Positions 1 to 27,745 of a DNA stretch of 27,745 nucleotides are shown one piece after another. The notes beneath the pieces are model-generated. The model was given only the letters and a program-made list of their open reading frames with translations, searched no databases and was not told the DNA's origin. Source of the stretch: a virus; the IMG/VR virus record IMGVR_UViG_3300019926_000057, positions 1 to 27,745 of that record; one strand, 5' to 3'. The position numbers and the translations under genes were made by a program. Position 1 is the stretch's first letter, and the number at the start of each line of letters is the position of its first letter.

Positions 1-605
1 TCGGCCACCTGTTCTTCTTCGCTGTACCCGCGCCAATAGACCCCCACCTTGTAGCCGTCTACGTAGCAACACTTCGCGTGCTGCGGTTTGCACGCCTTGA
101 CATGCAACGCATCGATGGCCCGATCGAACGCCAAATCTGACCGCATCTCACCGTCCTCCGTGTACGCTCGCTCGGAGGGGTAGACGCGAAGATACCCCGA
201 CGCGCCCATGAGCGGGTGCCGGGCCGCCTTGCGGAGCAGATCGATGACCGATCCGGTGTCCATCATCGGGTCGGAGACGCCGGGCACGGGCTGATCCTCC
301 CCCTCGTCCTCCCCCTCTCCCTCTGGACTCGTGTAGGAGAGGGAGGGCGGGCGACCGATCACGCCGTCCAAGTGGCGCTCGACGACCTCGCGAATGACGT
401 TCTTCGACGTGAACGCCTGCTTGATGCGCTTCTTCTCGCGCTGCACCTTCCTTGAGGAGTTGGTTTCGGGGTCGGGCAGGACGGACTCCCACCCCTGCCC
501 GTCCTGCCAATGGTCGCCGTCCCACATGGCGTAGGACTTCTTGTACCCATCGGAGCAGTACGGGCGTAGCGTGTCGAGGTCAATCGTTTGGGGGTCGATC
601 GGCAT
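1..605 (-). CDS. Portal protein, N-terminal part (runs off the window)
   Basis: The reading frame opens at an ATG at 605 and stays open for 201 codons to the window edge, so the C-terminal part is missing. The start contains a tryptophan-rich stretch (WDGDHWQDGQGWESV, about residues 26-40) and then SKNVIREVVERHLDGVIGRPP-type sequence around residues 62-82. This pattern is typical of phage portal proteins, where the early region leads into a conserved helix before a glycine-arginine-proline turn. An acidic, glycine-rich linker follows (GEGEDEGEDQ). Portal proteins form the dodecameric ring at the capsid vertex through which DNA is packaged. The position directly downstream of the large terminase fits the usual terL-portal order. 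The 5' leader, with CCGCAAC repeats, lies inside the end of terL. Function is inferred from partial sequence and context. Confidence 0.7.
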   Translation of the reverse strand, partial: MPIDPQTIDLDTLRPYCSDGYKKSYAMWDGDHWQDGQGWESVLPDPETNSSRKVQREKKRIKQAFTSKNVIREVVERHLDGVIGRPPSLSYTSPEGEGEDEGEDQPVPGVSDPMMDTGSVIDLLRKAARHPLMGASGYLRVYPSERAYTEDGEMRSDLAFDRAIDALHVKACKPQHAKCCYVDGYKVGVYWRGYSEEEQVA

Positions 606-626
606 GAGAGGAGGTCGTCGTTGCGG

Positions 627-1934
627 TTAGCCGACGCGAGAACGAGGCCGTGGGGCCGAGCGGTTGCGGTTGCGGATTTTGGGCGCGACGTGAGTGTAGA
701 GGAAGTACCGGAGGGCATCCATAGCGTGGTCGTTCTCCTTCACCGGGCGGTCGTGCGTCACGCCGTCCTTCTGGTCCCAGACGTAGGCTTGGAATTCCTC
801 CCGCACGGGCTTGGTGGAACCCACGTCGTTTACCCACAGGCGTTCCTCCCCCTCCGATTGAAAACCGAGGAGGGAGGCCGTAAAGTTGATCCCGTCGATC
901 ACCGCGTTGTCCGCAGGCGTGACGTTGTAGCCCCGGTCCCGAAGCTCCGCGATGAAGTCAGCCGCCGAAGGGTCCACGACCGTAGCGTCCAAGGGGACGC
1001 CCGAGGCGAAGCTCGCGAAGTCGTCCGCGTACTCGCTGTTGGTCTTGCGCCGCTCGCTCTCGGCCCCGCCCTCGTGGTAGTACGCGTCGAGGAGGTGGAC
1101 GCGGTCGGTCGGGTCGTCCCACCCGAACAGCAGAAACGTGGTCGGATTGACCGTCCCCACGTCCACGCCGATGCCGTAGTGGTCGAACCCTTGCGGGCAG
1201 TCGCGGACGTGCACCGCCTCGTCGAACATGTCGTACACCGCCCCCGCCGCCATGACCCACATGCCCTTGACGAGGCGCTGGTAGTAGAGGCCCCGATACT
1301 CGCGCTTGATGGCCTCCAAGAATTCGTCCGCGAGAAAGGCGTTGTCCTCCAACCGAAACCGAAACCAGAGCCACCGGAGGCCGTCCGTCTCGATTCGCGA
1401 GAGCCAGTCGTCGAGGAGCCAATGCTGGGGGTGGTCGGGGTTGGTCGTCCCGATCCCCTGCGCCCCTTTCGGGGACATGCGCCCGAGCAGTTCGTCAAAG
1501 AAGTTCTGCGGCCACAGGGTCAGCTCGTCGCCCAGCCAGCCCGCGACCGTCGCCCCACGGAGCTTCTTGTACGAGGAGCGATCGTAGGCCGACATGAGGT
1601 GCACGTGCCGCCCGCCGATGCGTGCGCTCTGGCTCCCCTTCTGGTACTGGAACAGTTCGTCCCCGAGGAAGGCGTTCGCGGGTTGTAGGACGTTGCGTTC
1701 GAGCGTGTCGAGGCTCTTGCCGATCATGAGGAGGTCGCCCCGATCCCCGCGCCTGTGTACGTGGCGAATGAACGGGAAGAGGGAGCCGATCGTCTTCCCC
1801 GATCGGATGGACCCGACGTAGATTGCGACACGCGGGTCGTGCTCCACGATCTTGTGCGTGGCCCACAGTTGCTTGGGCGCGATCCCAAGCTCCTGCCCGT
1901 CGATCGTGTACGTAGGGAGGTCGGCGTTAGGCAC
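627..1934 (-). CDS. terL: Terminase large subunit (DNA-packaging ATPase/nuclease)
   Basis: This 435-residue protein has the two-domain layout of phage large terminases. The ATPase half has a Walker A motif GSIRSGKT (41-48), a Walker B-like WLGDEL (133-138) and a coupling motif GTTNPDH (162-168). The RNase H-like nuclease half has acidic residues at D258 (GVDVG), D321 (VVDPSA) and D402 (ENDHAMDALRY). It pumps DNA into proheads through the portal and cuts the concatemer. The length is normal for the family. The start overlaps the sulfotransferase stop by 8 bp, implying translational coupling. The last about 15 residues are Arg/Asn/Pro-rich (RNRNRSAPRPRSR). That DNA also carries the CCGCAAC repeats found in the leaders of other genes, so it probably doubles as the 5' leader of the portal gene. 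The DNA class packaged (cos or pac) cannot be told from the sequence. Confidence 0.95.
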   Translation of the reverse strand: MPNADLPTYTIDGQELGIAPKQLWATHKIVEHDPRVAIYVGSIRSGKTIGSLFPFIRHVHRRGDRGDLLMIGKSLDTLERNVLQPANAFLGDELFQYQKGSQSARIGGRHVHLMSAYDRSSYKKLRGATVAGWLGDELTLWPQNFFDELLGRMSPKGAQGIGTTNPDHPQHWLLDDWLSRIETDGLRWLWFRFRLEDNAFLADEFLEAIKREYRGLYYQRLVKGMWVMAAGAVYDMFDEAVHVRDCPQGFDHYGIGVDVGTVNPTTFLLFGWDDPTDRVHLLDAYYHEGGAESERRKTNSEYADDFASFASGVPLDATVVDPSAADFIAELRDRGYNVTPADNAVIDGINFTASLLGFQSEGEERLWVNDVGSTKPVREEFQAYVWDQKDGVTHDRPVKENDHAMDALRYFLYTHVAPKIRNRNRSAPRPRSRVG

Positions 1935-2550
1935 GGACGGAGGAGTTCAGGTGCGGGAAGTCCACGGGCGGCTCCCTGCGGCCCAAGAACGAGCAGAGCG
2001 GCCCCCACCCGTCGCCTTCCGTCACGCTCATGCGGAGGACGTGGGCGTCGGTCTTGCGCTCAAGGCGGTCGACGCGGCGTTCGTGTCTGGTGTACGCCTC
2101 GGCCCACGTCGCGTGACGCTTGTAGAGGTCCCACCGGAGGGCCTTGTGCCGGGCGTAGTTGTAGGCCGGAGCACGCCCCTCGTACAGCGCAGGCGGGGCA
2201 GTCGACAGGGCGGGCGGCTGGTGCGCCCCAAAGAAGCGCCGACAGGAGGCCCGCCACTTCTGAAAGGGGCGCTCCGTGCAGATGAAGCGAGCATCGGGGA
2301 AGGCCCTGTGTAGCTCCCCCATCCGTTGGGCGACGGGCGTGTCGAGGGCGGCCTCCGTCCAGCAGAAGTCGTCCCACGACAGGACGCGCCCGTCCCGTTG
2401 AAAGTGCAGGGTGCGATACCCCAACAGGCGAAGGGCGGCGGCGAGGCTCGTCGTCCCGGTCTTGCTCAGGCCGATGCCGAAAATCTTGGCCGTGGGCGGC
2501 ACGTCGTAGGGCATGTGAGAGATCGGGTTCGTGATGTGATGCGCGTACAC
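1927..2550 (-). CDS. Sulfotransferase-family protein (PAPS-dependent)
   Basis: The N-terminus reads IFGIGLSKTGTTSLAAAL (about 23-40). This is the 5'-phosphosulfate-binding loop of PAPS-dependent sulfotransferases, with the signature SKTGTTSL at 29-36. A second motif ICTERPFQKW (90-99) supplies the arginine expected to bind the 3'-phosphate. The C-terminal VDFPHLN (196-202) is typical of small bacterial sulfotransferases of the Sulfotransfer_4/17 type. Such enzymes move sulfate from PAPS to a hydroxyl or amine on sugar, lipid or protein. The acceptor is unknown. The first in-frame start is a GTG at 2550; an ATG at 2514 would give 195 residues, and neither has a clear Shine-Dalgarno site. The gene sits between a nuclease gene and terL and overlaps terL by 8 bp. 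It is an unusual passenger in a packaging operon. A role in decorating virion, host surface or modified DNA is speculation. Confidence 0.8.
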   Translation of the reverse strand: MYAHHITNPISHMPYDVPPTAKIFGIGLSKTGTTSLAAALRLLGYRTLHFQRDGRVLSWDDFCWTEAALDTPVAQRMGELHRAFPDARFICTERPFQKWRASCRRFFGAHQPPALSTAPPALYEGRAPAYNYARHKALRWDLYKRHATWAEAYTRHERRVDRLERKTDAHVLRMSVTEGDGWGPLCSFLGRREPPVDFPHLNSSVRA

Positions 2551-2577
2551 GGGGCAATCTTTCCCGTCTAAACGGGG

Positions 2578-3051
2578 CTACTCTCTGCGGAGGACCGGGA
2601 ATTTTGTCCACGCGTCCCACATGAGGCTTTTCGCGAGGGACTCCTTGTGCCGATCCCGCGCTTTGGAGGTTGTGAGGCGGGGGGCCTCCTCCTGCCGCTC
2701 GACCCCGTTGGGGGAGACGTAGGTGAGGCCCGCGTACTCGGGGAGGTCGCCCGCGCCTACCAGCCCCGGCGTCGTGGCGTAGAAGAAGCGAGACGGGACG
2801 GACCCCGACCGCTCCCTCTCGCTCCGAAAGTGAGACAGGAGGAGGGCGTGGCGATCTTTGCTACGGTCGCGCCGGAAGTCCGACCGGGACAGCTTGATCT
2901 CGTACTCGACCACGTACCCCGACGAGGTGAGCGCGATGAGGTCGCTCTCCCACTCGTAGAGGTGCACGTTCGGCGTGATGTACGAGTAGCCCCGATCCGC
3001 GAGGGGACGGAAGAGAACGTGCTGGACCTTCTTCTCGGAGGGCCTACTCAT
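2578..3051 (-). CDS. PD-(D/E)XK nuclease (MmcB-like)
   Basis: This 157-residue protein shows a PD-(D/E)XK core: YEWESDLIAL (D37) followed by VVEYEIKLSRSDF, where E51-x-K53 completes the metal-binding and catalytic set. A second pattern, RSKDRHALLL, matches the phage/MmcB branch of the family, where small proteins carry ESD...EYEIK...DF..D..K..H. It is expected to cut DNA, possibly branched DNA, with Mg2+. Next to terminase genes, such nucleases often resolve junctions before packaging. The ATG at 3051 overlaps the end of the upstream membrane-protein gene by 8 bp, so the start is well placed. No further domain is visible. Substrate specificity cannot be read from the sequence. Confidence 0.75.
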   Translation of the reverse strand: MSRPSEKKVQHVLFRPLADRGYSYITPNVHLYEWESDLIALTSSGYVVEYEIKLSRSDFRRDRSKDRHALLLSHFRSERERSGSVPSRFFYATTPGLVGAGDLPEYAGLTYVSPNGVERQEEAPRLTTSKARDRHKESLAKSLMWDAWTKFPVLRRE

Positions 3052-3637
3052 CGTAGTCGTACTCGTCGATCAGTTCGGGGAGGGCGTCGACGCGGGCGTA
3101 GTACCGCCCGCCGTTCTTCTTTGCGGGTCCTCGCGGCATGCACACGTCACGGACGAGGGCACGGGCATCGTCCCGCGAAATCTTCATCACCTCGGCCAGC
3201 CCAGATGTCCGAAACCAGAGGCCCGCATACAGCGCGTCCGCGTCGGGCCGCAGGACGGCGGGCACTCGCAGCACGCGCTCGGGGTCGCCCGTCAGCAATA
3301 GGTCCTCCACAAAGGCGAGCGTGTCGCTGGGCGTCGCCTCTCCTTGAGACAGGCGAAGGTTGCCATCGGGGCCGACCATCGGAGAGACGTGGTCGAGCAC
3401 CGTCGTCTTGGACAGAGCGGTGTCCTGCGTCGCCTCTTCCGTCGCTGCGTCGCGGTCGGGGGAGGCCGAAGGGATGGCATGCGACACGACGGACGACGCG
3501 CAGACGACAACTGCGACGGAGCCCTCGAACGGGAGGTGGACCCCAAACGCGGCGTCGGCCAGCCACACGAGGACCGCAGCGATCATGCCCGCCGCCGAGG
3601 AGTGTGCGGTTTGTCGATCGGTCGTAGGGAAGGGCAT
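3044..3637 (-). CDS. Unrecognised membrane-anchored protein with a soluble C-terminal domain
   Basis: I do not recognise this 197-residue protein. Residues about 14-33 (AAGMIAAVLVWLADAAFG) and about 40-57 (GSVAVVVCASSVVSHAI) are hydrophobic and could form two membrane spans. An acidic Ser/Thr/Ala linker follows. The C-terminal third (SGLAEVMKISRDDARALVRD...) has the spacing of a small helix-turn-helix or winged-helix unit and ends in an acidic YDYDE tail. I chose the ATG at 3637; a TTG two codons upstream (3643) is also in frame. The stop overlaps the nuclease start by 8 bp, so it is part of the packaging operon. A membrane anchor joined to a possible DNA-binding unit is unusual. A minor lysis or holin-like role is possible but unsupported. 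Confidence 0.55.
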   Translation of the reverse strand: MPFPTTDRQTAHSSAAGMIAAVLVWLADAAFGVHLPFEGSVAVVVCASSVVSHAIPSASPDRDAATEEATQDTALSKTTVLDHVSPMVGPDGNLRLSQGEATPSDTLAFVEDLLLTGDPERVLRVPAVLRPDADALYAGLWFRTSGLAEVMKISRDDARALVRDVCMPRGPAKKNGGRYYARVDALPELIDEYDYDE

Positions 3638-3665
3638 CGGCAAAAGCAGTTGGGGAAAAGGGCTG

Positions 3666-4208
3666 CTACGTGATGTCTTCGTCCTCGAACTGGTCGTCGA
3701 TCTGCCCTGCCGTCTCTTCCATGACCTCGACGAGCGGGTCGAGGCGGTTTTCCTTCACGCTCGGGTCGTACTCGTCAAGCCCAAGGAGGCGGGTGCGCTG
3801 GTCGACGATCTTGCTGATCTTGTCGAGGATGGCGGGGTCCCCGAATCGCTCCTTCGTCGTCTCCCGCATCTCGATTTCCGTGGGCTGCCGATCGCCGTTC
3901 TCGCCCATCGTCTCCTTGCGCTTCTTTCGCGTCGTGGTCTGGTCCTTCTTCGACTCGTGGTAGAGATTCCAGTATTCATCCTCAAGACGCTTGAGGGTCG
4001 CAAGCTCTTGGGCCATGCGCTCGTCCATGTCCACGAGCGCGGACTCGCGCCACTCCTCTTGGATGTGGTTGAGGTCGCGGTTGACCGTCGCCACGCTCAT
4101 GTCTATGTCCTCCGCGATGAGGCGCTGCGACCACCCGCGTAGGTATAGCTCGGCCACGCGGCGGCGGCGCTCTGCAATCTCGATCTTCTTTTGCTTCGAG
4201 GTACCCAT
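3666..4208 (-). CDS. terS: Terminase small subunit (HTH DNA-binding)
   Basis: The protein (180 residues from the ATG at 4208) begins with a basic stretch and a helix-turn-helix, AELYLRGWSQRLIAEDIDMSV followed by ATVNRDL, at about residues 18-43. A long charged helical region follows. Near the C-terminus ILDKISKIVDQRTRLLGL resembles the oligomerisation segment of phage small terminases and HTH packaging initiators, where the family typically ends in R..LLGL. Small terminases recognise the packaging site and load the large subunit. The C-terminus is acidic. A longer GTG start at 4265 would add residues with no family character, so I used the ATG. It is separated from terL by three genes, which is looser than usual. 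It could instead be a general HTH regulator. Confidence 0.6.
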   Translation of the reverse strand: MGTSKQKKIEIAERRRRVAELYLRGWSQRLIAEDIDMSVATVNRDLNHIQEEWRESALVDMDERMAQELATLKRLEDEYWNLYHESKKDQTTTRKKRKETMGENGDRQPTEIEMRETTKERFGDPAILDKISKIVDQRTRLLGLDEYDPSVKENRLDPLVEVMEETAGQIDDQFEDEDIT

Positions 4209-4321
4209 CGGGCGGGGTGTAACAGCGAAGAAGGAGCGAGAGGCCGCCAGCCGCTCGCCAATCACGCGCCTGCACGCTCGCGCTCGGTTGGCGCGAGAAG
4301 GGATGTTTCACGTCCATGGCG

Positions 4322-4624
4322 TTACGCGTCGCTTTGAGGGCCGCCCACGAGCGTCGCCCACACGTACCGCTCCGACGTGCTGCCGGGGTCAATGTCGAGC
4401 GCCCGCCGCCACCGAAGGACGGTTCGAGGCGTCACCCCGGCGAGCCACGCAACCCCACGGAGGGCCTCCTCGTGGCGTCGCCCCGCGTCCATGAGGCGCT
4501 GGGAGAGTCGAGCATAGGACGCTCGATCCTGTGGCCGCAAGCGGTCGCGGTCGTCAGGGCGCAGCGTAGGGCGCAGCGATGCAAGGAGCGGCCCTCGGCC
4601 CATGTCGGTATTAGAAGGGGGCAT
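4322..4624 (-). CDS. Small helix-turn-helix protein
   Basis: This is a 100-residue protein from the ATG at 4624, or 93 residues from the ATG at 4603. The centre (EALRGVAWLAGVTPRTVLRW) has the spacing of a helix-turn-helix, preceded by an Arg-rich segment (RPTLRPDDRDRLRPQDRASY) that could contact DNA. The ATG at 4624 overlaps the preceding ParB-like gene by 14 bp. It lies just upstream of the putative terS in the same operon, so a role in packaging-site recognition or late transcription is possible. I do not recognise a named family. Longer upstream extensions are read-through of the ParB-like gene in another frame. Confidence 0.55.
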   Translation of the reverse strand: MPPSNTDMGRGPLLASLRPTLRPDDRDRLRPQDRASYARLSQRLMDAGRRHEEALRGVAWLAGVTPRTVLRWRRALDIDPGSTSERYVWATLVGGPQSDA

Positions 4625-5420
4625 CGTCACGCGGCGTAAATTCGGAAGGATCGACGCTTTCTTCTCTGGTTCCGGCGATGTAGTCTGCCGCAAGTAGCTC
4701 CAACACCTGCCCGCGCTTGAGGGCGGGGTCGTCGTGCAACTCATACCCGTGATCCGTCAACTCCTGACGCACCGCCTCGACCGCATCCTCCCACACGCCG
4801 TACTGCTCCTCGTGCAACACAACCTCGATCGATTCCCAATTCTCGCCGTGCTCCCCTTCGCCCGTCTCGCCGTCGTCGGCGGGGCCGTCCTCCTCCTCGT
4901 CGAGGTCGTCCCAGTCGAAGTCCAGCATGTCGTCGTAGTTGTCCAGCTCCTCGTCGGAGAACGGGAGCGTATCGAGAATGTCGTCTCGCCCAAACTCCCC
5001 TTCGATGTCCGCAAGGACCTCCGCAAACTCAATCGGGTCACGGTCAAACTTCGGGTCCGTCTCGGCGCTGATGCGCTTCGCTTCCGCTCGGGTTGAGGGG
5101 CCGAGGTTGTAGCAGAGCACCCGCTCGATACCGAGTTCGAGAAAGGCGTCCTTGCGGTGATTCCCGTCCACGATCTCGAACAGGACCCGGTTCTCGTGGT
5201 CGGCCTGAAACCCACCCTCCCCATCGGGCAAGGGGCGCACGATCGAGTTGATGAGTTGGCCGTTGCGCTGGATGTTCTGCTTGAGGGCGGCGGTCTTGGC
5301 CTCGTCTTCCTCCTTGTAGTTCCACTGCGCCTTCACGAGTTGATGCGGGTGCAGGACGCACAAGCCGCTCGCGTCGGGCGTCTCCGTCGTGGCAAAGTCG
5401 GCACGGTCGATCGGTTGCAT
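4611..5420 (-). CDS. ParB/sulfiredoxin-fold domain protein
   Basis: Of 269 residues, the first about 115 carry a ParB/Srx-like fold: VLHPHQLVKAQWNYKEEDE (22-40), a helix KTAALKQNIQRNGQL, and the nucleotide-binding motif DGNHRKDAF (85-93), the phage version of the ParB GxxR box. The middle (about 140-200) is extremely acidic. The C-terminal about 70 residues are helical and end in PRDDAPF. That tip resembles the acidic SSB C-terminal peptide used to recruit partners. ParB-N domains in phages work as CTP-dependent clamps, nucleases or modification accessories; which applies here is unknown. There is no HTH for a centromere. The start at 5420 follows the glycosyltransferase stop by 13 bp, so it belongs to the modification operon and could link it to packaging. 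A much longer in-frame extension only shadows the glycosyltransferase. Confidence 0.7.
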   Translation of the reverse strand: MQPIDRADFATTETPDASGLCVLHPHQLVKAQWNYKEEDEAKTAALKQNIQRNGQLINSIVRPLPDGEGGFQADHENRVLFEIVDGNHRKDAFLELGIERVLCYNLGPSTRAEAKRISAETDPKFDRDPIEFAEVLADIEGEFGRDDILDTLPFSDEELDNYDDMLDFDWDDLDEEEDGPADDGETGEGEHGENWESIEVVLHEEQYGVWEDAVEAVRQELTDHGYELHDDPALKRGQVLELLAADYIAGTREESVDPSEFTPRDDAPF

Positions 5421-5433
5421 GGGTCGGGTGGGC

Positions 5434-6477
5434 TTAGGAGCGGTCGGTGAGGGCGTAGCGAAGGATAGACGCGGCGCGTTGCGGGGGAAAGCGCACGGCA
5501 GAAGGCCCGAGGTCCCCGTCGAGGGCCTTTCGGAGGAGACGGACGGCCTGCCCCAGCGAGTCGTAGCGGTTCGAGGCGGGAAGCACGTCGCGGTACGACA
5601 GGCGGTTGGGCGCGATCGGGACCGCCCCGAGGTTCCGGGCCTCCTGCATGGCAATCCCGAACGTCTCCTGCCGCGCCGTCGACAAGGCCACGCGAGACAC
5701 GGAGAGCACGTCGTAGTACCGCTCTTTCTTCTCCCGCGGGGACATGCCCTCATCGTACAAGTCGACGGTACGAACGAAATCTGCGTCGTCCTGCGGGTAC
5801 CGCTTTCGGTACAGCCTGCGGATTTCGCGGTAGGTGTCGTGGGCCTTCTCCACGGCCTCGCGGTGCGGGAAGCAGACGAGCCGATCGGTAGTCTGCCGGC
5901 GGCGCTCCTCATCGGTGTAGACCGGAAGCCCGTGGACGGACACCGTATCGCCCGACAGCACAGCATCGAAGGTGTCCCGCACGAGATCCTTGTGGAAGGT
6001 GGACCCGACCATGACCTCGTCGGTCGCCCGAAGGACCGATGCCTCAAATCCGCGTGCCCAGTCGCCCATCCCCTTGTGGGCGAGGAAGTCCCACGGGTCG
6101 TAGGTCCCCGCATGCAGGATGCCCTTGATGTCCAAGTCCAAGTCGAGGGCGTCCCGCATGTACGCGACGCTCACGACGCCGGGATGCCACAGGTCGAGGA
6201 AGAACACGAGCGTCGGCCCCTCCATCTGCGGCAGAAGGCGGGCGAGCTTTTCGATCTGACGGCCCTTGTACTCGTTCGTCGTCACGGCGTCGAGGAACTG
6301 CCCTTCGGGCGGGTCGTACTCCGCGCCGCGCTTGTGGTCGAGGAGCCGCCAGTCGAAGGCGTCGGCGTCGTGGCGGTCGAGGGCCCCCGTGAACCAGTCC
6401 AGCCATTGCGCCGAGTAGCGATACGGCTGCGGCTCGATCGGGACGAGCAGGACCGAGTTGTAGCGGGCGTTGCTCAT
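5434..6477 (-). CDS. GT-B glycosyltransferase resembling tRNA-queuosine mannosyltransferase
   Basis: This 347-residue protein has a GT4-like GT-B layout. The N-terminal Rossmann half includes ILHAGTYDPWDFLA and then EASVLRATDEVMVGSTFHKD. The C-terminal half begins LVCFPHREAVEKA and ends with ALSTARQETFGIAMQEARNL followed by G-x-PI-x-PNRLSYRDVLP. The same series of elements (aromatic/His loop, NS-x-F-like turn, PHR...K, STA..E.FG.A..EA and P..L.Y.e.lP) is found in the DUF3524/QTMAN family, which mannosylates queuosine, a 7-deazaguanine, in tRNA. Both E residues of the donor-binding E-x7-E are present. The start ATG overlaps the dpdA stop by 4 bp (ATGA), so the two are translationally coupled. 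I infer that it glycosylates the deazaguanine base in phage DNA; a virion or cell-surface acceptor is the alternative. Family assignment to GT-B is firm; the QTMAN link is by eye. Confidence 0.75.
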   Translation of the reverse strand: MSNARYNSVLLVPIEPQPYRYSAQWLDWFTGALDRHDADAFDWRLLDHKRGAEYDPPEGQFLDAVTTNEYKGRQIEKLARLLPQMEGPTLVFFLDLWHPGVVSVAYMRDALDLDLDIKGILHAGTYDPWDFLAHKGMGDWARGFEASVLRATDEVMVGSTFHKDLVRDTFDAVLSGDTVSVHGLPVYTDEERRRQTTDRLVCFPHREAVEKAHDTYREIRRLYRKRYPQDDADFVRTVDLYDEGMSPREKKERYYDVLSVSRVALSTARQETFGIAMQEARNLGAVPIAPNRLSYRDVLPASNRYDSLGQAVRLLRKALDGDLGPSAVRFPPQRAASILRYALTDRS

Positions 6478-7427
6478 GCGAAACTCGTGGGGACGGATGC
6501 AGAGAACGGCGTCGGGTCCTCTTCCCACTTGACGCCTCGCTTGCGCCAGAGGCGGGTGAGGAAGCGTTCGTACTTCCGAAACTCACGGAGCGAGTGCTGA
6601 AAGCGAGCACGGCGCTGCTTCTTGCGGTCGTCGGTGGTGACCTCCCGCCCGTTCTGGCGAAGCATGTGCGCTCGAAACGCACGCTGAATGTCGACCTCGC
6701 CCTGATGATCTTCGGGGTCGCGCCAATGGCCGTGGTGCAGGTAGCCGTCCTCCTCGTCGAAATAGTGGTAGACGCCGAACTGCGCCCCCATCTTGTAGGT
6801 CGTCGAGTCCACCGAGTAGAACGGGTACTTGCGGAGCGTGCGGCCCGACACCCCGAACCCGTGCACTTTCACGCCCTGCTCGTAGGCGTATTTGAGGTGG
6901 GAGCCAATGCCATGGCATCGGCTGGGGCCCTCTGTCCCGACGAACCCAGAATCGGTGTCGTCGACCATCCTGCGGAAGTCGGAGGCGTCGTAGTGGTCGT
7001 CGTGCCACACGCGGATGCACTTTGAGGCGAGGCCCTCCTCACGGATGCGGTCGTACCACGCCTGCACCTTGTCGGGACCGACGAGCGCCCCAATGTCCAG
7101 TTCGACGAAGCGGTAGATGTGACGCCAATGCCGCTTGATCCAGTTGATGTATCGCTCGAAATACTCATCGGCCTTCTCAATCGAGGTATTTGTCTTGCGC
7201 CCCTCGCGCTTCGCGTAGTTGCCCGCCGTGTCTGCCGCGTCCATGTGATCGCTTTGCCACGTATGCGCCCCCGAGTCCACAATCACATCGAGGCCGTGGT
7301 CTTGGGCCGCAACCTCCAGTTGCTCCGCTTCGGTGTCGAGGTAGTAGAAGCTCACCATCGCCGTATGCAGAAACGGAAAGAGGTGGCGATCTTCGGGGCC
7401 TTCAAGTCCAGACGGAACGATGAGCAT
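6474..7427 (-). CDS. dpdA: DpdA-like DNA guanine transglycosylase (TGT superfamily)
   Basis: Of 317 residues, key signatures are VIVDSGAHTW (48-57), giving a TGT-type active-site aspartate at D51, then FVELDIGALVG with D111, and HGFGVSGRTLRKYPFYSVDS (189-208) continuing TTYKMGAQFG. The block G(F/V)G...L..YP..SVDST is characteristic of phage DpdA proteins. DpdA proteins swap guanine in DNA for a 7-deazaguanine base, as bacterial TGT does for tRNA. No tRNA-binding PUA domain is present. The start is the ATG at 7427, one base after the GT-A stop; a GTG at 7481 would extend into that gene. The stop overlaps the downstream glycosyltransferase (ATGA). The full pathway FolE-QueE-QueD lies immediately upstream. 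I am confident of the superfamily; the exact base inserted is not known. Confidence 0.85.
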   Translation of the reverse strand: MLIVPSGLEGPEDRHLFPFLHTAMVSFYYLDTEAEQLEVAAQDHGLDVIVDSGAHTWQSDHMDAADTAGNYAKREGRKTNTSIEKADEYFERYINWIKRHWRHIYRFVELDIGALVGPDKVQAWYDRIREEGLASKCIRVWHDDHYDASDFRRMVDDTDSGFVGTEGPSRCHGIGSHLKYAYEQGVKVHGFGVSGRTLRKYPFYSVDSTTYKMGAQFGVYHYFDEEDGYLHHGHWRDPEDHQGEVDIQRAFRAHMLRQNGREVTTDDRKKQRRARFQHSLREFRKYERFLTRLWRKRGVKWEEDPTPFSASVPTSFA

Positions 7428-7428
7428 G

Positions 7429-8100
7429 TCAGTCAGGGCGATTCGGTTCACGGTCGTCGGAAGCCCACAGCTTGTTGCCACCCCACTCCTCGTAGGTGTC
7501 CTCGAAGGCGCTCCCCAAGCCGGGGGTCGTGACGTGCATGAGCGGGGCGGGCACGTCCAGCCTGCGAAAGCCCGGAAGCTCGCGTTCGAGCGCGGCGATC
7601 ACCTGACAGTCGTTGCCCGGCGACGGGTCCCGCATGAGCACGTCGGCCAGCACCTCGAACGCGCCTGCGGGAAGCAGGAGGCCCGACAGGTGCACATATC
7701 TGGTCGCCTCCTTCGCTTTGCCGTCTGCGTTGTAGGTCACGCGAGGGAGGATGCCGTAGGGCGCCTCCTCCTCCGACAGGAGCCACGACCAGAGCGGCCC
7801 CGGCACGGCCACGTCGTCTTCGAGGTACAGGACGGTCCCGTCCACCGCAAGGTCGCTGGGGTCTTTGGCAGAGCGAGCGACGCGTCCCATCATCTCGTGC
7901 ATAGACGCGGGAGAGCGGCGCACAGCGCGGTCCACTCGATGCCCGTGATGCGCGGCACGGAGGGCGGCGCGAAACGCAGAGGACGGTTCTGTGTCGTCCT
8001 GATACACGACGCAAACGGGCGCGTCGTGGCACGCGTGCTGGGCGAGGAGGGCGGGCATTCGCTCCTCCACCACCGGAATGACAACAGAATCAAAGCGCAT
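7429..8100 (-). CDS. GT-A-fold glycosyltransferase
   Basis: This 223-residue protein begins FDSVVIPVVEERMPALLAQ and continues PVCVVYQDD, as in nucleotide-sugar Rossmann folds. LYLEDDVAVPGPLWSWLL (91-108) supplies an acidic EDD triad at 94-96 where GT-A enzymes bind metal and the sugar-nucleotide. VHLSGLLLPAGAFEVL and PSPGNDCQV follow, the latter with an acceptor-loop-like acidic residue. It probably transfers a sugar from a UDP- or GDP-sugar. It sits between the QueD-like gene and dpdA, with only one base to the dpdA start. This placement suggests a role in the DNA-modification pathway, for instance a second sugar. No membrane segment or signal peptide is seen, so it is cytoplasmic. The acceptor is inferred only. 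Confidence 0.7.
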   Translation of the reverse strand: MRFDSVVIPVVEERMPALLAQHACHDAPVCVVYQDDTEPSSAFRAALRAAHHGHRVDRAVRRSPASMHEMMGRVARSAKDPSDLAVDGTVLYLEDDVAVPGPLWSWLLSEEEAPYGILPRVTYNADGKAKEATRYVHLSGLLLPAGAFEVLADVLMRDPSPGNDCQVIAALERELPGFRRLDVPAPLMHVTTPGLGSAFEDTYEEWGGNKLWASDDREPNRPD

Positions 8101-8123
8101 GGACAGATTCGCCTATCGGGTAG

Positions 8124-8504
8124 CTACTCAAACAGAACGCGGGCTCCGTTCTCGCCGTCCTCGCTCACGTCGACCGACCGAACGCTGTGTCCATCGGAGG
8201 TCAACTGCTTTGCGAGCCATTCGCACACATGCTCGCAACTGCGCTCCCCGATCGACCCGCCCCGTCCTTCCTCGTGGACGAGGCGATCGAGGTGATCGTC
8301 AACCCGCTCCTTAAGATCGAGAAATTCCACGTCGCGGTCGTCATGGTCGACGCGCACGCTCACGACCACCAGAAACTCGTGCCGATGCGGGTGCCGCAGG
8401 TGCGCCTGCGATCCGGGGGCACCCTCGTAGTAATGCGTCGCGGCGAAGCGCGTCGTGCAGTAAACCGTCCGTTCAGAGACGTTGGGCATTGCGGTGGTGC
8501 TCAT
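8124..8504 (-). CDS. QueD/PTPS-like protein lacking the catalytic cysteine
   Basis: The 126-residue protein has a 6-pyruvoyl-tetrahydropterin synthase fold pattern: RFAATHYYEGAPG (H24), HPHRHEFLVVVSVRV with H40 and H42 for zinc, then VEFLDLKERVDDHLDRL, SCEHVCEWLAKQL and RSVDVSEDGENG. All three zinc histidines are visible. Canonical QueD has Cys four residues before the first His of HGH; here that position is Leu (L36) and the motif is HRH. It is therefore probably not a normal CPH4 synthase. It is a second family copy in the operon: the complete QueD is encoded at 9931-10365. It might modify a later intermediate or serve as a scaffold. The ATG at 8504 overlaps folE by 32 bp; an ATG at 8489 gives 121 residues and a 17-bp overlap and may be better. 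Confidence 0.7.
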   Translation of the reverse strand: MSTTAMPNVSERTVYCTTRFAATHYYEGAPGSQAHLRHPHRHEFLVVVSVRVDHDDRDVEFLDLKERVDDHLDRLVHEEGRGGSIGERSCEHVCEWLAKQLTSDGHSVRSVDVSEDGENGARVLFE

Positions 8505-9078
8505 AGAGTTCGCTTTTGACGGATTCGTTCTCCCGAAAGGCCCCCTCGATGAAGGCCGTGGTCGTGTGCGTCCCGCCTCGCTTCACGCCCCGCATTTCCA
8601 TGCACAGGTGCCGCGCCTGCACAATCACCCCGACCCCACGGGGCGCAAGCTCCTCGGACAGAAACGTGCCCACCTGATCGGTCAGCCGCTCCTGGTTTTG
8701 GAGCCCCCGCATGAAGTGGCGCACCACGCGAGTCAGTTTGGAGAGGCCCACCACTTGGTCGTCGGGAAGGTAGGCGACCGTCGCCCGACCGAAGAACGGG
8801 AGCATGTGATGTTCGCACAGCGAGTAGACCGGGATGCCGCCCTGCACGATCATCTGGCTGTGCCCTTCCGCGTCGAACGTGGTCAAATCGAGGCCCTCGT
8901 CCGTCCGCGCCCACGAGTAGAAGAAGCGGACCACGCGTTCGGGCGTATCGTCGAGGCCGTCCCGGTCGGAGTCCTCCCCGCACAGGGCGAGAAGCTGCTC
9001 GACGGCCTCCTTGGAATTTTCCTCCCACCGCGTGAGCGGACGGCGCGGGCGAGACGGTGGCGTCAGGTCGTCGTTCAT
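8473..9078 (-). CDS. folE: GTP cyclohydrolase I
   Basis: This 201-residue enzyme converts GTP to dihydroneopterin triphosphate, the first step towards 7-deazaguanines and folate. Diagnostic sequence includes DTPERVVRFF (44-53), PVYSLCEHHMLPFFGRATVA with zinc ligands C88 and H91, GLSKLTRVVRHFMRGLQNQE (111-130) with RLTDQV following, and GVGVIVQARHLCMEMRGV with the third zinc ligand C159. Family length and motifs are complete, so it should be active. It forms a toroidal decamer in known relatives. The ATG at 9078 overlaps the queE stop by 4 bp (ATGA). The start of the QueD-like gene lies inside its end. Within this operon its purpose is almost certainly base modification rather than folate supply, which is inference from neighbours. 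Confidence 0.95.
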   Translation of the reverse strand: MNDDLTPPSRPRRPLTRWEENSKEAVEQLLALCGEDSDRDGLDDTPERVVRFFYSWARTDEGLDLTTFDAEGHSQMIVQGGIPVYSLCEHHMLPFFGRATVAYLPDDQVVGLSKLTRVVRHFMRGLQNQERLTDQVGTFLSEELAPRGVGVIVQARHLCMEMRGVKRGGTHTTTAFIEGAFRENESVKSELYEHHRNAQRL

Positions 9079-9881
9079 GCAATCTGGATGGTCTTGTGCG
9101 ACTGCGTGCTGATGCGCCAGTCCGTTCGCGTCGTGGCAATCTCCTTGACCATGGTGCATGCGAGGTCGAAGCGGTCCCCGTCCTCGGGCTGGACGTAGAG
9201 GTGCTTCTGAAGGCCGTGCGGCGTGGCGCGGGGCCTGCACCGCTCCACAAGGCCGGGGTAATCGCTCGGCACGAAGTCAGGCACAACGAGCTTTACCTCG
9301 TCGCACCGATCGATTTGCAACTGCGCGTCGGGAATCTTGGGCGAGCAGCACACCCAGTCGGGCGTGTGCGCCTTGTGGTAGGCCGCCGTCCCGAAGGTGT
9401 CGGTGAGGGACTGCGTGCCGTTCGTCTCGACCGTAATCGAGGTGTCGGGGAAGCGGTCGTGGAGGGTGGCGCAAAGCTCCGCGTCCATCTGCAGGAGCGG
9501 TTCCCCGCCCGTGACCACGATGAGGGGCAGGGACTCGGCAGCCTCGGTCTTGCCAAGGATTCGATCCGCGATCTCGCCTGCGCTCAACTCGTCGGCCCCC
9601 TCTTTCGTGAACTCGGTGTCGCACCACATGGGGCAGCCCCACGCCTCGTCGCCGGGCGTATTGCGGCGGGCGTCCCGCTCGCGGTCCCCCTCGTACCCGC
9701 TCCACATGTTGCACAGGGCGAGGCGCAGAAAGACCGCAGGCGTCCCGCCCCAGTAGCCTTCCCCTTGCACGGTGCGGAAGATCTCCTTCACCGTGTAGGT
9801 CGACGGGCTTGAGGAGGTGTCCTTAGTCGGTTCGCCGCTTGGGGTCTGGAAGTCGTCGGGAAGCTCTGCGGACGTAGGCAT
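9075..9881 (-). CDS. queE: 7-carboxy-7-deazaguanine synthase (radical SAM)
   Basis: QueE rearranges 6-carboxy-tetrahydropterin to 7-carboxy-7-deazaguanine using SAM and a 4Fe-4S cluster. The protein (268 residues from the ATG at 9881) shows EIFRTVQGEG (33-42), the cluster region starting FLRLALCNMW (C57) and ending WGCPMWCDTEF (C83, C87), the SAM-binding VVTGGEPLL (122-130) and VETNGT. The cysteine spacing is C-x25-C-x3-C, whereas described QueE forms are C-x3-C-x2-C or C-x14-C-x2-C. The NMWSG part matches the C-x14 type with an insertion. All three cysteines are kept. Longer starts only extend into the leader. It lies 49 bp after queD and overlaps folE by 4 bp. Function is firm; the cluster loop is unusual. 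Confidence 0.93.
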   Translation of the reverse strand: MPTSAELPDDFQTPSGEPTKDTSSSPSTYTVKEIFRTVQGEGYWGGTPAVFLRLALCNMWSGYEGDRERDARRNTPGDEAWGCPMWCDTEFTKEGADELSAGEIADRILGKTEAAESLPLIVVTGGEPLLQMDAELCATLHDRFPDTSITVETNGTQSLTDTFGTAAYHKAHTPDWVCCSPKIPDAQLQIDRCDEVKLVVPDFVPSDYPGLVERCRPRATPHGLQKHLYVQPEDGDRFDLACTMVKEIATTRTDWRISTQSHKTIQIA

Positions 9882-9930
9882 AGGCAAGCGAAGAGAGCAA
9901 GCCAAGAGCAAGCGAGGCCATGCGGCAACC

Positions 9931-10365
9931 CTACCCGCCAGCGCCTTCCTCAATCTCGGCCTCGGCCCACATCGTGTCCGTCTCCCACAAGCGCACCCGC
10001 GTCACGGGGAGCGACGTGTGCTCGTCGAGTTGCTGCAAGATCCAGTGGGACAGGTTCTCGGCGGTCGTTTTCGTCCCAATCTCGATCACCGTGTAGTCGT
10101 GGCGACGGAGGGGACCGACAATCCGCTCCGACCCTTCTGCGATGAACGCGTGGTCGAGCGGGTCGACGACCGCCTCGTTGACCTCTGACTTGATGCGCCT
10201 CGCGTTCGCGACCATGCCCTCTTCGGGGCCTTCGGTTTGGGGCCGTCCCTGAATCTCGACCTCAAGGTGGTAGGTGTGGCCGTGTACCTGCCTGCAATCC
10301 TCGACCTTGGGGACGGAATGCGCGGCGTGGAAGTGAAACTGCTTGACGACCTTCGGCTGCGGCAT
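9931..10365 (-). CDS. queD: 6-carboxy-5,6,7,8-tetrahydropterin synthase
   Basis: This 144-residue protein has a full QueD/PTPS active site: QFHFHAAHSV (zinc His16), DCRQVHGHTYHLEVEI with catalytic Cys24 and zinc His28 and His30, PLDHAFI with the catalytic His of the Asp-His pair, TTAENLSHWI, and RLWETDTMWAE with the substrate-binding Glu. It converts dihydroneopterin triphosphate to 6-carboxy-tetrahydropterin. It is first in the modification block, with a 220-bp upstream leader rich in CCGCAAC repeats. I used the ATG at 10365; a longer start at 10488 reads only leader sequence. FolE, QueE and a second, Cys-lacking family member follow in the same direction. Confidence 0.93.
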   Translation of the reverse strand: MPQPKVVKQFHFHAAHSVPKVEDCRQVHGHTYHLEVEIQGRPQTEGPEEGMVANARRIKSEVNEAVVDPLDHAFIAEGSERIVGPLRRHDYTVIEIGTKTTAENLSHWILQQLDEHTSLPVTRVRLWETDTMWAEAEIEEGAGG

Positions 10366-10587
10366 GGGAGGATGGCCGCGTGGGGCCTGTTGCGGTTGGA
10401 GAGCGGTTGCGGTGCGGTAGAGAGTCCCACCGGGCGGCAGGCACTCATGTTTCGCGTTGCGGCACATGGAAACAAACGAGAACGGCACAAAACAGCAAAC
10501 CCCCGCCCCGCAGGGTGTGCCGCAGGGCAGGCGGGGCGAGGGTCGCCGTCGATGGGGCCCCGAAGCTCTCTTGGGGCGCGTGGAAGA
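10366..10587 (-). other. Leader of the queD operon (no gene seen)
   Basis: This 222-bp gap holds a GC-rich hairpin just after the upstream stop, another strong stem near 10501-10536, and four CCGCAAC or CCGCACC units close to queD. I looked for a preQ1 riboswitch and did not see its conserved core. No clear -35/-10 pair is visible, so queD may be read from upstream promoters by partial read-through. Confidence 0.4.
10501..10536 (-). terminator. Possible terminator or attenuator before queD
   Basis: On the minus strand CCCCGCC (10530-10536) can pair with GGCGGGG (10501-10507) across a loop holding two direct copies of CCCTGCGG. GTTTGCTGTTTTG follows. The T-rich stretch is interrupted, so termination is probably partial. 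Confidence 0.35.
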
Positions 10588-10947
10588 CTAATGCCCGTTC
10601 GGGATGAACACAAGAACGCGAGAGGCCGAAAGGGACTGCTGCTGTCCCCACGGGAGGTCCTCGTTTGCTTCGACGGGGTCGAGGGCGGCGACCATCTGCG
10701 AGTCGATGTCCACGACGTGATTCGTCCCGAACGCCGTCTCGATGAGGAGCGTCCCGTGACGCCAGAGCTTGCACCGCCGCGCCGTGCCCGCCGTGACGGA
10801 CCGAGGGCGGGTGCCCTCAATCAGTTTGTCCGTGAAGGTGACGGGAGTGCCCGCGCCTTTTTCTGGAGGGTGGGGCGGGGTGTCGGAGGATGGCATCGGG
10901 ATCGAATCGCCGGAAGGGGCCGAAGTCATCTGCTTTGAGTCTGACAT
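10588..10947 (-). CDS. Unrecognised protein
   Basis: I do not recognise this 119-residue protein. The first about 35 residues are Ser/Pro-rich and probably disordered. The rest (TFTDKLIEGTRPRSVTAGTA, KLWRHGTLLIET, NHVVDIDSQMVAAL) looks like a small beta-rich domain. The ATG at 10947 follows an A/C-rich leader with CACACACGCACGCACAG and a small GCAA-loop hairpin, the start context used by other genes here. It lies between two other unknown genes and queD, in the same direction. There is no membrane segment. Confidence 0.6.
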   Translation of the reverse strand: MSDSKQMTSAPSGDSIPMPSSDTPPHPPEKGAGTPVTFTDKLIEGTRPRSVTAGTARRCKLWRHGTLLIETAFGTNHVVDIDSQMVAALDPVEANEDLPWGQQQSLSASRVLVFIPNGH

Positions 10948-10984
10948 GCTTCTGTTGCTGTCTGTGCGTGCGTGTGTGCGGATT

Positions 10985-10996
10985 GGCCTTGCGGCC
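10985..10996 (-). repeat. Leader hairpin, GCAA loop
   Basis: On the minus strand GGCC-GCAA-GGCC forms a 4-bp stem with a GNRA tetraloop, 38 bp before the ATG at 10947. It belongs to the leader-hairpin family also seen at 11831, 16249, 17789, 18720, 22130 and 24264. Confidence 0.5.
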
Positions 10997-11026
10997 TGTC
11001 TGCCGTGGGCGTTGGGAACCGAGGCG

Positions 11027-11290
11027 TCAGACCACCTCTCCTGCGGCCTCCGTTACGAGCGTCGAGGAGAACGCCTGCCACGTCTGCCCCGCCATCAGTT
11101 CTTCGGGGCGACCGTCCGCGTCGTAGATGCACGTCGCGAGCCACGACCCGTCGAAATACCACACCGTGGTTCGCACGGTTTTCTCTGCCCCGACGATCAG
11201 TTTCCGATCGGTGGCGAGGCGATTAATCCTGTTCGTAAGGCGGGAGGCCGCGTGCTGGTCTGCCTCCGTGCCGGAAAAGCGCCTGTGCAT
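11027..11290 (-). CDS. Unrecognised small protein
   Basis: This 87-residue protein is unknown to me. It has a basic helical start (RRFSGTEADQHAASRLTNRI) and then a beta-like region (VRTTVWYFDGSWLATCIYDA) with an acidic end. The ATG at 11290 follows an ACCGCAACAACCGCAACACA leader. It is the first gene after the minus-strand promoter at 11366-11395, so it heads a transcript that probably continues to 10588 and perhaps to the queD operon. Confidence 0.6.
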   Translation of the reverse strand: MHRRFSGTEADQHAASRLTNRINRLATDRKLIVGAEKTVRTTVWYFDGSWLATCIYDADGRPEELMAGQTWQAFSSTLVTEAAGEVV

Positions 11291-11365
11291 GCTGTCTGTG
11301 TTGCGGTTGTTGCGGTTGAAAGCGAGCCGCTCGTTGTTGCGGTGCGGCCTTCATCGATACATCCT

Positions 11366-11395
11366 AAATATAACGATACGCACTATCAGATGCAA
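11366..11395 (-). promoter_or_regulatory. Leftward promoter before 11027-11290
   Basis: On the minus strand TTGCAT (11395-11390) and TATATTTA (about 11372-11365) have the spacing and flanks of the other promoters here. The -10 resembles the TAnnTTTG box of Bacteroidota. A GATA-GTGCG-TATC inverted repeat sits in the spacer. Confidence 0.6.
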
Positions 11396-11414
11396 GCGCG
11401 TGCGCCTCATTGAG

Positions 11415-11804
11415 TTACGCCTCCCTGCCGCCCAAAGGCCACGGGCGATAGATCCTGTCGAGCGACGCCCGCCACTCGTGGAAGGTCATCGCCTCAAGGT
11501 CGTAGCTCGACCCCGAGAGTCGACCCGTCGTGTGCTCCGTGGGCTGCTCCTTCCCACACGGAGCGATCTCGCTGGTCGTGTACCCGAGGCGAAGCGGGGT
11601 GCGAGTAACGAGCACCACCCGTGGTCCCTTGAGGACGGTTGGCTGCCGAGGCCCCTGCCGGGGGATCACGAGGCGATCGGACTGCTCGCGGAGCGGCCAC
11701 ACCTGGAAGTGCACCTGCGTCGGCCCGGTGGTCCCCAGCGAGAGGGGCGACTCGTCCTGCCGCGCGTTCTTTGCTCGCGTGACTGTTTGCTGATCCGATT
11801 CCAT
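11415..11804 (-). CDS. Unrecognised protein
   Basis: This 129-residue protein is unknown to me. It is fairly polar at the N-terminus (ESDQQTVTRAKNARQDESP). It then has beta-like stretches (GPTQVHFQVWPL, LKGPRVVLVTRTPLRLGY) and a C-terminal helix (LEAMTFHEWRASLDRIYRP). The ATG at 11804 follows a leader with an ACAACCGCAACAC repeat and a GACA-loop hairpin. It is the second gene from the leftward promoter at 12458. No catalytic motif is visible. Confidence 0.55.
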   Translation of the reverse strand: MESDQQTVTRAKNARQDESPLSLGTTGPTQVHFQVWPLREQSDRLVIPRQGPRQPTVLKGPRVVLVTRTPLRLGYTTSEIAPCGKEQPTEHTTGRLSGSSYDLEAMTFHEWRASLDRIYRPWPLGGREA

Positions 11805-11830
11805 CTGCCTGAAGTGTTGCGGTTGTGAGT

Positions 11831-11844
11831 GGGCCTGTCGGCCC
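11831..11844 (-). repeat. Leader hairpin, GACA loop
   Basis: On the minus strand GGGCC-GACA-GGCCC, followed by ACTCACAACCGCAACAC, lies 27 bp before the ATG at 11804. The hairpin and first bases are identical to the plus-strand copy at 18720-18733. Confidence 0.6.
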
Positions 11845-11873
11845 GTTGCGGTGAAAGCTCGAATCTGCCGTGA

Positions 11874-12416
11874 CTACTTCTGCTGCGCCCACCCCTTTCG
11901 CGCCGCACGCTTCGCGTCGATCATCCGTGTCGCTCCCCCAACGCTCGTGGCTCCGCTCCAATTGACCGTCCCGTCGCGCCCGTAGCAGTACACGACGACG
12001 CCGAACGTCGTCTCGCCGTTGCGGGGGTCGTCCGCGACCTCGAACTCGTAGCTGCACCCTCGCGCCTCGTAGACCGGAACGAAATCCTCGTCGACCGCCT
12101 CCCGCATGACCTCCTGTGCGCTGCGCGTCCCGTCGACGACCCGCGCCTCTCTGTCCTCGCCCTGCTCCTCTTCGCTGGACTCCTCTTCGCTGGACTCCCC
12201 TTTGCTCCTGCGAATGTCTGTGACCTCGTCGACGTATGCGCCCCACTCGCCCCACTCGTAGTACACCGTCCACCCTTTGTCCGTGAACGTGACCTCGAAA
12301 TCCTCAACCCATCCGTCGCGGGGGACCTTGACCGCGTCGGCCTGCTGGAACTCCTCAAGGTCAAACGCTGCGGCCTCAATCCGCGTCTCGTCCTGATTGC
12401 TGACCAAACGTCCCAT
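11874..12416 (-). CDS. Unrecognised acidic protein, first leftward early gene
   Basis: This 180-residue protein is unknown to me. The N-terminal half has a WVEDFEVTFTDKGWTVYYEW segment, rich in aromatic and acidic residues. An acidic Ser/Glu linker follows (EESSEEEQGED, from a 15-bp repeat in the DNA around 12174-12203). The C-terminal half (SYEFEVADDP, TTFGVVVYCYGRDGTVNW) looks beta-rich, and it ends in a basic tail. The ATG at 12416 follows the strong leftward promoter whose sequence mirrors the rightward promoters, so it is co-regulated with the early array. An anti-host or anti-defence role is possible by position only. Confidence 0.6.
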   Translation of the reverse strand: MGRLVSNQDETRIEAAAFDLEEFQQADAVKVPRDGWVEDFEVTFTDKGWTVYYEWGEWGAYVDEVTDIRRSKGESSEEESSEEEQGEDREARVVDGTRSAQEVMREAVDEDFVPVYEARGCSYEFEVADDPRNGETTFGVVVYCYGRDGTVNWSGATSVGGATRMIDAKRAARKGWAQQK

Positions 12417-12457
12417 GTCGTGTGCTGTGCGTTGTTGTCACCATCTAATGCACCATC

Positions 12458-12486
12458 ATTATAATGAAACGCGTTATCGGTGTCAA
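12458..12486 (-). promoter_or_regulatory. Leftward early promoter
   Basis: On the minus strand TTGACA (12486-12481), a 17-bp spacer and TATAAT (12463-12458) give a near-consensus sigma-70-type promoter. GGTGCATTAG follows, as in the rightward copies. The spacer holds ATAACGCG, one half of the shared operator; the other half is degenerate. Confidence 0.85.
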
Positions 12487-12522
12487 GCGTCTCTCGCGCC
12501 TGATTGTGTGAAGAAAATGAGC

Positions 12523-12538
12523 GGTAATGTGAAGACGT
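12523..12538 (+). repeat. Upstream element copy 1
   Basis: GTAATGTGAAGACGT lies about 20 bp upstream of the -35 box. Identical copies sit before the next two promoters (13372 and 14017). A TGTGAAGA copy also lies 17 bp further left. Confidence 0.6.
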
Positions 12539-12557
12539 GAGGCCCCGCCGCAGACGC

Positions 12558-12586
12558 TTGACATTGATAACGCAACGCGTTATAAT
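12558..12586 (+). promoter_or_regulatory. Early promoter P1 with palindromic operator
   Basis: TTGACA (12558-12563), 17-bp spacer, TATAAT (12581-12586). The spacer and -10 contain ATAACGC-AAC-GCGTTAT (12567-12583), a perfect 7-bp inverted repeat that a repressor could occupy. It drives 12627-13275. Confidence 0.9.
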
Positions 12587-12626
12587 GAGAGTGCATTAGC
12601 GATGAACAACACACACGCGCAGCACA

Positions 12627-12959
12627 ATGACGAAGTCAGGAATCAGAACCGAGATTCGAGATCAGATCAAGGACGCGGTCGACGCGAAGGCGTCGGTTGT
12701 CGAGCAAGGTCGCGACAAGATGCGGATCGAGTTCGGCAAGCGATCGCAGGCGAACATGGTAACGGTCGTGTTCAGGGTCACGCCCAGGCGCGTTGCGGCG
12801 ACGGGATACGACGGTGACAGCGAGGACATGCGCGTCACGAACACCCAGCTATTTTCCCTCGACGTTGATCGCCCAGAGGCGGGAGGCGTCGGAGACCTCG
12901 ACGCGGTCATGACGATCGTAACGATGGTCGGAGCCGCACTTGATGAGTTGGTCGTGTAG
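12627..12959 (+). CDS. Unrecognised small early protein
   Basis: This 110-residue protein is unknown to me. A helical charged start (KSGIRTEIRDQIKDAVDAKA) is followed by beta-like segments (KMRIEFGKRSQANMVTVVFR, VTPRRVAATGYD) and a hydrophobic C-terminal helix (VMTIVTMVGAALDELVV). The layout is similar to the 97-residue protein at 15581-15874, which also has a VEQ-start, a central beta region and a final hydrophobic helix. It is first after P1. The start ATG lies 26 bp after an upstream ATG in the conserved leader; the upstream frame continues to 12817 and is probably not used. A short AAGG/CCTT hairpin with TTTTT follows the stop. Confidence 0.65.
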   Translation: MTKSGIRTEIRDQIKDAVDAKASVVEQGRDKMRIEFGKRSQANMVTVVFRVTPRRVAATGYDGDSEDMRVTNTQLFSLDVDRPEAGGVGDLDAVMTIVTMVGAALDELVV

Positions 12960-13020
12960 TAGACCAGCAAGGGCGGGGGCCTTTTTATTCACTCACACGC
13001 ACAACCGCACACGCAGTCAG

Positions 13021-13275
13021 ATGGACCAGTCAGACCAGCAAGTCACAATCAGCAGCAACATCGCCCGTCAGTTCATGGCGGTGCGAGAAACAGGAGCATG
13101 CAATATGTTCGACGCGAGTTGTGTGAAGGAGGTCGCCCGCAAGGTCGGGCACACAGAACTCGCGGAATTCGTCGAGCAGGACGCCTCGCGCCTCGGGCCG
13201 ATCGTGTTCGGAGAGGCGAGGGTCGAGCACAAGGGGGAGACGATCAGCATGAACGAGTGGGCAGACGCGCAGTAG
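13021..13275 (+). CDS. Small protein resembling DUF5049
   Basis: The protein has 84 residues from the ATG at 13021, which follows a CACACGCACAACCGCACACG leader. The segment MAVRETGACNMFDASCVKEV (about 20-39) and then HTELAEFVEQDA resembles DUF5049, a small phage family with a V-x-x-IR.TG.NMFD pattern of unknown function. No metal site or transmembrane segment is seen. It shares a transcript with the gene before it and ends just before the terminator at 13304. Longer in-frame starts run into the previous gene. Confidence 0.65.
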   Translation: MDQSDQQVTISSNIARQFMAVRETGACNMFDASCVKEVARKVGHTELAEFVEQDASRLGPIVFGEARVEHKGETISMNEWADAQ

Positions 13276-13303
13276 CAGGCGACGCCTCCCCTCCGCACCC
13301 AGC

Positions 13304-13348
13304 GCCCCGGCGTTGTGGACCGTTCGGTCCACGGGTCGGGGCGTTTCT
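13304..13348 (+). terminator. Terminator copy 1
   Basis: GCCCCG (13304-13309) pairs with CGGGGC (13337-13342), and inside it GTGGACC-gttc-GGTCCAC forms a second perfect stem. GTTTCT follows. The same nested design recurs at 13959 and 15111. Confidence 0.75.
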
Positions 13349-13371
13349 ACGTTAGACGACGACTCCCCACA

Positions 13372-13386
13372 GTAATGTGAAGACGT
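13372..13386 (+). repeat. Upstream element copy 2
   Basis: GTAATGTGAAGACGT, 21 bp before the -35 box of P2, identical to copies 1 and 3. Confidence 0.6.
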
Positions 13387-13407
13387 TTGTTCTTCCGTGC
13401 TGTGCGC

Positions 13408-13436
13408 TTGACATTGATAACGCAACGCGTTATAAT
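13408..13436 (+). promoter_or_regulatory. Early promoter P2 with palindromic operator
   Basis: TTGACA, 17-bp spacer, TATAAT. The block from the -35 to the leader ATG is identical to P1 for about 50 bp, including the ATAACGC-AAC-GCGTTAT palindrome (13417-13433). Confidence 0.9.
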
Positions 13437-13480
13437 GAGAGTGCATTAGCGATGAACGATCACACACAGACACAAAAGCC

Positions 13481-13930
13481 ATGAGAATTCAAGCAGACGA
13501 CGAGCGACAGCGCATCATTGAGTGGATTCGTCACGTCAAGGTCGCGACGACGCCCCGCACAGACGCGGCGGGCAAGATAGATCGGACGCGAGAGCGGTAC
13601 GAGGGCGACGAGGACGTAGACAAGACGCAGGTTGCGATGGAACGGCACGCGGACGAGTTGCAGGAGGAGACGGCCTACAACGATTGCCTGCGCGGGCTGC
13701 ACGACATGATCTGCAACACCCTGCACGAGGTCGAGGACATGGACATCGACACGTTGCGAGAAACGGCAAACGACATTTTCAGCGACGGTCTTTCGAGTCG
13801 CCAGCAGCGCATCGGGCATCGCCTCGAATCCCATTCGGGGGCGAAGGCACGAGGGCTTCGCAAGGCGCTCTCGACGTTGCAAGATTTGGAGAATGAGTTC
13901 CTGCTCGAACTTAGCGATTGGGAGTTGTAG
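13481..13930 (+). CDS. Unrecognised charged helical protein
   Basis: This 149-residue protein is mostly helical and strongly charged, with a probable coiled coil (VAMERHADELQEETAYNDCL and LRKALSTLQDLENEFLLELS). I do not recognise it. It is the only gene between P2 and the terminator at 13959, so it forms a one-gene cassette. A leader peptide of 10 codons starting at the conserved ATG (13452) ends in a TGA that overlaps this gene's ATG, so the start may be translationally coupled. No catalytic motif is seen. Confidence 0.65.
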   Translation: MRIQADDERQRIIEWIRHVKVATTPRTDAAGKIDRTRERYEGDEDVDKTQVAMERHADELQEETAYNDCLRGLHDMICNTLHEVEDMDIDTLRETANDIFSDGLSSRQQRIGHRLESHSGAKARGLRKALSTLQDLENEFLLELSDWEL

Positions 13931-13958
13931 GCCGCCTCCTTTCACGCTCCTAACAGTC

Positions 13959-14003
13959 GCCCCGGCGTGGTGGACCGTTCGGTCCATGCGTCGGGGCGTT
14001 TCT
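13959..14003 (+). terminator. Terminator copy 2
   Basis: GCCCCG (13959-13964) pairs with CGGGGC (13992-13997); inside, TGGACC-gttc-GGTCCA is a perfect stem. GTTTCTGTT follows. It closes the P2 cassette. Confidence 0.75.
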
Positions 14004-14016
14004 GTTGCTCGTGGCA

Positions 14017-14031
14017 GTAATGTGAAGACGT
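14017..14031 (+). repeat. Upstream element copy 3
   Basis: GTAATGTGAAGACGT, 21 bp before the -35 box of P3. A fourth copy is not seen before P4. Confidence 0.6.
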
Positions 14032-14052
14032 AAATCTGTGCGCCCCACGCGC

Positions 14053-14081
14053 TTGACATTGATAACGGGACACGTTATTGT
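14053..14081 (+). promoter_or_regulatory. Early promoter P3 with operator variant
   Basis: TTGACA, 17-bp spacer, TATTGT as a weaker -10. The operator is ATAACG-GGACA-CGTTAT (14062-14078): 6-bp arms, same 17-bp length. Confidence 0.8.
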
Positions 14082-14120
14082 GTAAGTGCATTAGCGATGA
14101 ACAACACACGACACAGGACG

Positions 14121-14291
14121 ATGAGCCACGCAAAGATTCAGACACGCAGCGAAGAGGAGGCACAGTCCCTCGCAACGCTCCTCGAAGATCGTCACGAGTT
14201 CAACGCGATGGCAACGGGTCGCGACGTGCTCGTCGACGAGGAGAACGAGCAGATCGCCCAGTGGGGCCTCGATCACCTTCGCAGCAAGTAG
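14121..14291 (+). CDS. Unrecognised very small early protein
   Basis: This 56-residue acidic protein (64 if the conserved leader ATG at 14097, in frame, is used) has two probable helices, EEEAQSLATLLEDRHEFNAM and EENEQIAQWGLDHLRSK. I prefer the ATG at 14121 because it matches the spacing of the other cassette genes. It is first after P3 and 48 bp before the next gene. It has no recognisable family. The size and position fit a host-takeover or anti-defence peptide; this is inference. Confidence 0.55.
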   Translation: MSHAKIQTRSEEEAQSLATLLEDRHEFNAMATGRDVLVDEENEQIAQWGLDHLRSK

Positions 14292-14339
14292 CACCGCCCT
14301 TTTCACCTTTCAAGCACACACAGCAAGCACACTCAAACC

Positions 14340-15080
14340 ATGGGTATCAATCAGCAGGACAAGGACATAGCGGACAAGATTCAGAAGCTCTTGGCAAAGG
14401 CCGAGAGCACGAGCCACGAGCACGAGGCCGACGCCTTCAAGTCGAAGGCCAAGGACCTCATGCAGGAGCACGACCTCTCGCGTGGCGACATTGAGCAGAG
14501 CGAGTACATCTTTCGTCGCTGGGAGCACCCCTACTACTCCTCCGCTCCGAAGTGGTATCAGAACCTGTGGTCGAGCGTCGGACACTTCCTCGGCGTGTAC
14601 GTCGCCTACGATTCGGGGCGTGGCGTCGACGGAAAGAACGCGACGTTCCTGCTCGGCGGTCAGGAGCGGGACATGGACATGGCAGAATACCTCGTGCAGG
14701 CGATCGACAATCAGGTCAACGACCTCCTCGAAGAGTACAAGGAGGAGCAAGGAGACAGCTACGATCGGTCGCGGGGCAACGCCTACAAAGTGGGGCTGAT
14801 GAGCAGGCTCCGCGAGCGGCTCCAAGACATGGTCGATCACGTCAGCGACGGTCGCGCAGAAAACGGCCTCGTCAAGGCGTCGGACATTCGCAAGAAGCGG
14901 CGTCGTGGCAAGGAGGCCGTTCGGGACGGATTGAACGGTCGCGTTCGGTTCGAGAAAGGGTCGGGCGCGTCGATCAGCGACGAGCGCGGGGTACGCGACG
15001 GGTACAAGGACGGCGACGACGTATCGGTCCACAAGGGCGCTCCGAAGGGCGAGAACAGCCCCGGCAAGCTCACCTCGTAG
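14340..15080 (+). CDS. DUF2786-domain protein
   Basis: This 246-residue protein begins with a DUF2786 domain (about 7-45): ADKIQKLLAKAEST, then EADAFKSKAKDLMQEHDL. Such domains occur in phage and bacterial proteins of unknown function and often come before a zincin-like or DUF7168 region. The middle (about 55-160) could be that partner domain, with LGVYVAYDSG, ATFLLGGQERDMDMAEYLVQ and RSRGNAYKVGLMSRLRERLQ; the latter resembles the GWxxGL-like helix of DUF7168. No clear HExxH metal site is visible. The last about 75 residues are basic and probably disordered. It follows the small gene under P3 and is closed by the terminator at 15111. The ATG follows an AAGCACACACAGC leader. Confidence 0.75.
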   Translation: MGINQQDKDIADKIQKLLAKAESTSHEHEADAFKSKAKDLMQEHDLSRGDIEQSEYIFRRWEHPYYSSAPKWYQNLWSSVGHFLGVYVAYDSGRGVDGKNATFLLGGQERDMDMAEYLVQAIDNQVNDLLEEYKEEQGDSYDRSRGNAYKVGLMSRLRERLQDMVDHVSDGRAENGLVKASDIRKKRRRGKEAVRDGLNGRVRFEKGSGASISDERGVRDGYKDGDDVSVHKGAPKGENSPGKLTS

Positions 15081-15110
15081 ATCGCCCTTGTACGCCACCC
15101 TCCCGCTCGC

Positions 15111-15157
15111 CCCCGGCGCGGTGGACCATTCGGTTCATGCGTCGGGGTTTTCTTTTC
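15111..15157 (+). terminator. Terminator copy 3
   Basis: CCCCG (15111-15115) pairs with CGGGG (15143-15147); inside, TGGACC and GGTTCA pair with one G-T wobble. TTTTCTTTTC follows, the best T-tract of the three nested terminators. Confidence 0.8.
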
Positions 15158-15180
15158 TCTCTGGAAACGACACTCGACAG

Positions 15181-15477
15181 ATGCCTTTGCTCAACCGACA
15201 ATCGCTTACCGACGAGATCGCTTGGCTCGCGGACGAGCGCCTGCCGGCACGGGCCGCAGCGACAGAATCATACCCGGTACGGTTTGACCATTGCTTTCGC
15301 CGCATCGCCTACGACACGGCCACGGGGCAGGAGTGGGACGAGGCCGCAAGCCGCCCTTTCTACCGGAACGCGACGCGCCCCCAGCTTCTCCGCGCCGCCC
15401 GCGCCCTTCGCGTCATGGCAGCGAGTCCCGCCGCGTGCCGAGCGTGGAACCGGGAGTCAATTGGATACCGCACCTAA
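15181..15477 (+). CDS. Unrecognised basic protein
   Basis: This 98-residue protein (ATG at 15181, after the terminator) is Arg/Ala-rich and helical: LTDEIAWLADERLPARAAAT, YPVRFDHCFRRIAYDTATGQ and ATRPQLLRAARALRVMAASP. It resembles no family I know. It is less acidic than its neighbours. It has no promoter with the P1-P4 design directly in front, so it may depend on read-through of the terminator at 15111. The longer frame from 15088 includes the terminator and is not credible. Confidence 0.6.
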   Translation: MPLLNRQSLTDEIAWLADERLPARAAATESYPVRFDHCFRRIAYDTATGQEWDEAASRPFYRNATRPQLLRAARALRVMAASPAACRAWNRESIGYRT

Positions 15478-15510
15478 CATTTGCTTCACAAAAGAGGCAA
15501 TTCCAGACGC

Positions 15511-15539
15511 TTGACATTGATAACGGGACGCGTTATAAT
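15511..15539 (+). promoter_or_regulatory. Early promoter P4 with operator variant
   Basis: TTGACA, 17-bp spacer, TATAAT. ATAACG-GGACG-CGTTAT (15520-15536) is the operator. The leader repeats the ATGAACAACACACGACAC of P3. Confidence 0.9.
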
Positions 15540-15580
15540 GAGAGTGCATTAGCGATGAACAACACACGACACGCAGTACG

Positions 15581-15874
15581 ATGAGCACGCAGGCGCAGAA
15601 TTCAGTTGAGCAGGTCATAAGCGAGAAGGCAGACGAGCACGGGCTTTCGTTCGGCAAGTCGTTCGGGGCCTTCTCGGGATCGTTCACCCTCCGACGTGGC
15701 GCTCTCGACAACGGGCAGCACGTTGGGATCGAGGTCACGAGTCGCGTCGCGACGATCGAGTTGCGCGGACGGGGCAAGGTCCAGCAGCGCGTTCGTGTCG
15801 ACCTCGACGCGGACACGACCTTGCTTCGAGGGCTTCGGACGACGCTCGATCGCTACATCGAGAAGATTGCGTAG
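15581..15874 (+). CDS. Unrecognised small early protein
   Basis: This 97-residue protein has a helical start (NSVEQVISEKADEHGLSFGK), a beta-like centre (SFTLRRGALDNGQHVGIEV, TSRVATIELRGRG) and a hydrophobic C-terminal helix (LLRGLRTTLDRYIEKIA). The plan resembles the 110-residue protein at 12627-12959, so the two might be distant paralogues; this is by eye only. It is first after P4. A 9-codon leader peptide from the conserved ATG at 15555 ends in a TGA overlapping this ATG. Confidence 0.65.
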   Translation: MSTQAQNSVEQVISEKADEHGLSFGKSFGAFSGSFTLRRGALDNGQHVGIEVTSRVATIELRGRGKVQQRVRVDLDADTTLLRGLRTTLDRYIEKIA

Positions 15875-15897
15875 GACCGATCAGATTGCGTCAGATC

Positions 15898-15917
15898 GCG
15901 GGGAGTGACGCCCCCGC
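15898..15917 (+). other. Leader hairpin
   Basis: GCGGGG-agtgacgc-CCCCGC forms a 6-bp GC stem 24 bp after a stop and 40 bp before the next ATG. No T-run follows, so it is more likely an RNA-stability element than a terminator. Confidence 0.45.
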
Positions 15918-15956
15918 ACAATCACACGTTAACCGCAACGAAGCACACACAGCACG

Positions 15957-16163
15957 ATGCAGATCAACGCAGACAGCAAGACACAGCAAGGTTCAGACAC
16001 GGAGCGCGAAGTCGTCGAGGTTTTGGACGCGGCGACGATATATGCGGCCTATCATCCGTTCCGATACGAGGTCGAGGTCTTCGACTTCGAGGATGAGACG
16101 GTACGGGCGCATCGCTTCTCCGACCTCACGGAGGCGAAGAAATACGCGGTTCGCAACGGGTAA
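15957..16163 (+). CDS. Unrecognised very small protein
   Basis: This 68-residue protein has an acidic body: TEREVVEVLDAATIYAAYHP, FRYEVEVFDFEDETVRAHRF and a C-terminal helix SDLTEAKKYAVRNG. The pattern of two beta strands and a helix is similar to small phage proteins that read YEVEVFD. Start ATG follows CACACACAGCACG, the usual leader. It lies on the P4 transcript between two unknown genes, with a GC hairpin on each side. Confidence 0.6.
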   Translation: MQINADSKTQQGSDTEREVVEVLDAATIYAAYHPFRYEVEVFDFEDETVRAHRFSDLTEAKKYAVRNG

Positions 16164-16197
16164 GGCGACGGGGCGGGAGTGCCCCGCAGGGGTCGCC
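16164..16197 (+). terminator. Hairpin after 15957-16163
   Basis: GGCGAC (16164-16169) pairs with GTCGCC (16192-16197), and inside it GGGGC pairs with GCCCC. It begins one base after the stop codon. No T-run follows; it may be a partial terminator or an mRNA 3'-end stabiliser. Confidence 0.45.
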
Positions 16198-16248
16198 GTT
16201 CGGCGGCATCTGCGGAGCATTCCCTTTCATTCCTACCGCAACAGAAAC

Positions 16249-16262
16249 GAGCCGCGAGGCTC
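16249..16262 (+). repeat. Leader hairpin, GCGA loop
   Basis: GAGCC-GCGA-GGCTC followed by AAACCGCAACC, 12 bp before the ATG at 16274. The GCGA loop is a GNRA tetraloop. The 14-bp hairpin is identical to 17789-17802. Confidence 0.7.
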
Positions 16263-16273
16263 AAACCGCAACC

Positions 16274-16855
16274 ATGGAAATGCAGCAGACCGAAGAAGAT
16301 CGACTCGAAGACGTGGTCAACGGGACCACGGAGGAGCGCGAGATCGACGCCGAATCGCTGTTCTCCGTCCTCGGAGAGGGGCCGATCGGTCGGACGATCG
16401 ATCGCACCTTTAAGATGATGAGCATTTGCGAGGAGGTGATCGACGGATACCAGTCGATGCACCCCGACAAGGCCGACGTGATCGACGACGCGTTTCCGTA
16501 CTTGAAGCCCAGCAAGCCGCTTCTGAACGCGCCGTTTAAGGTGTACCGTCACCACTGCACTTTGCTTCTCGGGCGCGTTGTGACGCTCGGGCGCGTCGAC
16601 GCCGACGCCCTCAACAGGCCCTCGGAAGCGGAAGTGCTCGCCGTCCTCATGGACGGACTCGACAAGGGCCCCTTGATGGAAACCGCTCGGCACGCGCTGG
16701 TGAAGCTCTCCAAGGACGTGCTCCCCCGCGACAAGCGCAAGGAACTCGCACCCTACGAGGCGCAGCATTACGAGGACGACAAGCGAGCGATGGACCTCAT
16801 CGAGCGCACAACGGAGAAGCTCGCCAGCATCATTGGAAACAGGCGCGAAGCGTAG
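16274..16855 (+). CDS. Unrecognised helical protein
   Basis: This 193-residue protein is mostly helical. It starts EMQQTEEDRLEDVVNGTTEE and contains SLFSVLGEGPIGRTIDRTFK, a His/Tyr-rich centre (PFKVYRHHCTLLLGRVVTLG) and a C-terminal charged helix ending in LASIIGNRREA. I do not recognise it. It ends the P4 transcript and is followed by the terminator at 16904. Its leader contains the GNRA hairpin and a CCGCAACC start context. No membrane segment or catalytic motif is visible. Confidence 0.65.
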   Translation: MEMQQTEEDRLEDVVNGTTEEREIDAESLFSVLGEGPIGRTIDRTFKMMSICEEVIDGYQSMHPDKADVIDDAFPYLKPSKPLLNAPFKVYRHHCTLLLGRVVTLGRVDADALNRPSEAEVLAVLMDGLDKGPLMETARHALVKLSKDVLPRDKRKELAPYEAQHYEDDKRAMDLIERTTEKLASIIGNRREA

Positions 16856-16903
16856 CGCCCTCGCCCTTTTCCTTCACCGGCTGCTCTCACGCGCCCCGGC
16901 GCA

Positions 16904-16938
16904 GCCCCGACGAACGGGCCACGCGTCGGGGCTTTTTT
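16904..16938 (+). terminator. Terminator copy 4 (strong)
   Basis: GCCCCGACG (16904-16912) pairs with CGTCGGGGC (16924-16932) and TTTTTT follows. A second GCCCCGG just upstream (16893) matches the start of copies 1-3, so it looks like a rearranged member of the same family. Confidence 0.85.
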
Positions 16939-17150
16939 ACTGCCGGAATCCCTTTTCCGATTTTTTGGAAAAGGGGTGGGGGTGATTCCAAAATCTTGGA
17001 ATTCCAATTCTTAAATTTCGGAATTCCATCGCGCGTGCGTTCCTCTTATGTACTTATAAAAGAATAATACTAATAATAATAGCTATGTAGAAATCGGCAA
17101 GGAAGAAGGGTGAGGTTGCCCGCCTCGAAGGGCACCCCGACAGGGAGGGC
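16939..17150. other. Gene-free AT-rich palindrome region
   Basis: The 394 bp between 16855 and 17250 holds a terminator, then this AT-rich stretch, then promoter P5. It contains a hairpin CCCTTTTCC/GGAAAAGGG (16950-16975), ATTCCAA-aatc-TTGGAAT (16985-17002), two GGAATTCC palindromes (16998 and 17020) and a TAATACTAATAATAATAG run near 17068. Low GC, palindromes and short direct repeats next to an HTH gene fit an operator cluster or a replication origin; neither is proven. Confidence 0.5.
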
Positions 17151-17151
17151 C

Positions 17152-17180
17152 TTGACGTTATAATCATTGCCCGTTATATT
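17152..17180 (+). promoter_or_regulatory. Promoter P5 of the HTH gene
   Basis: TTGACG (17152-17157), 17-bp spacer, TATATT (17175-17180), extending to TATATTTG. The spacer has one operator half, CGTTAT, so the HTH protein may regulate itself. Confidence 0.8.
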
Positions 17181-17249
17181 TGTCGTTGCCGCATGACGCC
17201 GCAGGGAACCGCACCCCGCAGTATTCCCTCACGCTCAACGACCAGACCT

Positions 17250-17564
17250 ATGACCAAGCGCATCGAATTTGACGGGATTCCCCGCACGGAGCTTGCGAAG
17301 ATGTGCAAGACCACCGTGCAGAATAGCGGCATGACCCAGCGCGAGATTGCCGACGAACTCGGCGTGTCGCAGCCTGCCGTAAACTCGACGTTCAGGCCCG
17401 ATCGCCACTTGGACAAGCTCCGCATGCGGCTCCTTCGCGAGATCGGAGGCGAGGAGGCGTTCAGCGAGGACCGACTCGTGAAGTACATCGAGTTTGAAGG
17501 GACGGGCTACGTCATCATGCTCCCCGAAGACGAGACAGAAGGGGAGAAGGAAGCCCTGGCGTAG
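17250..17564 (+). CDS. HTH transcriptional regulator (Cro/XRE-like)
   Basis: This 104-residue protein contains the helix-turn-helix SGMTQREIADELGVSQPAVN (about 26-45), with the sequence FRPDRHLDKLRMRLL after it. This is the standard XRE order, with a C-terminal acidic extension (EGTGYVIMLPEDETEGEKEA). It is expected to bind DNA as a dimer and control lysis-lysogeny or early transcription. It stands between an AT-rich palindromic region with P5 and the parB promoter P6, the position of a control gene. It is a candidate to bind the ATAACG...CGTTAT operator. Start ATG at 17250; a longer start at 17193 only reads leader. The other candidate regulator is at 25687. Confidence 0.8.
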   Translation: MTKRIEFDGIPRTELAKMCKTTVQNSGMTQREIADELGVSQPAVNSTFRPDRHLDKLRMRLLREIGGEEAFSEDRLVKYIEFEGTGYVIMLPEDETEGEKEALA

Positions 17565-17592
17565 CCTCTGCCCAAAGAGGCCCGACACACGA

Positions 17593-17627
17593 GCGCCCAC
17601 CCCTCGGGTCATCCAAGAGGTGGGCGC
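17593..17627 (+). terminator. Hairpin after the HTH gene
   Basis: GCGCCCACC (17593-17601) and GGTGGGCGC (17619-17627) form a perfect 9-bp stem with a 17-nt loop. No T-run follows, so termination strength is unclear. Confidence 0.55.
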
Positions 17628-17709
17628 CGCACACACAGCAACAGAACACACGTCGGCAATCAGACCGAAGTGCACTCCTTGTGACCGCCGCCACAGGGAG
17701 GTGTTTCGT

Positions 17710-17738
17710 TTGACATTGATAACGCGAGCCATTATATT
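17710..17738 (+). promoter_or_regulatory. Promoter P6 of parB
   Basis: TTGACA (17710-17715), 17-bp spacer, TATATT (17733-17738), extending to TATATTTGGGG. The spacer begins TTGATAACGC as in P1-P4, giving one operator half. An AGGTCA...TGACCT inverted repeat (17754-17775) lies in the leader. Confidence 0.85.
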
Positions 17739-17788
17739 TGGGGTGAACATTGAAGGTCAACCGCAACGATGACCTACCGCAACAAGGC

Positions 17789-17802
17789 GAGCCGCGAGGC
17801 TC
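17789..17802 (+). repeat. Leader hairpin, GCGA loop
   Basis: GAGCC-GCGA-GGCTC, 10 bp before the parB ATG, with ACACCGCAC between. Identical to the copy at 16249-16262. Confidence 0.7.
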
Positions 17803-17811
17803 ACACCGCAC

Positions 17812-18681
17812 ATGCAACCGCAACAGCAGTCCCAGAAGGACCTTGGGTTCGAGTCCGTAAATCCGACCCCGAAGACAATTCCTCTCTCTGACATTCGCCC
17901 TACGGAGGTGTCCTCCTCCGACGTGGACGCGTCGATCGGCGCGTTCGGCGTGACCACGACGCCCCTCGTGCAGGAAACGCCGGGGGACCCCGAGCACACG
18001 TTTCGCGTGGTCGACGGGCGCAGGCGCATCGAGGCCCTTCGCGACACCGAAGGCCGCGAGCAGGTTCACGTCCAAGTGATCGGCGCGGATCTCGACGCAG
18101 AGGCCGACGCCCTCACGGTTGCTCACAACGTCTGTCGCTCCCCTTCGCCCTTGGAAGAAGCGGAGGCCCTTCGCGACCTCATCGACTCGGGGTACACGAA
18201 GGAGGCGGTGTCACGTCTCGGCATCCCGATCCCCACGATCAAGAAGCGCCTTCGTCTCGCGAGCGCCCCGCAAACGATCAAGGACGCCGTTCGGCGGGAC
18301 CAGATCGCAGAAGGAGTCGCGGAGAAGGTCGCCAACCTTTCGGTCGAGAATCAAAAGGCGTGCGTCGAGCACTTCCGGCAGGAAGGACAGCTCCGGCACA
18401 AGGACGTAAAGCAGGTCCGTCAGCGGACCCTCGACGACAGGGCCGAGCAGTTGCCGGGCGAACTGTTCGAGGGCGACCCGGCAGGCGACGGAGCGCCCTC
18501 GGAGGGCACGCCTTCGGAGGACACGCCTTCGGGAAACGCGCCATCGGAAGAGGCGCAACCGAGCGACGATCCCTTGCGCCTCGCGAAGCACGCGGCGCGG
18601 GAGGCCGTCGACGGCGGCACGCCCCCTTCCAAAGTCATGGGCGAGATTCGAGAGGCCGTGTTTGACAACGCGGTCGCGTAG
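17812..18681 (+). CDS. parB: ParB-family partition/regulatory protein
   Basis: Of 289 residues, the ParB N-domain is clear: IPLSDIRPTEVSSSDVDASI (23-42), FRVVDGRRRIEALRDTEG (64-81) with the GRRR nucleotide-binding box at 69-72, then VAHNVCRSPSPLEEAEALRD (103-122). A helix-turn-helix follows, YTKEAVSRLGIPIPTIKKRL (128-147). The C-terminal part has a 4 x 5-residue repeat (PSEGT PSEDT PSGNA PSEEA, 229-248) and a helical end. ParB proteins bind a centromere and load as CTP-dependent clamps. The parA gene lies about 6 kb downstream rather than next door, and the parA partner looks like an RHH protein, so this ParB may serve another clamp role. Start ATG at 17812. No parS repeat was recognised. Confidence 0.85.
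   Translation: MQPQQQSQKDLGFESVNPTPKTIPLSDIRPTEVSSSDVDASIGAFGVTTTPLVQETPGDPEHTFRVVDGRRRIEALRDTEGREQVHVQVIGADLDAEADALTVAHNVCRSPSPLEEAEALRDLIDSGYTKEAVSRLGIPIPTIKKRLRLASAPQTIKDAVRRDQIAEGVAEKVANLSVENQKACVEHFRQEGQLRHKDVKQVRQRTLDDRAEQLPGELFEGDPAGDGAPSEGTPSEDTPSGNAPSEEAQPSDDPLRLAKHAAREAVDGGTPPSKVMGEIREAVFDNAVA
18496..18555 (+). repeat. 15-bp tandem repeat inside parB
   Basis: Four imperfect 15-bp units coding PS(E/G)xx repeats form a flexible linker in the ParB C-terminal part. Confidence 0.75.
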
Positions 18682-18719
18682 CTTCGGGCGGCGAAAAGGC
18701 CCACCACCGCAACTCACGC

Positions 18720-18733
18720 GGGCCGACAGGCCC
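18720..18733 (+). repeat. Leader hairpin, GACA loop
   Basis: GGGCC-GACA-GGCCC then ACAACAACCGCAACACC, 23 bp before the ATG at 18757. The loop has the same GACA as 11831 and 24264. Confidence 0.65.
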
Positions 18734-18756
18734 ACAACAACCGCAACACCGCACTT

Positions 18757-19560
18757 ATGACTACGCAAGAAGCAGACGTGCCGGGCGCAACCCCCGGCGT
18801 AGAGCGAGGCTGTGGCAAGCGCGTCGAAGGCGGCGCGTACTTCGAGGTCGGCGTTTCCAACGAAGGGCAGCCGTTCGAGACGTTCTGGCAGGACCCCCCG
18901 ATTCCTTGGACGACGGACACGAAGGTCGGCCAGCAGATCATTGAGCGAGACGGCACGGCCCACGTCGTTGACCACGTCGGGTCGGGGTCATATCCCTACC
19001 CCGCCGACGTGCTCGAAGAAATGCGGGCGCACGGCCTAAGCAGGCGCGTCAGCAAGAACTTCTCCTTTGATCGCCTTACGCCCGATTCCCGCATCATTCT
19101 GGTGCACGATCGGGCCCTCGCCTCCTCCCCCGAACGAGTGGTCGAGCACGTCCAGTCCACGGTCCCCGACGAGGTCACGAGCGCGATGCCCAAGCCGCTC
19201 GACCCCGACGACGTAGACGAGGAGTTGGAGAGCATTCTTTCGGCACACCGCGACAGGTGCGCGAGGTGGAGTCAAGGCGACGACTCGCACGTCAAGGCCC
19301 CGAAGCAGTCCCCGTGCACCCGCTTCTGGTACGTCGACGCCGACGCGAACACCGATGGGAAGGCCGTTCGGGAGGTCGGAGACACGGTGTACCAGACCAC
19401 GACGGACACCGACAGCGACTTCGAGTTCGAGACGGGCATCATCGCCAGTTTCCCAATCCACCGGATTTCGGTGATTGACTCAAGCGACGGAAGCCACCGC
19501 AGCACGTTCGCGGACATTCAGCGCGACGCCCCGGTCCCCGTCGTCACGCAGGCCGCATAG
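18757..19560 (+). CDS. Unrecognised acidic protein with a Cys-Gly N-terminal block
   Basis: This 267-residue protein is unknown to me. Its N-terminal region has GCGKRVEGGAYFEVGVSNEG (18-37) and then QDPPIPWTTDTKVGQQIIER, a dense Gly/Pro/aromatic block that looks like a conserved fold in plasmid or phage proteins. The middle holds SFDRLTPDSRIILVHDRAL and a charged helix. The C-terminal part has SPCTRFWYVDADANTDG and DFEFETGIIASFPIHRISVI. There is no membrane segment. It lies after parB, with its own GNNA-type leader hairpin and CCGCAACACC context, so it is probably on the same transcript. The function is open. Confidence 0.65.
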   Translation: MTTQEADVPGATPGVERGCGKRVEGGAYFEVGVSNEGQPFETFWQDPPIPWTTDTKVGQQIIERDGTAHVVDHVGSGSYPYPADVLEEMRAHGLSRRVSKNFSFDRLTPDSRIILVHDRALASSPERVVEHVQSTVPDEVTSAMPKPLDPDDVDEELESILSAHRDRCARWSQGDDSHVKAPKQSPCTRFWYVDADANTDGKAVREVGDTVYQTTTDTDSDFEFETGIIASFPIHRISVIDSSDGSHRSTFADIQRDAPVPVVTQAA

Positions 19561-19623
19561 ATGGCAGAGCGCCGTCATAGTTGCGGCCTCTCGCGTTTTC
19601 TTCTCACACGCATGCCACACGTC

Positions 19624-19938
19624 ATGCAAACAAAAACCGCAACGGAAACCGACAACCTCACAATCCTCGACGCCCTCGCTCATTACCTGCACGGTCGCGC
19701 CCTGCAAGCGCGAAAGGACGGCGACGACGGGTTCACCCTCTCCACGACGGACGTGCAGACGCGGGTGATGAGTCGCTGCCGTGAGCGGTACGGCGTAATC
19801 GCCCTCCCCACGACCTTTGCGCGGAAGTGGCGGAAGCTCCGCAACAACAGCGAGCGCCTTCGCGACGTGGGGATCGGCGGGACAGAGACGGTTTCGCACT
19901 CTCCTCTCACCATTCGCTTCACGCTTACCGATGAGTGA
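19624..19938 (+). CDS. Unrecognised small protein
   Basis: The protein has 104 residues from the ATG at 19624. This start follows CCACACGTC, exactly the sequence before the replication initiator start at 22249, so it is preferred over ATGs at 19561 and 19612. The protein is helical: NLTILDALAHYLHGRALQAR, then STTDVQTRVMSRCRERYGVI and a helix TFARKWRKLRNNSERLRDVG. This order, a basic helical centre and a beta tail (TVSHSPLTIRFTLTDE), suggests a small nucleic-acid-binding domain. No family is recognised. Its end overlaps the next gene by 8 bp. Confidence 0.6.
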   Translation: MQTKTATETDNLTILDALAHYLHGRALQARKDGDDGFTLSTTDVQTRVMSRCRERYGVIALPTTFARKWRKLRNNSERLRDVGIGGTETVSHSPLTIRFTLTDE

Positions 19939-20242
19939 CAGCAAGATTCGCAGCCTGCTCCGCAAGGTTGCCGGGGCGATGCTCAACCTCTTCTCGACGA
20001 TTCGAGAGAAGGCCCCCGGCCCCCTCGACGATGGGTTCCTCTCGCGCTTGCACCTGACGGTGCTCCTGTTCACGGAGCCGAAGGAGACGCACCACGATTT
20101 CCACGTCTGGTTCGAGTCCACGGACGAAGGCATGGACTTCGGGCGCGTCGCCCTCGACATGGCTCGCCTTGAGACGGAGCAGAAATGCGACGCGGCCACC
20201 GTGGACGAAGGGCCGCTCGCGCAACCGATTCACTACAACTAG
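19931..20242 (+). CDS. Unrecognised small protein
   Basis: This 103-residue protein starts SDSKIRSLLRKVAGAMLNLF, an amphipathic helix. It continues with a beta-rich part (LSRLHLTVLLFTEPKETHHD, FHVWFESTDEG) and a helix (FGRVALDMARLETEQKCD). I do not recognise it. The ATG overlaps the end of the previous gene by 8 bp (coupled). It is followed by the SSB-like gene 20 bp away with the usual CACACACAGC leader. Confidence 0.6.
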   Translation: MSDSKIRSLLRKVAGAMLNLFSTIREKAPGPLDDGFLSRLHLTVLLFTEPKETHHDFHVWFESTDEGMDFGRVALDMARLETEQKCDAATVDEGPLAQPIHYN

Positions 20243-20262
20243 AACGAAACCGCACACACAGC

Positions 20263-21303
20263 ATGAGTCAGGACCTTGCCAAGAAATTCGACACGATCCT
20301 CGACGCCCTTTCGGGCCTCGACGGTCGCCTCGCGGACGTGGAGCAGCGCATCGACACCAAGGGCACGCTCGGGTTTCGAGACAGCCCCTCGACGCGCCGC
20401 ATCCTGTACGCGAACCGCACGAACGGGCACCTCTGGTACTTCTGGGATCGGGACGAGAAGGAGCCGACCGGCGTCGACAAGCGGTGCCTTCGCGGGTTTC
20501 TCGTCGACGTGTTCATGTACGAGAAGGGCGATGAGGAGTCCGTCAAGGTGTGCGGGGTGTTCGACGTGGGGACGGAAGAGATCAGCGTCGAGTTCGGCGC
20601 GACGGCGACGGCGGGGCGGGCGTTCGTCGCGTCCCTCCGCGCCGCCAATCCTGCCGCGTTCGTCGACCCCATCACGATCGAGGTCGAGGCGTCGGACCCC
20701 GAAAAGGACAGCTACGACAGCGCCCTTCTCGTCGACATGTACGCAGAAGGCGACGCCGTCCTCACGGAGTCCGAGGATTGGCCCCCGAAGGGCGACCCCG
20801 ACACGATTCAGTCGATGGTGACGACGTTTCGGGACCAGATGGGATGGTCGCCCTCCTCCCCTTATGAGGCCGCCCCCGAAGGCGTCAAGCAGACGGGCGA
20901 CAGCGCCGCCCAAGAGGTCGGGGCCGACGCCCACAGAGACGCGCGCCAAGGGGGCCCCTCGGGATCACAGCCAAAGGGCAACGGACGCGAGAAGCACCCC
21001 AGCGAGAAAGCCTATTCCGGCGACGGGATGCCGATGTACGAGCCGAACGACCCGCCCCCGATTGACCGCGAGGCGGCATACGTCGGGACGGGCAACGCGA
21101 AGCAGGCATGGGTCATCGCCCAAGAGCACGGCCACACGCAGGAGTCCTTCGTCGACATGTGCACGGAGGCGTTCGGCGTGGAGAAGCCCCAACACCTTCC
21201 CCCGAAGGATTGGGAGGAGTTCTGGACGTACCTCGACCGGGACTACTGGGAGGCCAACCGCGACACGTTCGAGGAAGGGGCCGGGGGCGAGCTTCCGTTC
21301 TGA
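20263..21303 (+). CDS. Probable single-stranded-DNA-binding-like protein
   Basis: This 346-residue protein has a beta-rich N-terminal half with RRILYANRTNGHLWYFWDRD and GFLVDVFMYEKGDEESVKVC, then GVFDVGTEEISVEFGATATA, like an OB-fold seen in phage DNA-binding proteins. A low-complexity Gly/Gln/Ser linker (about 205-260) follows. The C-terminal domain has KQAWVIAQEHGHTQESFVDM and a WEEFWTYLDRDYWEANRDTF helix. The tip is EEGAGGELPF, an acidic stretch ending in Leu-Pro-Phe, which resembles the SSB C-terminal peptide that recruits replication partners. It is just upstream of the replication initiator and the helicase loader. An SSB role is inferred from the tip, domain order and context. The length is greater than normal SSBs. 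Confidence 0.55.
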   Translation: MSQDLAKKFDTILDALSGLDGRLADVEQRIDTKGTLGFRDSPSTRRILYANRTNGHLWYFWDRDEKEPTGVDKRCLRGFLVDVFMYEKGDEESVKVCGVFDVGTEEISVEFGATATAGRAFVASLRAANPAAFVDPITIEVEASDPEKDSYDSALLVDMYAEGDAVLTESEDWPPKGDPDTIQSMVTTFRDQMGWSPSSPYEAAPEGVKQTGDSAAQEVGADAHRDARQGGPSGSQPKGNGREKHPSEKAYSGDGMPMYEPNDPPPIDREAAYVGTGNAKQAWVIAQEHGHTQESFVDMCTEAFGVEKPQHLPPKDWEEFWTYLDRDYWEANRDTFEEGAGGELPF

Positions 21304-21556
21304 TCGGAAAGTGCCCACCCTCAAAGCATTAGCCGCAGAGTAGTCACGCGGGAGGCCGAAGGAACCCTCCCGCAGGCGAGGCGGCATGGCAACGCCCAAA
21401 GTCATGCCGCCGCCCCTGGCCGAGACACGAGGCACGTCTCATGCACACGTTCGCCACGGAGAGGCGCAGGTCCGCATGAGGCGGGCGGGATCATGCCCCG
21501 CCTCGGCCACGAGAATAGGAGCATCCGTCACTCTTTCCACAACGCACCCCACAGAC
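21304..21556 (+). other. Structured gene-free leader with four stem-loops
   Basis: This 253-bp stretch has no credible gene. It has GCGGGAGG/CCTCCCGC (21348-21373), GGCGGCATG/CATGCCGCC (21380-21411), GAGAC/GTCTC (21422-21440) and GAGGCGGG/CCCGCCTC (21478-21504). Four consecutive perfect stems in 160 bp look like a structured RNA or leader. No T-run follows any of them. Confidence 0.55.
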
Positions 21557-22105
21557 ATGGTTGGCAAGATCAACCGAAACGGGCACGCAGGCGGCGACGG
21601 GAAGGCCGCCCGCCCCGAAGCATCCGAAGTGTACGAGTACCTCCACCTCAAGTGGGCCGACATTCAGGCGTCCACGGAGAAGTCTCCGCAGGACGCCTAC
21701 GACATGGCAGTCGAGGAGACGGCGGGAGACTACGACATGAGCGAGTCCCACGTCCGCGACCTCGTCGACCGCGTGCAGGGACGGTCCCAAGATGAGGACC
21801 CGTCGCTGGGAAGCGCCCTCACCGAGTTGCAGGACACGATGCAGTCGCGGATCGACGACCTTGAGCGGCGGCTCGAAAAGCGCAAGGAGCGATCGGACCT
21901 CCCCCACCCCGTCAACTCGGTGGGCGTCGCGGAGATCGACGGCAAGACCGAGCGATTTAAGGTGCGCTGCCTTGGGCGCACGATCAAGCAAGTCTCCTAC
22001 GAGGACACACGCACGAAGGCTGAGGCAAAGGACCGCGCCGATCAGATCGCAGACGCGGTCGAAACGGCGATGCGCCTCCTCTTGCAGACGCCCACGAGGA
22101 CGTAG
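21557..22105 (+). CDS. Unrecognised coiled-coil protein
   Basis: This 182-residue protein starts at the ATG 21557 after CACCCCACAGAC. The N-terminal region has SEVYEYLHLKWADIQASTEK and DAYDMAVEETAGDYDMSESH followed by VRDLVDRVQG, resembling a small winged-helix or HTH. A coiled coil (ELQDTMQSRIDDLERRLEKR) follows, and a C-terminal part with KTERFKVRCLGRTIKQVSYE and a helix ending VETAMRLLLQTPTRT. I cannot name it. It precedes the replication initiator and might help at the origin. Longer in-frame starts would read through the structured leader and are unlikely. Confidence 0.6.
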   Translation: MVGKINRNGHAGGDGKAARPEASEVYEYLHLKWADIQASTEKSPQDAYDMAVEETAGDYDMSESHVRDLVDRVQGRSQDEDPSLGSALTELQDTMQSRIDDLERRLEKRKERSDLPHPVNSVGVAEIDGKTERFKVRCLGRTIKQVSYEDTRTKAEAKDRADQIADAVETAMRLLLQTPTRT

Positions 22106-22129
22106 CCCGAAAGAGAGCTGCGCCGCAAC

Positions 22130-22143
22130 GAGCCGCAAGGCTC
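22130..22143 (+). repeat. Leader hairpin, GCAA loop
   Basis: GAGCC-GCAA-GGCTC followed by ATACCGCGAACC. The GCAA loop is a GNRA tetraloop. This copy lies upstream of promoter P7, so it is not next to a start codon. Confidence 0.65.
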
Positions 22144-22158
22144 ATACCGCGAACCAGC

Positions 22159-22227
22159 GTGCGTCCCCACCGCAACAGCGCGGGCACTTGATGTTTATAA
22201 GTGCCCGCGTTATATTTGGGGACGCAC
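22159..22227 (+). promoter_or_regulatory. Concentric nested inverted repeats at the replication gene promoter
   Basis: Outer arms GTGCGTCCCCA (22159-22169) and TGGGGACGCAC (22217-22227) are perfect 11-bp inverted repeats. Inner arms CGCGGGCACTT (22179-22189) and AAGTGCCCGCG (22199-22209) are also perfect. The two are nearly concentric. They contain promoter P7 and end 21 bp before the initiator gene, so they could be an operator, an origin or an attenuator. Confidence 0.75.
22188..22216 (+). promoter_or_regulatory. Promoter P7 of the replication genes
   Basis: TTGATG (22188-22193), 17-bp spacer, TATATT (22211-22216), extending to TATATTTGGGG as in P6. The spacer differs from the P1-P4 operator, so control is probably separate. 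Confidence 0.8.
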
Positions 22228-22248
22228 ACACAGGACACCCCACACGTC

Positions 22249-23070
22249 ATGTCCCAAGACTTAAAAGCGACGCTGCTCCGCTTTGCGGGGCAGCACGCAA
22301 CCCTTACGTATCACCGCCCCTTCGCGGACCTTGTCGGGTCGATCGAGGGGGCCTTGATGCTTTCCCAGCTTCTCTTCTGGCACGAAGAAGAGGGAGAGTG
22401 GATCTGCGTCCCCGACGAGGAGTGGATCGACCTCATGGGCGAGGCCGCCGTCACGCGGTATCGCCTGCGGAAGGCGCGAGAGGCGATGGTCGAGCAAGGG
22501 TACCTCGACACCGAAGTCCGCAAGGACAAGAACGGGGCCCCCACGCAGCATTACCGAATCGACATGGACGCCTTTCTCGCGCCGTGGCGCGAGCATGTCG
22601 ACGCCCCCGCCCCGGCAGAGGACCCAACAGGGGAAGAGTCCGGCGAGACGGACCCCGCCGACGCGCCCCTCGACGTGCTCCTCAACGTGCCGCCCGAATC
22701 GGTCACCCCGCAGATCGCAACGGAGGCGTGGAACCGATTCGCGAATCGCATGCGGGAGGACGGGTACGACATTTCTCGCGTCCGCAAGGTCACCGACACC
22801 CGCCGATCGAAGGTCGAGAGGCACCGCACGGAGCTTTGGCCCGTCATGCAGGAGGTGTTCGACCGCATCGAGCGCAGCCGCCACCTTCGCGGCGAGAACG
22901 GGTGGACGGTGTCGTTTGACTGGATCTGGAAATCAGAGTCCAACTACACGAAGGTCCTTGAGGGTGTCTACGAGGACAACGGAGGCGAGCACTCCCCCTC
23001 GCGTGAGAACCGCGAGAACGCGTCACAATCGGACGGGACATACGACGTAGGGTATGGGGCGGGCGAATAG
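22249..23070 (+). CDS. Replication initiator (winged-helix, DnaD/O-like)
   Basis: The first about 115 of 273 residues form a winged-helix unit: SIEGALMLSQLLFWHEEEGE (31-50), WICVPDEEWIDLMG, then RYRLRKAREAMVEQGYLDTE, and PTQHYRIDMDAF. This is typical of phage replication proteins that bind origin DNA. An acidic linker (EDPTGEESGETDPADAP) separates a C-terminal domain: AWNRFANRMREDGYDISRVR, then LWPVMQEVFDRIERSRHLRG, GWTVSFDWIWKSESNYTKVL. This C-terminal pattern is common in phage initiators that contact a DnaC-type loader, which is encoded 29 bp downstream. Start ATG at 22249 follows CCACACGTC and P7 with nested inverted repeats. Direct binding to those repeats is inference. Confidence 0.8.
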   Translation: MSQDLKATLLRFAGQHATLTYHRPFADLVGSIEGALMLSQLLFWHEEEGEWICVPDEEWIDLMGEAAVTRYRLRKAREAMVEQGYLDTEVRKDKNGAPTQHYRIDMDAFLAPWREHVDAPAPAEDPTGEESGETDPADAPLDVLLNVPPESVTPQIATEAWNRFANRMREDGYDISRVRKVTDTRRSKVERHRTELWPVMQEVFDRIERSRHLRGENGWTVSFDWIWKSESNYTKVLEGVYEDNGGEHSPSRENRENASQSDGTYDVGYGAGE

Positions 23071-23099
23071 CAATCTCATCACAGACACACGCTCGGCGT

Positions 23100-23993
23100 A
23101 TGCACACGCAAGAAGGCGACGTAGGCGAAGCCCCGTCGACGGATCTCGACGAGGTACAAACGCTCGATGAGGCGATGCAGGAGATCGTCGATCGGGCGCT
23201 CGACAAGACCGAGTACGATTCTTTGGGCGAAGTCCCCCCAGAAGCAAACAGGCAGCGAGGGCGCTCCGTCCCGTGCGGCTCCTGCAACGGCATGGGCAGG
23301 ACTCGCGACGGGTCGTTTTGCTCTTGCGACTACGGGCAGGAGAAGCAGCAGAAGCACACGAAGCGAATCCGCGACACATTCCGCAGCGCAGGTGTCCCCT
23401 CGCGCCTGCGGAAGCACACCCTCGCGTCGTGGGACGAGAAGTGCGGCGGGGAGGATGGCAAGGCCCGCGCTCGTGGCCTCGTCCGCGAGATTATCGAGGA
23501 CGGGACCGCAACCGGCAGGCAAGGCACCGCGAGGCCGGGACTCCTCCTCTACGGGGACAACGGCATCGGCAAGACGGGCCTCATGTCGGGCCTCCTCAAG
23601 CGTCTGTTCGATCAAGGGCACGCCGTCCTCTGGATCAAGTGGTCGGGCATGATCGACGACGTGCAGGCGACCTACGACGGCTCCTCGCAGGGCACAAGCA
23701 CCGAGGCGCGAGTGTCGGCGCTGCAACGCGTGTCGCACCTCTTCCTCGACGACTTCGGGGAGCCGTTCCGCTCTCGCGACAGGTGGCGCGTCAGCGACGA
23801 TCGCCGCGACATTACGTGGCAGGTGCTCTCGGCCCGTCACGAGGAAGACAAGCCCACGTTCATCACGACAAACCACGAGGGCCTCACGCCGATCAGCGAC
23901 CAGTTTTCACCCCGCATCGCAGACCGCATCATGGAAATGTGCACGGTTGCAGAAATGTCGGGGCGCAACCTTCGACACCCTTCTAATCAGTAG
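23100..23993 (+). CDS. DnaC/DnaI-type helicase loader (AAA+ ATPase)
   Basis: This 297-residue protein has an N-terminal zinc-finger-like cluster (C59, C62, C74, C76: CGSC...FCSCDYG), a basic helix and then an AAA+ core. Walker A is GDNGIGKTGL (152-161) with Lys158 and Thr159. Walker B is LFLDDFGEPF (214-223) with the DD pair. TFITTNHEG (253-261) is sensor 1. PRIADRIMEM with Arg272 and Arg276 supplies arginine finger residues. Such proteins load the replicative helicase and are close to DnaC. No helicase gene is visible, so the host DnaB is probably used. It lies next to the initiator on the same transcript. The length and motifs are complete. Confidence 0.9.
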   Translation: MHTQEGDVGEAPSTDLDEVQTLDEAMQEIVDRALDKTEYDSLGEVPPEANRQRGRSVPCGSCNGMGRTRDGSFCSCDYGQEKQQKHTKRIRDTFRSAGVPSRLRKHTLASWDEKCGGEDGKARARGLVREIIEDGTATGRQGTARPGLLLYGDNGIGKTGLMSGLLKRLFDQGHAVLWIKWSGMIDDVQATYDGSSQGTSTEARVSALQRVSHLFLDDFGEPFRSRDRWRVSDDRRDITWQVLSARHEEDKPTFITTNHEGLTPISDQFSPRIADRIMEMCTVAEMSGRNLRHPSNQ

Positions 23994-24003
23994 CACACGA
24001 GGC

Positions 24004-24204
24004 ATGGACACGCAAGATCGCATCAAAGACGCGGAGGAGCGCATCGAGCAAATCGACCGCGAGCTATCGAACCTCTACAACGTGGACTTCCGCGAGGCCG
24101 AGCGGGAGGAACTCCGCAAACGGTCCGAGCGAGCAAAGCAACTGGAAACAGAGCGGCGCAGGCTCCAAGGATGGCTCAACGTCCGCAAGGGCAAGAACGA
24201 CTGA
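24004..24204 (+). CDS. Small coiled-coil protein
   Basis: This 66-residue protein is almost wholly charged helix: DRIKDAEERIEQIDRELSNL, then REAEREELRKRSERAKQLET, and a final WLNVRKGKND. It would form a long coiled coil. The ATG at 24004 is 10 bp after the helicase loader stop, so it is on the same transcript. It may be an accessory factor of the loader. No family is recognised. Confidence 0.65.
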   Translation: MDTQDRIKDAEERIEQIDRELSNLYNVDFREAEREELRKRSERAKQLETERRRLQGWLNVRKGKND

Positions 24205-24263
24205 CCCTTTGTTTCTTTTTCCCTTGCAGTCTTGGTTTCAAGAATTAAAGACCGCAACCGCAC

Positions 24264-24279
24264 GGAGCCGACAGGCTCC
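24264..24279 (+). repeat. Leader hairpin, GACA loop
   Basis: GGAGCC-GACA-GGCTCC flanked by ACCGCAACCGCAC and AGCCGCAACAACACCGCAAC. The stem has 6 bp, the longest in this family, 34 bp before the ATG at 24314. Confidence 0.7.
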
Positions 24280-24313
24280 CAGCCGCAACAACACCGCAAC
24301 ACCCCTTGTCCTT

Positions 24314-24721
24314 ATGGCCGCAACGAAACTCCGATGGACGCCCGCACAATCCGCGTGGGCGATCGAGAAAAAGTTTGCCGATCGCACCCTCGAATCCTTC
24401 TACATCCGTCTCCTGCTCAAGGCGAAGGCGCGGGGCATCCTCATCGGGGTGCGACGCGAGGCGCGACTCATGCACGAGATCACCGATTGGGACGCCGCCG
24501 CCGTGATTCCCGAGGAATGGATTGAGCGGACCGACCTCACGCTGCGTGCCGTCCAGAACGCACGGGAGAACGTCAACGCCCACGAGACGGTAGCGCGTCG
24601 GGTCGGGCACAGGGACGGGCACGAGTCCTACGCCATCGTCACCGAGCAGAAGGCAAAAGAGAGGCGCGGAGAAACCGCCCCGGCGGGACCGAAGCAAGAA
24701 ACAGCAAACGCCTTCGCGTAG
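24314..24721 (+). CDS. Unrecognised protein
   Basis: This 135-residue protein has a helical N-terminus (LRWTPAQSAWAIEKKFADRT, LESFYIRLLLKAKARGILIG) and an acidic centre (MHEITDWDAAAVIPEEWIER), then a charged helix and a Pro/Gly tail. I do not recognise it. Start ATG at 24314 follows the leader hairpin, CCGCAACACC and TTGTCCTT. The longer frame from 24209 reads only leader. It lies between the replication block and the parA promoter, so its own promoter is unclear. Confidence 0.6.
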   Translation: MAATKLRWTPAQSAWAIEKKFADRTLESFYIRLLLKAKARGILIGVRREARLMHEITDWDAAAVIPEEWIERTDLTLRAVQNARENVNAHETVARRVGHRDGHESYAIVTEQKAKERRGETAPAGPKQETANAFA

Positions 24722-24742
24722 GGTTCGCCTGCGCCGCGTGAC

Positions 24743-24772
24743 TTGACATTGGCGGGCAAGACTTCTTTATTT
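24743..24772 (+). promoter_or_regulatory. Promoter of parA
   Basis: TTGACA (24743-24748), a 17-bp spacer and TTTATT (24766-24771). The -10 box is inside the 30-bp inverted repeat at 24764, so a bound partition protein would block RNA polymerase. Confidence 0.7.
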
Positions 24773-24793
24773 CTTGTGAGCAAGAGATAAAGA
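24764..24793 (+). promoter_or_regulatory. Inverted repeat before parA (candidate operator/centromere)
   Basis: TCTTTAT-tt-CTTG (24764-24776) mirrors CAAG-ag-ATAAAGA (24781-24793) around a 4-bp centre. It overlaps the parA -10. In type Ib systems the ribbon-helix-helix protein binds such upstream repeats to repress and to act as centromere complex. Confidence 0.65.
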
Positions 24794-24809
24794 CTGACGT
24801 GTACCCGCC

Positions 24810-25457
24810 ATGGTCATTTCGCTCGTCAACGAGAAGGGCGGCGTCGGAAAGACGACGCTCGCGACGAACCTCGCCTGCGGGGTGGTCGAGAAGGGCATGA
24901 CGGCGGGCATTCTCGACGCCGACCCGCAGGGTACGGCCTTGGACTGGAACGCGGCGCGAGAGACAGGCCTCATCCCCGTCGTGCGCCACGAGTCGGAGCA
25001 TATGGTGAGGGGCCTTCCCGATCGGCTTCGCTCCGTCGACGTTCTTCTAATCGACACGCCGGGGACCCTGTCCGGCATCACGGTCGAGGCCATCAAGTCC
25101 AGCGACGTGGCCCTCGTCCCGACGCAACCGTCCGCGTCTGACCTGTGGGCCGCACGAGACGCCATCGAGCTTGTCCGCGAGCGGCAGGCCGTCACGGGTG
25201 GGGCCCCCATCCTGCGGGTCGTCGTGTCGCGAGGCAAGGTGGGGACGCGCCTCACCGGAGAGGCGCACGAGGCAATCGAGGCGATCGGAGCCACGCCCCT
25301 CCCCGCAGGCACGCGAGACAGGGAATCCTACAAGCGGTCATTTGGGCAAGGGCAGAGCGTCCTTGCGTCTTCAGACTCGAAGGCGAAGTCAGAGATTCGG
25401 CAAATTACTACCGATGTACTCGAACTACTCTCTACCGCGCACAATGAGCCTTGCTGA
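24810..25457 (+). CDS. parA: ParA-type partition ATPase (ParF-like)
   Basis: This 215-residue protein is a small ParA without an N-terminal HTH. It has the deviant Walker A KGGVGKTT (9-16, Lys9 and Lys14), the Walker A' aspartate in LDADPQG (36-42), and Walker B VLLIDTPG (77-84). The length and the partner encoded downstream match the ParF class of type Ib systems, which move plasmid copies along the nucleoid. The end overlaps the next gene by 14 bp, so both are coupled. The start ATG at 24810 follows the inverted repeat in the promoter. Its presence in a phage genome suggests plasmid-like maintenance. It could also position phage DNA or other cargo. Confidence 0.9.
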   Translation: MVISLVNEKGGVGKTTLATNLACGVVEKGMTAGILDADPQGTALDWNAARETGLIPVVRHESEHMVRGLPDRLRSVDVLLIDTPGTLSGITVEAIKSSDVALVPTQPSASDLWAARDAIELVRERQAVTGGAPILRVVVSRGKVGTRLTGEAHEAIEAIGATPLPAGTRDRESYKRSFGQGQSVLASSDSKAKSEIRQITTDVLELLSTAHNEPC

Positions 25458-25656
25458 TCAAGCGTCCGCTCGGAAGGACTCGCAGAACGAAGACATGGAC
25501 AACCTGATGGAAGAGGCAGGACAAGAAGACTTGGCCGACCTGAACGCTCAAATTCCCGAATCCCTACACCGACGCGTTAAGATGCAGGCGGTCCAACAAG
25601 ACACCACGATCCGCGAGGAAGTGATCGCCGCACTTGAGGCGCACCTAACAGACTAA
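25444..25656 (+). CDS. Ribbon-helix-helix protein, ParG-like partner of ParA
   Basis: This 70-residue protein has a polar, disordered N-terminus (about 1-30) and then DLNAQIPESLHRRVKMQAVQ followed by DTTIREEVIAALEAHL, the strand-helix-turn-helix pattern of ribbon-helix-helix proteins. Its size and plan are those of ParG, which uses the flexible tail to stimulate ParF and the RHH dimer to bind the centromere/operator. It overlaps parA by 14 bp. The inverted repeat at 24764-24793 is the obvious site. Longer starts are shadows of parA. The function is inferred from architecture and position, but the combination is typical. Confidence 0.75.
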   Translation: MSLADQASARKDSQNEDMDNLMEEAGQEDLADLNAQIPESLHRRVKMQAVQQDTTIREEVIAALEAHLTD

Positions 25657-25686
25657 ACCCCTTTGCCCTCAACAACTCCTTCAACC

Positions 25687-26004
25687 ATGCAATCATTTGG
25701 ACAGGTCCTCCACGATGCACGAACGAGCAAGGGCATGACCCTCCGGGAGCTTGAAACGCAGTCCGACGTGCACTATTCTTACCTCTCGCGGATTGAAAAC
25801 GGCTGCCTCCCTCACCCGCCGTCCGAAGACGTTGTGCGTCAGCTATGCCGCGTCCTGTCCATCAACCCCGACAAGGGGCTGCTGGCTGCCGGGATCATCC
25901 CCGGCTGGTTTGAGGAGTGGCTCGTCGAGCACCCGAACACGACACTAGAGATTGTCCGCAAGATCGAGCGCGGCGAGGACCCGCGCCTTGCGGAAAAGAT
26001 GTGA
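25687..26004 (+). CDS. XRE-family HTH regulator
   Basis: This 105-residue protein begins SFGQVLHDARTSKGMTLREL (3-22) and continues ETQSDVHYSYLSRIENGCLP, a complete five-helix XRE/Cro domain with the recognition helix in HYSYLSRIENG. The C-terminal helix PGWFEEWLVEHPNTTLEIVR may mediate dimerisation. It probably represses early or partition genes and could be the lysogeny repressor or an antagonist of the HTH protein at 17250. It follows the parA pair by 30 bp without its own visible promoter. The gene ends the plus-strand block. Confidence 0.8.
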   Translation: MQSFGQVLHDARTSKGMTLRELETQSDVHYSYLSRIENGCLPHPPSEDVVRQLCRVLSINPDKGLLAAGIIPGWFEEWLVEHPNTTLEIVRKIERGEDPRLAEKM

Positions 26005-26102
26005 CCTTACCCCACATTGAGTAGCTCTGTGCGGGACGATCGCCGCACAGACGCGGTTCGCTGCGGTGTTCGTTGCGGTTCACCGTAGCGGTTGCGGTGC
26101 GG

Positions 26103-26138
26103 CCCCTGTCCACGTTGCGGTGGCAGGGGTCGCTTTTT
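26103..26138 (+). terminator. Terminator after the XRE gene
   Basis: CCCCTG (26103-26108) pairs with CAGGGG (26124-26129), with inner CAC/GTG pairing. TCGCTTTTT follows. Confidence 0.75.
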
Positions 26139-26170
26139 GTGCCTTGTTTGCTTTTCCTCGAAACGCAACA

Positions 26171-26200
26171 CAAAGATAAAAACTGCTCGGAGCGTGTCAA
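26171..26200 (-). promoter_or_regulatory. Leftward promoter-like site
   Basis: On the minus strand TTGACA (26200-26195), 16-bp spacer and TATCTTTG (26178-26171), a perfect TAnnTTTG. There is no minus-strand gene in front of it; the transcript would pass through two hairpins towards the XRE gene antisense. Confidence 0.5.
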
Positions 26201-26319
26201 GGGGCGGTTTTGTGAAGCGCCTTTAGTTTGAAGAATCGCCGGATGAATTGAGCAGAAGGCGCGCTCAAGCGTTGCGTAGACGCGGCGGGCGTAGGGGCGG
26301 GGTCGTCGATCGAGCAGGC

Positions 26320-26353
26320 AAAAAGGACGCGTCAGCGCCGAACTCACGCGTCC
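26320..26353 (-). terminator. Terminator of the lysis block
   Basis: On the minus strand GGACGCGT (26353-26346) pairs with ACGCGTCC (26332-26325) and TTTTT follows. The stem begins inside the stop region of the spanin-like gene. Confidence 0.9.
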
Positions 26354-26790
26354 TGATGCGACGAAGACGAGGGCCCCGGCCCTGTATCCGTGATGTCCAG
26401 CTCCTCCATGTCTGCTCGCAGGTCTTCCTCGGTTGGCACGTCCCCCGGCAGGTCGGCGTTGCTGATCTCGGGCATGTCCATCTTCCTCCGCATCTCGTTG
26501 AGCATGTTGATGACGAGATCCAGCTTCTTGCGGAGGGCAAACGCCTGAAACTGCGCCGCAAGCCTCGCCTGACGCTCCTCCACAAACCGATTCCGCAGGT
26601 CGTTCACCTCGGAGCGGAGGCTGTTTAGCTCCTCCCGCAACTCGTCGTTGAGGCTCTCGCGTGCCTGTGCCGTTTGCCCGCGCCGTTGCAGGAGGTAGGA
26701 GGCTACCGACCCCACCGCCCCCGACACGAGGGAGAAGAGAAACAAAGCGACCGCCCCCCACGGGCCGAGTAGTTGCGTGAGTTCAGGCAT
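26344..26790 (-). CDS. Membrane-anchored coiled-coil protein (i-spanin/Rz-like candidate)
   Basis: The 148-residue protein has one membrane span near the N-terminus (WGAVALFLFSLVSGAVGSVA, 11-30), a basic QRR stop-transfer and a long coiled coil (about 40-105: LNDELREELNSLRSEVNDLR, VEERQARLAAQFQAFALRKK). The C-terminal tail is acidic and Ser-rich. This N-in membrane anchor plus periplasmic coiled coil is the plan of inner-membrane spanins, which fuse inner and outer membranes at lysis. It overlaps the lysozyme gene by 8 bp and ends the block. A partner o-spanin with lipobox is not seen. It could instead be a tail or membrane protein. Start ATG at 26790; the longer frame to 26844 shadows the lysozyme. 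Confidence 0.6.
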   Translation of the reverse strand: MPELTQLLGPWGAVALFLFSLVSGAVGSVASYLLQRRGQTAQARESLNDELREELNSLRSEVNDLRNRFVEERQARLAAQFQAFALRKKLDLVINMLNEMRRKMDMPEISNADLPGDVPTEEDLRADMEELDITDTGPGPSSSSHQDA

Positions 26791-27382
26791 TGGACACGGA
26801 GAGGTCAAGGTCGTTCGCGAGGCGAGAATTGGGGGTGGACGCAAGCTCCTCGATCTTTGCGGAGGGAACTTGCCTTGCTTCCGTGTCTACATCTGGCGGC
26901 ATGACGCGCTCGTCGCGCTCCATGAGACGCCGCTCGGCCTCGCGCCTGTTGCGTAGGCCCTCTACCACTTCACCGCCCGCGTACACCCAGCGCAAGAGCT
27001 CTTGCTCGACGGCCTCTTCTTTGCCCGCTCGGAGGCGAACCGCGAGAGTGCTTTCCTTCGCCGCCGTCTTGCCGACGTTATACGCCCACGAGACAATCGG
27101 GACGACCTTGTGCGGCGCGTCTAAAACTTTTTCCTCGTCGAGGGCACGCACAAACGGGATCACTCGCCGCGAGAGGATCGACCAGAGACAGTCGCCTGCC
27201 CGTTCGGTCGTGATGGGCGCATCGTCGGCCAGCGCCTCGTACTCGGGCACGGCGGGCGTAAACCCGTACCCAATCGTGGGCACGCCTACCGAATCTTCGT
27301 AGACCGTTGCGCTAAAGCCCTCCCACTTTGGGATGAAGTCCAGCGCGAGGCCCTGCGTTTCCCGTGAGGTGTATGCGGTCAT
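26783..27382 (-). CDS. Endolysin, GH24 phage lysozyme
   Basis: The protein (199 residues) has the GH24 catalytic pattern E-x8-D-x5-T: FIPKWEGFSATVYEDSVGVP with E21 and D30, then T36 in TIGYGF. VSWAYNVGKTAAKESTLAV, LLRWVYAGGEVVEGLRNRRE and AERRLMERD match the C-terminal lysozyme lobe, where WvyagG.vv.GL..RR is a family block. It cleaves peptidoglycan. No signal peptide or SAR helix is visible, so it would need a holin; the hydrophobic protein at 27605 might provide this. The last about 40 residues extend past the family core. The ATG at 27382 overlaps the preceding frame by 4 bp. Confidence 0.9.
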   Translation of the reverse strand: MTAYTSRETQGLALDFIPKWEGFSATVYEDSVGVPTIGYGFTPAVPEYEALADDAPITTERAGDCLWSILSRRVIPFVRALDEEKVLDAPHKVVPIVSWAYNVGKTAAKESTLAVRLRAGKEEAVEQELLRWVYAGGEVVEGLRNRREAERRLMERDERVMPPDVDTEARQVPSAKIEELASTPNSRLANDLDLSVSNA

Positions 27383-27594
27383 GAAGCTACGCAGTCATAT
27401 CTGCCTTTGCATAAAACTCTGCCTGCACCACCACCTCCGCCGCCAACAGCCGGGGCAGGTTCACCCTTGACATCTTGGCTCACCTTTTGGTCAACCAATC
27501 CACACGCCGCTGAAGACGCGTGAGCGCCTGTTTCTGGCGGTTTCTTTGCGGCATAGGGGTTGGAGTTAGTGTGCGAAAGAGCGCCTAAGATCAT
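27379..27594 (-). CDS. Uncertain small Gly/Pro-rich protein before the lysozyme
   Basis: This frame (71 residues from the ATG at 27594; a TTG at 27600 adds two) begins ILGALSHTNSNPYAAKKPPE and ends with a Gly run (PAVGGGGGGAGRV) and RYDCVAS. Its stop overlaps the lysozyme ATG (ATGA) and its start is close to the stop of the hydrophobic protein, so it fits as an operon member. Composition is odd. Two shorter ORFs in another frame also fit between the neighbours: 27480-27554 (24 residues, basic) and 27387-27473 (28 residues). It is uncertain which is real. Confidence 0.35.
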   Translation of the reverse strand: MILGALSHTNSNPYAAKKPPETGAHASSAACGLVDQKVSQDVKGEPAPAVGGGGGGAGRVLCKGRYDCVAS

Positions 27595-27604
27595 TGTCAA
27601 AACC

Positions 27605-27745
27605 CTACACGAGGTACAGGGCCGAACCCGCAGCCGCCGCCCCTGCGACGTGCCACAGCGAGTGCAGCCAGCTATCCGTCCCGGTCGTCAGTTGCAGCGT
27701 GCCCGCGCCGACGAAAAGCGCCGCAGGCACCAGCGCCCACCATCC
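27605..27745 (-). CDS. Hydrophobic membrane protein, C-terminal part (runs off the window)
   Basis: The last 46 codons are open to the window edge and end in TAG at 27605. The residues (WWALVPAALFVGAGTLQLTT, then WLHSLWHVAGAAAAGSALYL) form two hydrophobic segments split by a short loop with TGTDSWLHS. The HSLWH pattern also occurs in small membrane proteins of the CREST/ceramidase type, but so little is visible that a name would be a guess. Next to a lysozyme without a signal peptide, a holin is possible. This is inference from position. Confidence 0.6.
   Translation of the reverse strand, partial: GWWALVPAALFVGAGTLQLTTGTDSWLHSLWHVAGAAAAGSALYLV

Follow-up and report, generated by a model that had tools for sequence, protein, structure and literature searches.

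DNA glucosyltransferases of phage T4 produce glucosylated hydroxymethylcytosine, and QTMAN and QTGAL glycosylate queuosine (Q) in vertebrate tRNA via its cyclopentene ring. The 7-deazaguanines of phages carry, to our knowledge, small substituents at position 7. QueC marks the preQ0, G+ and preQ1 types alone and does not define the DpdA-dependent system as a whole. DpdA-dependent 7-deazaguanine modification of DNA has been described in phages 9g, CAjan, Rosebush and phi38:2 (Hutinet 2019, PMC6884629). The bacterial dpd island encodes DpdA together with DpdB, a ParB-like protein (PMC12839542).

A viral operon was compared with these systems in IMGVR_UViG_3300019926_000057, positions 1 to 27,745 (the whole 27,745-nucleotide stretch is referred to here as the window). 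Like the DpdA phage systems, it clusters a DpdA-type transglycosylase with FolE, QueD and QueE, and like phi38:2 it has a ParB-like gene close to DpdA; unlike those systems, the window lacks QueC and adds a QueD-like protein (q2) and a GT4 glycosyltransferase (GT-B), whereas phi38:2 has QueC and QueF and no match to q2. A DpdA homologue with a ParB-like partner is also found in the bacterial dpd island, from which this system differs in being viral and in its addition of q2 and GT-B; no DpdC was recognised among the genes examined.

The operon probably gives the phage DNA a hypermodified 7-deazaguanine that bears a sugar. Such a product, predicted from the genes, would resemble that of T4 in placing a sugar on a modified base of phage DNA, but the base would be a purine analogue set in place by a transglycosylase. 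It would share with the QTMAN and QTGAL products a sugar on a 7-deazaguanine derivative, but the target there is tRNA, and the cyclopentene ring of Q is not expected here. If true, base replacement and glucosylation, two classic strategies for cloaking DNA, would be united on a purine. A literature search of partial coverage found no report of glycosylated deazaguanine in DNA, and the publication on phage Paride, in which q2 and GT-B occur, says nothing of its DNA bases.

Gene content and layout of the operon

All genes of the operon lie on the minus strand:

12458 to 12486, minus: predicted sigma-70 promoter pointing at the operon (TTGACA-17-TATAAT, a perfect 12/12)
9931 to 10365, minus: QueD, 6-carboxytetrahydropterin synthase (PF01242/PTPS, E = 1.2e-27; motifs C-x(n)-HGH and LDH, and the substrate Glu)
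9075 to 9881, minus: QueE, 7-carboxy-7-deazaguanine synthase, radical SAM (phrog_2076, E = 8.5e-26)
8473 to 9078, minus: FolE, GTP cyclohydrolase I (PF01227, E = 2.6e-58)
8124 to 8504, minus: q2, QueD-like (PTPS, E = 4.6e-8; phrog_17812, E = 2.9e-16), overlapping the end of folE
7429 to 8100, minus: orphan protein of 223 aa, initially labelled GT-A (VLYLEDDV motif only)
6474 to 7427, minus: DpdA-type DNA-guanine transglycosylase (phrog_887, E = 5.1e-21)
5434 to 6477, minus: GT-B, GT4-type glycosyltransferase (Pfam GT4, 0.084, weak; phrog_4356, 0.0026; fold and residues)
4611 to 5420, minus: ParB-like protein (phrog_723, E = 2e-10)

Family and profile matches confirm QueD, QueE, FolE, the Cys-less QueD relative, DpdA and GT-B where the initial annotation had placed them. 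The three tight junctions that it described are correct (4-nt overlaps of queE with folE and of dpdA with GT-B, and 1 nt between the 223-aa gene and dpdA), and to these can be added a fourth, between folE and q2, where the overlap is 17 or 32 nt according to which start is taken for q2. The description of the genes as following one another without gaps is a slight overstatement: 49 nt separate queD from queE and 23 nt separate q2 from the 223-aa gene. The ParB-like gene starts 13 nt after GT-B, and the operon extends at least one gene beyond its previous limit, into this gene (5420-4611). Promoter elements with an internal dyad form a repeated family, to which the one at 12458 to 12486 belongs.

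The initial annotation had also proposed two dedicated transferases, the second being the 223-aa protein. This protein has no homologue in Pfam, PHROG, PDB, phage records or IMG/VR; its AF2 model, built without an alignment, is unusable (pLDDT 37), and the GT-A label derives solely from the EDD of VLYLEDDV. What survives of the earlier interpretation is a deazaguanine-to-DNA pathway with GT-B tied to it; the proposal of a second transferase is not supported. That account had also missed the spread of the q2 family with the pathway, the absence of QueC and the ParB-like partner.

Predicted synthesis and insertion of the base

Profile searches find FolE, QueD and QueE, all of them present as in other DpdA-dependent 7-deazaguanine systems. 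The three cysteines of QueE are spaced C-x25-C-x3-C, compared with the canonical CxxxCxxC. QueC was found neither in the window nor in any of the 24 GT-B viral contigs tested; because it is absent, the operon is evidently not of the preQ0 type, and the base would be 7-carboxy-7-deazaguanine (CDG) or 7-deazaguanine rather than preQ0.

The DpdA of the window has invariant residues D51, G53, D111, H189, D207 and S208, and the sole PDB match of its profile is a DNA-guanine transglycosylase (7ui4, E = 0.0063). Profile comparison gives no significant link between window-type DpdA and the ACP17-type transglycosylase (3.6%), and relates the PA5oct type to the ACP17 type (94.6%). ParB-like homologues are encoded directly 3' of DpdA in loci L013 (6.9e-20) and L023 (2e-14), and a ParB-like gene adjoins window-type DpdA, or lies one gene away, in seven loci; the ParB-like protein is probably a DpdB-like partner of DpdA. 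FolE, QueD and QueE are also used for queuosine in tRNA, a modification that certain phages have been suggested to enhance (PMC6884629), but it is very improbable that tRNA modification of the queuosine type, and not modification of DNA, is the role of the genes here, with QueC, required for preQ0, missing, a transglycosylase profile matching a DNA enzyme, and a ParB-like partner nearby as in DNA systems.

Compared with E. coli QueD (alignment to 4ntm/3qn0), q2 lacks the catalytic Cys27 and Asp70-His71, but keeps the three zinc-binding His and the substrate Glu (Glu110 of QueD) as H24, H40, H42 and E115, invariant in 34 sequences; a Ser-Cys-Glu is also invariant in the family. These residues mark q2 as a QueD relative that binds zinc and retains the means to hold a guanine-like ring. 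Its substrate is most likely CDG, and the leading idea is that q2 decarboxylates CDG to 7-deazaguanine. DpdL is reportedly a 7-carboxy-7-deazaguanine decarboxylase (Cui 2023). Like DpdL, q2 would be expected to use CDG as substrate in phages that lack preQ0, and it may represent the DpdL family. Phage phi38:2 has been described as 7-deazaguanine-modified (PMC11515303), but cannot tie q2 to a known base because a search of it gave no q2 match.

Phages with q2 and without GT-B include RHph_I1_18, Ahp1_CNU-2021, D479, Bakedbeans and MA9V-3. In GT-B-free loci, the transglycosylase identity of the m1 family, which adjoins q2, could not be established, and the m4 family (phrog_1574) was rejected as a relative of the 223-aa protein of the window (hhalign, 0.05%).

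The glycosyltransferase and its genomic associations

The predicted structure of GT-B (AF2, pLDDT 89.7) has a GT4-type GT-B fold, with GlgM (E = 5.8e-11), BshA (4.1e-10), MshA and glycogen synthase among its Foldseek matches; no T4 enzyme is among the top 50 folds, and GT-B differs from the T4 enzymes in this resemblance to GT4 proteins such as BshA and MshA. R206 and K211 (R-x4-K) and E279 are invariant in an alignment of 49 sequences, and position 271 of E-x7-E is Glu in 30 of them and Asp in 19. The modelled fold and these residues together indicate a retaining glycosyltransferase of the GT4 type.

A tblastn search of 50,697 phage records with GT-B identified relatives (24-30% identity) in 20 records, all of phages. 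Their lineages (Wroclawvirus, ACP17, Phosso, BUCT-ZZ01, X1 and PhiXhv-15/Ep032) all carry the gene within deazaguanine clusters; GT-B of the window is 20-33% identical to other family members. Next to GT-B in PhiXhv-15, a gene with an aminotransferase annotation encodes a Gat-QueC (PF06508, 4e-49) and is adjoined by a PIG-L deacetylase; an ORF with SGGxDS occupies the position of the Gat-QueC gene in Ep032. An independent search with q2 places q2 beside GT-B in five of the GT-B phage lineages.

Single-protein scans of IMG/VR with DpdA, GT-B and the 223-aa protein returned no close relatives, and the GT-B alignment has no stretch of conservation high enough for such a scan. Among IMG/VR loci retrieved via q2, which are fragments and partly redundant, q2 and GT-B occur together, with shuffled gene order, in about 50. 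GT-B is present in 58 of 92 q2 loci, and 53 of these 58 also encode a TGT/DpdA-like protein, which belongs to one or another of three kinds; the genes come in many orders. A nearby gene for an NAD-dependent epimerase, often overlapping the stop of GT-B, is present in 25/58; other loci have DegT aminotransferases and cytidylyltransferases, and phosphoribosyltransferases are frequent neighbours. No nucleotide-sugar gene was recognised in the window itself. The co-occurrence expected by the initial annotation is thus borne out for GT-B, which is found repeatedly with deazaguanine genes in unrelated phages, rearranged and often near NDP-sugar genes. Because the same glycosyltransferase gene adjoins deazaguanine genes in so many unrelated phages, a sugar-tagged deazaguanine looks like a widespread DNA disguise of phages.

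The DNA might instead contain plain CDG or 7-deazaguanine, with GT-B acting elsewhere, for example on surface glycans of the host or on a protein of the virion: glycans are common substrates of GT4 enzymes, and the q2 phages without GT-B imply that q2 and the pathway can work alone. This is unlikely, given that members of the GT-B family in the phage collection occur only in the company of deazaguanine genes, that the linkage persists when gene order changes and whichever of the three kinds of transglycosylase is present, and that the neighbours of GT-B in isolates are mostly DNA-metabolism genes, not tail or LPS genes. It is possible, though not favoured, that GT-B glycosylates the free base or nucleotide and DpdA then inserts the sugar-bearing base, a variant that overlaps the preferred explanation. 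The nearest solved folds include BshA, MshA, LmbT and SenB, which use small molecules, and the frequent phosphoribosyltransferases point the same way; but it is small bases that fit TGT-type active sites, and the phosphoribosyltransferases could recycle released guanine.

Proposed pathway

What the analysis establishes is the gene content, the predicted GT-B fold with its catalytic residues, and the repeated association of GT-B with the pathway. The chemical steps are all inferences, as are the identity of the sugar, its attachment point and the timing of glycosylation relative to insertion. In the preferred pathway to a sugar-bearing base, FolE, QueD and QueE would convert GTP to CDG, which would not be turned into preQ0, QueC being absent, but would be processed by q2, perhaps by decarboxylation to 7-deazaguanine. 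Helped by the ParB-like protein, DpdA would exchange some guanines of the DNA for the q2-derived base, to which the GT4 enzyme would transfer a sugar from a nucleotide sugar, and the sugar-bearing base would shield the DNA from host nucleases.

If q2 merely removes the carboxyl group, position 7 has no oxygen or nitrogen for a normal glycoside, and the sugar would therefore be attached by a C-glycosidic bond or through another atom of the base. A more specific proposal, in which q2 decarboxylates CDG, DpdA inserts the resulting 7-deazaguanine and the GT4 enzyme joins a sugar to carbon 7, giving a C-glycosylated 7-deazaguanine across a widespread family of bacterial viruses, is rather doubtful; if true, these DNAs would contain a nucleobase whose sugar is linked through carbon. 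The proposed pathway provides a functional hypothesis for phrog_17812 and phrog_10773, both annotated as unknown, and it is testable at once, as the q2/GT-B module is found in cultivated phages, including the Pseudomonas jumbo phages Paride and PA5oct.

Gene content and predicted promoters of the deazaguanine operon

The linear IMG/VR virus record (27.7 kb), which includes terminase genes and a lysozyme gene, carries a row of eight genes:

10365-9931, minus strand, QueD
9881-9075, minus strand, QueE
9078-8473, minus strand, FolE
8504-8124, minus strand, q2 (QueD-like, without the catalytic Cys)
8100-7429, minus strand, 223-aa gene
7427-6474, minus strand, DpdA
6477-5434, minus strand, GT-B (GT4-type glycosyltransferase)
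5420-4611, minus strand, ParB-like gene

Four junctions overlap or nearly touch, and the remaining gaps are 49, 23 and 13 nt. A sigma-70 promoter (12/12 match, 12486-12458, minus strand) is directed at the operon and also argues for a bacterial host. Near-perfect sigma-70 promoters whose hexamers flank a dyad (ATAACG...CGTTAT) are repeated (this one at 12458-12486, minus; 12558-12586, plus; copies near 13408, 14053 and 15511) and look like repressor-controlled promoters. A GC-rich hairpin element, GTGGACCGTTCGGTCCAC, occurs three times between small plus-strand genes (13303-13348, 13958-14003 and 15109-15154), and these copies are possible terminators.

The phage pathway for deazaguanine in DNA proposed in the initial annotation is well supported. 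DpdA matches phrog_887 (queuine tRNA-ribosyltransferase, 5e-21), and a Pfam search with it gave nothing useful; its nine-member profile has a single PDB match, the DNA-guanine transglycosylase 7ui4 (E 0.0063), in which SIDSTT lies opposite SVDSSS of the profile and DCGAF, weakly, opposite DSGAF. Residues D51, D111, H189 and D207 are invariant. A ParB-like gene adjoins the window-type DpdA, or is one gene off, in the window and six compared loci (L009, L010, L013, L023, L054 and, by eye, L103), and likewise adjoins DpdA in phi38:2, a phage described as 7-deazaguanine-modified (PMC11515303); bacterial DpdB, which assists insertion, is ParB-like (PMC12839542).

The q2 protein belongs to phrog_17812, a family listed as unknown. 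In a comparison with E. coli QueD, the three zinc histidines H24, H40 and H42 are retained, as is E115, the substrate glutamate, and Cys27 and Asp70-His71 are missing; Ser-Cys-Glu is invariant in q2. Because zinc and a guanine-like ring would still be held but QueD chemistry would not be possible, action on 7-carboxy-7-deazaguanine (CDG) fits these residues. Cui et al. are said to have predicted, in 2023, a phage CDG decarboxylase named DpdL, and q2 may belong to that family. QueC is absent from the window (itself a fragment) and from the 24 GT-B viral contigs tested (some >180 kb), and none scored above cut-off in five isolates carrying q2 and GT-B, so that the expected base is CDG or a derivative rather than preQ0; the host could supply QueC.

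The glycosyltransferase and its phage relatives

The GT-B model (pLDDT 89.7, pTM 0.88, 44-sequence alignment) has GT4 enzymes as Foldseek neighbours (GlgM, BshA, MshA and glycogen synthase, at 10-16% identity and with E values of 6e-11 at best), and its top viral match is the ACP17 homologue. Across 49 sequences R206, K211 and E279 are invariant, and position 271 is Glu or Asp.

Queried by tblastn with GT-B, 50,697 phage records yielded 20 hits whose E values range from 4e-32 to 7e-8, with no weaker ones up to a limit of 0.01. In every matched lineage deazaguanine genes lie beside GT-B: QueE in Wroclawvirus (PA5oct, Paride); QueD, FolE and QueE in ACP17 and BUCT-ZZ01; FolE and QueE in Phosso; the same two plus an annotated queuine transglycosylase in X1; and, in PhiXhv/Ep032, Gat-QueC of Xanthomonas phage PhiXhv-15 (annotated as fructose-6-phosphate aminotransferase). 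In this phage (L008, region 4780-6908) a PIG-L deacetylase and the GT-B relative come after Gat-QueC, which suggests an amino-sugar variant. Ep032 has a 521-aa SGGxDS ORF at the corresponding position. A phrog_17812 gene adjoins GT-B or is one gene away in Wroclawvirus, ACP17, Phosso, BUCT-ZZ01 and X1; the reverse search with ACP17 q2 returned these five lineages and five phages without GT-B.

Association of GT-B across q2 loci

Scanning with a q2 alignment gave 80 IMG/VR loci. Among 92 q2 loci (window and phages counted; locally built profiles), GT-B is present in 58 and absent from 34, and in 53 of the 58 a TGT/DpdA-like gene, which can be any of three kinds, lies no more than 8 kb away. The loci were picked by similarity to the window q2 and contain some redundancy (clustering GT-B at 50% identity leaves 12 groups), so these counts denote association, not frequency. 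Gene order varies greatly. Around GT-B are found an NAD-dependent sugar epimerase (25 loci, abutting or overlapping the GT-B stop in about ten), a cytidylyltransferase (12), a DegT-type aminotransferase (10) and a second GT4-like gene (3); epimerases also occur in 5/34 GT-B-free loci, and such genes are thus not exclusive to GT-B.

Of the two dedicated glycosyltransferases proposed, GT-B shows this co-occurrence with DpdA-like genes. The 223-aa gene had no relative in Pfam, PHROG, PDB, phage or IMG/VR searches; its designation as a GT-A enzyme finds no support in them, VLYLEDDV bearing only a resemblance to the GT-A metal motif. Given the repeated, rearranged linkage of GT-B, exclusive within the phage collection, and the sugar-nucleotide genes, the best reading is that GT-B is predicted to add a sugar to the deazaguanine base. 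Were the carboxyl gone, a sugar at position 7 would be carbon-linked; were it kept, a glycosyl ester would be possible.

Cellular loci and accompanying genes

In cellular genome bins GT-B is present in 11/17 q2 loci, Magnetospirillum ones among them. GT-B, q2, transglycosylase (TGT) and QueD are consecutive on bacterial genome contigs of Magnetospirillum (L097-L100, about 6800-10900), either as prophages or as host islands; L100 has an integrase-like ORF nearby. Amycolatopsis loci L103 and L104 (about 5800-10050) encode DpdA, q2, QueD, QueE and FolE without GT-B, L103 also a ParB-like gene, and apparent terminase and capsid genes come after the deazaguanine genes; these are possibly prophages with an unglycosylated version.

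The m1 family (D-N-S-[AG]-F-E motif, alignment A10), which adjoins q2 in GT-B-free loci (L011, L016, L018 and 24 more), is perhaps a further transglycosylase type. Phosphoribosyltransferases (PF00156), which recur at q2 loci (L002, L006 and about 35 more), might recycle guanine freed by the transglycosylase. In the window, a sulfotransferase, unusual for a phage (1927-2550, minus strand; PF17784, E 7.8e-33), shares 8 nt with the gene for the large terminase subunit and could target the same modification or something else. A ParA-type ATPase (PF13614; 24810-25457, plus strand) and a second gene weakly similar to the ParB-like protein (17812-18681, plus strand) suggest a plasmid-like or partitioned lifestyle.
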